DNA from: an uncultured Burkholderiales bacterium
Lineage (GTDB): Bacteria > Pseudomonadota > Gammaproteobacteria > Burkholderiales > Burkholderiaceae_C
Reading direction: 5' to 3'
Assembly: GCA_937864005.1 (NCBI GenBank)
Contig: CALMIL010000070.1
Location: 1-54,255 of the forward strand
Length of the DNA stretch: 54,255 bases
The translations under genes were made by a program, and so were the position numbers. Below the pieces are notes generated by a model that saw only the letters and a program-made list of their open reading frames with translations, was not told where the DNA came from and made no database searches. Shown here piece by piece: positions 1 through 54,255 of this stretch (the first letter of the stretch is position 1; each line of letters opens with the position of its first letter).

Positions 1-2
1 GG

Positions 3-137
3 GCCACCGCCGTCGCGATTCGCGCCGCGTATTGCATGGCGCGAACGAAGCGCGAACGAAGCGCGAACGAAGCGCGACTTGCCGGCGGCGGGCGACGCGC
101 CTTCGACTTCTTCCCATTTTGCAGAGGATCCCTTTGA
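3..137 (+). CDS. Possible 3' end of an upstream gene (partial, uncertain)
   Basis: An open frame enters from the left edge and stops at TGA 135-137, which overlaps the proposed mucD ATG at 137 (TGATG). Such an overlap suggests translational coupling. The last 44 codons are Arg/Ala-rich and run through an 11-bp tandem repeat, and I recognise no family. In betaproteobacteria the genes before mucD are often sigma-E regulators (rseA/rseB), but nothing here proves that. The frame could be chance in GC-rich DNA. Confidence 0.25.
   Translation, partial: ATAVAIRAAYCMARTKRERSANEARLAGGGRRAFDFFPFCRGSL
39..77. repeat. 11-bp tandem repeat, 3 full copies plus a partial
   Basis: The unit GCGCGAACGAA occurs at 39-49, 50-60 and 61-71, then partially at 72-77. 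Being 11 bp long it shifts frame with every copy, so copy-number change would alter the reading frame of any gene ending here. Confidence 0.85.
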
Positions 138-1546
138 TGTGCCTTCATGATTCCGCCCGAAGCCGCTCTGCGCAACTGCGTTCGCTGCTGGCCGCGTTCG
201 TGCTGGCGGCGGCTGCCGTGTGCGGCTTCGCGCCGCGCGCCGCCGCGGCGCAATCCGCGCCCGACTTCGTCGAACTGGTCGAGAAGGTCGCACCTGCGGT
301 CGTCAACATCCGTACCACCGAGCGGATCGATCCGGGTGCGCGATCGCCGTTTCGCCGCCGTGCGCCGTCGGGTCAGGAGGACGAAGCGCCGCGCGGCGAG
401 GGCTCGGGCTTCCTCATCAGCGCCGACGGCTACGTCGTCACCAATGCGCACGTCGTCGATGGCGCCTCGGACGTGCTGGTCACGCTGCCCGACAAGCGCG
501 AGTTCAAGGCGAAGATCGTCGGCTCCGATGTGCGTACCGATCTCGCCCTCGTCAAGATCGAGGCAAGCGGCCTGCCTTCGGTGCGCATCGGCGACGTGAG
601 CCGGCTGCGCGTCGGCGAATGGGTGCTCGCGATCGGCTCTCCGTTCGGCCTCGACAGCACCGTCACCGCCGGCATCGTCAGCGCCAAGCATCGCGAGACG
701 GGCTCCGACATTGCTTTCCTGCAGACCGACGTCGCGGTAAATCCGGGCAACTCGGGCGGGCCGCTGATCAATACGCGCGGCGAGGTGGTGGGGGTCAATT
801 CGCAGATCCTGAGCCCGATCGGCAGCTATATCGGCATCTCGTTCGCCATTCCGATCGACGAGGCGATGCGCGTCGTCGATCAACTCAAGAGCGGCGGACG
901 CGTCGTGCGCGGCTATCTCGGTATCCAGCCGACCGACGTGCCGCGCGAACTCGCCGAAGAGTACGGGCTCGCGACCGGCAAGAGCAAGTCTCGCGGTGCC
1001 TTCGTGCGGCTTGTCGTGCCCGGCGCGCCCGGCGAGAAGGCCGGCATTCAGCCCGGCGACGTGATCGTCTCGGTCGATGGCCGGCCGGTCGATAGCGCCG
1101 CCGACCTGCGCCGCACGCTCGGCGCCATGAAGCCCGGCAGCACGGTCAATCTGCAGATCAATCGCCGCGGCAAGAGCATGGATTTCAAGGTCGTCTTGTC
1201 GGAATCCGACCCGCAGACTGCGCAGGCCGAGCCGCCCCTCGCAGCGCCGGATCAGCGCGCGTCGAGCGCCGCCAAGACCTGGGGCCTGACGGTGGCAAAC
1301 CTCAGTGACGCCGAGCGCCGCGCGCTGCGCGGCGCCGCCGGTGTAAAGGTTGCCGCGGTGTCCGGCGGTGCGGAGGCGGTGGGCATGCGCGCGGGCGACG
1401 TGATCCTCGCCGTCGGCACCACCGACGTCTCCGACTTGAAGCAGTTCGATGCGGTGATCGCCAAGGTCGACAAGGCGCGTCCGCTGCCGGTCACGGTACT
1501 GCGCGGAGATTGGGCCCAATTCCTTCGCATCCCGATTGTCAAGTAG
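137..1546 (+). CDS. mucD: Periplasmic serine protease, DegP/MucD (HtrA) family
   Basis: This 469-aa protein is a Do-type protease/chaperone that degrades misfolded envelope proteins. I chose the ATG at 137 because it follows an AGAGGA ribosome site and gives a normal signal peptide (hydrophobic core about residues 15-38); the frame is open upstream to 32 but that part is Arg-rich and implausible. The catalytic triad is visible: His105 (TNAHVV), Asp135 (RTDLALVKI) and Ser206 (GNSGGPL). Two PDZ domains follow, at about 265-360 and 385-465. In betaproteobacteria this gene normally stands just before lepA, as here. DegQ or DegS-like naming is possible, but two PDZ domains argue against DegS. Confidence 0.95.
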   Translation: MCLHDSARSRSAQLRSLLAAFVLAAAAVCGFAPRAAAAQSAPDFVELVEKVAPAVVNIRTTERIDPGARSPFRRRAPSGQEDEAPRGEGSGFLISADGYVVTNAHVVDGASDVLVTLPDKREFKAKIVGSDVRTDLALVKIEASGLPSVRIGDVSRLRVGEWVLAIGSPFGLDSTVTAGIVSAKHRETGSDIAFLQTDVAVNPGNSGGPLINTRGEVVGVNSQILSPIGSYIGISFAIPIDEAMRVVDQLKSGGRVVRGYLGIQPTDVPRELAEEYGLATGKSKSRGAFVRLVVPGAPGEKAGIQPGDVIVSVDGRPVDSAADLRRTLGAMKPGSTVNLQINRRGKSMDFKVVLSESDPQTAQAEPPLAAPDQRASSAAKTWGLTVANLSDAERRALRGAAGVKVAAVSGGAEAVGMRAGDVILAVGTTDVSDLKQFDAVIAKVDKARPLPVTVLRGDWAQFLRIPIVK

Positions 1547-1666
1547 GGCGAGTCGTGGTTTTGTGATGTGAAATTCTGGACCCTGATCCGGCACCCTTTT
1601 ACTTTGCAATCAGAGGTCGGATCGGATGCGAAGATGTCAGCGCTTGCAAACATAGTCGTCGCCAGC

Positions 1667-1694
1667 TTCGATTGGGAAGGCAATTGCATATAAT
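1667..1694 (+). promoter_or_regulatory. Candidate sigma-70 promoter
   Basis: A perfect TATAAT (1689-1694) lies in a locally AT-richer stretch between mucD and lepA. The -35 (TTCGAT, 1667-1672, 16-bp spacing) is weak. It could drive lepA or the short RNA downstream. Confidence 0.45.
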
Positions 1695-1847
1695 TCAAGG
1701 CGCTTGTGGCCCGTTTCCTCGCGCTGTGGTCAATGAGCGAGATGATCTGCAACCGTGGTCCGAGGCTTGGTGACGACTTGTTGATATCGTGTGGACAAAA
1801 TTTCCTGTTGGCACTGTGCAACGGCGTGAAATCAAGCAACGGCGCGG

Positions 1848-1875
1848 TTTCCAGCCGGGTGGATTTGGCTACAAT
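1848..1875 (+). promoter_or_regulatory. Candidate promoter of a small RNA
   Basis: TACAAT (1870-1875) serves as -10 and TTTCCA (1848-1853) as a partial -35 with 16-bp spacing. A start near 1882 would fall exactly at the base of the first stem of the candidate small RNA. Confidence 0.5.
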
Positions 1876-1881
1876 GAAAGC

Positions 1882-1945
1882 CCAACAAGCAGTTGCCAAA
1901 CATTTTGTTGGAAGGCGCGTCACTCGTTCGACGTGCCTTTTTTTT
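1882..1945 (+). ncRNA. Candidate small RNA, about 64 nt, two stem-loops
   Basis: A compact transcription unit sits between mucD and lepA: a promoter-like -10 at 1870, a first stem CCAACAA (1882-1888) with TTGTTGG (1905-1911), then a canonical intrinsic terminator ending in eight T (1938-1945). There is no convincing open frame inside. The terminator lies 107 nt before lepA and 368 nt after mucD, so it does not look like an ordinary mucD terminator. Function is unknown; it could alternatively be a leader/attenuator for lepA. Not matched to any RNA family here. Confidence 0.6.
1914..1945 (+). terminator. Rho-independent terminator
   Basis: The stem GGCGCGTC (1914-1921) pairs with GACGTGCC (1930-1937): 8 bp with one G-U pair, 8-nt loop, followed by TTTTTTTT (1938-1945). 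It is the clearest intrinsic terminator in the window. Confidence 0.88.
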
Positions 1946-2051
1946 GGTTGCGGCATGGCCCTTCGGGCCTTCACGTCGCTTCGCGACATGAGCCTTCAAC
2001 GCAACGGCTTCACCGTCGCGGCCCGCGGGTGAGGCGCGGGTTGCGCAGTCC

Positions 2052-3860
2052 ATGGATCACATCCGCAATTTCTCCATCATTGCCCACATCGACCATGGCA
2101 AGTCGACGCTCGCGGACCGGCTGATTCATCGCTGCGGCGGTCTATCCGAGCGCGAGATGGAGGCGCAGGTGCTCGACTCGATGGAGATCGAGCGCGAGCG
2201 CGGCATCACGATCAAGGCGCAGACGGCGTCGCTCGAATATGTCGCGCGCAACGGCCAGACCTATCAGCTGAACCTGATCGACACGCCAGGGCATGTCGAC
2301 TTCTCGTACGAGGTCAGCCGGTCGCTTTCCGCTTGCGAGGGCGCGCTGCTCGTCGTCGATGCCAGCCAGGGCGTCGAGGCGCAGACGGTCGCGAACTGCT
2401 ACACCGCGATCGAGCTCGGCGTCGAGGTCGTGCCGGTCCTCAACAAGATGGACCTGCCTCAGGCGGATCCGGACAACGCAAAGGCCGAGATCGAGGACGT
2501 GATCGGCATCGACGCCGACGATGCGATCGCCTGCAGCGCGAAGACCGGCGAGGGCATCGACGACATCCTCGAGGCCGTCATCGCCCGCATGCCGCCGCCG
2601 CGCGGCAGGCTCGACGCGCCGCTCAGGGCCATGATCATCGACTCCTGGTTCGACAACTACGTCGGCGTCGTGATGCTGGTGCGCATCGTCGACGGCAGCC
2701 TCGCGAAGAACGAACGATTTCGCATGATGGCGAGCAACGCCGTCTACGCCGCCGACACGCTGGGCGTCTTCACGCCGAAGTCGGTCGAGCGCGAGCGTCT
2801 GAGCGCGGGCGAGGTCGGCTTCATCGTCGCCGGCATCCGCGAACTGCAGGCGGCGAAGGTCGGCGACACGATCACGGTCGAGAAGAAGCTGCCCAACAAC
2901 CTCGGCCCGGCGGCCGAGGCGCTGCCCGGCTTCAAGGAGATCCAGCCGCAGGTCTTTGCCGGCCTGTACCCGACCGAGGCGAGCGAGTACGACCAGCTGC
3001 GCGACGCGCTCGAGAAGTTGAAGCTCAACGACAGCTCGCTACGCTACGAGCCCGAAGTGAGCCAGGCGCTCGGCTTCGGCTTTCGCTGCGGCTTCCTCGG
3101 CCTCCTGCACATGGAGATCGTGCAGGAGCGCCTCGAGCGCGAGTTCGACCAGGATCTCATCACGACCGCGCCGTCGGTCGTCTACCAGGTCGAACTCAAC
3201 AACGGCGAGGTGCTCGAAGTCGAGAACCCGTCGAAGATGCCCGACATCGGGCGGATCCGCGAGATCCGCGAGCCGATCGTCACGATGCAGCTCTACATGC
3301 CGCAGGACTATGTCGGCCCGGTGATGACGCTCGCCAACCAGAAGCGCGGCGTGCAGGTCAATATGGCCTATCACGGCCGCCAGGTGCTGCTGACCTACGA
3401 CATGCCGCTGGCCGAGATCGTGCTCGACTTCTTCGACAAGTTGAAGAGCGTCTCGCGCGGCTACGCGTCGATGGACTACGAGTTCAAGGAGTACCGCGCC
3501 GCCGATGTCGTCAAGGTCGACATCCTGCTCAACGGCGACAAGGTCGACGCGCTGTCGATCATCGTCCACCGCAGCCAGAGCACGTTCCGCAGCCGCGCGG
3601 TCGTTGCCAAGATGCGCGAGCTGATCGCGCGCCAGCAGTACGACGTCGCGATCCAGGCCGCGATCGGGGCCAACATCATCGCGCGTGAGACAATCAAGGC
3701 CTTGCGCAAGAACGTGATTGCCAAGTGCTACGGCGGCGACATCACCCGCAAGCGCAAGCTGCTCGAGAAGCAGAAGGCCGGCAAGAAGCGGATGAAGCAG
3801 ATCGGCACCGTCGAGGTGCCGCAGGAAGCCTTCCTGGCCATACTTCAAGTGGACGAGTGA
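2052..3860 (+). CDS. lepA: Translation elongation factor 4 (LepA) GTPase
   Basis: This 602-aa protein has the normal LepA length. It is a ribosome-associated translational GTPase. The P-loop AHIDHGKST is at residues 11-19, the switch II motif DTPGHVDF and NKMD follow, then domains II, III and V and the LepA-specific C-terminal domain ending in [14 protein letters not shown]. The start is fixed by the conserved [18 protein letters not shown]-terminus. It heads a tightly spaced operon with lepB seven bases downstream. Confidence 0.98.
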
Positions 3861-3867
3861 ACTGCCG

Positions 3868-4839
3868 ATGGGCGCATTGACCGGAGTGTTGTACGCCCTG
3901 CTGGGCTTGTTTCTGGGCGGCTGGTACCTCGGTTACTGGAGCGGCAACTTCGCGCTGCTGCTGCTCGTGCTGAGCGTCGTCACCTTCTGTTACTGGCTCG
4001 CCGAGCGCCTGGTCTTCCTGCCGCGCCGCAAGGCCGCCGCCGCGACACTCGAGGTGCAGGACGCGGAACGGCGCGCCAAGCTCGGGCAACTCGGCATCGC
4101 CAAGGTCGACGGCGACCTGGACGGCGCCAGGCGCGCGGTGCTCGCCCAGCCCTGGTGGCTGGATTGGACGGCGGGGCTCTTTCCCGTCATCCTCGCCGTC
4201 TTCCTGCTGCGGTCGTTCCTGTTCGAGCCGTTCAAGATTCCGTCGGGCTCGATGATCCCGACCTTGATGGTCGGCGATCTCATCCTCGTCAACAAGTATC
4301 ACTACGGCGTGCGCCTGCCAGTCGTCAACAAGCTCGTCATTCCCAACCACAGTCCGCAGCGCGGCGACGTGATGGTCTTTCGCTATCCGCGCGACCCGAG
4401 CGTCGACTACATCAAGCGCGTCATCGGCGTGCCGGGCGACGAGATCAGCTACCGCTCGCAGCAGCTGTACGTGAACGGCGAGCGCGTGCCGACCACGCCG
4501 ATGCCCGAGTACTACGACGAAGACAGCATGCGATACGTGCCGCAATTCAAGGAACGGCTCGGAAATGCCGATCACCGGATTCTCGTGAATCCGAAACTGC
4601 AGCCGTTCTACGGCGCGGACGATCAGCGCCCGGTGCTGGTTCGCGAGAATTGCACGTACAACATCGAAGGGCTGACCTGCAAGGTCCCGCCCGGACACTA
4701 CTTCATGATGGGCGACAACCGTGACAACTCACAGGATTCGCGCTACTGGGGATTCGTGCCGGACGAGAACATCGTCGGCAAGGCATTCTTCGTCTGGATG
4801 AACTTCGGCGACCTCTCGCGCATCGGCCCGTTCCACTGA
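3868..4839 (+). CDS. lepB: Signal peptidase I
   Basis: This 323-aa inner-membrane protease cleaves signal peptides from Sec and Tat substrates. Two N-terminal transmembrane segments (about 5-50 and 100-120) precede the catalytic part. The nucleophilic Ser is in PSGSMIPTL, the general-base Lys in YIKRVIGVPGD, and box E is MGDNRDNSQDSRYWG near the C-terminus. The lepA-lepB spacing and order are the usual ones. Confidence 0.97.
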   Translation: MGALTGVLYALLGLFLGGWYLGYWSGNFALLLLVLSVVTFCYWLAERLVFLPRRKAAAATLEVQDAERRAKLGQLGIAKVDGDLDGARRAVLAQPWWLDWTAGLFPVILAVFLLRSFLFEPFKIPSGSMIPTLMVGDLILVNKYHYGVRLPVVNKLVIPNHSPQRGDVMVFRYPRDPSVDYIKRVIGVPGDEISYRSQQLYVNGERVPTTPMPEYYDEDSMRYVPQFKERLGNADHRILVNPKLQPFYGADDQRPVLVRENCTYNIEGLTCKVPPGHYFMMGDNRDNSQDSRYWGFVPDENIVGKAFFVWMNFGDLSRIGPFH

Positions 4840-4886
4840 GCGGCGCCGGTCCGGCGGGCCGCATCGACAACAAGGGGCATCGACGC

Positions 4887-5267
4887 ATGGCACGGGAACC
4901 AGTATCGCCACGCCGGCAACGCGGCATCACGTTGCTCGGGCTCCTGATGTGGGCCATCATCATCGGCATGCTGGCGCTCGTGGCGCTGCGCGTGTTGCCG
5001 ACCGTCAACGAGTACCTTACGATCCAGCGCGCGGTCAACCGCGTCGCGGACGAGGGTCTTTCGACCGTCCCCGAGATCCGCGCCGCATTCGAACGCCAGA
5101 AGGAGATCGAATATTCGATCACGTCCATCGGCGGACAGGATCTGAAGATCACGAAGGAAGACGACAAGGTCGTGATTCGCTTTGCCTACGAGAAGGAGAT
5201 CGAGCTCGTGAGCCCGGTCTACCTGCTGATCAAATATTCCGGCAGCTCGAAGGGAGCGTCGCAGTGA
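4887..5267 (+). CDS. DUF4845 membrane-anchored protein
   Basis: This 126-aa protein has a short basic N-terminus, one transmembrane segment (about residues 14-38; GITLLGLLMW resembles a pilin-like N-terminus) and a small mixed alpha/beta periplasmic part. It matches the DUF4845 family, which in betaproteobacteria stands between lepB and rnc. Function is unknown. The constant position suggests a link to envelope export or simply operon conservation. Confidence 0.9.
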   Translation: MAREPVSPRRQRGITLLGLLMWAIIIGMLALVALRVLPTVNEYLTIQRAVNRVADEGLSTVPEIRAAFERQKEIEYSITSIGGQDLKITKEDDKVVIRFAYEKEIELVSPVYLLIKYSGSSKGASQ

Positions 5268-5280
5268 CGGGCGGCTAGCG

Positions 5281-5988
5281 GTGTCGGACGCAAGGCTCGA
5301 ATCGCTGCAGCAACGTATCGGCTACCGTTTCGCGCAGCCCGGTCTGCTGGCGCGTGCGCTCACCCACCGCAGCTTCGGCGCCGACCACAACGAACGGCTC
5401 GAATTCCTCGGCGACGCGATCCTGAGCGCCGCGATCTCCGGCCTGCTGTTCGAGCGCTTCTCGGGCTCCGACGAGGGCGACCTGACGCGCGTTCGCGCCC
5501 ACCTCGTGCGCGAGGACAGCCTGCACCGCGTCGCGCTCGAACTCGGTCTGCCCGAGGTCCTGCGCCTCAGCGAGGGCGAGGCGCGCGGCGGCGGCGCGCA
5601 GCGGCCGTCGATCCTCGCCGATGCGCTCGAGGCGGTGATCGGCGCCATCTACGTCGAGGGCGGCTTCGATGAGGCGCAGGCGCTGGTGCGCCGATTGTTC
5701 GGCGACCTGATCACGACGACCGAAGCGGATTCGTGGACCAAGGACGCGAAGACCGAACTGCAGGAATGGCTGCAGGCACGGCGCCTGCCGGTTCCCGGAT
5801 ACCGGATTCTCGCGACCCGCGGCCAGGCCCATGCGCAGACCTTCGAGGTCGAATGCACGGCCGCCGCGCTCGGCCTGTCGCAGCGCGGCGAAGGCCGCTC
5901 GCGCCGCCAGGCCGAACAGGAGGCCGCGCGGCGCATGCTCGACGTGCTCAAGGCGAGCGACACGCCCGGCGGGCCGCTGCGCAACTGA
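5281..5988 (+). CDS. rnc: Ribonuclease III
   Basis: This 235-aa endonuclease cleaves double-stranded RNA, including rRNA precursors. The signature [11 protein letters not shown] lies in the N-terminal catalytic domain, with the second acidic site in [13 protein letters not shown] double-stranded-RNA-binding domain follows from about residue 160 (KTELQEWLQ to EQEAARRML). The start is GTG at 5281, 13 bases after the previous stop; no in-frame ATG fits the family N-terminus better. Confidence 0.97.
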
Positions 5989-6001
5989 TGACGGCGCGTC
6001 G

Positions 6002-7012
6002 ATGACGGTACCCGCGCCGCCGGCCGACCGCGCGAGTCCGCCGCCGCGCTGCGGACTGGTCGCGATCGTCGGCCGGCCCAATGTCGGCAAGTCGACGCTG
6101 CTCAATGCACTCGTCGGCCAGAAGCTCAGCATCACCTCGCGCAAGGCGCAGACGACGCGCCACCGCATCACCGGCATCCGCACGCAGGGCGAGAGCCAGT
6201 TCGTCTTCGTCGATACGCCGGGCTTCCAGACCCAGCATGGCGCGGCGCTCAACCGCACCCTCAACCGCACCGTCAAGGGCGTGCTGGCGGATGTCGATGT
6301 CGTGCTGTTCGTCGTCGAGGCCGGCCGCTTCACGCTCGACGATGCGAAGGTGCTCGCCCTGATGCCGGCGCCGGGCGACGGCGCGCGGCCGGTGATCCTC
6401 GTCGCCAACAAGCTCGATGCGGTGAGGCGTCGCGCCGAGATCGTGCCCTGGCTGCGCGCCATGCAGGAGCGCTATCCGTTCGCCGAATTCGTTCCGCTTT
6501 GCGCGCGCAAGCCAGAAGACGCGCAGCGCCTGCTCGCGATCGTCGCGCCCTATCTGCCGGCGCAACCCTGGCTGCACGAGGAGGAGGCGCTGACCGATCG
6601 CAGCGAGCGCTTCCTGGCGAGCGAACTGATCCGCGAGAAGCTCTTTCGCCTGACCGGCGACGAGCTGCCGTACACCTCGACCGTCGTCATCGACAAGTTC
6701 GAGGAGGAGGGCGGGGAGGACGACCCCCGGAGCCTTACAGTGCAAGGCCCGGCCCCCGAGGGGCGTGCGGGCGCTTCGGGCGGCCGGGCGCGCCCACTGC
6801 GCCGGATCGCGGCGACGATCGTCGTCGAGCGCGAGGCGCACAAGGGCATCGTCATCGGCGCCGGCGGCGAGCGGCTCAAGCGCATCGGCGCGCAGGCGCG
6901 CGGCGACCTCGAGGCCCTGCTCGGGGGCAAGGTCTTCCTCGAACTCTGGGTCAAGGTGCGCTCGGGCTGGGCCGACGACGAAGCGCATCTGCGCAGCTAC
7001 GGCTACGAATAG
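6002..7012 (+). CDS. era: GTPase Era with an unusual insertion before the KH domain
   Basis: This 336-aa GTPase binds the 3' end of 16S rRNA in 30S maturation. G1 is [10 protein letters not shown]2 region QTTRHRI, G3 DTPG and G4 NKLD; the KH domain has [12 protein letters not shown] chose the ATG at 6002, 13 bases after rnc, because the frame's upstream part is an rnc shadow. Between KFEEEG and [11 protein letters not shown] (about residues 238-263) lies an extra Gly/Pro/Arg-rich stretch of roughly 25 residues, where Era homologues have only a short loop. Its DNA folds into hairpins and looks like an inserted palindromic repeat. Confidence 0.96.
6721..6784. repeat. Palindromic (REP-like) repeat inserted in frame within era
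   Basis: GCCTT (6732-6736) pairs with AAGGC (6744-6748), extended by CCGG (6727-6730) with CCGG (6749-6752) around one bulged base. A second hairpin follows directly, GCCCC (6752-6756) with GGGGC (6760-6764). The block coincides with the Era insertion that lacks counterparts in the family. A copy elsewhere in the genome would prove it is a dispersed element. Confidence 0.5.
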
Positions 7013-7040
7013 CCTCGCGCGCGGCAAGCACGGGAACCCC

Positions 7041-7820
7041 ATGGTCTCGCGCGCAGTGCGATCGCCGCCGCATCTGCAGTCCTACGTGCTGCACCGCTAC
7101 GACTGGAGCGAGTCGAGCCTGATCCTCGACCTCTTCACGCGCGAACAGGGGCGGCTCGCGGTCGCGGCCAAGGGCGCGAAGCGGCCGTACTCCCAGATGC
7201 GCGCCGTGCTGCTGCCGTTCCAGCAGGTGCACGCCGTGCTGTCGCGGCCGCGGCGCGGCGCCGAAGACGAGGCGCCGCCCGAGGTGCAGACGCTGCGCGC
7301 TGCCGAGTGGGCGGGCGGCGCGGCGATGCTGACGGGCGCGGCGCTGTTCGCCGGCTTTCACTGCAACGAGCTGCTGATGAAGCTGCTCGCGCGCGGCGAT
7401 CCGCATCCGCTGCTGTTCGATGCCTATGCGCAGACGCTGCCCGAACTCGCCGCCGCCGACGATGCGAAGGCGCAGGCCGCGCTGCGCGCGTTCGAACTCG
7501 TGCTGCTGCGCGAGATCGGCCTGCTCCCGGACCTCGGCCTCGTCACCGCGACGCAGCGCGCGCTGCGCGAAGACGGCGCGTTCGCGCTGCGGCCGGACGC
7601 CGGCGTCGTGCAAGCCGGCGCCGGCGATCCCGGCCTGCCCGGCGGCGTGCTGATCGCCGCCCAGGCCGCGCTCGATGTCGGGTCGCTGGCTGCGCTGCGC
7701 GAGGTCTGCGCCGCCGCGTTGCCCGGCTTCAAGGCGACACTGCGTACCTTGCTTGCCTATCATCTGGGCACGCCGACGCTGCGCACGCGCCAGGTCATGC
7801 TCGATCTCCAATCGCTATGA
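7041..7820 (+). CDS. recO: DNA repair protein RecO
   Basis: This 259-aa protein is the RecO mediator, which helps load RecA on SSB-coated DNA in RecFOR recombination. The N-terminal OB fold carries the family pattern ([31 protein letters not shown]) and the C-terminal part is helical. The ATG at 7041 is chosen because the conserved N-terminus begins shortly after it. Its TGA overlaps the pdxJ ATG, as expected for this operon order. Confidence 0.93.
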
Positions 7821-8602
7821 ACCCTCTCGTCACGACCGGCCTCGGCCGCCACGACGGCGCGACCGCGCTGTCGGTCAACCTGAACCTCGTCGCGATGATG
7901 CGCAACCGGCGCGAGCTCGGCATCCCGAGCGTCACCTTCGCCGCGACCCGGGTGCTCGAGGCGGGCGCCGCCGGCATCACCGTCCATCCGCGCCCCGATG
8001 CGCGCCACATCCGCGCCACCGACGTGCGCGATCTCGCGGCGCTGCTCGAAGACTGGCCGGCGGCCGAGTTCAATATCGAGGGCAACCCGTTTCACAACCT
8101 GATGGACTTCGTGCGCGAACAGCGCCCGCAGCAATGCACCTTCGTTCCGGACAGTGAAGGTCAGTTGACCTCCGATCACGGCTGGGACCTGGCGCGCGAT
8201 GGCGCGCGCCTCGCGCCGCTGATCGACGAGGCGTGCGCGCTCGGCGTGCGCGTCAGCCTCTTCATGGATGCCGATGCGAAGGCGATGGCCGCGGCGCGTT
8301 CGCTCGGCGCCGATCGCGTCGAGCTCTATACCGAGCCGTACGCCGCCGCGCACGGCGGTGCACAGCAGGCGGCGCAACTCGCGCGCTTCGCCGCCGCCGC
8401 GCGCGCGGCGCAGGCCGCGGGCCTGGGGGTAAATGCAGGGCACGATCTGAATCGCGCCAATCTGGCCGATTTCCTCTCGGCGGTGCCGGGCGTGCAGGAG
8501 GTCTCGATCGGCCATGCGCTCATCTCGGACGCGCTCGAGCTCGGCTATGCCGAGACGGTGCGCGCCTATCTGCGCGCCATCCACGCCGGTCAGCCGCGTT
8601 GA
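7817..8602 (+). CDS. pdxJ: Pyridoxine 5'-phosphate synthase
   Basis: This 261-aa enzyme condenses 1-deoxyxylulose 5-phosphate with 3-amino-2-oxopropyl phosphate to make vitamin B6. Conserved parts include [33 protein letters not shown] and [11 protein letters not shown]. The ATG overlaps the recO stop (ATGA at 7817-7820), indicating coupled translation. The frame is open far upstream only as a shadow of recO. Confidence 0.97.
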
Positions 8603-8627
8603 AGCGCGCCGCCGCGAGTATCGACGA

Positions 8628-9032
8628 ATGATTCAGGGGATCGGCACCGACATCTGCGACATCCGCCGCATCGAGGCTGCGCTCGCGCGCCGCGGCGAGC
8701 GCTTCGCGCACAAGGTGCTCGGGCCGCGTGAACTCGAGATCTACGGGGCGCGGCGCGCGCGCATCGCGGCGCGCGGCGTGCGCTATCTCGCGACGCGCTT
8801 CGCGGCGAAGGAGGCATTCTCGAAGGCGATCGGCCTGGGCATCCACGTGCCGATGACGTGGCGCGCGTGCGAGATTCTGAACGCGCCGGGCGGCAAGCCG
8901 GTGATCGAGCTGCGCGGCGAACTCGCGGCGTGGTTCGATGCGCGCCGGCTGCGGGCGACGGTCTCGGTGAGCGACGAATCGGACTACGCGGTCGCCTTCG
9001 TCGTCGTCGAGGCGGCACAATCCGCCGCATGA
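8628..9032 (+). CDS. acpS: Holo-[acyl-carrier-protein] synthase
   Basis: This 134-aa enzyme transfers 4'-phosphopantetheine from CoA to acyl carrier protein. The metal/CoA motifs [13 protein letters not shown] at the N-terminus and [13 protein letters not shown] in the middle are intact, and the length is standard. It follows pdxJ by 25 bases in the usual order. Confidence 0.96.
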
Positions 9033-9135
9033 GCCGCGAAAGAGGGGCCCCGCGCAGCGGGGATCGCAGCGAGCGAATGCGGCGCGGCGCCGACGCCGAG
9101 GCGACGCGCGTGGCTCGATCTACTGGAGGCGCCGA

Positions 9136-10251
9136 ATGAAATCGAACCGCGCGGTGCCGCCGTCCACCGCAATCGAGCACGCGCCGGCGATCATCGATAT
9201 CGCCGGGCTCGCCCTCGGCGCCGACGATCGCCGCCGCCTCTCGCACCCGCTCGTCGGCGGGCTGATCCTCTTCGCGCGCAACTGGCAGGACCGCAGCCAG
9301 CTGACGCAGCTCTGCGCCGAGATCAACGCGCTGCGCGCGGACCTGCTGATCTGCGTCGACCATGAAGGCGGGCGCGTGCAGCGCTTTCGCACCGATGGCT
9401 TCACCCACCTGCCGCCGATGCGCGTGCTCGGCGAGGTGTGGATGGACGACGGCAGGCGCGGCGCCGGCAATGGCGCGATGCAGGCGATGGACGCCGCGAC
9501 GGCGGCCGGCTTCGTGCTCGGCGCCGAGCTGCGCGCCTGCGGCGTCGATCTTTCGTTCACACCGGTGCTCGACCTCGATCATGGCGCCAGCGGCGTGATC
9601 GGCGATCGCGCCTTCCACCGCGACCCGCGGGTCGTCGCCGCACTCGCCAGGAGCCTGATGCACGGCCTGCTGCTGACGGGCATGGCCAACTGCGGCAAGC
9701 ACTTCCCCGGCCACGGCTTCGTGCGCGGCGATTCGCACCATGAGGTGCCGCGCGACGGACGCAGCCTGAAGGCGATCCTCGGCGACGACGCGCGGCCCTA
9801 CGAATGGCTGTCGACGGTGCTCGCCGGCGTGATGCCGGCGCACGTCATCTATCCGCGCATCGATGCGCTTCCGGCCGGCTTTTCGGCGCGCTGGCTGAAG
9901 GACATCCTGCGCCTGCAACTCGGCTTCGGCGGCGCGGTCTTCAGCGACGACCTCAGCATGGAAGGCGCGCGCCAGATCGCAGGCAGCGCCGTGAGCTTCG
10001 CCGAAGCGGGCGCCGTTGCGCTGGCCGCCGGCTGCGACCTGGTGCTGCTGTGCAACCAGTCGGCTGCCGGCAGCGACGTCATCGATGTCTGGCTCGATGG
10101 CCTGGAGCGCGCCCGCGCCGACGGTCTGTGGCACGCCGATCCGGACAGCGAGGCGCGTCGGCGCGCGCTGCTGCCACGATCGGCGCCGCTAGTCTGGGAC
10201 GATCTGATGCACCATCCCGCCTACCAGCACGCGCTCGAACGCCTGCCCTGA
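9136..10251 (+). CDS. nagZ: Beta-N-acetylhexosaminidase (NagZ, GH3)
   Basis: This 371-aa cytoplasmic enzyme removes N-acetylglucosamine from anhydromuropeptides in cell-wall recycling. Family features are [27 protein letters not shown] (mobile catalytic His loop) and [10 protein letters not shown] (nucleophile Asp). A GGAGG ribosome site precedes the ATG. The 103-bp gap from acpS contains a hairpin (CCCCGC 9048-9053 with GCGGGG 9057-9062). It ends 34 bases from the convergent rne stop. Confidence 0.96.
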
Positions 10252-10285
10252 CGGCGGGCCGGCGTCGAGGGCGGCGTTGCGGTCG

Positions 10286-13200
10286 TCAGTTCGGCGCGTG
10301 CGGCTGCGAGCCGCCGGCCGGGGTGTCGAACGGCAGCCGGATCTGGGCAAGATCCTTGCGCGTCTCGACCAGCACGAGCGGGCCCACATCCTCGATCGTG
10401 ACCGACCTCGGCTCGCGCGGCACGTGCACAGGCTTCGGTTCACGCTCCATCGCTTCGCGCGCGGCGGCAATCTTCGCTGCGTCGGAGCCGACCCACTGCA
10501 GGCCCGCGGCGGCTGCGATGGATTGCAACTGCGCGGCGTCGAGCGTGAACTGCGCTGGCCGGATCGGCGCATCGATCGCGGAGGCGGCCCCGGCTTGCGC
10601 GGCGACCGGCGGCGCGGCCGGCTCGGCAGTTTCTTCGACAAGCCCGGTGGCCGCCTCGGCGACCGCTTGCGGCGCCTCGTCCGGCAGCGACTCGGTGCCC
10701 GGCACCGCAGCCGCCGGTGCCGCATGTGCCGCCTCCACCCTCGGCGACTCGATCTCGTCCGCGGCGCGCGCTGGATCCACGAGCCCGGTGTCGCTTGCCG
10801 CCTCGCTCGCGGTCTCGGTCGTCGTCGCTTCGCGCGCCTCGCCTCGTGAACGGCCACGGCCACCGCGGCGGCGTCCTTCGCGCTCGCGGACGGTTTCGCC
10901 TTGCGCCGTCTCGGAAACTGCAACCGACGCCGCAACCGGCTCGCCAGCGGTCTCGCCCGAGGCGGGCGTCGCCGCGGCGTCGTCTTCGGCGCCCACTGCA
11001 ACCGCTGCCGCGCTGTCGCGGTCGCGTCCCCCGCGACCACCGCGGCGGCGACGGCGGCCACGCTCGCCGCGGTTCTCGCCACTCTCCGCCATCACGCCCG
11101 GCTGCGTATCGGCAAAGGCGGCCGCAGTGGTGTCGTTCTCGACCGCAGGATCGGTCCGCGCGACCTCGGCTACGTCCTGCGACGCGAGGTCTCGCTCGGC
11201 GGTCGCGTTGCGACCGCCACGCTCGCCGCGTTCACCCTGCTGCGCGCGCTCGCCGCGCTCGGTCCGTTCGCCACGCTCGCCGCGCTCGCCGCGGCCCGAT
11301 CGGCGGTCCTCGCCGCGCGCGCCGTCACCGGCCGCCGCCGCCGCATTCTCGGTGCGCTCTTCGCGCTCGCCACGCCGGCCGCCACGGCCGCCGCGTTCAC
11401 CGCGTCCTTCGCCACGCTGTTCGCCACGCTGTTCGCCGCGCTGTTCGCCGCGCTGTTCGCCACCGCGCCCGCCGCGCTGGCCCCGGTCGCCGTTGCGTCC
11501 GCCTCGACCGCCGCGGCCGGTGGCCGATTCACGTTTCTCGGCCGGCGCCTCGGCCGGGGCCGGCTTGTCGATGGTCGCCGGCTGGATGGTCGCGGTCCGG
11601 ACTTCGGCCGGCGCACCGAACAGGCTCTTGATCCAGCCGAAGAAGCCGCTGCCCGCCGACGCGGCAACCGCTGCCGGCGACGCGGCCTGCACCGGCGTCG
11701 GCGGCGGCGCCACGGGCTCGACCTTGGGCATGGCGATCGGCGCCGGCGTTTCCGGCAGCACGCCCTTGATCACCGGCTCCTGCTTGGGCTTGCCCTTCTC
11801 GCGCCGCGTGATGCCGACCTCTTCGTCGAGCTCGTCGATCATCGTATAGCTCGCCTGCAGGTTTTCGAGGCGCGGGTCGTCGTGGCGCAGCCGCTCGAGG
11901 CGGTAGTTCGGCGTCTCGAGGTTCTTGTTCGGCACCAGCAGCACGGTGATGCGCTGCTTGAGTTCGATCTTCGTGATCTCGGTGCGCTTCTCGTTGAGCA
12001 GGAACGAAGTCACCTCGACCGGCACCTGCACGTGCACCGCGGCGGTGTTGTCCTTCATCGACTCCTCCTGCACCATGCGCAGAATCTGCAGCGCCGAGCT
12101 TTCGGTATCGCGGATGTGGCCGGTGCCGTTGCAGCGCGGGCAGGTGATGTGGCTGCCTTCGGAGAGGGCAGGGCGCAGCCGCTGACGGCTGAGTTCGAGC
12201 AGGCCGAACTTGCTGATTGCGGAGAGCTGCACGCGGGCGCGATCCTGGCGCATCGCGTCGCGCAGCCGCATCTCGACCTCGCGCCGGTTCTTGCTCTCAT
12301 CCATGTCGATGAAGTCGACGACGATCAGTCCGCCCAGGTCGCGCAGCCGCATCTGGCGCGCGATCTCGTCGGCCGCCTCGAGGTTGGTGCGCGTTGCCGT
12401 CTCCTCGATATCGCTGCCGCGCGTCGAGCGCGCCGAGTTGACGTCGACCGAGACGAGCGCCTCGGTGTGGTCGATGACGATCGCGCCGCCCGACGGCAGG
12501 TTCACGGTGCGCGAGAACGCGGTTTCGATCTGGTGCTCGATCTGGAAGCGCGAAAAGAGCGGCGCATCGTCGCGGTAGCGCTTGACCTTGTGCGCCGTCT
12601 CCGGCATCACGTGGCTCATGAACTGCTGGGCCTGATCGAAGATGTCGTCGGTGTCGATCAGGATCTCGCCGACGTCGGCGGTGAAGTAGTCGCGGATCGC
12701 GCGGATCACGAGGGAGCTTTCCTGATAGATCAGGAACGCGCCCTTGCCCGCCTTGGCCGCACCGTCGATCGCGCTCCAGAGCTTGAGCATGTAGTTCAGG
12801 TCCCACTGCAATTCGGGTGCAGTGCGGCCGATGCCCGCGGTGCGCGCGATCAGGCTCATGCCCTTCGGATACTCGAGCTGGTCGAGGTTCTCCTTCAGCT
12901 CCTCGCGGTCCTCGCCCTCGATGCGGCGCGATACGCCGCCGCCGCGCGGGTTGTTGGGCATCAGCACGAGGTAGCGGCCGGCGAGGCTGACGAAGGTCGT
13001 GAGCGCCGCGCCCTTGTTGCCGCGCTCTTCCTTCTCGACCTGGACGAGCAGCTCCTGGCCGTTGGCGATCGCGTCCTGGATCTTCGCGTCGCGCGCGCTC
13101 GTGCCTTCGCGGAAATAGTTCTTCGAGATCTCCTTGAACGGCAGGAAGCCATGGCGCTCCTCGCCGTAGTCGACGAAGCAGGCCTCGAGCGACGGCTCGA

Positions 13201-13345
13201 CGCGCGTCACGACGGCCTTGTAGATATTGCCCTTGCGCTGTTCGCGGCCTTCGATCTCGGTCTCGAAGTCCATCAGCTTCTGGCCGTCGACGATCGCGAG
13301 GCGCCGCTCCTCGGGCTGCGTCGCGTTGATCAGCATGCGTTTCAT
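10286..13345 (-). CDS. rne: Ribonuclease E
   Basis: This 1019-aa endoribonuclease is the core of the RNA degradosome. The start at 13345 ([10 protein letters not shown]) has a perfect AGGAG site; the frame extends 19 codons further without one. The N-terminal half has the S1 domain (about 35-120), the DNase-I-like catalytic part with metal ligands in VSVDVNSA and VVDFIDMD, and the Zn-link CPRC. The C-terminal 500 residues are a low-complexity Arg/Gly/Glu-rich scaffold including four EQRG repeats from a 12-bp DNA repeat. It is preceded by a leader of several hundred bases. Confidence 0.97.
11411..11458. repeat. 12-bp tandem repeat within rne, 4 copies
   Basis: On the + strand the unit GCC(A/G)CGCTGTTC repeats at 11411, 11423, 11435 and 11447. 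The first two and last two copies are each identical. Being a multiple of three, it encodes EQRG four times in the RNase E scaffold region and can vary in copy number without frameshift. Confidence 0.9.
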
Positions 13346-14023
13346 CTGTTCTCCTTTGCGCGGGGTCGCGCGCGTCGCGCAAGACGACCCTGCGTCTGTC
13401 ACTCGAGCCGCGCGCCGGACCGCTCCGGCGCCGCGACGATCAGATGCACGAGAAACGCGAAAGGAACTTCGGAAGGAATCGCCCTGGACCGGGGCCGCGA
13501 CGATCGATCAATCGATGGTCGGGCCGCACGGCGTTGGCGCGTGCGTCGCGGTGAGGCCGCAGCCGTCCGGCGGGCCGCGCCGCTCCGCCACGGCTGCGCA
13601 GCGCGTCGCCGCGGGACGCGGACGCAGCAAGCTTGGCACGGGAGGGGGAGCGAGGGCCGGGGACGACATCCGCAGGATCACTTGACGCGGGCAGAAGGTG
13701 ACGGCGATCAGACACCGCAGCAGCGCTGCGCGCCTGCGATTCGACCGTTGCCTCCTGCTCTTTGGAAACCTTGTTCTTCCCGAACGAATCGCCTTGGCGA
13801 CTTTGCCGGGTGTTCTTTTCGATCGTTTGTTCTGCCACCGGCCGTGCCCGACTGCTTCGTCTCTTCGGGTACCAAGCCCGCCTTGCAGGGCCGGCGTTGC
13901 ATCACCTGGGCGCATCCGGGCCGGGCCCGGACGCGCCGCCGCGCATCCTTCGCGGCAGAGTCGGAGGTCATCGATCACCCCCGGGTAAACTCTGATAAAT
14001 CAACCACTTAGGACGCTTTCGCG
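13346..14023. other. 678-bp divergent region rne-rluC; likely long rne 5' leader
   Basis: No convincing gene lies here; short open frames in all directions lack family features. On the minus strand the stretch 13740-13840 is purine-rich and contains a hairpin (GTCGCC/GGCGAT) upstream of rne. A perfect TATAAT on the minus strand at 14033-14038 would give an rne leader of about 680 nt. RNase E is known to autoregulate through a long structured leader in enterobacteria; the same here is inference. Confidence 0.5.
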
Positions 14024-15103
14024 GTGCCACGGATTATAGGCGGCATTCAGGCCGGGACAGCCACGCGGAAAAGCGCCGCAAATGCCGGGCAATCGTGCGC
14101 GTCGGTACCTGCGTCACCCTCGGCGCACGCCGTCGAGCGCGTGCGCATCGACGAGACGGCCGAGGGGCAGCGCCTCGACAATTTCCTGCTCGGCCACTGG
14201 AAGGGTGTGCCCAAGACGCACGTCTATCGCGTCATCCGCTGCGGCGAGGTGCGCGTCAACCGCGGCCGCGCCGCGGCCGATACGCGGCTTGCGATCGGCG
14301 ACGAGTTGCGCCTGCCGCCGGTGCGTCGTGCGCCGCGCGCCGATCCGGACGCGGCGCCTTCGCCCCCGCCGCGCGAGTTCCCCATCGTGTGGGAGGACGA
14401 TGCGCTGATCGCGATCGACAAGCCGGCCGGCGTCGCGGTGCACGGCGGCAGCGGCGTTGCGTTCGGCGTCATCGAACAGTTGCGCCGTGCGCGACCCGAG
14501 GCGCGCTTTCTCGAACTCGTGCACCGGCTCGACCGCGAGACATCGGGACTGCTGCTCGTCGCGAAGAAGCGCAGTGCGCTCGTCGCGCTGCAGGACCAGT
14601 TCCGTCGCCGCGCGACCGGCAAGACGTATGCGGCCCTCGTCGAAGGCCGCTGGCCGAAGGCGACGAAGGTGATCGACCTCGCGCTGCACAAGACGCTTGA
14701 TGCGTCCGGCGAGCGCCATGTGCGCGTCGTCGATGCCGGTCACGCCGAGGGCCGGCGCTCGATCTCGCTCGTGCACGTCGTGCACGCCTGGACGGGCTTC
14801 ACGCTGCTCGACGTGACGATCAAGACCGGCCGCACGCACCAGATCCGGGTCCATCTCGCGCACCTCGGCCATCCGATCGCGGGCGATCCGAAATACGGCG
14901 ACTTCGAGTTCAACCGCTCGCTCGCGCGCGGCAAGGCGGTCGCCGGCGTGCGCTTCGGCCGCATGTTCCTGCACGCCCGGCGCCTGCGTTTCGCACACCC
15001 CGCAAGCGGCGAGGTCATCGAGCTCGAAGCGCCGTTGCCGGCAGAATGCGAGGCACTCATCGCTGCGCTCGGCGCCGAGGCGTCCTCGCGCGGGCAGCGA
15101 TAG
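14024..15103 (+). CDS. rluC: 23S rRNA pseudouridine synthase RluC/RluD family
   Basis: This 359-aa enzyme isomerises uridines in 23S rRNA. An S4 RNA-binding domain (about 38-95) precedes the catalytic domain with HRLDRETSG (catalytic Asp), TGRTHQIRVH and GDPKYG. The annotated start is GTG at 14024 with AGGA 11 bases upstream; the first 30 or so residues are poorly conserved in character and a later start is possible. The divergent rne-rluC layout is typical and supports RluC. Confidence 0.93.
   Translation: MPRIIGGIQAGTATRKSAANAGQSCASVPASPSAHAVERVRIDETAEGQRLDNFLLGHWKGVPKTHVYRVIRCGEVRVNRGRAAADTRLAIGDELRLPPVRRAPRADPDAAPSPPPREFPIVWEDDALIAIDKPAGVAVHGGSGVAFGVIEQLRRARPEARFLELVHRLDRETSGLLLVAKKRSALVALQDQFRRRATGKTYAALVEGRWPKATKVIDLALHKTLDASGERHVRVVDAGHAEGRRSISLVHVVHAWTGFTLLDVTIKTGRTHQIRVHLAHLGHPIAGDPKYGDFEFNRSLARGKAVAGVRFGRMFLHARRLRFAHPASGEVIELEAPLPAECEALIAALGAEASSRGQR
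14033..14061 (-). promoter_or_regulatory. Candidate rne promoter inside the 5' end of rluC
   Basis: Read on the minus strand, TATAAT (14038-14033) is a perfect -10. The -35 region near 14061-14055 is poor. It overlaps the first codons of the annotated rluC, so either promoter and gene overlap or rluC starts further downstream. Confidence 0.4.
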
Positions 15104-15120
15104 CCATTGCAACGAACAAC

Positions 15121-15582
15121 ATGTCCCGCCACAGCGCCACCGTCCACTGGCAATGCGAAGGCGACTTTCTCGCCGGCCGCTACAGCCGCGCCCACGTCTG
15201 GAGCTTCGACGGCGGCGCGGTCGTGCCGGCGTCGAGCTCGCCGCATGTCGTTCCCGTGCCGCTGTCGGATGCGGCGGCGGTCGATCCGGAGGAGGCGTTC
15301 GTCGCCTCGCTCGCGAGTTGCCACATGCTGTGGTTCCTCGATATCGCGGCACGCCACGGGCAGCGCGTGCAAAGCTACGCCGACGAGGCGGTCGGCGTGA
15401 TGGCGAAGAACGACGAGGGCCGGCTCGCGATGACCGAAGTCAGGCTGCGGCCGCGCGCCGTATTCGCCGAGCCGGCGCCGGCGCGCGAGGCGGTCGATGC
15501 GATGCACCATGCGGCGCACGAGGCGTGCTTCATCGCCGCCTCGGTGCGCACGCGGATCGTCGTGGAACCGGTGCATGGCTGA
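15121..15582 (+). CDS. OsmC-family protein
   Basis: This 153-aa protein resembles OsmC/Ohr peroxiredoxin-like proteins. The conserved region VDPEEAFVASLASCHMLWFLDIAA carries one redox Cys, and a second Cys is in EACFIAASVRT, the usual pair for thiol-based reduction of organic peroxides. It lies 17 bases after rluC and overlaps the next gene by 8 bases. The exact substrate is unknown. Confidence 0.88.
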   Translation: MSRHSATVHWQCEGDFLAGRYSRAHVWSFDGGAVVPASSSPHVVPVPLSDAAAVDPEEAFVASLASCHMLWFLDIAARHGQRVQSYADEAVGVMAKNDEGRLAMTEVRLRPRAVFAEPAPAREAVDAMHHAAHEACFIAASVRTRIVVEPVHG

Positions 15583-16234
15583 GCACAACTTCGACCTCAT
15601 CGTCTTCGACTGGGACGGCACGCTGCTCGACTCGACGGCGCTGATCACGCGCTGCATCCAGGATTCGTGCGTCGACCTCGGTCTGCCGCGGCCGGCGGAC
15701 CGCGATGCGAGCTACGTCATCGGCCTCGGCCTGAAGGATGCGCTGACGCACGCCGCGCCGAGCCTGCCGCGCGAACGCTACCGCGAGCTCGCGCTGCGCT
15801 ACCGGCACCACTACCTGTCGCGCCAGCACGAACTGGTGCTGTTCGACGGCGCGCTCGAGATGCTGCAATCGCTCAAGCAGCGCCGCCACCGGCTCGCGGT
15901 GGCGACCGGCAAGACGCGCCTCGGGCTCGACGAGGCGCTCGCGTCGGCGCACATGCAGGGCCTGTTCGACGCCACCCGCACGTCCGACGAGACGGCGCCC
16001 AAGCCGGACCCGAAGATGCTGTACGAGCTGATGGACGAGCTCGGCGCCGAACCGACGCGCACGCTGATGATCGGCGATACGACGCACGACCTGCAGCTCG
16101 CGGCGAACGCCGGTGCGCCGAGCGTCGCGGTGAGCTACGGCGCGCACCCGGCGGACGCGCTGCGCGGCCTCGGGCCGCGCCACATCGCGCGCAGCGTGCC
16201 GGATCTCGAACACTGGCTGCTGCAGCATGGCTGA
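15575..16234 (+). CDS. HAD-superfamily phosphatase, Gph-like
   Basis: This 219-aa hydrolase has the HAD motifs FDWDGTLLDS (nucleophile Asp), ATGK (motif II), KPDPKM (motif III Lys) and GDTTHDLQ (motif IV). A helical cap inserted after motif I places it with phosphoglycolate phosphatase and pyrophosphatase-like relatives. Substrate cannot be set from sequence. In many betaproteobacteria such a gene follows rluC, as here. Confidence 0.9.
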   Translation: MAEHNFDLIVFDWDGTLLDSTALITRCIQDSCVDLGLPRPADRDASYVIGLGLKDALTHAAPSLPRERYRELALRYRHHYLSRQHELVLFDGALEMLQSLKQRRHRLAVATGKTRLGLDEALASAHMQGLFDATRTSDETAPKPDPKMLYELMDELGAEPTRTLMIGDTTHDLQLAANAGAPSVAVSYGAHPADALRGLGPRHIARSVPDLEHWLLQHG

Positions 16235-16649
16235 ACCGGCGCCGACGGAGTTCCCGCCGGTGCGCCTGTGCGCGAGCGGCGACCTCGCCGAGAAGGGCCT
16301 CGCATTCGTCTTCGACGTGCTGCAGTGGCGCGAGCCGATGCGCGCCTTCGTGCTGCGCTTCGAGGGCCGCGTCGTCGGCTACCTCAACCGTTGCGTCCAT
16401 GTGCCGTCCGAGATGGACTGGCAGCCGGGCGAGTTTCTCGACAGCCGCCAGGAGTTCATCCTGTGCGCGACGCACGGCGCCGCCTACGAGCCGGCGAGCG
16501 GGCGCTGCGTGGCCGGGCCCTGCGGCCGCGGCCGGCTCACGATGCTGCGCGTCGAGGAACGCGACGGCGACGTGTATTGGTATCCTTCCCGCGACACCCG
16601 TCCGGTGTTCGATGGTGCGTTGCCGAGCACCGATGAAAGAACCCCATGA
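16227..16649 (+). CDS. Rieske [2Fe-2S] protein
   Basis: This 140-aa soluble protein has an intact Rieske site: Cys56-x-His58 (CVH) and Cys80-x2-His83 (CATH). There is no membrane anchor, so it is a ferredoxin-type electron carrier or domain rather than a bc1 subunit. It overlaps the HAD gene by 8 bases and sppA by 4 bases, indicating a coupled operon. Partner is unknown. Confidence 0.92.
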   Translation: MAEPAPTEFPPVRLCASGDLAEKGLAFVFDVLQWREPMRAFVLRFEGRVVGYLNRCVHVPSEMDWQPGEFLDSRQEFILCATHGAAYEPASGRCVAGPCGRGRLTMLRVEERDGDVYWYPSRDTRPVFDGALPSTDERTP

Positions 16650-17650
16650 GCATCCCTGAGAACCCGTTCGAAGCGGCTGCGCGCGCGCAAGCCGGCCCGT
16701 CGTCCCCCGCGCCCGCGCCCGCCGCCACCGACGGCTGGAACCGGCTCGCCGAGCAATTTGCCCGCGACTACCTGAAGGACAGGCGCAGCGAGCGCCGCTG
16801 GCGGATCTTCTTTCGGCTCGTCTGGATCGCCGCGATCATCGCCCTCGTCTGGGCCTTCGTCGCGCAGCGCAATCTTGCGACGAGCGCGAGCGGCCCGCAT
16901 ACCGCGCTGATCGAGGTGCGCGGCGAAATCGCGGCCGATAGCGAGGCGAGCGCCGAAAACCTCGTCGCCGCGCTGAAGAGCGCGTTCGAGGATCCGGGTG
17001 CGCGCGCCGTCGTGCTGCGCTTCAATTCCCCCGGCGGCAGCCCGGTGCAGGCGGGCATCGTGAACGACGAGATCCTGCGCCTGAAGGCGTTGCACAAGAA
17101 GAAGGTCTATGCCGTCGTCGAGGACACCTGCGCGTCGGGCGCGTATTACATCGCCGTCGCCGCCGACGAGATCTACGCCGACAAGGCGTCGATCGTCGGC
17201 TCGATCGGCGTGCTGATGGACGGCTTCGGCTTCACCGGCACGATGGAGAAGGTCGGCGTCGAACGCCGCCTGCTGACCGCGGGCGACAACAAGGGCATGC
17301 TCGATCCGTTCTCGCCGTTGAACGAGAAGCAGGTCGCCTATGCGCAGGGCATGATCGACCAGATCCACGCCCAGTTCATCGCCGTCGTCAAGAACGGCCG
17401 CGGCACGCGCCTGAAGGTCACGCCCGAGACCTTCTCGGGCCTCTTCTGGAACGGCGAGCAGGCCGTCGGGCTCGGCCTCGTCGATCATCTGGGCAACCTC
17501 GACTATGTGGCGCGCGAAGTCGTGAAGGCCGAGGACATCATCGACTACACGCCGCACGAGAACCTGGCCGAGCGGCTCGCCAAGCGCTTCGGCACGTCGA
17601 TCGGCGCCGGCGCGGTGCGCGCGCTGCAAGGCAGCATCAGCCTGCGCTAG
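16646..17650 (+). CDS. sppA: Signal peptide peptidase, S49 family
   Basis: This 334-aa inner-membrane serine protease degrades cleaved signal peptides and possibly membrane proteins. A cytoplasmic N-terminus of about 55 residues leads into one transmembrane segment (about 53-72). The nucleophile Ser is in CASGAYYIAVAADEIYAD and the SIVGSIGV strand follows; the catalytic Lys of short S49 enzymes lies further on. The short single-domain form matches the 36-kDa type rather than the E. coli tandem SppA. Confidence 0.9.
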   Translation: MSIPENPFEAAARAQAGPSSPAPAPAATDGWNRLAEQFARDYLKDRRSERRWRIFFRLVWIAAIIALVWAFVAQRNLATSASGPHTALIEVRGEIAADSEASAENLVAALKSAFEDPGARAVVLRFNSPGGSPVQAGIVNDEILRLKALHKKKVYAVVEDTCASGAYYIAVAADEIYADKASIVGSIGVLMDGFGFTGTMEKVGVERRLLTAGDNKGMLDPFSPLNEKQVAYAQGMIDQIHAQFIAVVKNGRGTRLKVTPETFSGLFWNGEQAVGLGLVDHLGNLDYVAREVVKAEDIIDYTPHENLAERLAKRFGTSIGAGAVRALQGSISLR

Positions 17651-17703
17651 CGCGGGCACCCGGACCTGCCGCGGGCCGGCGCCGACATACCGGGCTCGCG
17701 CCG

Positions 17704-18327
17704 ATGGAAGGCTGGCTCGAACAGTTGCAGGCGCTGCAGGGCCTGCCGGCCTACGCGCTCGTCTTTGGCCTGCTCGTCGCCTGCGGCATCGGCGCGCCGA
17801 TAAACGAGGATGTCGTGCTGCTCGCCGCGGCGGCGCTGACGCTGACCGGCGTGATGCAGCCGCTGCCGCTGATCGTCGTCGCGTGGTTCGGGCTGATCGC
17901 CGGCGACGCGCTGATCTTTCACTGGGGCTATCGCTACGGCGCGCGCTTCCTGCGCCACCGCTGGTTCGCGCGCATCCTGCCCGAGCCGCGGCTGGCGGCG
18001 GCGCAGGCGCGCGTGCAGCGCGGCGGTCCGGCGTCGATCTTCGTCATCCGCTTTCTGCCCGGCATCCGCACCGCGCTCTTCTTCGCCGCCGGGTCGCTGA
18101 AGATCCCGTACCACACCTTCTTCCTCTTCAACGGCCTCGCGGCGGCGATCGAGCTGCCGCTGCTCGTCTTCGGCGTGCGCTATATCGGCGGCCGCTGGCG
18201 CGAGATCCTGCCGGCGCTGCAGCAGGCGCAGGTGTGGCTGCTGCTGGGCGTGATCGCGGTCGTCGTGCTGATCGTCGTGCTCCACCGGCGGCGTGCCGAG
18301 GCCAAGCCGAAGGAACCCTCGGCATGA
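17704..18327 (+). CDS. DedA-family membrane protein
   Basis: This 207-aa protein has four to five hydrophobic segments and the DedA/VTT signature: GAPINEDVVLLAAAAL near the N-terminus, then AGDALIFHWGYRYG and FVIRFLPGIRTALFFAAG with the conserved Arg-Phe-(x)-Pro-Gly-x-Arg. DedA proteins are needed for membrane homeostasis and some flip lipid phosphates. Its TGA overlaps the ATG of the next gene. Confidence 0.92.
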   Translation: MEGWLEQLQALQGLPAYALVFGLLVACGIGAPINEDVVLLAAAALTLTGVMQPLPLIVVAWFGLIAGDALIFHWGYRYGARFLRHRWFARILPEPRLAAAQARVQRGGPASIFVIRFLPGIRTALFFAAGSLKIPYHTFFLFNGLAAAIELPLLVFGVRYIGGRWREILPALQQAQVWLLLGVIAVVVLIVVLHRRRAEAKPKEPSA

Positions 18328-19769
18328 CGAGCCTGCCGCCGATCGGCCGCGATCCCGCCGACGTGCTGCGCGAACTCGGCGCCTTCGGCAGCGCCGACCC
18401 CGACTATCGCCACGGCCGGGTCTGGAGCCTCGTCTACTACCTCGACGAAGGCCATGCCGACTTCCTCGCCGAGGCGTACAAGATGTACTCGTCGGCGAAC
18501 GGCCTGAACCCGACCGCATTCAAGAGCCTGAAGCGCTTCGAGAACGAGATCATCGCGGCGGTCGCCGAACTGCTGCACGGCACCGAGGAAGTCTGCGGCG
18601 TCGTCACCTCCGGCGGTACCGAAAGCTGCCTGCTCGCGGTGAAGACCTACCGCGACCTGGCACGCGCCACGCGCGGCGTGCGCCGGCCCGAGATGATCCT
18701 GTGCGAGACGGCGCACGTCGCCTGGTTCAAGGCGTCGGAGTACTTCGGCGTGAAGATCCGCCTCGTCAAGCGCGACGCCGACTTCCGGCTCGACGCGGCG
18801 CAGGTCGAGCGCCTCGTGAACCGCAACACGGTGATGATCCTCGGCTCGGCGCCCGAATACCCGAACGGGCTGATCGACCCGATCGAGCAACTCGGCGCGA
18901 TCGCGCAGCGCCACCGCATCCCGCTGCACGTGGACGCCTGCGTCGGCGGCTTCATCCTGCCCTTCATGGCGATGAACGGCGTCGCGCTGCCGGCCTGGGA
19001 CTACCGCGTGCCGGGCGTTTCGTCGATCTCGGCCGATATCCACAAATACGGCTTCGCGTCGAAGGGCGCATCGACGATCACCTACCGCAACCTCGATCTG
19101 CTCAAGTACCAGATGTTCGTCTACCAGGACTGGCCGGGCGGCGTCTTCGCGTCGCCCGCGCTGCTCGGTACGCGGCCGGGCGGCGCCTACGCCGCGGCGT
19201 GGGCGGCGCTGCAGTCTTTCGGCGTCAGCGGCTATCGCGACCTGGCGCGGCGCACCCTCCTCGCCTTCGAGCGCATGAAGCAGGGCATCGCCGCGATGCC
19301 CGAACTGCGCGTCTTCGGCGATCCGAAGGGCCCGCTGCTCGGCTTCGGCGCGCGCGATCCGACGGTCGACATCTACGCCGTCGGCGACCGCATGGATGCG
19401 CGCGGCTGGCAGATCAACCGGCTGCAGTTTCCCGAGGGCCTGCACGCGATGGTGACGGCCAAGCACCTCGACAGCGTCGACGCCTACCTCGCCGACCTGC
19501 AGGCGGCGGTCGCCGAGGTGAAGGCCGACCCGTCGCTCGCGCGCCAGGGGACGGCAGCGACCTACGGCCTGATGGCCAACATCCCGCTGCGCGGCATGGT
19601 GAAGGCGAAGGTGCTCGATATCTTCGCCGGGATGTACCGCGCCGGCGGCGCCGACTTCGACCTCGCGGCGCACGAGTCGGCGCCGAGCGGCGGCGATGCA
19701 ACGCCCGCCACGCTCGCCGAGCGGATCGCGATCTGGTACGTCCAGCGCAGGCGCCGCCGGCAACGCTGA
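18324..19769 (+). CDS. PLP-dependent decarboxylase/lyase, sphingosine-1-phosphate-lyase-like
   Basis: This 481-aa enzyme belongs to the group II PLP decarboxylase fold. The PLP Lys is Lys241 in ADIHKYGFASKG; the phosphate-binding region is TSGGTESC and the cofactor Asp is in PLHVDACVGGF. The sequence style (ANGLNPTAFKSLKRFENEI, SAPEYPNG, WPGGVFASPALLGTR) is that of sphingosine-1-phosphate lyases rather than glutamate or aromatic decarboxylases. No membrane helix is seen. It is translationally coupled to the DedA gene (ATGA), which hints at lipid metabolism, but the substrate is unproven. Confidence 0.85.
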   Translation: MTSLPPIGRDPADVLRELGAFGSADPDYRHGRVWSLVYYLDEGHADFLAEAYKMYSSANGLNPTAFKSLKRFENEIIAAVAELLHGTEEVCGVVTSGGTESCLLAVKTYRDLARATRGVRRPEMILCETAHVAWFKASEYFGVKIRLVKRDADFRLDAAQVERLVNRNTVMILGSAPEYPNGLIDPIEQLGAIAQRHRIPLHVDACVGGFILPFMAMNGVALPAWDYRVPGVSSISADIHKYGFASKGASTITYRNLDLLKYQMFVYQDWPGGVFASPALLGTRPGGAYAAAWAALQSFGVSGYRDLARRTLLAFERMKQGIAAMPELRVFGDPKGPLLGFGARDPTVDIYAVGDRMDARGWQINRLQFPEGLHAMVTAKHLDSVDAYLADLQAAVAEVKADPSLARQGTAATYGLMANIPLRGMVKAKVLDIFAGMYRAGGADFDLAAHESAPSGGDATPATLAERIAIWYVQRRRRRQR

Positions 19770-19852
19770 GCTCGGGGCGGGTTCGTGCCGGCGCCTCGCG
19801 CCACGCCGGCCGCTTGTCGGCGCAGTCCTACACCTCAACGGCGTGTCGTTCG

Positions 19853-19882
19853 TTTGCATGCGCGCACACCGCGGCCTAGCAT
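19853..19882 (+). promoter_or_regulatory. Candidate promoter of the small secreted protein gene
   Basis: TTTGCA (19853-19858) and TAGCAT (19877-19882) are 18 bases apart in a short non-coding stretch. The gene start is 67 bases downstream. Moderate match only. Confidence 0.3.
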
Positions 19883-19949
19883 GTATTTCATGGGCATGTG
19901 CATCGGCGCGGCTTGCCGGCGCGTGCAGCGGCCCAGGAAAGGACATGCA

Positions 19950-20360
19950 ATGAACTTCATTCAGCTTCACCCCTTCGCGATTCGTCGAACGCTCGTCGCC
20001 GTCGCATCGGCGGCCTGCCTTGCCCCCTCGCTGGCGGCGGCCTCGCATCCATCGGCGTCCTCATCGCTCGCCGAGGCCGAACAGGCCTATGTGCAGCAGC
20101 GCGCCGCCTGCCTGAGCGGCGATACCTCGCAGAGCCGCAAGGACTGCCTGCGCGACGCCGGCGCCGCGCTGCAAATGGCGCGCAAGTCGGGCGGCAGTAT
20201 GCCGACCGTCGATGCGCAGACCCTCGCCGACAACGCCATGCTGCGTTGCACGGCCTTGCCCGCGGGCGACCGCTTCGGCTGCGAGCAGATCGTCAAGGGC
20301 AACGGCATGCACAGCGGCAACGGCATCAGAGAGTACGTGAGGACGGTGCCGGCGCAGTAG
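19950..20360 (+). CDS. Small secreted protein with four cysteines, unknown function
   Basis: This 136-aa protein starts after a good AGGAAAGGA ribosome site. Residues 1-31 form a signal peptide ending in LAAA. The mature part has two Cys pairs (CLSGDTSQSRKDC and CTALPAGDRFGC), likely disulfides in the periplasm, and a Gly-rich tail (GNGMHSGNGIREYV). I recall similar uncharacterised proteins in Burkholderiales but cannot assign a role. Confidence 0.8.
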   Translation: MNFIQLHPFAIRRTLVAVASAACLAPSLAAASHPSASSSLAEAEQAYVQQRAACLSGDTSQSRKDCLRDAGAALQMARKSGGSMPTVDAQTLADNAMLRCTALPAGDRFGCEQIVKGNGMHSGNGIREYVRTVPAQ

Positions 20361-20434
20361 GCCTGCGGCGCCGGATCGCCGCCGTCAGGAGCGCGGGTTC
20401 GGTAAAGTCCGGCAATCCGGATGGACTGCCACGC

Positions 20435-21628
20435 GTGACGACCCGAACCCTCCCCGCATTGATCGATGCCGTGCTGACCGGCGAGCGGCGGGCAATCGCG
20501 CGCGCCATCAGCGAGATCGAACGCGGCGGCGCGCAAGCCGGCGCGCTCTGCGCCGCACTCGCGCCGCATCTGGGCCGCGCCCACGTCGTCGGGCTGACCG
20601 GGCCGCCGGGGGCCGGCAAGTCGACGCTCGTCAATGCGCTGCTCGGCGCGCTCGTCGGGCAGGGGTCGCGTGTCGGCGTCGTCGCCGTCGATCCGTCGAG
20701 CCCGATCAGCGGCGGCGCGCTGCTCGGCGACCGGGTGCGCATGGGCGAGCACGGCGAGCACCCGGACGTCTTCGTGCGCTCGATCGCCTCGCGCGGGCAT
20801 CTGGGCGGCCTGTCGCGCACGACGCGCGGCATCGTCGATCTGCTGGATGCCGCGGGCCACGACATCGTCCTCGTCGAGACGGTCGGCGCGGGGCAATCCG
20901 AGGTCGAGATCGCGGAGCTTGCCGATACCTGCATCGTCGCCTGCCCGCCCGGGCTCGGCGACGAGGTGCAGGCGATCAAGGCCGGCATTCTCGAGATCGC
21001 CGATCTGCTCGTCGTTACGAAGGGCGACCTGCCGGCCGCGCGCAGCACCGCGCGCGACCTGCGGCACATGACGCATCTGCGCCGCGCGCCCGCCGACGGC
21101 GGCTGGCAGACGCCGGTGCTCGCGGTCACCGCGACGAGCGGAAATGGCATCGCCGCGCTGGTCGAGAAAATCGGCGCGCACGCAACGGCCGTCGGACGGG
21201 GCCGGCGGCTGCGCACGGCGAGCGATGACGCGAAGCCGCTGCGGCTCGCCGCGGAGCACGAAGCCACGCCGGCGTCGTACTTCGGCATCGAGACCGGCGC
21301 ATCGAGCGCGGGTGCGTCGCTGCGCGTGCGCGAAACGCATCTGGACGATGCCGGTGCCTGCGCGCGCAGCGTGATCTATGCGCTCGCCGATGCGGCGGCA
21401 AGCGACGCGGTGCGCTCGGCCGGCGCCGGGGCGTCGGCGGTCGTGGATGCGCACATCGCGTACCTGAACGCAGCGCGCGAAGGCGACGTTCTCGTCGCGA
21501 AGGCGGGCGAGGCGTCGCGCACTGCGGGCGGCGACGCCGTCTGGCGCGTCGAAGTCGCTACCGAAGGAGGGCGGCCGATCGCGACGCTCGCCTCGACCGT
21601 CCGCTTCGAAGCCGCGCCGCGGCGGTAG
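20435..21628 (+). CDS. MeaB/ArgK-type G3E GTPase fused to a hotdog (PaaI-like) domain
   Basis: This 397-aa protein begins with a MeaB-like GTPase: Walker A GPPGAGKST at about 56-64, VAVDPSSPISGGALLGDR, then ETVGAGQSE and TKGD. MeaB proteins protect and load B12-dependent acyl-CoA mutases. From about residue 275 to 393 the sequence changes to a PaaI-like hotdog fold (YFGIETG, VIYALADAAAS, VVDAHIAYLNAAREGD, ASTVRFEA). MeaB alone is about 330 aa with a dimerisation arm, so the hotdog part seems to replace or extend that arm. The HGG active motif of PaaI thioesterases is absent (ARS instead). No mutase gene lies nearby. The start is GTG at 20435. Confidence 0.85.
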   Translation: MTTRTLPALIDAVLTGERRAIARAISEIERGGAQAGALCAALAPHLGRAHVVGLTGPPGAGKSTLVNALLGALVGQGSRVGVVAVDPSSPISGGALLGDRVRMGEHGEHPDVFVRSIASRGHLGGLSRTTRGIVDLLDAAGHDIVLVETVGAGQSEVEIAELADTCIVACPPGLGDEVQAIKAGILEIADLLVVTKGDLPAARSTARDLRHMTHLRRAPADGGWQTPVLAVTATSGNGIAALVEKIGAHATAVGRGRRLRTASDDAKPLRLAAEHEATPASYFGIETGASSAGASLRVRETHLDDAGACARSVIYALADAAASDAVRSAGAGASAVVDAHIAYLNAAREGDVLVAKAGEASRTAGGDAVWRVEVATEGGRPIATLASTVRFEAAPRR

Positions 21629-21640
21629 GACGCTCCCGGC

Positions 21641-22579
21641 TCAGCGCTGCGCCGTCGCCTGCCCGCCCAGCCAGGCGGCGACGTCGCGCCAGACATCGCG
21701 GTAGCGCTGCGCGAACTCGGTGTGCAGCCCGCTGTGCGAACCGCCGTCGAACCACACCAGCTGCTTGGGCTCGTGCGCGGCGTCGTACAACTGCTGCGTC
21801 TGCTGCGGCGGCACGGTCTTGTCGGCGGTGCCGGCGAGGAACCACTTCGGCGCGTCGATGCGTCCGATCTTGTCTATCGAGTCGAACTGCTGCGTGACGA
21901 GCGGAACGACCAGGAAGCCCAGGAGGCTGCTGTCGCGCGCCAGATCGGGCATCGACGTGAGGGCCGACTCGACGACGAGCGCGCCGTAGCCGGGCGGATC
22001 GCGGTGGCGCAGCGCAAGCTCGATGGCGACGCCGCTGCCCATCGAATGGCCGAACAGCACGCGCCGCTGCGGCTCGGGCACGCGGCGCGCGAATTCGGCC
22101 CACGCCGCTTCGGCGTCCTGCATGATCGTCGCCTCCGACGGCAGCAGCTTCGTGCTCTCGCCCCAGCCGCGGTAGTCGATCGCGAGCACCGAAAAGCCGG
22201 CGTCGTGGATGGCTGCGATCTTCGGCCGGTTGAAGTAGAGATTGCGAAACGTGCCGTGCAGGTAGAGCACGGCCGGCGCACCGGGCGCATCGGCGGGGAT
22301 CCAGATCGCGCGCAAGCGCCCGGGCGCGGCGTCGGCTGGCGCCGCGGCCGATCCTGCATCCGGCGCCGCCGCGGCGTGCGGCAGATCGATCCAGAACGCC
22401 TCGTCGTGCGCGCTGACCGGCTTCCAGTCGGCCATTGTTCCCGGCTGGGGCTTGTAGACTTTCGCCCTTTGCTGGGTGTCGATCCAGGCGCACCCGGCCA
22501 AAGCCGCGACAATCCATGCCGCGGCGGCAAGCGCGACCCAGCGCAGCGCACCATCGATCACCCAACGCAGACTGCCCAT
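21641..22579 (-). CDS. Alpha/beta hydrolase, probable lipoprotein
   Basis: This 312-aa protein has a hydrophobic N-terminus ending in AALAGC, a plausible lipobox. The hydrolase core has the oxyanion region LYLHGTFRN, nucleophile elbow GHSMGSG, Asp in GTADKTVP and His in GGSHSG. It resembles BEM46/YfhR-like serine hydrolases of unknown substrate. Its ATG overlaps the ATG of the divergent neighbour (CATG at 22577-22580), so one of the two starts may be downstream of the one given. Confidence 0.85.
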   Translation of the reverse strand: MGSLRWVIDGALRWVALAAAAWIVAALAGCAWIDTQQRAKVYKPQPGTMADWKPVSAHDEAFWIDLPHAAAAPDAGSAAAPADAAPGRLRAIWIPADAPGAPAVLYLHGTFRNLYFNRPKIAAIHDAGFSVLAIDYRGWGESTKLLPSEATIMQDAEAAWAEFARRVPEPQRRVLFGHSMGSGVAIELALRHRDPPGYGALVVESALTSMPDLARDSSLLGFLVVPLVTQQFDSIDKIGRIDAPKWFLAGTADKTVPPQQTQQLYDAAHEPKQLVWFDGGSHSGLHTEFAQRYRDVWRDVAAWLGGQATAQR

Positions 22580-23099
22580 GAACTCATCGCTTCAACGAAT
22601 CGGACGCATTGTCGTTGCGCTTGCGCTGGCCGTGCTTGGCGCGGCCCCGCGAGACGGCTTCGCGCAGGACGAAGCGAAGCCGATCGGCAAGTGGGATTTC
22701 ATCGTCAGCCCCTACACCTACCACTTCCACTACAGCGAGGACCACAAGTACGTCTATTCGGCCGGCCTGCTGCGCCGGCTCGACAACAACTGGGTCGCCG
22801 GCGGCATCGCATTTTCCAACTCGTTCGGCCAGCCGAGCGCCTACGCCTTCGTCGGCCAGCGCTTCGTCAATCCGTTCGGCTGGAACAAGTGGTACCTGCA
22901 GTGGACCGGCGGCCTGCTCTACGGCTACGTCGGCGAGTTCAAGGACAAGGTGCCGTTCAACAACAACGGCTTCTCGCCCGGCTTCGTGCCGAGCATCGGC
23001 TACCAGTTCACCGATCGTGTCTACCTCGAGCTCGACCTGCTCGGCAACTCGGCGCTGATGTTCACGCTCGTCCTTCCGCTGCCGGAAGGGACGCTCTGA
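22578..23099 (+). CDS. Small outer-membrane beta-barrel-like protein, unknown function
   Basis: This 173-aa protein has a signal peptide (residues 1-29, cut near GFAQ). The mature part alternates aromatic and small residues (SPYTYHFHYSEDHKYVY, GGIAFSNSFGQPSAYAF, WYLQWTGGLLYGYVG) and ends in a beta strand (LMFTLVLPL), as in eight-strand barrels. Length and pattern recall PagP/PagL lipid A modifying enzymes, but I cannot place their catalytic residues. Start codon overlaps that of the divergent hydrolase and has no clear ribosome site. Confidence 0.65.
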   Translation: MNSSLQRIGRIVVALALAVLGAAPRDGFAQDEAKPIGKWDFIVSPYTYHFHYSEDHKYVYSAGLLRRLDNNWVAGGIAFSNSFGQPSAYAFVGQRFVNPFGWNKWYLQWTGGLLYGYVGEFKDKVPFNNNGFSPGFVPSIGYQFTDRVYLELDLLGNSALMFTLVLPLPEGTL

Positions 23100-23481
23100 T
23101 ACCCGTTCGCGATCGAACGCATGGAAACGGACGCTCGCTGAAAGCACGCGGCCGGACACCAGCCGCCGCGGTGTGTGCGCCGGCCGGCACGGCTTTGCGG
23201 CAGCGCCAATGGTGTTCGTGGCGTGGACCACTGACGCCCCACCTCGTGCCAGGTGCCACCCGACAGGGGCGATTTCTGGTACCCCAGCATGAGCCTCTGG
23301 CGGGTGGCGCCTGGCACGATGCGCCGACCGGCGCGTGCCGCAGGGGCACTACGCGCAAAGCCGCAAGGCATTGCCGGAGGTCACGGGATTCCTTGCGTTC
23401 GAACGCACATCGGCATGAGACGCGGTCTCCCGGAACGCACGCGGCTGCGCCGGTTTCCGGTCAGCGCATCGCGATACCGCG
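23100..23481. other. 382-bp convergent intergenic region
   Basis: The region holds the palindromic element described separately and no supported gene. Short open frames on both strands lack ribosome sites and family resemblance. Confidence 0.7.
23244..23319. repeat. 76-bp palindromic element between convergent genes
   Basis: The 19-nt arms 23244-23262 and 23301-23319 are inverted copies with one mismatch. The loop also contains a short CTGG/CCAG inverted pair. It lies between convergent genes, so it may terminate transcription from both sides, or be a dispersed REP/MITE-like repeat. No T-run follows. Confidence 0.75.
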
Positions 23482-24666
23482 TCAATCGCGCATCGGCAGG
23501 TAGCGTACCGACAGCACGCCGTCGATCGCGGCGATGCCGGCGAGGGCCGGCGCTTCGAGCGTGCTGTCGACGTCGACCAGCGTGTAGGCCATATCGCCGC
23601 GCGACTTGTTGACCATATTGTGGATATTGAGCCCGGCCCTGGCCATCGCGGTCGAGATCTGGCCGAGCATGTTGGGCACGTTCGCATTCGCGATCGCGAC
23701 CCGGTGTGCCGACTCGCGCGCCATCGCGACGTTCGGAAAATTCACCGCATTGGCGATGTTGCCGTGCTCGAGAAAGTCGCGCAGCTGGTCGACGACCATC
23801 ACGGCGCAGTTTTCCTCTGCCTCGCGCGTCGACGCGCCGAGGTGCGGCAGCGCGACGACGCGGGTGTGGCCGTTGATGGCCGCGCTCGGGAAGTCGCACA
23901 CGTAGCAGCCGAGCTTGCCGGCGTCGAGCGACGCGAGCACCGCGGCCTCGTTGACGACGCCTTCGCGCGAGAAATTCAGCAGCACGCTGCCCGGCTGCAG
24001 CAGGGCGAGGTTCTTCGCGTTCACCAGATCGCGGGTCGCGTCCACCAGCGGCACGTGCAGCGTCGTGAACTGTGCGCTTTTCAGGACCTCGGCGACGCTC
24101 GCCGCCTTCTTCACCTGCGACGGCAGGCTCCAGGCGGCGTCGACCGTGATCTCGGGGTCGAAGCCGAGCACGTTCATGCCGAGCTTGATCGCGGCGTCGG
24201 CAACCAGGCAGCCGATCTTGCCGAGGCCGATCACGCCGAGCGTCTGCCCCGCGAGTTCGCGACCGGCAAATGCCTTCTTGCCGTTCTCTACCGCCTTGTC
24301 CATGTCGGGCGCGCCGGCATCGAGGGCAGCGACGAAGCGCAGCGCGGGGGCGATGTTGCGCGCCGCGATCAGCATGCCGGCGAGCACCAGTTCCTTCACC
24401 GCGTTGGCGTTCGCACCCGGCGTATTGAAGACCGGCACGCCGCGCGCGCTCATCGCCGCGACCGGGATGTTGTTGGTGCCCGCGCCGGCGCGGCCGATCG
24501 CCAGTACGCTGCGCGCGATCGGCGTCGAATGCAGATCGGCCGAGCGCAGCAGGATCGCGTCGGGTTCGGCGGCGTCCTTGGCGGTCGTGTAGCGTGCAGC
24601 GGGAAGGCGCTTCAGGCCGTTCGCGGAGACGGCGTTGAGCACCAGGACCTTGAATGGCTCAGCCAT
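23482..24666 (-). CDS. serA: D-3-phosphoglycerate dehydrogenase
   Basis: This 394-aa enzyme makes the first step of serine synthesis, 3-phosphoglycerate to 3-phosphohydroxypyruvate. The NAD site is GVIGLGKIG, the catalytic Arg is in NFSREGVV and the His in [11 protein letters not shown]-terminal ACT domain (about 320-394) is the likely serine feedback site. The start overlaps the serC end by 8 bases, giving a serC-serA operon. Confidence 0.96.
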
Positions 24667-25741
24667 GCGCGGCCTCGAATTCCTTCATGTAGGCGACGAG
24701 CGCGCGCACGCCTTCGATCGGCATCGCGTTGTAGATCGACGCCCGCATGCCGCCGACCGAGCGGTGGCCCTTGAGCTGCAGCATGCCCCGGGCCTGCGCG
24801 CCCTTCAGGAAGGCGTCGTCGAGCGATTCATCCTTCAGCTTGAACGGCACGTTCATCAGCGAGCGGTCGGCCTTCGCGATCGGGTTCGAGTAGAACGCCG
24901 TCGCATCGAGGTAGTCGTAGAGCAGCGCCGCCTTCGTGCGGTTGTGCTCCTGCATCGCGGCGAGGCCGCCTTGGGCCTTGATCCAGTTGAAGACGAGGCC
25001 GGCGATGTAGATGCCGTAGGTCGGCGGCGTGTTGAGCATCGAGTCGTTCGCCGCTTGCTGCGCGTAGTCGAACGCCGACGGCGTGATCGCGAGCGCCTTG
25101 CCGAGCAGGTCTTCGCGCACGATGACGATCGTCAGCCCCGCGGGGCCGATGTTCTTTTGCGCGCCGCCGTAGATCAGGCCGTACTTCGAGACATCGATCG
25201 GCCGCGACAGAATGTTCGACGACATGTCGGCGACGAGCGGCACGCCGCCCACGTCCGGCGTCCAGTGGTATTCGACGCCGCCTATCGTTTCGTTCGAGCA
25301 GATGTGGACATAGGCCGCGTTCGGGTCGAGCTTCCATTCGGCGCGCGGCGGAACGCTCGTGAAGCCGTTCGCCTCGGACGACGCGGCGACGTTCACGCTG
25401 CAGTACTTCTTCGCTTCCTTGATCGACTTCTTCGACCACTCGCCGGTGTTCACGTAGTCGGCGCCGGTCTTGCCGCGCAGCAGGTTCATCGGCACGATCG
25501 CGTTCTCGCCGATCGCACCGCCCTGCACGAAGAGAACCTTGTAGTTCGCGGGAACGGCGAGCAGTTCGCGCAGCAGCGCCTCGGCCTCGGCGTGAATCGA
25601 GATGAACTCCTTGCCGCGATGGCTCATCTCCATCACCGACATGCCCGAGCCGTGCCAGTCGAGCATCTCTTCGGCTGCCTTGCGCAGCACGGGTTCGGGC
25701 AGCACGGCGGGGCCGGCGCTGAAATTGAAAACACGCGTCAT
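24659..25741 (-). CDS. serC: Phosphoserine aminotransferase
   Basis: This 360-aa PLP enzyme transaminates 3-phosphohydroxypyruvate to phosphoserine and also acts in pyridoxine synthesis. The N-terminus [12 protein letters not shown] is conserved, and the PLP Lys lies in [17 protein letters not shown] ribosome site precedes the ATG at 25741. The frame is open for over 2.6 kb upstream but that is antisense shadow of other genes. Confidence 0.97.
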
Positions 25742-25887
25742 CGACGACTCTCCAAGGGGGTTCGAATGCGGCGCGACAGGCGCCGAGGCGGCAGGATACC
25801 GAATCCATCGCAGCCGCCGATCGCAAAGCCCGCGCTGTCCTTGCGGCCGCTCAAACTTGCGCTGCGGCAGCGGCCGTTCCCGGCTTC

Positions 25888-27063
25888 TCACGCGTCGGAC
25901 TTCATCCGCAGCGCGGCAAGCGTATAGCCGCCCGCCGCGCCGTCGATGAAGTGCACGTGGTCGCTGCGCGAGGGCAGCGGCGCGATGCACGTCATCAGCG
26001 CCGCATCCTCGCGGTGCGTGCCGTAGCGCGCGACACCCTGCGCCCTGGCCTGCGCGAGCAGCGCTTCGATCCGATCGGCCTGCGCCAGCGTGCAGTCGAG
26101 CGTCATCCGCAGGCCGTCGTCGTAGCCGCGGAAGTCGGCGTTGGCGACGAGTTCGCGCCGGTAGCGCGCGGGGTCGAAATTGCCGGCCTTCCAGCCGCTC
26201 CACAACAACAGCGCGTTGAACAAGGTCTCGGCGGCGAGCCTGGCGCGCAGCCAGACCGCCCACTCGCCCGGCCGGCGCCGCACCCGTGCCAGCAGGCCGA
26301 GCCCGGTCGGCGGCCAGCGCAGCGGCGGCCCGCCCTCGGGCAGCGGGCAGCGCGCCTGCGAGGCATCGGCGAGCAGCGCGTTCAGACGCTTCGCGAGATC
26401 GGTGAAGGCCGGCGCGTCGAAGCGACCGCGTGGCACGAGGATCACGGTGAGGATGGTGCCGAGCGAACTCGGCACCTGCTCCCAGTTGCACGACAGCCCG
26501 GTCAGGTCCGGCTGCGCGTCGGCGCCGGCCGGGGCGAGCCCGAAGCGGCCGGCCTTGATCTGGCCGTCGGCCCAGCGCAGACCGCCGCCGGCGAAGAGGG
26601 CGTAGCGCACGTCGGGCGATGCTGCGTAGCGCGCCAGAAGCACGTCGAGCCCGGCCGCGCGGATCGCGGCGATCGGCACCATGCCGCAGCGCATCGGCAG
26701 CTCGAGTTCGTGCGTGGCCCAGGCCGCGACGGCGGCGAGCGCCGCGCCGGCCGGTTCGGCCAGCCGCGCCGGCACCGCGAAGCTCGCGCCGTCGCCGCCG
26801 AAGACATAGGCAACCTGTTCGCCCGCGAGCGCATTCGTCACCCCGGCGATGACGGCCGCGCCGGCGAGGTTGACCGCCTTCGCGCGGCCCGCGGCCTTGG
26901 CCTGGGTCGACTTCACGATATCGGCATTGCCGATCACCCAGCCGTCCGGCAGCGGCAGGTAACGCGCCGGGTCGGCCACCTGGTCGAAGGCGTCGAAGAC
27001 CGGCACCGACGCCTGAAATGCGGCGTCGGACGCTTGCGCACCGGGTACGGCGGGGGCGGACAT
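25888..27063 (-). CDS. DUF3095 protein, nucleotide-cyclase-like
   Basis: This 391-aa protein matches DUF3095, proteins sometimes labelled adenylate/guanylate cyclase-like. Near residue 80 is [12 protein letters not shown], which resembles the beta-hairpin GGD/E motif of class III cyclases and GGDEF enzymes; NADIVKST earlier may supply a metal-binding Asp. No sensor or membrane segment is seen. I chose the Met at 27063; the frame has 11 more codons upstream. Biochemical function is unknown. Confidence 0.8.
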
Positions 27064-27211
27064 GACGAGGGCTGTGACTCGGCGGTGGATCATCACACGC
27101 GGCGCGGGCTTCCCACAAGCACGCCGGCGGCGGCCACCTGTCGCGCAGGCGATTGCCAGATCGCGCGCCGGGCGTCACCATCGGAGACCGCAGTTCGTGG
27201 CAGCGACCGGC

Positions 27212-28477
27212 ATGGATTTCGATTTCTCCCCGGACAAGCTCGCGCTCCAGGAGCGCGTGCGCGACTTCATGCAGCGCCTCGTGCTGCCGTCCAACCGCGA
27301 CTGGCATCGGTATGCCGACGAGGGCGTCTATCCGCTCGACGTCATCGACCCGATCGCGGCGCAGGCGAAGGCGGCGGGCCTGTGGAACCTCTTTCTTCCG
27401 GCGCTGCGCGACGACGAGCCGGGGACGCGGCTTGCGAATCTCGACTACGCGCCGCTGGCCGAGATCATGGGGCGCATTCCGTGGGCGTCCGAGGTCTTCA
27501 ACTGCAGCGCGCCCGACACCGGCAACATCGAACTGCTGCACCGCTTCGCGTCCCCGGCGCAGTCGGCGCGCTGGCTGCGCCCGCTGCTCGAAGGCGAGAT
27601 CCGCTCGTGCTTCGCGATGTCCGAACCCGACGTGGCGTCGAGCGACGCGACGAACCTGCGCACGCGCATCGCGCGCGACGGCGGCGACTATGTGGTCAAC
27701 GGCCGCAAGTGGTTCATCACCGGCGCCGCGCATCCGCGCTGCGAACTGGCGATCGTGATGGGGGTGGGCGGCGATGACGGCGCCAATCCATCCGCCGATG
27801 CGCATCATCGACACTCGATGCTGCTCGTGCCGATGAACACGCCCGGGCTCGAGGTGGTGCGCAACATCCCGGTCGTCCAGCACCGGGCGATCGAAGGGCA
27901 TTGCGAGATCGTGTTTCGCAACGTGCGGGTGCCTGCCGCCAACCTGCTCGGCGAAGAAGGGGCCGGCTTCGCGATGGCGCAGGCGCGCCTCGGGCCGGGC
28001 CGCGTGCACCACTGCATGCGCAGCATCGGCCAGTGCGAACTGGCGCTCGAACTGCTGTGCGACCGCGCGCTCGAGCGCAAGGCCTTCGGCGCCGCGCTGT
28101 CGGGCTTCGCCAACCTGCGCGAGTGGATCGCCGAGAGCCGGATCGAGATCGACCAGGCGCGGCTGCTCGTGCTGCACGCCGCGTGGCGCATGGATCGCGA
28201 CGGCAACGCGGCGGCGCGCACCGAGGTCTCGGCGATCAAGGTCGTCGCCGCGCGGCTGCAGACGCGCGTGCTCGATCGCGCGATGCAGGTGTTCGGCGCA
28301 ATGGGGCTGTCGGGCGATACGCCGCTTGCCTATCTGTGGACCTGGGGCCGGGCGATGCGGCTGCTCGACGGACCCGACGAGGTGCACCTCGGCGTCGTCG
28401 CGCGGCGCGAGCTTGCGCGCGCCCGCGAGCGGCGCGGCGTGACGGCCGACTACCTCGTGCCGCCGCGGCGCGGGTAG
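27212..28477 (+). CDS. Acyl-CoA dehydrogenase
   Basis: This 421-aa FAD enzyme oxidises acyl-CoA thioesters. Family motifs are [16 protein letters not shown] and the WFITGAAHP loop in the FAD-binding middle domain, and [14 protein letters not shown] in the C-terminal helical domain. The sequence is closest in style to the ACAD10/11-type long-chain enzymes. It starts 149 bases from the divergent DUF3095 gene and ends 4 bases from the convergent deaminase. Confidence 0.92.
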
Positions 28478-28481
28478 CCGT

Positions 28482-28991
28482 TCAGTCCGCGTGGTGCGCG
28501 CGCCAGAACCCGGCGTGCAGCGCGGCGATCTCGGCCTCGACCTCGGCCACCGGGCCGATCACCCGCACCGCCTTCTGGCCGCGCGCGAAGACCTCGCGGC
28601 ACGGCAGGCTCATCGTCGGGTTCTCGGCGTGGTTGCCGGTGAGCTCGAGCAGGCGCTCCTCGGTCATGCCGTAGACGACGCGGCCGATGTTGGCCCAGTA
28701 CTGCGTCGCGGCGCACATGCAGCACGGCTCGACGGTCGTGACGAGCGTGCACTGCCACAGGTAGTCGGGCGCGAAGTTCTGCGCCGCGCTGCGCGCGAGC
28801 ACGCTCTCGGCGTGGTTCACGCTGTCGACGTTGCGCTGCTCGGCGAGCACCGTCTCGTGGTCGGGCGCGACGAGGATGGCGCCGAAGGGGTGGCGGCCGA
28901 GCGACATCGCCCGGCGCGCGACCTCGTTGGCGCGGCGCAGGTGGGCCAGCATCTGCGCCGGTGTCGGGTCGGGGTTCGTGAAGGCGGTCAT
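28482..28991 (-). CDS. Cytidine-deaminase-fold nucleobase deaminase, probable guanine deaminase
   Basis: This 169-aa zinc enzyme has the HAE (NHAESV) and PCxxC (EPCCMC) motifs of the CDA fold. The family includes Bacillus-type guanine deaminase. Here it is the last gene of the minus-strand purine catabolic set, 26 bases after the M20 gene, which favours guanine or a related purine as substrate. Substrate remains inferred. Confidence 0.85.
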
Positions 28992-29017
28992 CGCAATGCT
29001 GGTCGCGAACGCGGGCG

Positions 29018-30250
29018 CTACGCCGTGGCGAGCAAATCGTACAGCGTGCGCGCGACGACCTTGGTCGCGCGGCGCAGATCCTCGAGCACCAGATGCTCGT
29101 CGGCGCGCTTGGCGTTCGATTCGAAGACGGTGCGCGGGCCGGCGCCGTAGATCGCGGCCGGTATGCCGCGCTCGCAGTACAGCCGCACGTCGGTATAGAG
29201 CGGCGTCCCCGAGGTCGGGATCGGTTCGCCGAAGACCGCCTCGGCGTGACGCTGCAAGGCTTCGACGAGCGGCTTGTTGCCCGGCAGCGGCTGCATCGCG
29301 CGGGCCAGCAGCAGGCGCTTGATCTCCACTTCGATGCCCGGGCAGCCTGCCGCCGCGTCTTCGATCACGCGCCGGATCGTCGCTTCGACGTCGGCCGGGT
29401 TCTCTTCGGGGATCATGCGCCGGTCGAGCTTGAGCACCACCTTGCCCGGAACGACATTCGTATTCGTGCCACCCTCGATGCGGCCGACGTTGAGGTACGG
29501 ATGCGTGATGCCCGGCACCTTGGAGGTGACGAGCTTGTAGAGCGCGTTCTGCGCATAGAGCGCATTCAGGATCGCGACCGCGCCCTGCAGCGCGTCGACG
29601 CCGGTGGCGGGAATCGCGGCGTGCGCCATCTTCCCGTGCACCGTGACCTCCATCTGCAGGCAGCCGTTGTGCGCGGTGACGACCTGGTAGGAAAAGCCGG
29701 CGGCGAGCAGCAGGTCGGGGCGGGTCAGCTTGTTCTGCAGCAGCCAGCCGGGGCCGAGTTCGCCGCCGAACTCCTCGTCGTAGGTGAAGTGCAGCTCGAC
29801 GCTGCCGGCGAGATTCGCGCCGAGCGCTTCGAGCGCGCGCACGGCGAAGCTGTAGGTCGCGAAGTCGCTCTTGCTCACCGCCGACGCGCGGCCGTAGAGC
29901 TTGCCGTCTTCGATGTCACCGCTGTACGGCCCATGCGTCCAGCCGTCGCCGGGCGGCACGACGTCGCCATGCGCGTTGAGCGCGATCGTCGGGCCGTCAC
30001 CGTAGCGTCGGCGCACGATCAGGTTGGTGATCGAGGCCATGCCGTATTCCTCGAGCGCCCAGGGCGGCACCGGATGCTTTTCGACCTCGAAGCCCATGCC
30101 CGAGAGCAACTCGGCCGCGCGTTCGGCGTGCGGCGCGTTGTTGCCGGGCGGGGTGTCGGTCGGCACCTGGACGAGCGCCTGCAGGAAGCGCACCTCGTCG
30201 TCGAAGTGCGAATCGACCCAGGCGTCGAGCTTTGCGTGGCTGGCATTCAT
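29018..30250 (-). CDS. M20-family metallohydrolase (ArgE/DapE-like) in purine cluster
   Basis: This 410-aa enzyme is a two-zinc amidohydrolase of the M20 family. Metal-ligand motifs are NAHGDVVPPGDGW (His-x-Asp) and TYDEEFGGELGPG (catalytic Glu-Glu); a dimerisation domain with EVTVHGKMAHAAIPATGVDA follows. The ATG overlaps the stop of the UraD-AllC gene, so it is co-translated. The window encodes no ureidoglycolate-processing enzyme (AllA or UAH); this protein may act at that point of the pathway, or on a carbamoyl or N-acyl amino acid. Substrate is unproven. Confidence 0.85.
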   Translation of the reverse strand: MNASHAKLDAWVDSHFDDEVRFLQALVQVPTDTPPGNNAPHAERAAELLSGMGFEVEKHPVPPWALEEYGMASITNLIVRRRYGDGPTIALNAHGDVVPPGDGWTHGPYSGDIEDGKLYGRASAVSKSDFATYSFAVRALEALGANLAGSVELHFTYDEEFGGELGPGWLLQNKLTRPDLLLAAGFSYQVVTAHNGCLQMEVTVHGKMAHAAIPATGVDALQGAVAILNALYAQNALYKLVTSKVPGITHPYLNVGRIEGGTNTNVVPGKVVLKLDRRMIPEENPADVEATIRRVIEDAAAGCPGIEVEIKRLLLARAMQPLPGNKPLVEALQRHAEAVFGEPIPTSGTPLYTDVRLYCERGIPAAIYGAGPRTVFESNAKRADEHLVLEDLRRATKVVARTLYDLLATA

Positions 30251-32034
30251 GGGTGTTCTTTCGCGAGTTGTTCGAGCAGGTTGGCAAACGTCCGCACGCA
30301 CAGCTCGGCGTCGTTGTTGCTGATCTCTTCGAGCGGGTTGTGGCTGATGCCGGCGTTGCCGCCGCGCAGGAAGAGCATCGCCTGCGGCATCACCTCGTGC
30401 AGCTTCATCGCATCGTGGCCGGCGCCGCTGGGCATGCGATGCACCGGCAGGCCGGTCGCGGCGACGGCCTGCTCCCAGCGCGCCTGCCACTCGGGCGCGC
30501 TCGGCGCGGCGGCGGCGCGGATCGTCTCTTCGATTCGATGGTGCAGGCCGCGGCGCGCACAGATCGACTCGAGTTCGGCGAGCACGTCGGCGATGCAGGC
30601 GTCGCGCACGGCGTTCGTCGTCGCGCGGATGTCGAGGCTGAACTCGCAACGCCCGGGCACGACGTTGATCGAGCCCGATGGCACCTGCAGCATGCCCATC
30701 GTCGCGACCAGGTTGGGCTCGGCGGCGCCGCGCCGCTCGACGTACAGCGCGAGTTCGGCGACGGCTGTCGCGGCGTCGCGGCGGCGGTCCATCGGCGTCG
30801 TTCCGGCGTGGCTCGCGACGCCGATCACCTCGCCCACGAAGCGCGCATTGCCGTTGATCGACGTGACGACGCCGAGCGGCAGCCCGAGTTCGTTGAGCAC
30901 CGGGCCCTGCTCGATGTGGGTCTCGACGAAGCCGAGGTAGTGCGCCGGGTCGCGCCGCATCGCGCCAATCGTCTCGAGTGTCCCGGGCAGGCCCGCTGCG
31001 CGCATCGCGTCGCGCATGCTCGTGCCATCGGCGTCGAGCTGGTCGAGCCAGGCCGCATCGAAGTGCCCGGTGAGCGCGCCCGAGCCCAGGAAAGTTGCCT
31101 TGTAGCGCTGGCCTTCCTCTTCGGCGAAGGCGACGACCTCGAGGCCGAACGGCAGGCGCCGGCCGGCGCGATGCAGTTCGCGCACGCAGGCCATGGGCAC
31201 GAAGATGCCGAGCCGCCCGTCGTAGCGGCCGCCGTTTCTCACCGTGTCGTAGTGCGATCCAGTAAGCAATCGCTTCGCGTTGGGGTCGCTTGCGCGATAG
31301 ACACCGACGACGTTGCCGACGGCGTCGATATGCGCGTCGTCGAAACCGCAGTCGCGCATCCAGCGCTGCAGCCGGAACGCGCAAGCCTGGTGGGCGGGCG
31401 TCAGGTAGGTGACGGTGAGCTGGCCGTGTTCCTTGTAGCCGGCGTCGCTTTCTGCGGCGAGTTCTTCGGCCCAGTCCCAGATCTGGTTGCCGAGTTCGGG
31501 CGTGACGCCGAACTTGTCGCCGAGCCGGATCTGCGCGATGCGGTGGATATTGCGCAGGCACTCGGCGAGTTCGAAGTCGGGGTGGCCTTCGAGCCGGCGC
31601 GCGAAGGTATCGATGATCTGCTGGCGCGTGAGGCCGAGCCCGCGCGGCCCGCGCACGGCGAGGATGAACGGGAAGCCGAATTTCGCGTTGTAGGCGGCGT
31701 TGAGCTGGGTGAGACGCGCAAACTCGTCCGGGCTGCACGCGCCGAGGCCGGCCTTGGCCTGCTCGTTCGTCGATTCGGCCGTCAGCGTGCCGGCGACGGC
31801 CGCCTTGCCGGCCAGCTCGGGGTGGGCGCGAACGAGGGCGAGCTGGGCGTCGCGCCCGGCGTCGTGCACGACGCCGACGAGCACGTGTTCGAGCTGCGCG
31901 AGGCTCGCGAACGGGCGCCTTTCGAGCGCGCGCTCGACGATCCACGGCGAATGCTCGTACAGGCCGTCGAGCCAGGCGAGCGCCTGCGCTGCCGGCGCGG
32001 CGTTGAGTTGGTCCAGCGTGATCGTCGTCGTCAT
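30247..32034 (-). CDS. Bifunctional OHCU decarboxylase / allantoate amidohydrolase
   Basis: This 595-aa fusion joins UraD (about 1-170) to AllC (about 175-595). The UraD part has HPELAGKAA with the catalytic His and STNEQAKAGL; it decarboxylates 2-oxo-4-hydroxy-4-carboxy-5-ureidoimidazoline to S-allantoin. The AllC part has GSHYDTVRNGGRYDG and AEEEGQRY as zinc ligands and hydrolyses allantoate. I chose the Met at 32034 (MTTTITLDQLN); the frame is open 27 codons further. The two activities flank the allantoinase step done by the neighbouring puuE product. Such fusions are known in betaproteobacteria. Confidence 0.93.
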   Translation of the reverse strand: MTTTITLDQLNAAPAAQALAWLDGLYEHSPWIVERALERRPFASLAQLEHVLVGVVHDAGRDAQLALVRAHPELAGKAAVAGTLTAESTNEQAKAGLGACSPDEFARLTQLNAAYNAKFGFPFILAVRGPRGLGLTRQQIIDTFARRLEGHPDFELAECLRNIHRIAQIRLGDKFGVTPELGNQIWDWAEELAAESDAGYKEHGQLTVTYLTPAHQACAFRLQRWMRDCGFDDAHIDAVGNVVGVYRASDPNAKRLLTGSHYDTVRNGGRYDGRLGIFVPMACVRELHRAGRRLPFGLEVVAFAEEEGQRYKATFLGSGALTGHFDAAWLDQLDADGTSMRDAMRAAGLPGTLETIGAMRRDPAHYLGFVETHIEQGPVLNELGLPLGVVTSINGNARFVGEVIGVASHAGTTPMDRRRDAATAVAELALYVERRGAAEPNLVATMGMLQVPSGSINVVPGRCEFSLDIRATTNAVRDACIADVLAELESICARRGLHHRIEETIRAAAAPSAPEWQARWEQAVAATGLPVHRMPSGAGHDAMKLHEVMPQAMLFLRGGNAGISHNPLEEISNNDAELCVRTFANLLEQLAKEHP

Positions 32035-32993
32035 GATTGAGCCTGTCGTTCGCCGCCCGGCGCGGGATGTGTCGAAGCCCAGTGGCGGGCGATATCGATG
32101 CGGCGGCAGATCCACACCTTGTCGTGCTGCTGCACGTGGTCAAGGAAGCGCTGCAGCGCGCGAAACCGGCCCGGCCGGCCGAGCAGCCGGCAGTGCATGC
32201 CGATGCTCAGCATCTTCGGCCGGTCCAGGCCCGCCGGGTCGCCCTCGGCATAGAGAACGTCGAACGCGTCCTTCAGGTATTGCAGGAACTGCTCGCCGCT
32301 GTTGAAACCCTGCGCCGACGCGAAGCGCATATCGTTGGTATCGAGCGTATAGGGGACGATCAGACGCTGCAGCGTCGTGCCGTCGGACTTCGCGACCGGC
32401 ATCCAGAACGGCAGGTCATCGCCGTAGTAGTCGCTGTCGTACTCGTAGCCGCCGTGGTCGGCGACGAGGCGCTTCGTGTTCGGGCTGTCGCGCCCGGTAT
32501 ACCAGCCGAGCGGCCAGCGCCCGCCGGTCAGCTCTCGGATGATGCGGGTTGCTGCGGCGATATGTTCGCGCTCGGTTGCCTCGTCCATGTCCTGGTAGTG
32601 GATCCAGCGCCACGAGTGGCTCGCGATCTCGTGGTCGGCATCGACGCAGGCGCGCGTCAGCTCGGGGTTGCGCTCGAGCGCCATCGCGACGCCGAAGACC
32701 GTGAGCGGCAGGCTGCGCCGTTCGAACTCGCGCAGGATGCGCCAGGCGCCGGCGCGCGAGCCGTACTCGTAGATCGACTCCATCGACAGATGGCGCGCCG
32801 GGTAGGCCTGCGCGCCGATGATCTCGGAGAGGAAGGCCTCGGACGCCGCGTCGCCGTGCAGCACGCAGTTCTCGCCGCCTTCCTCGACGTTCAGCACGAA
32901 CTGCAGCGCGATGCGCGCGCCGCCCGGCCAGCGCGCGTGCGGCGGGTTGCGGCCGTAGCCGGTCAGGTCGCGCGGATAGTCGGCGGTCATCAT
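32031..32993 (-). CDS. puuE: Allantoinase PuuE
   Basis: This 320-aa protein is the polysaccharide-deacetylase-fold, cofactor-independent type of allantoinase, which opens allantoin to allantoate. Typical stretches are YPRDLTGYGRNPP, QFVLNVEEGGEN, DADHEIASHSWRWIHYQ and GMHCRLLGRPGR. It overlaps the uraD-allC start by 4 bases and starts 16 bases after gntR, so the four form one unit. Confidence 0.96.
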   Translation of the reverse strand: MMTADYPRDLTGYGRNPPHARWPGGARIALQFVLNVEEGGENCVLHGDAASEAFLSEIIGAQAYPARHLSMESIYEYGSRAGAWRILREFERRSLPLTVFGVAMALERNPELTRACVDADHEIASHSWRWIHYQDMDEATEREHIAAATRIIRELTGGRWPLGWYTGRDSPNTKRLVADHGGYEYDSDYYGDDLPFWMPVAKSDGTTLQRLIVPYTLDTNDMRFASAQGFNSGEQFLQYLKDAFDVLYAEGDPAGLDRPKMLSIGMHCRLLGRPGRFRALQRFLDHVQQHDKVWICRRIDIARHWASTHPAPGGERQAQS

Positions 32994-33009
32994 CGTTTCG
33001 GGCCTGGTT

Positions 33010-33765
33010 TCAGTTGACGGGGCGCAGCGCCTGCTGCAGATCGGGCACGCGCGGGTCGAGTTGCAGGTTGCGCTCGACGTTGTGCAGATGGTCTTCCATC
33101 AGCTTCACCGCCGCGCGCGCGGCGCCGCGCTCGAGCGCATCGACGATCGCGACGTGTTCCGCGTACGAATGCTCGGCCGAATGCGCCGACTGGTACATCA
33201 GCGCGATCAGCGAGCAGCGCGTGAGCAGATCGCCGAGCAGGTCGGCGAGCGCGTCGTTGCCAAGCATGCGCGCGAGCACGATGTGAAAGTCCGCCAGCAG
33301 CCGGGTGCGGCCGGACACATCGGTGCGCGCAAGCGCCGCGCGCTCGTCCTTCAGGTGCGCGCGCAGTTCGGCGAGTTGCGCCGCCGTCAGCCGGCCGCAG
33401 AGCTTGCGCACCATCGCGGCCTCGAGCATGTTGCGCACCTCGAAGACCTGGCGCGCTTCCTCGACGCTCGGCTCGGCGACGCGCGCGCCGCGCGCCGGCT
33501 CGAGCGTCACGAGGCGGTCGCGGCTCAACTGGTTGAGCGCCTGACGCACGAGCGTGCGCGAGACCTGGAAGATGTCGGCGATCTTCTGCTCGGCGAGCTT
33601 GGTGCCTGGCATCAGCCGGCGCTCGACGATCGCGGTCGTGATCGACTCGACGATCTTGCGCGTGCTGTCCGGGCGCGCCGCATCGCCGGCCGCGCGCGCG
33701 GGGCTGCGCGCCGGGCGAGGCTTTCGGGTCGGGACGGCGATCATGAACCGGGCAGGGGTCGTCAT
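33010..33765 (-). CDS. GntR-family regulator (FCD type) of purine catabolism
   Basis: This 251-aa protein has an N-terminal winged helix (about 45-105, with FQVSRTLVRQALNQLSRDRLV) and a C-terminal FCD ligand domain (AELRAHLKDERAAL, ADFHIVLARMLGN, YAEHVAIVDALERG). It leads the puuE operon and faces uraH. Two TGTATACA palindromes, at 33973 and 34445, are its likely operators. The ligand may be a pathway intermediate such as urate or allantoin. Start is uncertain; Met at 33789 and 33744 are alternatives. Confidence 0.9.
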   Translation of the reverse strand: MTTPARFMIAVPTRKPRPARSPARAAGDAARPDSTRKIVESITTAIVERRLMPGTKLAEQKIADIFQVSRTLVRQALNQLSRDRLVTLEPARGARVAEPSVEEARQVFEVRNMLEAAMVRKLCGRLTAAQLAELRAHLKDERAALARTDVSGRTRLLADFHIVLARMLGNDALADLLGDLLTRCSLIALMYQSAHSAEHSYAEHVAIVDALERGAARAAVKLMEDHLHNVERNLQLDPRVPDLQQALRPVN

Positions 33766-33820
33766 CGAGTGATCGGATCGGCGATGCACCCCGGCACCGG
33801 CGATGGCTTGGCCCCGAAGA

Positions 33821-33904
33821 CCCTCACCGCGCCTTCTCCCGCGCGCGGGAGAGAAAGAACGGTCCCCTCTTCCCCGGCAACGGGGCAGAGGGTCGAGGTG
33901 AGGG
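33821..33904. repeat. 84-bp palindromic REP-like element
   Basis: Outer arms CCCTCACC (33821-33828) and GGTGAGGG (33897-33904) enclose two hairpins: a perfect 18-nt palindrome at 33835-33852, and CCCTCT (33865-33870) with AGAGGG (33887-33892) including an inner CCCC/GGGG. This layout is typical of dispersed bacterial interspersed palindromic repeats. It lies between gntR and its likely operator. Confidence 0.75.
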
Positions 33905-33970
33905 GTGCGACGATACGGTTGCGGAGCGGGGTCGCCAATGCGGTCGAATTGTGCTTGCGTTGCAGGCTAA

Positions 33971-33982
33971 ACTGTATACACT
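33971..33982. promoter_or_regulatory. Likely GntR operator upstream of uraH
   Basis: ACTGTATACACT contains the perfect palindrome TGTATACA (33973-33980). It lies 58 bases before uraH and about 205 bases before gntR on the other strand. A TTGCGT (33955-33960) and TACACT (33977-33982) with 16-bp spacing suggest it overlaps a -10 element. Confidence 0.7.
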
Positions 33983-34039
33983 TTTTGGATTTCTGCAACC
34001 CCGAACGAAGCGGCCGGCGTGCCGCGATGGAGACCGGCG

Positions 34040-34393
34040 ATGGGCAAGCTCACGACACATGTGCTCGACACGATGAACGGCTGCCCGGCAGCCGGCATGC
34101 GGGTACGGCTGTACGCGCTCGAAGCGGGCGCCGCGGCGCTCGTCAAGGAACTGACGCTCAACGCCGACGGGCGGGCCGACGCGCCGCTGCTCGAAGGCGA
34201 GGTCTTTGCCGTCGGCGCCTACAGACTGGTGTTCGACGTTGCGGCGTACTTTCGTGCGCGCGGCGTCGCGCTGCCCGAGCCGCCGTTCCTCGACGCCGTG
34301 CCGCTCGACTTCGGGCTGGCCGACACCGGCGCGCACTACCACGTGCCGCTGCTCGCAAGCCCCTGGGCGTACTCGACCTATCGCGGCAGTTGA
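34040..34393 (+). CDS. uraH: 5-hydroxyisourate hydrolase
   Basis: This 117-aa transthyretin-like enzyme hydrolyses 5-hydroxyisourate, the product of urate oxidation, to OHCU. The signature LTTHVLDTMNGCPA is at the N-terminus and the C-terminal YRGS ending is intact. I chose the ATG at 34040 over the one 7 codons earlier because homologues start at the LTTHVLD strand. It lies between the two operator palindromes. Confidence 0.96.
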   Translation: MGKLTTHVLDTMNGCPAAGMRVRLYALEAGAAALVKELTLNADGRADAPLLEGEVFAVGAYRLVFDVAAYFRARGVALPEPPFLDAVPLDFGLADTGAHYHVPLLASPWAYSTYRGS

Positions 34394-34442
34394 GCCGCGG
34401 CGGCCGCGCTTCGGGTTTGTACGGTATGCCGTCCCCCACAGA

Positions 34443-34454
34443 ACTGTATACAGT
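34443..34454. promoter_or_regulatory. Likely GntR operator upstream of puuD
   Basis: ACTGTATACAGT is a perfect 12-bp palindrome, matching the site at 33971 in 11 of 12 bases. It is 132 bases before the puuD start. The pair of matching sites flanking uraH strongly suggests one regulator for the whole island. Confidence 0.75.
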
Positions 34455-34585
34455 GCGAACGCATGTCGCCGCGGAGCCCCGGTCAACGAGCGGGTCGCGA
34501 CATCCACGCCTTACAGAGCCCGCCGTGGTAAGGATCGCCGAGCCCAGCGCCGTGGCGCGGGGCGGGGCCTTCCGAGGCTGACTGC

Positions 34586-35782
34586 ATGGACGCTTACGCT
34601 CTCGACTGGGTCAACCTGCTGCTGCGCTGGGCGCACGTCATCGTCGCGATCGCGTGGATCGGCTCGTCGTTCTACTTCGTCTTCCTCGACAACAGCCTGA
34701 CGCCGCCGCCCGATCAGCTCTCCAAGGACAAGGGCGTCAGCGGCGAGCTGTGGGCCGTCCACGGCGGGGGTTTCTATCACCCGCAGAAATACGCCGTCGC
34801 GCCGAAGAAGATCCCCGAGCATCTGCACTGGTTCTACTGGGAGAGCTACTCGACGTGGCTGACCGGCTTCGCGCTGTTCACCGTGCTCTACCTCTACCAG
34901 GCGAGCAGCTTCCTGATCGACCGGAACCTGGTGGACTGGTCGCCGGTTGCGGCGGGTGCGGCAGCGATTGCCTTTCTCGTCGTCTTCTGGTTCGTCTACG
35001 ACGCGATCTGCCGCGCCTTCGGCCAGGGCGATCGCGCCGACCGCATCGTCAGCATCGGCGTCACCGTCTTCGTCGTCTTCGCGTCGTGGCTGGCGTGCCA
35101 TCTGTTCCCCGGGCGCGCCGCATTCCTGCTCGTCGGCGCGATGATGGCGACGTCGATGAGCGCGAATGTCTTCTTCTGGATCATTCCGGGCCAACGCAAG
35201 GTGATCGCGCAGCTGAAGGCCGGAGAGCCGGTCGATCCGGTGCACGGCCAGCGCGCCAAGCAGCGCAGCGTGCACAACACCTACTTCACGCTGCCGGTGC
35301 TGATCGCGATGCTCAGCAACCACTACGGCTTCCTGTACGGCGCGCCGAACAACTGGGTCGTGCTCGTCGTCATCATGGTCGCCGGCGCGCTGATCCGCCA
35401 CTCGTTCGTCGCCCGCCACAAGGCGCTGGTGCAGGGCAAGCCGGTGCCGTGGCGCTACGCCGTGGTCGGCACGCTGCTCATCGTCGGCCTGGCGGCCTGG
35501 CTGATGCCCGCGCCGCAGCCCAAGGCGGTGGCCGCCGCGCCGGTGACGTACGCCGAGTTGCGCGAGGTGCTCGACGCGCGCTGCGTGGTCTGTCACAACG
35601 ACCAGCTCGCGAGCAAGAACGTGAACCTGACGCACGCCGATGCGGTTGCCCAGCACGCGCAGATGATCAACCAGCAGGTCGCGATCCTGAAGACGATGCC
35701 GCTCAACAACGCGACGCAGATCACCGATGCCGAGCGGGCGCTGGTCGGGCGCTGGTTCAAGGAAGGTGCGCCGGTCAAGTAG
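34586..35782 (+). CDS. puuD: Membrane urate oxidase PuuD with C-terminal cytochrome c domain
   Basis: This 398-aa protein is the integral-membrane urate hydroxylase type. About eight transmembrane segments occupy residues 1-310, with the conserved AHVIVAIAWIGSSFYFVFLD, GGGFYHPQKY and HWFYWESYSTW. After the last helix a cytochrome c domain carries the heme motif CVVCH (about 332-336). The protein oxidises urate to 5-hydroxyisourate and passes electrons to the respiratory chain instead of making H2O2. Its neighbours uraH and the uraD-allC fusion supply the next steps. Confidence 0.94.
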   Translation: MDAYALDWVNLLLRWAHVIVAIAWIGSSFYFVFLDNSLTPPPDQLSKDKGVSGELWAVHGGGFYHPQKYAVAPKKIPEHLHWFYWESYSTWLTGFALFTVLYLYQASSFLIDRNLVDWSPVAAGAAAIAFLVVFWFVYDAICRAFGQGDRADRIVSIGVTVFVVFASWLACHLFPGRAAFLLVGAMMATSMSANVFFWIIPGQRKVIAQLKAGEPVDPVHGQRAKQRSVHNTYFTLPVLIAMLSNHYGFLYGAPNNWVVLVVIMVAGALIRHSFVARHKALVQGKPVPWRYAVVGTLLIVGLAAWLMPAPQPKAVAAAPVTYAELREVLDARCVVCHNDQLASKNVNLTHADAVAQHAQMINQQVAILKTMPLNNATQITDAERALVGRWFKEGAPVK

Positions 35783-35849
35783 CTGGTGCGCGATGCGAGA
35801 AGGCGCCCGATCGCTTCGGGCGGGGAACAACCAAGAACGAGGAGACAAG

Positions 35850-37322
35850 ATGAACGCAACCGCTGTCCACCCGGTGGACGAGAAGCTGCCGCTGCCTCGG
35901 CTGACGGCGCTCGGCCTGCAGCACGTGCTCGTGATGTATGCCGGCGCGATCGCCGTGCCGCTGATCGTCGGCCGTGCGCTGAAGCTCTCGCCCGAACACG
36001 TGGCGATGCTGATCTCGGCCGACCTGTTCGCCTGCGGCATCGTGACGCTGATCCAGTCGCTCGGCATGACGAGATACTTCGGCATCAAGCTTCCGGTGAT
36101 GATGGGCGTGACCTTCGCCGCCGTCGGCCCGATGGTCGCGATCGCCAATGCGGTGCCGGGCGAGGACGGTGCGCGCGCACTGTTCGGCTCGATCATCGGC
36201 GCCGGCATCGTCGCGATGCTGCTCGCGCCGATCGTCAGCCGCATGCTGCGGTTCTTCCCGCCGGTCGTCACCGGCACGATCATCACGATCATCGGCGTCA
36301 GCCTGATGCGGGTCGGCGTCGGCTGGGCGGTCGGCGGGCCGGCCTTCCTTGCCCAGCGCACCGACGTCGACAAGCTCGTCGGCATGGTCGAGAGCGCGAA
36401 GGCGGCCGCTGCGGCGGCGTCGGCGCCGATCAAGCTCGGCCCGATCCCGATGCTCGACAACCCCAACTACGGCTCGCTCGATCACCTGGCGATCTCCGCC
36501 TTCGTGCTCGTCATCGTGCTGCTGCTCGTCAAGTACGCGAAGGGCTTCTTCGCCAACATTGCCGTGCTGCTCGGCATGATCGCCGGCTGCGTGCTCGCGT
36601 TCGCGGTCGGCGAGATGAACTTCGACAAGGTCGGCAAGGCGGCGTGGGTCGACATCGTCATGCCGCTCGCGTTCGGCATGCCGACCTTCGACCCGGTGAT
36701 GGTCCTGACGATGAGTCTCGTGATGATCGTCGTGATGATCGAGTCGACCGGCATGTTCCTCGCGCTGTCCGACATGACGGGCAAGAGAATCAGCCAGGGC
36801 GAACTGTCGGCCGGCCTGCGCACCGACGGCCTGGGCACGCTGATCGGCGGCGTCTTCAACACCTTCCCGTATACGAGCTTTTCGCAGAACGTCGGCCTCG
36901 TCGGCGTCACCGGCGTGCGCAGCCGCTACGTGACGGTTGCCGGCGGCATCATCATGATCATCCTCGGCCTGCTGCCCAAAATGGGAGCGCTCGTCGAGGC
37001 GATCCCGCAATTCGTGCTCGGTGGCGCCGGGCTCGTGATGTTCGGCATGGTCGCCGCGACCGGCATCCGCATCCTCTCGACCGTCGACTACAAGAGCAAC
37101 CGCCACAACCTCTATATCGTTGCGCTCGCGATCGGCTTCGGGCTGATCCCGCTCGTCGCGCCGCGCTGGATGCAGCAGATGGCGCACGAACTGCATCCGC
37201 TGCTCGAAAGCGGCATCCTGCTCACGTCGATCGCCGCGGTGCTGCTCAACCTGTTCTTCAACGGCGTCAGCGGCGATACCTCGGGCGCCGTCGAGGCGGC
37301 GAAGGCGGCCGAGGCGCATTGA
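35850..37322 (+). CDS. NCS2-family urate/xanthine permease
   Basis: This 490-aa transporter has about 14 membrane segments. NCS2 features are GLQHVLVMYAGAIAVPLIVG at the start and the signature region ESTGMFLALSDMTGK followed by GLGTLIGGVFNTFPYTSFSQNVGLV. A GAGGAGA ribosome site precedes the ATG. Position after puuD suggests urate or xanthine import. A strong terminator follows. Confidence 0.93.
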   Translation: MNATAVHPVDEKLPLPRLTALGLQHVLVMYAGAIAVPLIVGRALKLSPEHVAMLISADLFACGIVTLIQSLGMTRYFGIKLPVMMGVTFAAVGPMVAIANAVPGEDGARALFGSIIGAGIVAMLLAPIVSRMLRFFPPVVTGTIITIIGVSLMRVGVGWAVGGPAFLAQRTDVDKLVGMVESAKAAAAAASAPIKLGPIPMLDNPNYGSLDHLAISAFVLVIVLLLVKYAKGFFANIAVLLGMIAGCVLAFAVGEMNFDKVGKAAWVDIVMPLAFGMPTFDPVMVLTMSLVMIVVMIESTGMFLALSDMTGKRISQGELSAGLRTDGLGTLIGGVFNTFPYTSFSQNVGLVGVTGVRSRYVTVAGGIIMIILGLLPKMGALVEAIPQFVLGGAGLVMFGMVAATGIRILSTVDYKSNRHNLYIVALAIGFGLIPLVAPRWMQQMAHELHPLLESGILLTSIAAVLLNLFFNGVSGDTSGAVEAAKAAEAH

Positions 37323-37359
37323 GCGGGCTTCGCAAGCGCCGTGCCCGTCGCGCAAGCAA

Positions 37360-37387
37360 AAGGGCCGCTCGCTGCGGCCCTTGGTTT
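37360..37387. terminator. Bidirectional intrinsic terminator
   Basis: AAGGGCCGC (37360-37368) and GCGGCCCTT (37374-37382) form a 9-bp stem with loop TCGCT; A residues precede it and TTGGTTT follows. It lies between the convergent permease and PEP-CTERM genes and can serve both. Confidence 0.85.
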
Positions 37388-37408
37388 GGGATGGGTGCCG
37401 GCTGTCGC

Positions 37409-37957
37409 TCAGTCAGCGCGGCGGCGGCGTGCGAACCAGGCGGTCAGGCCGAGACCGGCGAGCATCAGGGCATAGGTCTGCGGTTCCGGCACGGCCGTCA
37501 GGATGCGAACGTGATCGCCGGGATCGCTCGCATTCCAGGCGAGCGTGAGCTTCGAGCCTGTAAAGCTGGTGGTCGTCTTGTCCACGGTATCCAGACCCAT
37601 GCTGGGATGGCTGTAGTCGTAGGTGACGCCCGGTTTTCCGAACCCGGCGGTCGCGATCATCTCGGCCTGGTCATCGAACATGTACAGGATCGGCGCGTCG
37701 AAGGTGACGCTGCCGGTGACGCGGGCTCTGACGGGCTCCCAGATCAGGAACCAGGAGTTGACGGCGTGGCCGTCGTACATGCCGCTGCTCTCGAACATCC
37801 AGTAGAAGTTGTTCGATCCGAGATTATTGTTGCCGATCGGGCCGTTTCCGGTGTACTCGACGAAGCTGCGGTCGAGGCTGGCCGTCGGATCGGCAGCCTG
37901 GGCGGAAAGTGCGCCGAGTGCAAGCGCAGCGGCAAGTGCAAGACGTGTCAGCAACAT
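37409..37957 (-). CDS. PEP-CTERM exported protein
   Basis: This 182-aa protein starts at 37957 after a strong GGGAGGA site. Residues 1-21 are a signal peptide ending AQA. The mature part is a beta-rich globular domain of unknown function with many Asn and aromatic residues. The C-terminus VPEPQTYALMLAGLGLTAWF plus basic tail is a classic PEP-CTERM sorting signal, handled by exosortase, which is linked to exopolysaccharide production. No exosortase gene is in the window. Confidence 0.92.
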   Translation of the reverse strand: MLLTRLALAAALALGALSAQAADPTASLDRSFVEYTGNGPIGNNNLGSNNFYWMFESSGMYDGHAVNSWFLIWEPVRARVTGSVTFDAPILYMFDDQAEMIATAGFGKPGVTYDYSHPSMGLDTVDKTTTSFTGSKLTLAWNASDPGDHVRILTAVPEPQTYALMLAGLGLTAWFARRRRAD

Positions 37958-37991
37958 CGCCGATCCTCCCAGTGCAGTCCAAAGGTGGCTG

Positions 37992-38040
37992 ATCATAGGG
38001 CCACCGAGTGGCGTGCGATACCCCCGAAACGAGGGGGAAT
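37992..38040 (-). promoter_or_regulatory. Promoter with dyad operator for the PEP-CTERM gene
   Basis: On the minus strand TATGAT (37997-37992) is a good -10, giving a start about 28 bases before the ATG. There is no good -35. Directly upstream lies a dyad, CCCCC (38021-38025) with GGGGG (38033-38037), flanked by AT on both sides. This is the layout of an activator-dependent promoter. Confidence 0.5.
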
Positions 38041-38113
38041 GGTGGCGCCTCTTGCGTCGCCTCGCTGACTCGAGGCGCGAACGGCAGCGAAAGCGGCGAG
38101 GGAAGCGCTGCAC

Positions 38114-39061
38114 CTATGCGCGCATCAGCGTCGACTTGCCGAACAGGCTTTCGATCAGATCGACCGCGACATCGGCGGTGCGGTTGTGGTCGTCGAATGC
38201 CGGATTGAGTTCCATCAAGTCGAGCGAGGCGAGGCGGCCGGTATCGGCGATCATCTCCATGCACAGCTGCGCTTCGCGGTAGGTCGGGCCGCCCTTGACG
38301 GTCGTGCCGACGCCGGGGGCGATGTCGGGGTCGAGGAAGTCGACGTCGAAGCTCACGTGCAGATGGGTGTTGGCGTCGAGTGTCGCAAGCGCAAGCTCCA
38401 TCGCGTGACGCATGCCCATCTCGTCGATGAAGCGCATGTCGAAGACTTCGAGCCCGGCCTCGTGCACGAGTCGCTTCTCGCCGGCGTCGACACTGCGGAT
38501 GCCGATCTGGCGCACCCATTTCGCGCTGATCGCGGGCACCTTGCCGCCGATCTCGACCAGCTCCTGTGGACCGTTTCCGCACAGGCAGGCGACGGGCATG
38601 CCGTGCGTATTGCCGCTTGGCGTGAGCAGGTTGGTATTGAAGTCGGCGTGCGCGTCGAGCCACAGCACGCGCAGCTTCTTGCGCACCTCCCGGCAGTGGC
38701 GGGCGACTGCGCTGATCGAGCCGATCGCGAGGCAGTGGTCGCCGCCGAGCAGCAGCGGAAGGCGCCCGGCTTGCAGTTGGGAGTGCACTGCGTCGTGCAC
38801 CGCCAGATTCCAGGCGACGACTTCGGGCAGATGGCGGTAGCCCTCGACCGGCGGCTGCCAGGGGTTGATCGGGCCGCTCAGGTTGCCGGTGTCGACGACC
38901 GAGACGCCGCGTGCCTCGAGTGCTTGCTGGATGCCGGCGACGCGCATCGCCTCGGGCCCCATGCTCGCGCCGCGCGATCCGGCGCCGATATCGGTCGGCG
39001 CACCGATCAGGCTCACCGTCCGTGCGGCGAGGGCATTCACGTTGTCGCTGGCATCGGCCAT
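38114..39061 (-). CDS. Arginase-family ureohydrolase
   Basis: This 315-aa enzyme has the manganese motifs GGDHC, DAHADFNT and SFDVDFLDPDIAPG. Length and the GAPTDIGAGSRGASMGPEA start are those of true arginase (RocF), which splits arginine to ornithine and urea; agmatinase cannot be fully excluded. It starts 2 bases after the LOG-family gene, so the two are co-transcribed. Confidence 0.92.
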   Translation of the reverse strand: MADASDNVNALAARTVSLIGAPTDIGAGSRGASMGPEAMRVAGIQQALEARGVSVVDTGNLSGPINPWQPPVEGYRHLPEVVAWNLAVHDAVHSQLQAGRLPLLLGGDHCLAIGSISAVARHCREVRKKLRVLWLDAHADFNTNLLTPSGNTHGMPVACLCGNGPQELVEIGGKVPAISAKWVRQIGIRSVDAGEKRLVHEAGLEVFDMRFIDEMGMRHAMELALATLDANTHLHVSFDVDFLDPDIAPGVGTTVKGGPTYREAQLCMEMIADTGRLASLDLMELNPAFDDHNRTADVAVDLIESLFGKSTLMRA

Positions 39062-39063
39062 CG

Positions 39064-39966
39064 TCAGATGTCGAGCGCGAAGTCGCCGGTCTGCGTGGCG
39101 GGCAGATCGAATCCGTATTCGGCGGCGAGGACCTCCCAGGCTTCCTCGGCGGTTTCGACGAAGTGGAACAGTTCGACGTCGTTCGGGCTGATCATGCCGG
39201 CCTCGACGAGCAGGTCGAAATTGATCAGGCGCGTCCAGTACTCGCGTCCGAAAAGCAGGATCGGGCTGCGCCGGCACTTGCCGGTCTGCATCAGCGTCAT
39301 CGACTCGAACAGTTCGTCCAGCGTGCCGAAACCTCCCGGAAAGCAGACGAGGCCGATGCTGCGCATCAGGAAGTGCATCTTGCGCAGCCCGAAATAGTGG
39401 AACTGGAAGCACAGCTCGGGCGTGATATAGGGATTCGGCGCCTGCTCGTGCGGCAGCACGATGTTGAGGCCGATGCTCCTGCCGCCCGCCTCATGGGCGC
39501 CGCGGTTGCCGGCCTCCATCACCCCCGGACCGCCGCCGGTGACGATATAGATCGGCGTCTCGAGCTCGCGCGACTTGCGCGTCACGAGCGCGGCGAAGCG
39601 GCGTGCCTCTTCGTAGTAGTGCGACATCAGCACCTGCTGCTCGGCGCGGCGAATCGCGGCCGCGTCCGCGCCGGCCTGCGCTTCGCGCAGGCGCTGTGCC
39701 GCGATATCGGGCGCCAGGATGCGCGCGCTGCCGTAGAGCACGATCGTCGCGTCGATGCCATGCTCGGTCATCACCATGTCGGGCTTGAGCAGTTCGAGCT
39801 GCATGCGCACCGGGCGCAGTTCCTCGCGCAGCAGGAATTCGGTGTCGGTGAACGCCAGGCGGTAGGCGCTCTCCGGGCCATCGTAGTGCGACAGCGGCGC
39901 GACGGCCTTGGCCTCCTGCTGCGCGGAGGGGAAGTTGCGTGCGTTGAGCGCTTTGCGCTTGTTCAT
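39064..39966 (-). CDS. LOG-family (TIGR00730-like) nucleotide-binding protein
   Basis: This 300-aa protein has the Rossmann-type motifs GGGPGVMEAGNRGA and PGGFGTLDELFE of the LOG family. Members are cytokinin riboside monophosphate phosphoribohydrolases or PpnN-like nucleosidases and are often misnamed lysine decarboxylases. The long form with an N-terminal extension of about 70 residues is common in proteobacteria. Exact substrate is unknown. Confidence 0.9.
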   Translation of the reverse strand: MNKRKALNARNFPSAQQEAKAVAPLSHYDGPESAYRLAFTDTEFLLREELRPVRMQLELLKPDMVMTEHGIDATIVLYGSARILAPDIAAQRLREAQAGADAAAIRRAEQQVLMSHYYEEARRFAALVTRKSRELETPIYIVTGGGPGVMEAGNRGAHEAGGRSIGLNIVLPHEQAPNPYITPELCFQFHYFGLRKMHFLMRSIGLVCFPGGFGTLDELFESMTLMQTGKCRRSPILLFGREYWTRLINFDLLVEAGMISPNDVELFHFVETAEEAWEVLAAEYGFDLPATQTGDFALDI

Positions 39967-40033
39967 GCGTTGTTCCGTTCGGGCAATGCGCCGAGCTTAA
40001 GGGATCGCCGCCCGCGCGTGCGCGATGGGGTGT

Positions 40034-40780
40034 TCAATGCAAGTGGCCGCATACGGGGCAGCCGGCTTGGCGCGCGACGCCGATCTCGCTCCACCTCATC
40101 GAGCGCGCATCGAGCATCTGCAGCCGCCCGGCGAGCGACGTGCCGATGCCGGCGATCAGCTTGATCGCCTCCGCCGCCTGCACCGTGCCGATGATGCCGA
40201 CGAGCGGCGCGAATACGCCCATCGTCGCGCACTGCGTCTCTTCGAACGCCGCATCCGGTGCGAAGATGCAGGCGTAGCAGGGGCCCGATCGCGCGTCGTA
40301 GACCGAAACCTGGCCATCGAAGCCGATCGCGGCGCCCGACACGAGCGGCTTGCCCGCCGCGACGCAGGCGGCGTTGACCGCATGGCGGGTCGCGAAGTTG
40401 TCGCTGCAATCGAGCACCACGTCGGCAGCGTCGACAAGCGGCGCGAGCGTCGCGGCGTCGACGCGCTGGCGCAGCGGCTGAACCCGAACGTCGGGGTTGA
40501 TCTCGGCGATCGCGCGCATCGCCGACTGCACTTTCGGCTGGCCGACGCTTGCAAGCCGGTGCGCGATCTGGCGCTGCAGATTGGTGAGATCGACGTCGTC
40601 GGCGTCGGCAATCGTGATGCTGCCGATGCCGGCGCACGCGAGGTAGAGCGCAGCCGGCGAGCCCAGTCCGCCGGCGCCGATCATCAGCACATGCGCGGCG
40701 AGGATCCGCCGCTGGCCTTCGATGCCGATCTCGTCGAGCAGGATGTGGCGCGAGTAGCGCAGCAGCTGGTCGTCGTTCAT
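40034..40780 (-). CDS. moeB: E1-like adenylyltransferase, MoeB/ThiF/HesA family
   Basis: This 248-aa protein adenylates the C-terminus of a ubiquitin-like sulfur carrier (MoaD or ThiS). The N-terminus YSRHILLDEIG, ATP motif GAGGLGSPAALYLA, and zinc Cys pairs CYAC and CPVC are intact. With 248 residues and no rhodanese domain it fits MoeB or ThiF; I cannot decide which from context. Confidence 0.92.
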   Translation of the reverse strand: MNDDQLLRYSRHILLDEIGIEGQRRILAAHVLMIGAGGLGSPAALYLACAGIGSITIADADDVDLTNLQRQIAHRLASVGQPKVQSAMRAIAEINPDVRVQPLRQRVDAATLAPLVDAADVVLDCSDNFATRHAVNAACVAAGKPLVSGAAIGFDGQVSVYDARSGPCYACIFAPDAAFEETQCATMGVFAPLVGIIGTVQAAEAIKLIAGIGTSLAGRLQMLDARSMRWSEIGVARQAGCPVCGHLH

Positions 40781-40822
40781 CGTGCGTGCATTCGAGCGCA
40801 GAGGGTGCGGGCCCGCAAAGAA

Positions 40823-40849
40823 GAACGCCCGCGAAGCGGGCGGGCGTTC
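40823..40849 (-). terminator. Intrinsic terminator after the S41 protease gene
   Basis: GAACGCCCG (40823-40831) pairs with CGGGCGTTC (40841-40849). On the minus strand the hairpin is followed by TTCTTT (40822-40817). It lies 20 bases after the protease stop. Confidence 0.7.
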
Positions 40850-40868
40850 CGTGCGTGCCGGGCGCGGC

Positions 40869-42305
40869 TCAGTTCGTCCCGGTCTCGGCCCTGCGTTCGA
40901 CCATCGTCTTCGAGACCATCACCGGCTGGCCCTTCAGGCGATTGAGCGCCTGCATCAGCGGAAAGTCCTTGTCGCTGCCGAATTCGGGCAGCGGCTTGGG
41001 CAGCGTGTTCTTCGCGATCTCGTCCTCGAGCTTCTTGCGCGCTTCTTCGCGCTCCTGCTCGCGCGCCTTGTCTTCGTGCTCGGGGCCCTGGCCGCTGCTG
41101 ATGTGCTTCTCGAGATCGGCCTCGCGCACGCGAAGCGCCGCAAAGACGTTGCCTTCGGCCGTTTCGTCGACCATCACGTCGGGCACGATGCCGGTCGCCT
41201 GGATCGACTTGCCCGACGGCGTGTAGTAGCGCGCGGTCGTGATCTTGAGCGCGGTGTCGGGCGAGAGCTGGCGCACCGTCTGCACCGAGCCCTTGCCGAA
41301 GGTCTGCGCGCCCATGATCGTCGCGCGCTTGTTGTCCTGCAGCGCGCCGGCCACGATCTCGCTGGCCGAAGCCGAGCCCTCGTTGACGAGCACGATCAGC
41401 GGCACGCGCTTGATCGCCGCCGGCAGGCTCTTGAGCGGGTCCGTGCCGCCGCGGCGCATGTAGTACTCGGGCGCGGCCTTGAAGGTGGCCTTGCTGTCGG
41501 CGACCTGGCCGTTGGTCGAGACGACGACGGCGTCGTTCGGCAGGAAGGCCGCGGCGATCGCGACCGCGCCCTCGAGCAGGCCGCCCGGGTCGTTGCGCAG
41601 GTCGAGCACGATGCCCTTGATATTCGGATCCTGCTTGTAAAGCTCATCGACCTTGCGCACGAAATCCTCGACCGTGCGGTCCTGGAAGATGCTCAGGCGG
41701 ATCCATGCGTAGCCCGGCTCTATGAATTTGGCGCGCACGCTTTGCTGGCGGATTTCCTCGCGCGTGATCGTCACCGGAAAGCTGCGGCTCTCGTTCTTGC
41801 GGAAGATCGTCAGCGTGACCTTGGTGTTCGGCTCGCCACGCATCTTCTTCACCGCCTGGTCGAGCGTCAGGCCCTTGACGTACGTGTCGTCGATCTTCGT
41901 GATCAGGTCGCCGCTCTTGAGCCCGGCGCGAAACGCCGGCGTGCCCTCGATCGGCGAGATGACCTTGACGAGGCCGTCCTCCATGCCGATCTCGATGCCG
42001 ACGCCGACGAACTTGCCGGTCGTGCCCTCGCGGAATTCCTTGAACGTCTTCTTGTCGAAATACTGCGAATGCGGGTCGAGCCCGGCGACCATGCCGGAGA
42101 TCGCATCGTTGATCAGCTTCTTCTCGTCGACCGGCTCCACGTAGTCGGACTTGACCATCGCGAAGACGGCGGCGAGTTGCTGCAGTTCCTCGAGCGGCAA
42201 CTGGGCGACCGAATTGCGCGCGATCGCCTGCAGTTGTATCGCGCCGAGCGCACCGGCGACGACGCCGACGGCGATCCAGCCGCTGACCTTCAGTTTCGAA
42301 CCCAT
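40869..42305 (-). CDS. ctpA: C-terminal processing protease, S41 family
   Basis: This 478-aa exported protease has an N-terminal membrane or signal segment (about 8-30), a PDZ domain (about 90-175, GIEIGMEDGLVKVISPIEGTP) and the S41 core with nucleophile Ser in NEGSASASEIVAGAL and Lys in TFGKGSVQ. It trims C-termini of periplasmic proteins. I chose the ATG at 42305; a TTG start at 42338 is possible. A TATACT -10 on the minus strand at 42351-42346 fits its promoter. Confidence 0.94.
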   Translation of the reverse strand: MGSKLKVSGWIAVGVVAGALGAIQLQAIARNSVAQLPLEELQQLAAVFAMVKSDYVEPVDEKKLINDAISGMVAGLDPHSQYFDKKTFKEFREGTTGKFVGVGIEIGMEDGLVKVISPIEGTPAFRAGLKSGDLITKIDDTYVKGLTLDQAVKKMRGEPNTKVTLTIFRKNESRSFPVTITREEIRQQSVRAKFIEPGYAWIRLSIFQDRTVEDFVRKVDELYKQDPNIKGIVLDLRNDPGGLLEGAVAIAAAFLPNDAVVVSTNGQVADSKATFKAAPEYYMRRGGTDPLKSLPAAIKRVPLIVLVNEGSASASEIVAGALQDNKRATIMGAQTFGKGSVQTVRQLSPDTALKITTARYYTPSGKSIQATGIVPDVMVDETAEGNVFAALRVREADLEKHISSGQGPEHEDKAREQEREEARKKLEDEIAKNTLPKPLPEFGSDKDFPLMQALNRLKGQPVMVSKTMVERRAETGTN

Positions 42306-42645
42306 GGCGGTACCGCTTCTAGAAAGAATGGAATGCAAGAGTGCCAGTATATGAAATCAGGTGCGTCAGTGGAGTCGCAACGGGTCCGGAAAGTTGCATC
42401 AGCCGTCACGACCGGCGCAGGGAAATTTCTGGTCATCCCGGTTGCGAGCGTGCCACCGGCGCGACGCGGGCGCTCTCGAGGCGAGCGTCGCGTGCCGACA
42501 AGGCCGGTTTGCGGCCCCGCTGGCCGATCCGCGCCGACCCGGCCTGCCTCGCGAGATCACGGCATCGCGCTCACCGTTCTATGAGGTGAGAAGCGTTCTC
42601 ATTCGTGCTTATACTCGCCGAAATCGATTTCCACAGGGGGAAGAA
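42306..42645. other. 340-bp divergent region ctpA-fbpA
   Basis: The gap contains a minus-strand TATACT for ctpA (42351-42346) and a Fur-box-like palindrome plus TATACT for fbpA near 42585-42615. No gene is supported between them. Confidence 0.6.
42585..42615 (+). promoter_or_regulatory. Fur-box-like operator and promoter of fbpA
   Basis: TGAGAA (42587-42592), GCG, TTCTCA (42596-42601) form a perfect 6-3-6 inverted repeat resembling the Fur consensus half-sites. A -10 TATACT (42610-42615) places it over the -35 region. Iron-Fur repression of an iron transporter is expected. Confidence 0.7.
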
Positions 42646-43689
42646 ATGAGGATGACCGCATCGATCCGAGGGCTTTTCATGGCCGCACTCGCGGCCTTGG
42701 CTTTGCAGGCGACCGCGCAGGAGCGCGAACTCAGCATCTACAGCGCGCGCCACTATGCGACCGACGAGGCGCTCTACGCCGCGTTCACGAAGGCGACCGG
42801 GATTGCGATCAAGCGCATCGACGCCGACGATACCGCCGTGCTTGCCCGCTTGAAGAGCGAAGGCGCGGCGAGCCCAGCCGACGTCGTGCTGCTCGTCGAT
42901 GCGTCGCGTCTGTGGCGCGCCGAGGTCGATGGCCTGTTCCAGCCGGTCAAGTCCGCCACGCTCGAGTCGCGCATCCCGGCGACGCTGCGCGGCAAGGACA
43001 GCGGCGAAGGCTCGCAATGGTTCGGCTTTTCGACCCGCGCGCGCGTCATCGTCTACAACAAGGCGACGGTCAAGCCCGCGGACGCCGCCACCTACGAAAT
43101 GCTCGCCGATCCGGTGAACAAGGGCCGCGTGTGCACGCGCTCGGGCTCGCATCCGTACAACCTGTCGCTGTTCGGCGCGATGCTCGAACATATGGGCGAA
43201 GCCAGGACCAAGACCTGGCTTGCCGGCATCGTCGCCAATATGGCGCGCGCGCCCAAGGGCGGCGATACCGACCAGATCCGCGCCGTCGCGAGCGGAGAGT
43301 GCCAGGTCGCACTGAGCAATTCATACTACTTCGCGCGCCTGATGCGCTCGACCAAGCCCGAGGACCGTGCCGTCGTCGAGAAGGTCGCGATGGTCTTCCC
43401 CGACCAAGCGAGCTACGGCACGCACGTCAATATCGCCGGCGGCGCCGTCGCCCGCCACGCGAAGAACCGCGACGCGGCGGTGAAGTTCCTCGAGTACCTC
43501 GCGAGCGACGACGCCCAGCGCCACTTCGCCGACGGCAACAACGAATGGCCGGTCGTCAAGGGGCTGAAGATCGCCAACCCGGCGCTCGATGCGATGGGGC
43601 CCTTCAAGGCCGATACGGTGCCGGTCTCCGTCATCGGCATGAACCAGGTCAAGGTGCAGCGCTTGCTCGACGAGGTCGGCTACAAATAG
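42646..43689 (+). CDS. fbpA: Ferric-iron ABC transporter, periplasmic binding protein
   Basis: This 347-aa protein has a signal peptide (residues 1-25, AALALQATAQ) and an FbpA/FutA-like fold. It starts with ELSIYSARHYATDEALY and carries the paired iron-binding tyrosines Tyr227-Tyr228 in ALSNSYYFARLM. An AGGGGGAAG site precedes the ATG. It binds Fe3+ in the periplasm for the FbpB/FbpC importer encoded next to it. Confidence 0.94.
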   Translation: MRMTASIRGLFMAALAALALQATAQERELSIYSARHYATDEALYAAFTKATGIAIKRIDADDTAVLARLKSEGAASPADVVLLVDASRLWRAEVDGLFQPVKSATLESRIPATLRGKDSGEGSQWFGFSTRARVIVYNKATVKPADAATYEMLADPVNKGRVCTRSGSHPYNLSLFGAMLEHMGEARTKTWLAGIVANMARAPKGGDTDQIRAVASGECQVALSNSYYFARLMRSTKPEDRAVVEKVAMVFPDQASYGTHVNIAGGAVARHAKNRDAAVKFLEYLASDDAQRHFADGNNEWPVVKGLKIANPALDAMGPFKADTVPVSVIGMNQVKVQRLLDEVGYK

Positions 43690-43698
43690 CCCAGGGCC

Positions 43699-44778
43699 CT
43701 ATGCCGCGTCGCGCGCGAAGGTGACGAGGTGGTCGACCTCGGGCCGGATGCCGATCCACTCGCCGATCGCATGGTCGTGGTGTGACGGCACCTGCGCGAG
43801 CAGCCGCTCGCCGCTCGCGAGGCGCAGCGTGTAGATGAAGCGCGCGCCCTGAAAGGCCTTGCGCTCGATGCGGGCGCGCACCGGTGAGGCGTCGTCGTGC
43901 ACGATATCGTCGGCGCGCAGCAGCAGGTCGCAGGCACCGCCGGGGTAGGCACCCGGCAGCGGGCATTCGGCGGCATCCGTCAGATCGCCGAGCGCGGTGC
44001 GCACCACCGGCCCGCCCGGCGCGGCAACGATCTGCGCCGCGGCGAAGACGCCGTGCCCGATAAATTCGGCGACGAAGCGGCACGCCGGGCGGTGGTAGAG
44101 CGCGTAGGCGTCGTCCCACTGCAGCAGCTGCCCTTCGCGCATGACGCCGATGCGGTCGCCGACGGCGAATGCCTCCTGCTGGTCGTGGGTGACGAAAAGG
44201 GCGGTCGTCGCGCTCGCCTTCAGGATCGCGCGCAGTTCCTGCGCCAGGCGCTCGCGCAGCTCGACGTCGAGGTTCGAGAACGGCTCGTCGAGCAGCAGCA
44301 GGCGCGGCCGCGGCGCGAGCGCGCGGGCGAGCGCGACGCGCTGCTGCTGGCCGCCGGACAACTGGTGCGGCGCGCGCTGCGCGGCGTCGGCGAGGCCGAC
44401 CAGGTCGAGCACCTCCTGCACCCGCTGCACACGCGCGCCGCGCGCCAGATGGGCGATGCCGAAGCCGACATTGCGCGCCACGCTCAAGTGCGGAAAGAGC
44501 GCGTAGTCCTGAAAGACCATGCCGATGCGCCGCGCCTCGGGCGCGAGATGAATGCCGCGCGGCGCGTCGGCCAGCGCCTCGTCGCCGATCGCGATGCGCC
44601 CCTGGGCGAGCCGTTCGAGCCCGGCGATCACACGCAGCAAGGTCGTCTTGCCGCAGCCCGACGGGCCGATCAGGACGCCGATATCGCCCGCCGGCAAGGC
44701 GAATGAGGCGTCCCGCACCGCCGGTTTCGCGGTCGCGCCGGGGTAGGTGACCGACACCTGGTCTAGCGCGAGGAACAT
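43699..44778 (-). CDS. fbpC: Ferric-iron ABC transporter, ATPase
   Basis: This 359-aa ATPase has Walker A GPSGCGKTT, Q-loop FQDYALFPH, signature LSGGQQQR and Walker B LLLLDEPFSNLD, then a C-terminal regulatory TOBE-like domain as in FbpC. I chose the ATG at 44778 because the part upstream is Arg-rich and overlaps the intergenic Fur site. It is inverted relative to fbpA and fbpB, ending 9 bases from the fbpA stop. Confidence 0.94.
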   Translation of the reverse strand: MFLALDQVSVTYPGATAKPAVRDASFALPAGDIGVLIGPSGCGKTTLLRVIAGLERLAQGRIAIGDEALADAPRGIHLAPEARRIGMVFQDYALFPHLSVARNVGFGIAHLARGARVQRVQEVLDLVGLADAAQRAPHQLSGGQQQRVALARALAPRPRLLLLDEPFSNLDVELRERLAQELRAILKASATTALFVTHDQQEAFAVGDRIGVMREGQLLQWDDAYALYHRPACRFVAEFIGHGVFAAAQIVAAPGGPVVRTALGDLTDAAECPLPGAYPGGACDLLLRADDIVHDDASPVRARIERKAFQGARFIYTLRLASGERLLAQVPSHHDHAIGEWIGIRPEVDHLVTFARDAA

Positions 44779-44799
44779 GCTTCGTATGATACGCAGCGC

Positions 44800-44818
44800 A
44801 ATGAAGACGATTCTCGTT
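44800..44818. promoter_or_regulatory. Fur-box-like site between fbpC and fbpB
   Basis: AATGAAGACGATTCTCGTT agrees with the 19-bp Fur consensus at 14 positions by my count. It lies 22 bases upstream of fbpC and 124 bases upstream of the divergent fbpB, so one site could control both. Confidence 0.6.
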
Positions 44819-44941
44819 CCCAGCTCGAACCGGCAGGCGCGGCCACAGTCGCCGCCATGCGCGGGCGCCGCCTGACGCGCGGCCGGCCGCGCAGGCTTCG
44901 ACCGTCCGCCCGCAACGGCTCGCGCACGCACCACCGAACTC

Positions 44942-46591
44942 ATGCTGCGCGTCGTCACCGTCTTGTGCCTGCTGCTTGCGGTGCCGGTGCTGTGCGTGCT
45001 CGGCGCGTGGCTCGCATTCGACGCCGCGAGCCTCGAGACGCTGCGCCATCAGTGGCGCACCGTGCTGCCCGAGTACCTCTGGAATACCGGCCGTCTCGCG
45101 CTCGGTGTCGGCTTCGGCGTCGCTCTGCTCGGCGGGGCGACGGCCGCCGCGGTGACGCTGTTCGACTTTCCGCTGCGTCGCCAGTTCGAATGGGCGCTCT
45201 TGCTGCCGCTGGCGATGCCGGCCTACGTGCTCGCCTACGCCTACACCGACTTCCTGCAGTTCAGCGGCCCGCTGCAGACCGCGCTGCGCGACGCGATCGG
45301 CGCGCAGCGCGCGCTGTGGCCCGACGTGCGCAGCCTGCCCGGCGCGACGGTGCTGTTCGTGCTGTGCCTCTACCCCTACGTCTACCTGCTCGCGCGCGCC
45401 GCGCTCGGCGAGCGCGCGGTGCCGCTGATGGAGGCGGCACGCCTGCTCGGTGCGGGCAGCGTGCGGCGGGTGCGCGCCGTCGCGCTGCCGCTGGCGCGTC
45501 CGGCGCTCGCCGCCGGCGTCGCGCTCGCGCTGATGGAGACGCTCGCCGACTACGGCGTCGTCTCCTACTTCGGCGTGCCGACGGTGACGACCGGCATCTA
45601 CCGCGCCTGGCTCGGCATGGACGACCGCATCGCCGCATCGCAGCTGGCGTCGATCCTGCTCGCCGGTGTCGCGCTGCTGATGTGGTTCGAGCGCCGGGCC
45701 CAGCGCCGGCTGCGCTTCGCGCCCGCGCGGCGCGGCGCCGCCCACGGCGCCGAGGCGCGGCCGATCCGCCTGCAGGGCGCCGGCGCGGCGCTCGCCTTCG
45801 GCCTGTGCCTGCTGCCGGTGCTGCTCGGCTTCGTGCTGCCGGTCCTCGTGCTGCTGCGCCTCGTTGCGCAGGAGATGCAGGCCGCCGGCGGGCTGGCCTT
45901 CGCCGGCTGGCCGCGCTTCCTGCACTGGGGCTGGACGAGCCTGCACCTCGCGTTGACGGCGAGCGTGGCCGCCGTCGCGCTGTCGCTCGCGCTCGCCTTC
46001 GCGAATCGCGCCCAGGCCGGCGCCTCGCTGCGCGTTGCGACGCGCGTCGTCTCGCTCGGCTACGCGGTGCCGGGGGCGGTGATCGCCGTCGGCATCCTGC
46101 TGCCGGTCGGCTGGCTGCAGCAAGTCGCGCCCGGCGCCGGCACGACGGCGCTCGTCACCGGCACGACGTTCGGCCTGCTGTATGCGTACCTGGTGCGCTT
46201 CTCGGCGGCGTCGTTCCAGTCGATCGAAGCCGGCTATGCACGCCTGCCGGCGAGCGTCGACGAGGCGGCGCGCACGCTCGGCACCTCCCGCTGGCGGATG
46301 TTCGTCGAACTGCACGCGCCCTTGCTGCGCCGGCCGGCGCTGGCTGCCGCGCTGCTCGTCTTCGTCGACGTCATGAAGGAGTTGCCGGCGACGCTGCTGC
46401 TGCGCCCGTTCGACAGCGATACGCTCGCCGTCGTCGCCTACCAGCTCGCGCGCGACGAGCGCCTCGGCGAGGCCGCGCTGCCGTCGATCGCGATCGTCGT
46501 CGTCGGCCTGATCCCGGTGCTGCTGCTTTCGGCGGCGATCCGTGGCAGTCCGGCCCCCAGCCAGGCAAGCCTGCTGCCGGCGAACGCCTGA
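44942..46591 (+). CDS. fbpB: Ferric-iron ABC transporter, fused two-domain permease
   Basis: This 549-aa permease contains two BPD_transp_1 domains of about six helices each. The EAA-type loops are LMEAARLLGAGSVRRVRAVALPLARP in the first half and VDEAARTLGTSRWRMFVELHAPLLRRP in the second. This is the standard FbpB design. No strong ribosome site precedes the ATG; an overlapping longer frame (44857-46599) is a shadow. Confidence 0.93.
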   Translation: MLRVVTVLCLLLAVPVLCVLGAWLAFDAASLETLRHQWRTVLPEYLWNTGRLALGVGFGVALLGGATAAAVTLFDFPLRRQFEWALLLPLAMPAYVLAYAYTDFLQFSGPLQTALRDAIGAQRALWPDVRSLPGATVLFVLCLYPYVYLLARAALGERAVPLMEAARLLGAGSVRRVRAVALPLARPALAAGVALALMETLADYGVVSYFGVPTVTTGIYRAWLGMDDRIAASQLASILLAGVALLMWFERRAQRRLRFAPARRGAAHGAEARPIRLQGAGAALAFGLCLLPVLLGFVLPVLVLLRLVAQEMQAAGGLAFAGWPRFLHWGWTSLHLALTASVAAVALSLALAFANRAQAGASLRVATRVVSLGYAVPGAVIAVGILLPVGWLQQVAPGAGTTALVTGTTFGLLYAYLVRFSAASFQSIEAGYARLPASVDEAARTLGTSRWRMFVELHAPLLRRPALAAALLVFVDVMKELPATLLLRPFDSDTLAVVAYQLARDERLGEAALPSIAIVVVGLIPVLLLSAAIRGSPAPSQASLLPANA

Positions 46592-46751
46592 GAGGCTGAG
46601 AGTCTTTCGGACATGCCCGCTCGACACGCCAGAACGCGCCCGCTCGGCGTTGCAAATGCTCGCCATAGCCCGAGCTATGGCTGCGCTTTGCGCCTTGCTC
46701 GGACACGTGCTGGCGCGCCGCTCTGGCACGCCCGAAAAACTCTCAGCCTCT
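46591..46751. repeat. 161-bp near-perfect palindrome (MITE-like)
   Basis: The 20-nt ends 46591-46610 and 46732-46751 are inverted copies with one mismatch. The centre GCCATAGC (46662-46669) and GCTATGGC (46674-46681) is also symmetric, and much of the space between pairs imperfectly. It begins at the last base of the fbpB stop codon and ends 47 bases before the tRNA. It encodes no transposase. It could act as the fbpB terminator. Confidence 0.85.
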
Positions 46752-46798
46752 GAGCCCGGGCCGGCCGTGCAACGCGCTGCTGCACAATGCCGCCCTCG

Positions 46799-46873
46799 GG
46801 CTCTGTAGTTCAATGGATAGAACAGCCCCCTCCTAAGGGGCAGATCCAGGTTCGATTCCTGGTGGAGCCGCCA
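46799..46873 (+). tRNA. tRNA-Arg (anticodon CCU)
   Basis: The 75-nt cloverleaf has acceptor GGCTCTG/TGGAGCC, D arm GTTC/GAAC, anticodon stem GCCCC/GGGGC with loop CTCCTAA (anticodon CCT at 46832-46834), T arm CCAGG-TTCGATT-CCTGG and encoded CCA (46871-46873). It reads AGG codons, rare in such GC-rich genomes. Confidence 0.97.
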
Positions 46874-46922
46874 CATCAATGCCGGCCGGCGCGGGGCGTG
46901 AACCGCGGATGCGGGCTGTTTC

Positions 46923-47930
46923 TCAATACCCGCCGCGCGCCTTGCCACGAAATACCCAGTACACGCCGATCGTGTAGATGGCGATCACCGGCAGCACGAC
47001 GGCGCCGCCGTAGAACAGGAAGCGCAGCGACGCGTCGGGCGACGCCGAGCCGCCGACGGTGAGCGCGTACGGCACCATGTACGGCCAGAACATCACGCCC
47101 AGGCTCAGGTAGGCGCACACGAAGAAGAGCGCGCCGCAGACGAAGGGCAGGACGTCGTTGCGGCCCCGCGCGGTGAGCGCCGTCGCGGCGAGCGCGGCGA
47201 CGCCGGCGGCCGGAAATACCCAGCCCCACGGCCGGTCGCGCAGATGGCCCTGCGCGACGGCGCCGGCGTCGGCGGCGAGCACGACGGCGAAGGCCGCGCC
47301 GATGAGAATGAAGACGATCGCCGCGAGCCAGCCGATGCGCGCGCGCGCCCAGTCGCGCAGCGCGCCCTCGCTCTTGACGACGACCCAGCCGGCGCCGAGC
47401 AGCGCGTAGCCGAAAACGAGGCCGGCGCCGGTCAACAGCGCGAACGGATGCAGCCAGTCGAACGAGCCGCCGGCAAACTGCCCATCGCGCACCGCGACGC
47501 CGCGCATCATCGCCCCCACCGCCGCGCCCTGCACGAAGGCGACGACGACCGAGCCGACGAAGAAGCCCCGATCCCACAGCCGGCGCATGCGAACGCTGCG
47601 GCCGCGGAATTCGAACGCGACGCCGCGGAAGATCAGGCCGACGAGCAGCAGCAGCACCGGGATGTAGAACGCCGCGAGGAAAGCCGCGTAGACCGCCGGG
47701 AAGGCCGCGAACAGCCCGGCCCCGACGACCACGAGCCAGGTTTCGTTGCCATCCCAGAACGGCGCGATGGTGTTCATCAGCGCCGTGCGCCGGGCTTCGT
47801 CGCGCGTCGTGCCGAACAGGATGCCGACGCCGAGGTCGAAGCCGTCGAGGATGACGTAGACGAGGATCGCCAGCGCGATCACGCCGGCCCAGAACAGCGC
47901 CAGATCGCTCGGCGGCGCGGTGCCCGTCAT
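46923..47930 (-). CDS. cydB: Cytochrome bd-type quinol oxidase subunit II (CIO-type)
   Basis: This 335-aa membrane protein has eight or more helices. Typical features are WAGVIALAILVYVILDGFDLGVGILFG, WDGNETWLVVVGAGLFAAFP and LSLGVMFWPYMVPY. The start at 47930 overlaps the cydA stop by 4 bases. Length and sequence are those of the cyanide-insensitive oxidase branch. It is the last gene of the operon; no CydX-like small frame is visible in the 49 bases after it. Confidence 0.94.
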   Translation of the reverse strand: MTGTAPPSDLALFWAGVIALAILVYVILDGFDLGVGILFGTTRDEARRTALMNTIAPFWDGNETWLVVVGAGLFAAFPAVYAAFLAAFYIPVLLLLVGLIFRGVAFEFRGRSVRMRRLWDRGFFVGSVVVAFVQGAAVGAMMRGVAVRDGQFAGGSFDWLHPFALLTGAGLVFGYALLGAGWVVVKSEGALRDWARARIGWLAAIVFILIGAAFAVVLAADAGAVAQGHLRDRPWGWVFPAAGVAALAATALTARGRNDVLPFVCGALFFVCAYLSLGVMFWPYMVPYALTVGGSASPDASLRFLFYGGAVVLPVIAIYTIGVYWVFRGKARGGY

Positions 47931-49327
47931 CGTTGATCGCCGCCGGTGGACGGCTCGCGCTCGACGGCGAAGGCGAGCGGCCGGCTGCCGGTGGCGCCCG
48001 CGATCGGCGGCTGCGCGCCTCCGGGCCCGTCGCGCAGCAGCCGGTAGATGTAGTACAGACCGAAGGAATAGACCACCGCATACACCAGCACGTAGACACT
48101 CAACGAGAACAGCACGTCCTCGGTGCGCAGCGACGGCGTGACCGCGTCCTTGGTGCGCAGCAGGCCGTAGATGACCCAGGGCTGGCGGCCAACCTCGGCG
48201 GTGAACCAGCCGGCCAGCACGGCGACGAAGCCGCTGGGAAAGCTCAGGAACATGCCCCACAAGAACCAGCGCGAACTCTCCAGCCGGCGGCGCCAGCGCA
48301 GCACGTGGCCGACGATCACCAGCGCCGACATGAGCAGCCCCATGCCGACCATGATGCGAAAGCCGAAGAACGGGATCAGCACCGGCGGCCAGTCCTCGCG
48401 CGGGAACGATTCCAGACCGACCTCGGCCGACGTCCAGTTGCCCGAGGCGATGAAGCTGCCGAGCTTGGGCACGGTGATCGCATAAAGGTTGCGCTCGCCC
48501 GCCTCGTCCGGCCAGGCGATCAGCACCTCGCTGGCCGGCTGCTGGTTCTGCCAGCGCGCCTCGATGGCGGCGAACTTGGCGGGCTGGTGCTCGAGCACGT
48601 ACAGCCCGGTGAGGTGGCCGACGAACATCTGCAGCGGGATCAGCACCCCCACCAGACCCAGGCCCCAATGCAGCATCACGCGGCCGTCGTCGCGGTGCAC
48701 GCCGCGCAGCAGGTACCACGCGCCGGTGGCGCCCACGCACATCGCGGTCGTCAGGAAGGCCGCCAGCAGCATGTGCGGCCAGCGCACCATCTGCACCGGG
48801 CCGAGCACGATCTGCTTCCAGTCCTCGGGCACGAACCGGCCGTCGACGATGGTGTGGCCGAGCGGCACCTGCATCCAGCTGTTGTTGGCGAGGATCCAGA
48901 ACGACGAGAACATCGTGCCGAGCGACACCATGCAGCAGGCGAAGAAATAGAAGCGGGGCGACACGCGTTCGCGCCCGAGCAGCATGACGCCGAAGAACGT
49001 CGCTTCGAGCATGAACGCGGTGAAGGCCTCGTAGCCGAGCAGCGGGCCCTGGATCGGGCCCGAGCGCTCGGCCAGCACGCCCCAGTTGGTGCCGAACTGG
49101 AACGCCATCACGATGCCGGTGACGACGCCCATGGCGAACGACACCGCGAACACCCTGAGCCAGAAATCGAACACGCGCCGGTAGATCGCCTTGCCGGTCG
49201 CCAGATGCGCGCCCTCGATCGTCGCCAGCCACGCCGCCAGGCCGATCGTGAACGCCGGGAAGATGATGTGAAAGCTGATCAGGAACGCGAACTGGATGCG
49301 CGACAGGAAGACCGGGTCGAGTTCCAT
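47927..49327 (-). CDS. cydA: Cytochrome bd-type quinol oxidase subunit I (CIO-type)
   Basis: This 466-aa subunit binds hemes b558, b595 and d and oxidises quinol. N-terminal LSRIQFAFLISFHIIFPAFTIG holds the first heme His. The short quinol loop and the motif GRQPWVIYGLLRT are typical of the cyanide-insensitive (CIO) type rather than long-loop E. coli CydA. It starts 13 bases after the outer-membrane protein gene. A decayed relative lies at 52690-52937. Confidence 0.95.
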   Translation of the reverse strand: MELDPVFLSRIQFAFLISFHIIFPAFTIGLAAWLATIEGAHLATGKAIYRRVFDFWLRVFAVSFAMGVVTGIVMAFQFGTNWGVLAERSGPIQGPLLGYEAFTAFMLEATFFGVMLLGRERVSPRFYFFACCMVSLGTMFSSFWILANNSWMQVPLGHTIVDGRFVPEDWKQIVLGPVQMVRWPHMLLAAFLTTAMCVGATGAWYLLRGVHRDDGRVMLHWGLGLVGVLIPLQMFVGHLTGLYVLEHQPAKFAAIEARWQNQQPASEVLIAWPDEAGERNLYAITVPKLGSFIASGNWTSAEVGLESFPREDWPPVLIPFFGFRIMVGMGLLMSALVIVGHVLRWRRRLESSRWFLWGMFLSFPSGFVAVLAGWFTAEVGRQPWVIYGLLRTKDAVTPSLRTEDVLFSLSVYVLVYAVVYSFGLYYIYRLLRDGPGGAQPPIAGATGSRPLAFAVEREPSTGGDQR

Positions 49328-49340
49328 GCTTCAGTGGCCT

Positions 49341-50285
49341 TCAGTGTCCCAGCGGCAGCACCAGGTTGACGAACACGGCATAGCCTTCGAGCCGGTTCCT
49401 GGCCTCGAACTCCCAGTAGCCGCGCAGGTTGGCGTAGGCCGGCAGTCCACCGATGCTGAACACGTAGCCGATCTCCGGGCCGATCGCGGCGACTTTCGAC
49501 TTGAACGGCCCGAGCTTCGCGCCGGCCCCACTGTCGCCGGTGAGTTGGTAGTACACGTAGCCGGCGACGCCCAGTTGCCAGTTCGCGGACAGGAACTGCG
49601 ACGCCGCCCAGTCCAGGTGCGAGTCGATGCCGTTCTGGTACTGGGTGTCCTTGTTCTCCCAGTTGTAGGTCACGCCCAGCACCGCCGAAAACTCGCGCCC
49701 GGACTTCTGATCGAGATAGGTGTAGCCGCCGCCGGCATCGATGGCGGCATGTCCGATGCCGATGTTGGCAAGACGCTTGCTGTCGTAGGCGCCGACCGGA
49801 ATGTCGCCGGTCAGGTAGGTCATCCAGTTGTGGACGCCATCGTTCCATGCGAGGCTCGCGACAGGGTACAGGTCGGTGAAGCCCGATACCGAATCCTCGA
49901 CATCGAACGCGGTTCCGCGCGGGGACATGCGCAGGTCCGTCGCCGTCGAGTTCCTGCCGTAGCCGAAGCCCAGCCCGATGGCGGCCTGGCCGCCCAGCAC
50001 CTTGCGCTCGGGCGCGTAGGTCGGCTGGACCAGCAGCAGGGGCAGGCGCGAATTCAGGCCGACCGTCACGCTGTCGCCTCGTGGCAGGACCTCGCCGGCG
50101 GACGCACTTCCGCTGTAGTAGTAGCCCACCATGGGCAGCGACCAGCCCGGTGTTGCCGGCACCGCAGCCAGGCTCGCGTACTGCCCGGAGAACCAGAACG
50201 CCACGCCGCCTTCGTCACCGTGCGCAGGGCCACCGACCCCCAGCGCCAGTGCCAGCAACGCCGCGGCACGCTCATGCCGCATCAC
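49341..50285 (-). CDS. Outer-membrane channel-like protein, phenol/MetA (SphA-like) family
   Basis: This 314-aa protein has a signal peptide (residues 1-24) and a barrel-like mature part with many aromatic beta strands, matching the COG4313 family of meta-pathway phenol degradation outer-membrane proteins. Typical stretches are YYYSGSASAG, MTYLTGDIPVGAYD and ANIGIGHAAIDAGGGYTYLD. It ends in VFVNLVLPLGH. Family members are linked to uptake of hydrophobic compounds. Its start overlaps the previous gene by 4 bases. Confidence 0.82.
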   Translation of the reverse strand: MMRHERAAALLALALGVGGPAHGDEGGVAFWFSGQYASLAAVPATPGWSLPMVGYYYSGSASAGEVLPRGDSVTVGLNSRLPLLLVQPTYAPERKVLGGQAAIGLGFGYGRNSTATDLRMSPRGTAFDVEDSVSGFTDLYPVASLAWNDGVHNWMTYLTGDIPVGAYDSKRLANIGIGHAAIDAGGGYTYLDQKSGREFSAVLGVTYNWENKDTQYQNGIDSHLDWAASQFLSANWQLGVAGYVYYQLTGDSGAGAKLGPFKSKVAAIGPEIGYVFSIGGLPAYANLRGYWEFEARNRLEGYAVFVNLVLPLGH

Positions 50286-50611
50286 GCGCGGGACACCGCG
50301 ACTTCGATCCCCCCGTCGCGCTCACGCACCGCATGGGTGGCGAGCGGGCGGCTCGCGCCGCCGCGCAGCACGTCGCCGCTAGCGAGATCGAACGTCGCGC
50401 CGTCGCAAGGCGACATGATCGTCGCGCCGATCAGCTTGCCCGACGACAGCGGCGCGCCGTCGGTGGGCGACAGGTCGTCGAAGGCGTAGAGGCGCCCGGC
50501 GACGCGGGCGACCGAGACGCGGCGCTTCAGGTCGTCCAGGTAGTACGGCATCGCATAGCCTTCGGGCACATCGATGGACTTGCCGAGGATGCGGAATGCG
50601 ATCTCGCTCAT
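50282..50611 (-). CDS. Rieske-like protein lacking the [2Fe-2S] ligands
   Basis: This 109-aa protein aligns over its length with Rieske ferredoxins: LYAFDDLSP, DGAPLSSGKL, ATIMSPCDGATFDLASGDV. Where the first Cys-x-His should be it has Ser48-Pro-Thr50. Where Cys-x2-His should be it has Cys69-Asp-Gly-Ala72. Three of four ligands are therefore missing and a Rieske cluster is not expected. It is 9 bases after the GMC gene and overlaps the channel gene, so it is kept in frame within an operon and is probably expressed. Confidence 0.82.
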   Translation of the reverse strand: MSEIAFRILGKSIDVPEGYAMPYYLDDLKRRVSVARVAGRLYAFDDLSPTDGAPLSSGKLIGATIMSPCDGATFDLASGDVLRGGASRPLATHAVRERDGGIEVAVSRA

Positions 50612-50620
50612 GGTGGTCCC

Positions 50621-52357
50621 CTATCGGTCCTGCGGCTGGTCGCCGATGACCACGTCGGTGATCGACAGCTCGTGGTCGAGCCGGAATTCGCCGGGGGCGC
50701 CCTTGGGGACGATGGGCTTGCGCGGCATGACCGGCGCGAGCCGCTGGTAGCCCGAGCCCAGCGGCGGCCGCGGGTCGGCCTCGCCCTTGTTCGGCCAGAA
50801 GGACATCGCCCGCTCGGCCAGCGCGGCGATGGTCAGCGACGGGTTCACGCCGGGGTTGGCGGTGATGACGCTGCCGTCCATGACGTGCAGGCCGGGACAG
50901 CCGAAGACGCGCTGCCAAGCGTCGACCACGCCGTGTTCGGCATCCTCGCCGATGGTGTTGCCGCCAATGAAATGCGCCGAGGTGGACTTGCCGGCCACGG
51001 TGAAGAAGGTCTGCGCCGAGACGCCGCTCATCTTCTCGGCCACGCGGCGGCCGACATCGACCGCCGCCTCGACGATGGCCGGCGGCGCGGTCGCCGAGCC
51101 GGGCTTGCTGTGCAGCCTGCCGTGCCGCCAGGACAGGTCCAGCCAGTCATCGTGGTCGCGCATGCACAGCAGGTTGAAGCCGCGCTGCGACCAATCCCTG
51201 GGGTAGTCGATGCCGAGTGATTCGACCGGGTGCTCGATCATCTGCTTCAGCCAGGCGACGAAGTGGTGCTGCTCGTCGCCCTCGGGCTGCGCCGTGTAGA
51301 TCAGCGACATCGCATTGCTGCCCACGCCGAAGCGCACCGGGCCGATGGTCGCCTCGGGGTCGATCTGCAGGCAGGCGGTCACGTTGGGGGAGCCCGGCGT
51401 GATGTGCACCTTCTCCGGGTCGCGCTTGTAGGCCTCCTCGCTGCGCATCACCGACACCAGCGCTTCGGAATTCGTGCGCGCCCGCTTGCCGGCCTCGTCC
51501 GAGAGCCGGTGCAGCGTGCCGTCGTGCTTCATCGACAACAGGATCTGCGCCGTGCCGAAGGCGTGCGCCGAGACGATGACCTGCCGCGCCTTGTAGTGAT
51601 GGCGGGCGCCGGCCAGCCCCAGCGGGCCGGGATGACGGGCGATCACCTCGTAGCCGCCGTCGTCCAGCGGCCTGAGCGTATGCACTTCGTTGAGTTCGTG
51701 GACCACGGCGCCGGCCGCTTCGGCGAGGTAGAGATAGTTGACGGTGGTCTTGTTCTTGGCGTTGAAGCGGCAGCCGTTGGAGCAGTCGTTGCAGCCGATG
51801 CAGCCGGTGCGCCTGGGGCCGGCGCCGCCGAAATAAGGGTCCTCGGCCTCGGCGCCCGGCGTCCCGAAATGGATGCCGAGCGGCGCCCGAAGGTAGGGGC
51901 GCTTCATGTCGGCCGCGACCGCGCGCATGATGCGGTCGGAGTCGGTCTCCATATAGGGCGAGACCTGGACGCCGAACATGCGGTTGCACTGGTCGTAGTA
52001 GGGCGCGAGTTCCTTTGCCCAGTCGGTGATGTGCGCCCAGGTCGGGTAGTCGAAGAACTTCTGCGCCGGCACGTACAGCGTGTTGGCGTAGACCAGCGAT
52101 CCGCCGCCGACGCCCGCGCCGGACAGCACGATCACGTCCTCGAGATAGCGGATTCGCTGGATGCCGAATAGCTCGAGTTCGGGTTGCCATTGATACTTGC
52201 CGAACTCCCAACTCGACTTCGGCAGGTCGGCGTCGGCATAGCGTCGCCCGGCCTCCAGCACACCGACCGAATAGCCCTTCTCGACCGCGCGCAGCGCCGC
52301 GACGCTGCCGCCGAAGCCCGAGCCGATGACGATCACGTCGTAGTCGAAGCTGGACAT
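50621..52357 (-). CDS. GMC-family flavoprotein, cholesterol-oxidase-like
   Basis: This 578-aa FAD enzyme starts after an AAGGAG site. The N-terminus DVIVIGSGFGGSVAALRAVEKGYSVGVLEAG binds FAD, and the C-terminal HVMDGSVITANPGVNPSLTI is the GMC active-site region. A cluster Cys186-x2-Cys189-x2-Cys192-x3-Cys196 (CIGCNDCSNGC) resembles an iron-sulfur motif and recurs in this branch of the family. It may oxidise a sterol or other hydrophobic alcohol; substrate is unproven. It leads the five-gene run ending in cydB. Confidence 0.88.
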   Translation of the reverse strand: MSSFDYDVIVIGSGFGGSVAALRAVEKGYSVGVLEAGRRYADADLPKSSWEFGKYQWQPELELFGIQRIRYLEDVIVLSGAGVGGGSLVYANTLYVPAQKFFDYPTWAHITDWAKELAPYYDQCNRMFGVQVSPYMETDSDRIMRAVAADMKRPYLRAPLGIHFGTPGAEAEDPYFGGAGPRRTGCIGCNDCSNGCRFNAKNKTTVNYLYLAEAAGAVVHELNEVHTLRPLDDGGYEVIARHPGPLGLAGARHHYKARQVIVSAHAFGTAQILLSMKHDGTLHRLSDEAGKRARTNSEALVSVMRSEEAYKRDPEKVHITPGSPNVTACLQIDPEATIGPVRFGVGSNAMSLIYTAQPEGDEQHHFVAWLKQMIEHPVESLGIDYPRDWSQRGFNLLCMRDHDDWLDLSWRHGRLHSKPGSATAPPAIVEAAVDVGRRVAEKMSGVSAQTFFTVAGKSTSAHFIGGNTIGEDAEHGVVDAWQRVFGCPGLHVMDGSVITANPGVNPSLTIAALAERAMSFWPNKGEADPRPPLGSGYQRLAPVMPRKPIVPKGAPGEFRLDHELSITDVVIGDQPQDR

Positions 52358-52423
52358 GCGAGGCTCCTTTCGCACTGTTCGTGATCCCGCCCGAGTATGG
52401 TGACCGGGGCGGCACGGTGCCAC

Positions 52424-52689
52424 CCATTTTCCGCCAGCCTCCTTTGCCGGCCTGAACTCGGCGAGGGATCGAGTGGCTCGCCGGTCACCGCGAGCTTGCA
52501 GATGGCTTCATTGGGCCGGCGTCATCTCGATCGCCACCGCCTCTGGGTGCGGGCCACCTGCATCTTGTCACCGGCCCTGTCGCCGGACAGCATCGCCGGG
52601 TCCGTCAGATGCACCTCGGCGAAGTGGCCGAAAGACGCGCGTACCTGCACCATGCCCAGCCGCGCGCTGCGCGCCCGGATGTTCTACAC
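52424..52689. other. Non-coding stretch with unrecognised remnants
   Basis: No intact gene is supported. On the minus strand a short frame in this stretch (about 52480-52680) looks protein-like in parts (VHLTDPAMLSGDRAGDKMQV) but has stops and an apparent frameshift. It may be the decayed end of another gene lost together with cydA. Confidence 0.45.
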
Positions 52690-52937
52690 GGCCCAGGCGC
52701 CCGAGGCGATGACTCTGCCGCGCCCGGGCACGCTCGAGGCAAAGCGGTTGCGCCGTTCAGCTGCGTCGTGCCAGACGATCAGCACTTCGCTCGCCGGCTG
52801 TTCGTTCTTCCAGCGCGCCTCGATGGCGGCGAAACCAGCCACGCCGCCAAGCCGATCGTGAACGCCGGGAAGACGATGTGAAAGCCGATGACGAACGCGA
52901 ACTGGATGCGCGACAGGAGGACCGCATCGAGGCTCAT
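52690..52937 (-). pseudogene. Decayed cydA (CIO-type) with internal deletion
   Basis: From ATG at 52937 the first 34 codons match CydA residues 1-34 at 28 positions (ending FPAFTIGLAAWL). The reading then jumps, out of frame, to a segment matching CydA residues 252-298 (FAAIEARWKNEQPASEV to VIASGAW), followed by a stop. About 217 codons are missing and the frame is broken. It is diverged from the intact cydA at 49327, so it is not a fresh copy. It starts 45 bases after the stop of a second GMC gene. Confidence 0.9.
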
Positions 52938-52982
52938 TCGATCGAGCCCCCGACCCGCTGCCGCGCGCGCCGCCGCCTGCGC

Positions 52983-54255
52983 CTACGCGCCGACGAACTG
53001 CGCGAGCTTCGTGCCGCAGTCGCGGGCGATCATCTCTGCTGCCTTCTCGCCGATCATGATCGACGCCGCGTTGGTGTTGCCGCTGACGACATTGGGCATG
53101 ACGCTCGCGTCGGCGACGCGCAGCCGCTGGACGCCGTTGACCCGCAGCCGCGCATCGACGACGTCGCCGATGCGGCAGGTGCTCGTCGCGTGATAGACGG
53201 TCATCGAATAGTGCAACGCCAGGTCCTCGAGCAGCGCGTCGCTCGGCGCCGCGCCTTCGACATGGCCGTGCTTCTTCGCCAACGCCGGCGGCAGCAGTTG
53301 CGCGCCGAGCGGCCTGGGCCAGTGCGCCGCGATGTCGAGCGTGCGCCGCATCACCGCGAGCATCACCTTCATGTCGTGCGGGTCGGCGAAATAGTTCATG
53401 CGGATCACCGGATGGTGCGTCGGGTCGCCGTCGGCGAGCACGACCTCGCCCTCGCTGTGCGGCTGCACCGGATTGGCGAGCAGGATCAGGTTCTCCGCGT
53501 CCGGTGCGAGGTGTCTGGCCGCGTCGTCGAAACGGTCGTTCGGATCGATGCGCAGGCAGCGCTTCCAGATGTCGTCGTTGTAGCCGCAGACGAAGACGGA
53601 GATCTGCGCATCGTGCGTGTGTGCGTCGCCGAGCCCGGTGTTGAACCACGCCGCCGCATCGTAAAGCGACGACGAGACGAGCCCGCTGCCGGTCGTCGCC
53701 CATTCGGTGATGCGGCGCACGGCTTCCGCCTTCAGGCCCTGCAGCTCGGGCGGCAGCTTGTCGTCGTCGGCCGGATCGGCGGGCAGCGGCCCGGCCGGAG
53801 CGCGCAGCGCATCGGGGCCGAACGAGATGCCGACCTGCAACATCGACACGCCCGAGCCCGGCGCGGGGAAGATGAAGCCGACGTGCAGGTGATCCTTCAG
53901 GTGCTTGCCGACGTGCGGCGAGTCGACCTCGCAGTCAACGCCCGCCGCCGCGAGTTCGGCGCGCGGCCCGATGCCCGACAGCAGCAGGACCTGCGGCGAG
54001 CCGATCGCGCCGGCGGCGAGGATCACCTCCCTGGCTGCGAAGGCGGCGCGCGTCTCGCCCGCGGCGCTGCGGTACTCGACGCCGGTGGCGAGCTTGCCGC
54101 CATTCGCCGCGTCTTCCATCAGCACGCGCGTCGCGAGGGCGTCGGTGACGATCGTCAGGTTGGGCCGCTGCTCGACATCGCCTTCGAGGAAGGCGTGATA
54201 CGTGCTCGAGCGCTTGCCGGCGCGCGTCGTCGTCTGGAACAGCGACGCGACGCCT
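52983..54255 (-). CDS. GMC-family oxidoreductase, choline-dehydrogenase-like (5' end beyond window)
   Basis: The last 424 or so residues of a GMC flavoenzyme are present; the FAD-binding N-terminus lies outside the window. Visible parts include RPNLTIVTDALATRVL, EVILAAGAIGSPQVLLLSGIGP, VGKHLKDHLHVG and the catalytic region HYSMTVYHATSTCRIG then LRVADASVMPNVVSGNTNAA. The reading frame is open to the window edge, not starting at the internal Met at 54125. It resembles choline/alcohol dehydrogenases, unlike the cholesterol-oxidase-like neighbour. Confidence 0.9.
   Translation of the reverse strand, partial: GVASLFQTTTRAGKRSSTYHAFLEGDVEQRPNLTIVTDALATRVLMEDAANGGKLATGVEYRSAAGETRAAFAAREVILAAGAIGSPQVLLLSGIGPRAELAAAGVDCEVDSPHVGKHLKDHLHVGFIFPAPGSGVSMLQVGISFGPDALRAPAGPLPADPADDDKLPPELQGLKAEAVRRITEWATTGSGLVSSSLYDAAAWFNTGLGDAHTHDAQISVFVCGYNDDIWKRCLRIDPNDRFDDAARHLAPDAENLILLANPVQPHSEGEVVLADGDPTHHPVIRMNYFADPHDMKVMLAVMRRTLDIAAHWPRPLGAQLLPPALAKKHGHVEGAAPSDALLEDLALHYSMTVYHATSTCRIGDVVDARLRVNGVQRLRVADASVMPNVVSGNTNAASIMIGEKAAEMIARDCGTKLAQFVGA

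Follow-up and report, generated by a model that had tools for sequence, protein, structure and literature searches.

The window, a stretch of 54,255 nucleotides from an uncultured Burkholderiales bacterium, carries at positions 20435-21628 of the forward strand a single open frame with a GTG start that encodes a protein of 397 amino acids. The N-terminal 256 residues match the Pfam MeaB family (PF03308, 278 bits, residues 22-256, positions 20498-21202), and against the NCBIfam MeaB model TIGR00750 the protein scores 285.6 bits, above the cut-off of 240.75. This G3E GTPase domain contains the P-loop GPPGAGKST (residues 56-64, positions 20600-20626) and the switch III residues D176, Q179 and K182 (positions 20960-20980), which correspond to D182, Q185 and K188 of MeaB; catalytic and switch III positions were transferred by motif and spacing from published work (PMC9974510, PMC10481361). 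The C-terminal 114 residues match the Pfam 4HBT family (PF03061, 32 bits with a cut-off of 20.6, residues 313-381) as well as the NCBIfam PaaI model TIGR02286 (44 bits, E 2e-11, residues 286-389), the latter score lying below the cut-off of 118.9 so that the window hotdog does not reach PaaI equivalog status. The hotdog domain covers about residues 284-393 (positions 21284-21613) and is thus shorter than residues 270-397, for which the first-pass annotation had suggested a domain search. Between the two domains a linker (residues 257-283, positions 21203-21283) is located where the dimerisation extension of MeaB is expected to start. No B12-binding or mutase domain was found on this chain by Pfam. 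In this respect it is unlike IcmF, the isobutyryl-CoA mutase with a GTPase, which likewise holds a MeaB-type GTPase within a larger polypeptide but has it joined to a mutase and not to a thioesterase fold.

MeaB acts as a dimer in which switch III reaches across from one protomer to complete the partner's nucleotide site, and its C-terminal extension participates in dimerisation (PMC9974510, PMC10481361). Moreover, the switch III residues couple GTP hydrolysis to B12 transfer (PMC9974510). The window fusion shares the GTPase domain, the P-loop and switches I-III with MeaB/MMAA, a G3E GTPase that stands alone and serves methylmalonyl-CoA mutase (MCM) as chaperone, but lacks the C-terminal dimerisation extension and carries the hotdog in that place. 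Accordingly, MeaB structures in the PDB align with the fusion protein only up to residues 246-263 in sequence and structure comparison. An AlphaFold2 monomer prediction based on a 51-row alignment (mean pLDDT 84) showed high confidence for the GTPase core and for the hotdog, the latter with values of about 86-97 for the most part and about 73 at residues 331-340, and low confidence for the linker, where pLDDT fell below 50 at residues 265-278. Foldseek matched the GTPase part of the model to MeaB (4jyb, E 4.9e-22) and the hotdog part to PaaI (1psu, E 3.7e-9; 2fs2; 1j1y, TM 0.85 to the target). The predicted structure and Foldseek thereby rule out that residues 275-393 form the normal C-terminal arm of MeaB, the reading which the first-pass annotation had set against its own proposal, and they place the hotdog at the position of the dimerisation arm, a replacement about which that annotation had asked.

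A contig scan and whole-genome searches revealed 12 in-frame fusions of this kind including the window (genome G000). The full-length homologue in G003 (L111, with the same sequence as L005) is 97% identical to the window fusion and that of G004, also from the window genus, 61%. Further fusions are found in G023 of the same family, at L006-L009 and in G483, G405, G360 and G578. Since the same in-frame architecture recurs in 12 genomes, at one locus each, an assembly artefact, a frameshift or chance is ruled out, and with profiles and predicted structure in agreement the fusion of a MeaB-type GTPase to a PaaI-like hotdog, first proposed from the DNA letters, is confirmed. Nevertheless, it is rare and was present in four of 150 relatives, the query genome counted in. 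The motor and switch III residues K62, S63, D86, D99, R102, E148, D176, Q179 and K182 are conserved in all 12 proteins. Linker length varies among the fused homologues, and each of them is without the MeaB arm. Within the window genus, G001 and G002 lack the fusion. The neighbouring gene, for a pyridoxal-dependent (PLP-dependent) decarboxylase, lies on the same contig and strand as the fusion in the three genomes that possess it, and this gene is also missing from G001 and G002. The two genes are present or absent together, and therefore the locus is passed on as one block in this genus.

A link between the fusion and a B12-dependent acyl-CoA mutase had been presumed in the earlier annotation. 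This link is invisible in the window and in its genus, where no such mutase adjoins the fusion, and emerges from the other nine homologues. In these, a B12-binding small subunit, a mutase large subunit and the GTPase-hotdog gene follow each other in this order with the fusion directly behind the mutase, although one contig (L009) begins inside the mutase gene. As in MeaB/MMAA, the gene adjoins mutase genes in these relatives, and its position directly behind them makes a joint handling of mutase and acyl-CoA the best reading. Upstream of several of the mutase operons we read a TetR-type gene. A gene for an AMP-forming CoA ligase lies just behind the fusion in L008, L009 and G023, and a branched-chain-type ABC transporter was read from the sequences at L008 and G023.

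The mutase of these operons (PF01642, 558 bits) has its best PDB match in the 2-hydroxyisobutyryl-CoA mutase HcmA (4r3u), which is thus its closest solved relative and likewise consists of a large subunit and a separate B12-binding small subunit. Compared to the methylmalonyl-CoA mutase of the window genome, Y89 is replaced by H in 17 of 18 sequences, R207 by N in 17 of 18 and Y243 by Q in all 18, while H244 is kept in the same alignment. The numbering of these four residues is that of the P. shermanii enzyme, in which they contact the substrate. The residues at the Y89, R207 and Y243 positions also differ from those of HcmA. Judged from its sequence, the operon mutase is therefore a distinct acyl-CoA mutase subfamily with unusual active-site residues and not a methylmalonyl-CoA mutase, the partner of MeaB/MMAA. 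The mutases of L006-L009, L014, L017, L022, L106 and L147-L153 predominantly have H, N and Q at the three positions. In the G222 operon two more genes of the 4HBT_2 thioesterase fold are located between mutase and GTPase (L148:8768-9661), genes for an indolepyruvate ferredoxin oxidoreductase lie near the G405 operon (L149:3-2300), and a reductase of 656-657 amino acids similar to old yellow enzyme and FadH lies near the G360 operon (L150:970-2940). A GalT/HIT-like protein of about 350 amino acids recurs in the mutase operon (L148:6343-7392, L150:6060-7103 and, fused to the GTPase, L022:8760-9782); its NCBIfam GalT matches are weak and Pfam gave none above the cut-off.

The hotdog also occurs as a separate gene of the operon. 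It adjoins the GTPase gene in L148 and L152, and it is the next gene after a fusion of the GTPase to a nitroreductase-type domain (PF00881) in L014 and G100. Moreover, the hotdogs of these operons are closest to PaaI (TIGR02286, 102-108 bits). Together with the unequal linker lengths this would fit a plain joining of co-expressed genes, in which GTPase and thioesterase work uncoupled and the latter recycles pathway CoA as PaaI does in phenylacetate degradation. We regard this as unlikely, as the fused GTPases are not monophyletic and the MeaB arm is missing from every one of them, so that the hotdog seems to stand in for a structural part; in L148, where the hotdog is separate, the GTPase retains a MeaB-like C-terminal tail. 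In the GTPase tree the window fusion clusters with L006-L009 (support 95/91), and a single clade of all fused GTPases was rejected (p-AU 0.00015). For the hotdogs, among which the window genus has a long branch, the rejection of one clade was weak (p-AU 0.038, and 0.053 after removal of the window genus). A single origin of the fusion is thus rejected on the GTPase tree and borderline on the hotdog tree. Because the fused GTPases are not one clade, the fusion probably arose more than once from adjacent genes of the operon. Repeated fusion is the simplest reading of these trees; an ancestral fusion that was split several times is a less likely alternative.

In the hotdog, the HGG motif, an Asn in the HLNF segment (position 304) and an Asp (position 319) are presumably the catalytic residues, as in thioesterases of the PaaI type. 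All nine mutase-linked fusions have HGG and Asp intact in the alignment, in common with PaaI, the hydroxyphenylacetyl-CoA thioesterase whose 4HBT hotdog fold and profile are the closest. The hotdog therefore probably started out as an active thioesterase. In the window, HGG is replaced by A310-R311-S312 (positions 21362-21370), in agreement with the ARS reported by the first-pass annotation; G003 has ARS as well and G004 has ERS. Position 304 is D in these three and N in eight of the nine other fusions (S in L151), and Asp319 (positions 21389-21391), the Asp of the ALAD helix, is conserved in all 12. The window hotdog differs from PaaI in its linkage to a GTPase, its score below the equivalog cut-off and the lost HGG. 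As the loss is confined to the window genus and HGG is intact elsewhere, it is a property of this genus and not of the fusion. The earlier inference that the hotdog binds rather than cleaves fits the window genus, in which N, H, G and G are gone and the Asp alone is left, but not the nine mutase-linked fusions. The same evidence bears on the related idea of an acyl-CoA gate, also raised by the earlier annotation, according to which the hotdog binds acyl-CoA uncleaved and controls GTP hydrolysis or docking to the mutase as its main role. The persistence of the fold, of Asp319 and of selection after the loss of HGG would be in line with such a gate, and for the window genus it overlaps with the explanation that we prefer. 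However, pure gating is unlikely as a general role since all nine mutase-linked homologues retain HGG, and taken as a whole we do not consider it likely.

Hotdog proteins function as dimers or tetramers, so that the hotdog could supply the contact between two GTPases. One reference of PMC10356863 states in its title that itaconyl-CoA derails methylmalonyl-CoA mutase. With such poisoning of a B12 mutase by an acyl-CoA known, a thioesterase at the mutase would make sense. The explanation that we prefer, and consider reasonably probable as a whole, is that in a MeaB-type B12 chaperone a PaaI-type hotdog has taken the place of the C-terminal dimerisation extension, most likely when the chaperone gene joined an adjacent gene of the same operon. 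In an operon of TetR gene, B12-binding small subunit, mutase large subunit, GTPase and hotdog, the GTPase would load and repair AdoCbl in the acyl-CoA mutase. The hotdog would pair two GTPases in the role of the lost arm and hydrolyse dead-end or poisoning acyl-CoA near the mutase. In the window genus the mutase operon appears to have gone and the catalytic segment has degenerated, with HGG changed to ARS or ERS and N to D, and selection retains both domains. Here the hotdog would most likely be a non-catalytic dimeriser or an acyl-CoA-binding regulator or sensor, and the chaperone would have another client.

As stated by the earlier annotation, no mutase gene is close to the fusion within the window. 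The cognate operon mutase is also absent from G000, G003 and G004, whose genomes are 94-96% complete; it could have been missed through incompleteness, but this is unlikely in all three of them. A search for it elsewhere in the window genome found B12-binding domains only in an ordinary methylmalonyl-CoA mutase (C108), in IcmF (C251) and in a protein read as MetH from its size (C109). The methylmalonyl-CoA mutase is adjoined by its own MeaB, and IcmF has its own GTPase domain. A second mutase is found in G003, G004 and G001. It is an unlikely client because it occurs in G001, which lacks the fusion, and is missing from G000, which carries the fusion.

The missing client, the lost HGG, the long hotdog branch of the genus and the absence of the gene from its congeners G001 and G002 could indicate that the window member is a functionless relic that drifts after the loss of the mutase. 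However, the dN/dS between G000 and G003 was 0.142 for the GTPase domain and 0.108 for the hotdog, comparable to the neighbouring genes (0.117-0.156 in four and 0.326 in one small protein). The hotdog value rests on nine changes, seven synonymous and two non-synonymous, and by our own arithmetic the chance that neutral evolution gives at most two non-synonymous changes among nine is about 0.003. Both domains of the fusion are thus under purifying selection in the window genus despite the loss of HGG and of the mutase. In addition, the frame is intact in three genomes and all motor and switch III residues are retained. A decaying relic is therefore very unlikely, and the low dN/dS of the hotdog suggests that it seems still useful without HGG.

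If our explanation is true, cofactor repair and acyl-CoA quality control are united in one polypeptide. The finding also points to an unstudied subfamily of B12-dependent acyl-CoA mutases with a defined operon. Furthermore, it offers a natural test of the role of the MeaB dimerisation extension, as evolution has replaced this extension several times. In our search, with most subscription journals outside its scope, no publication was found on MeaB with a hotdog, on MeaB with XdhC or on MeaB and a fused thioesterase in connection with a mutase. A broader and more speculative proposal, which we rate as rather doubtful, is that the MeaB extension is a replaceable dimerisation slot for a hotdog, a nitroreductase-type flavoprotein, XdhC or a GalT-like domain, that the hotdog form of the mutase operons would repair a new class of B12 mutase and clear toxic acyl-CoAs, and that the form lacking HGG would be an acyl-CoA-sensing GTPase. 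All of these slot partners are presumably dimeric folds.

Besides the hotdog, several other domains were observed in this slot. In the mutase operon described above, a nitroreductase-type flavoprotein domain that weakly resembles BluB is joined to a MeaB-type GTPase (L014:8001-9443, L107:5523-6821), and the GalT-like domain of L022, which has no Pfam match above the cut-off, occupies the slot of its GTPase. At L010, L012, L013, L015, L016, L018-L021, L023, L025, L027, L028, L031, L032 and L035, in Aromatoleum, Lautropia and other betaproteobacteria, XdhC/CoxI sequence continues the frame of a MeaB-type GTPase; Pfam was run on the XdhC part of L028 only (PF02625, PF13478). A link between the G3E GTPase and molybdenum-cofactor insertion is possible for these proteins. 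Genes for an indolepyruvate ferredoxin oxidoreductase are located near one of the XdhC fusions (L013:11170-14736), and a reductase similar to the old-yellow-enzyme/FadH-like protein near the G360 mutase operon lies close to the fusion of Aromatoleum (L028:5033-7000).
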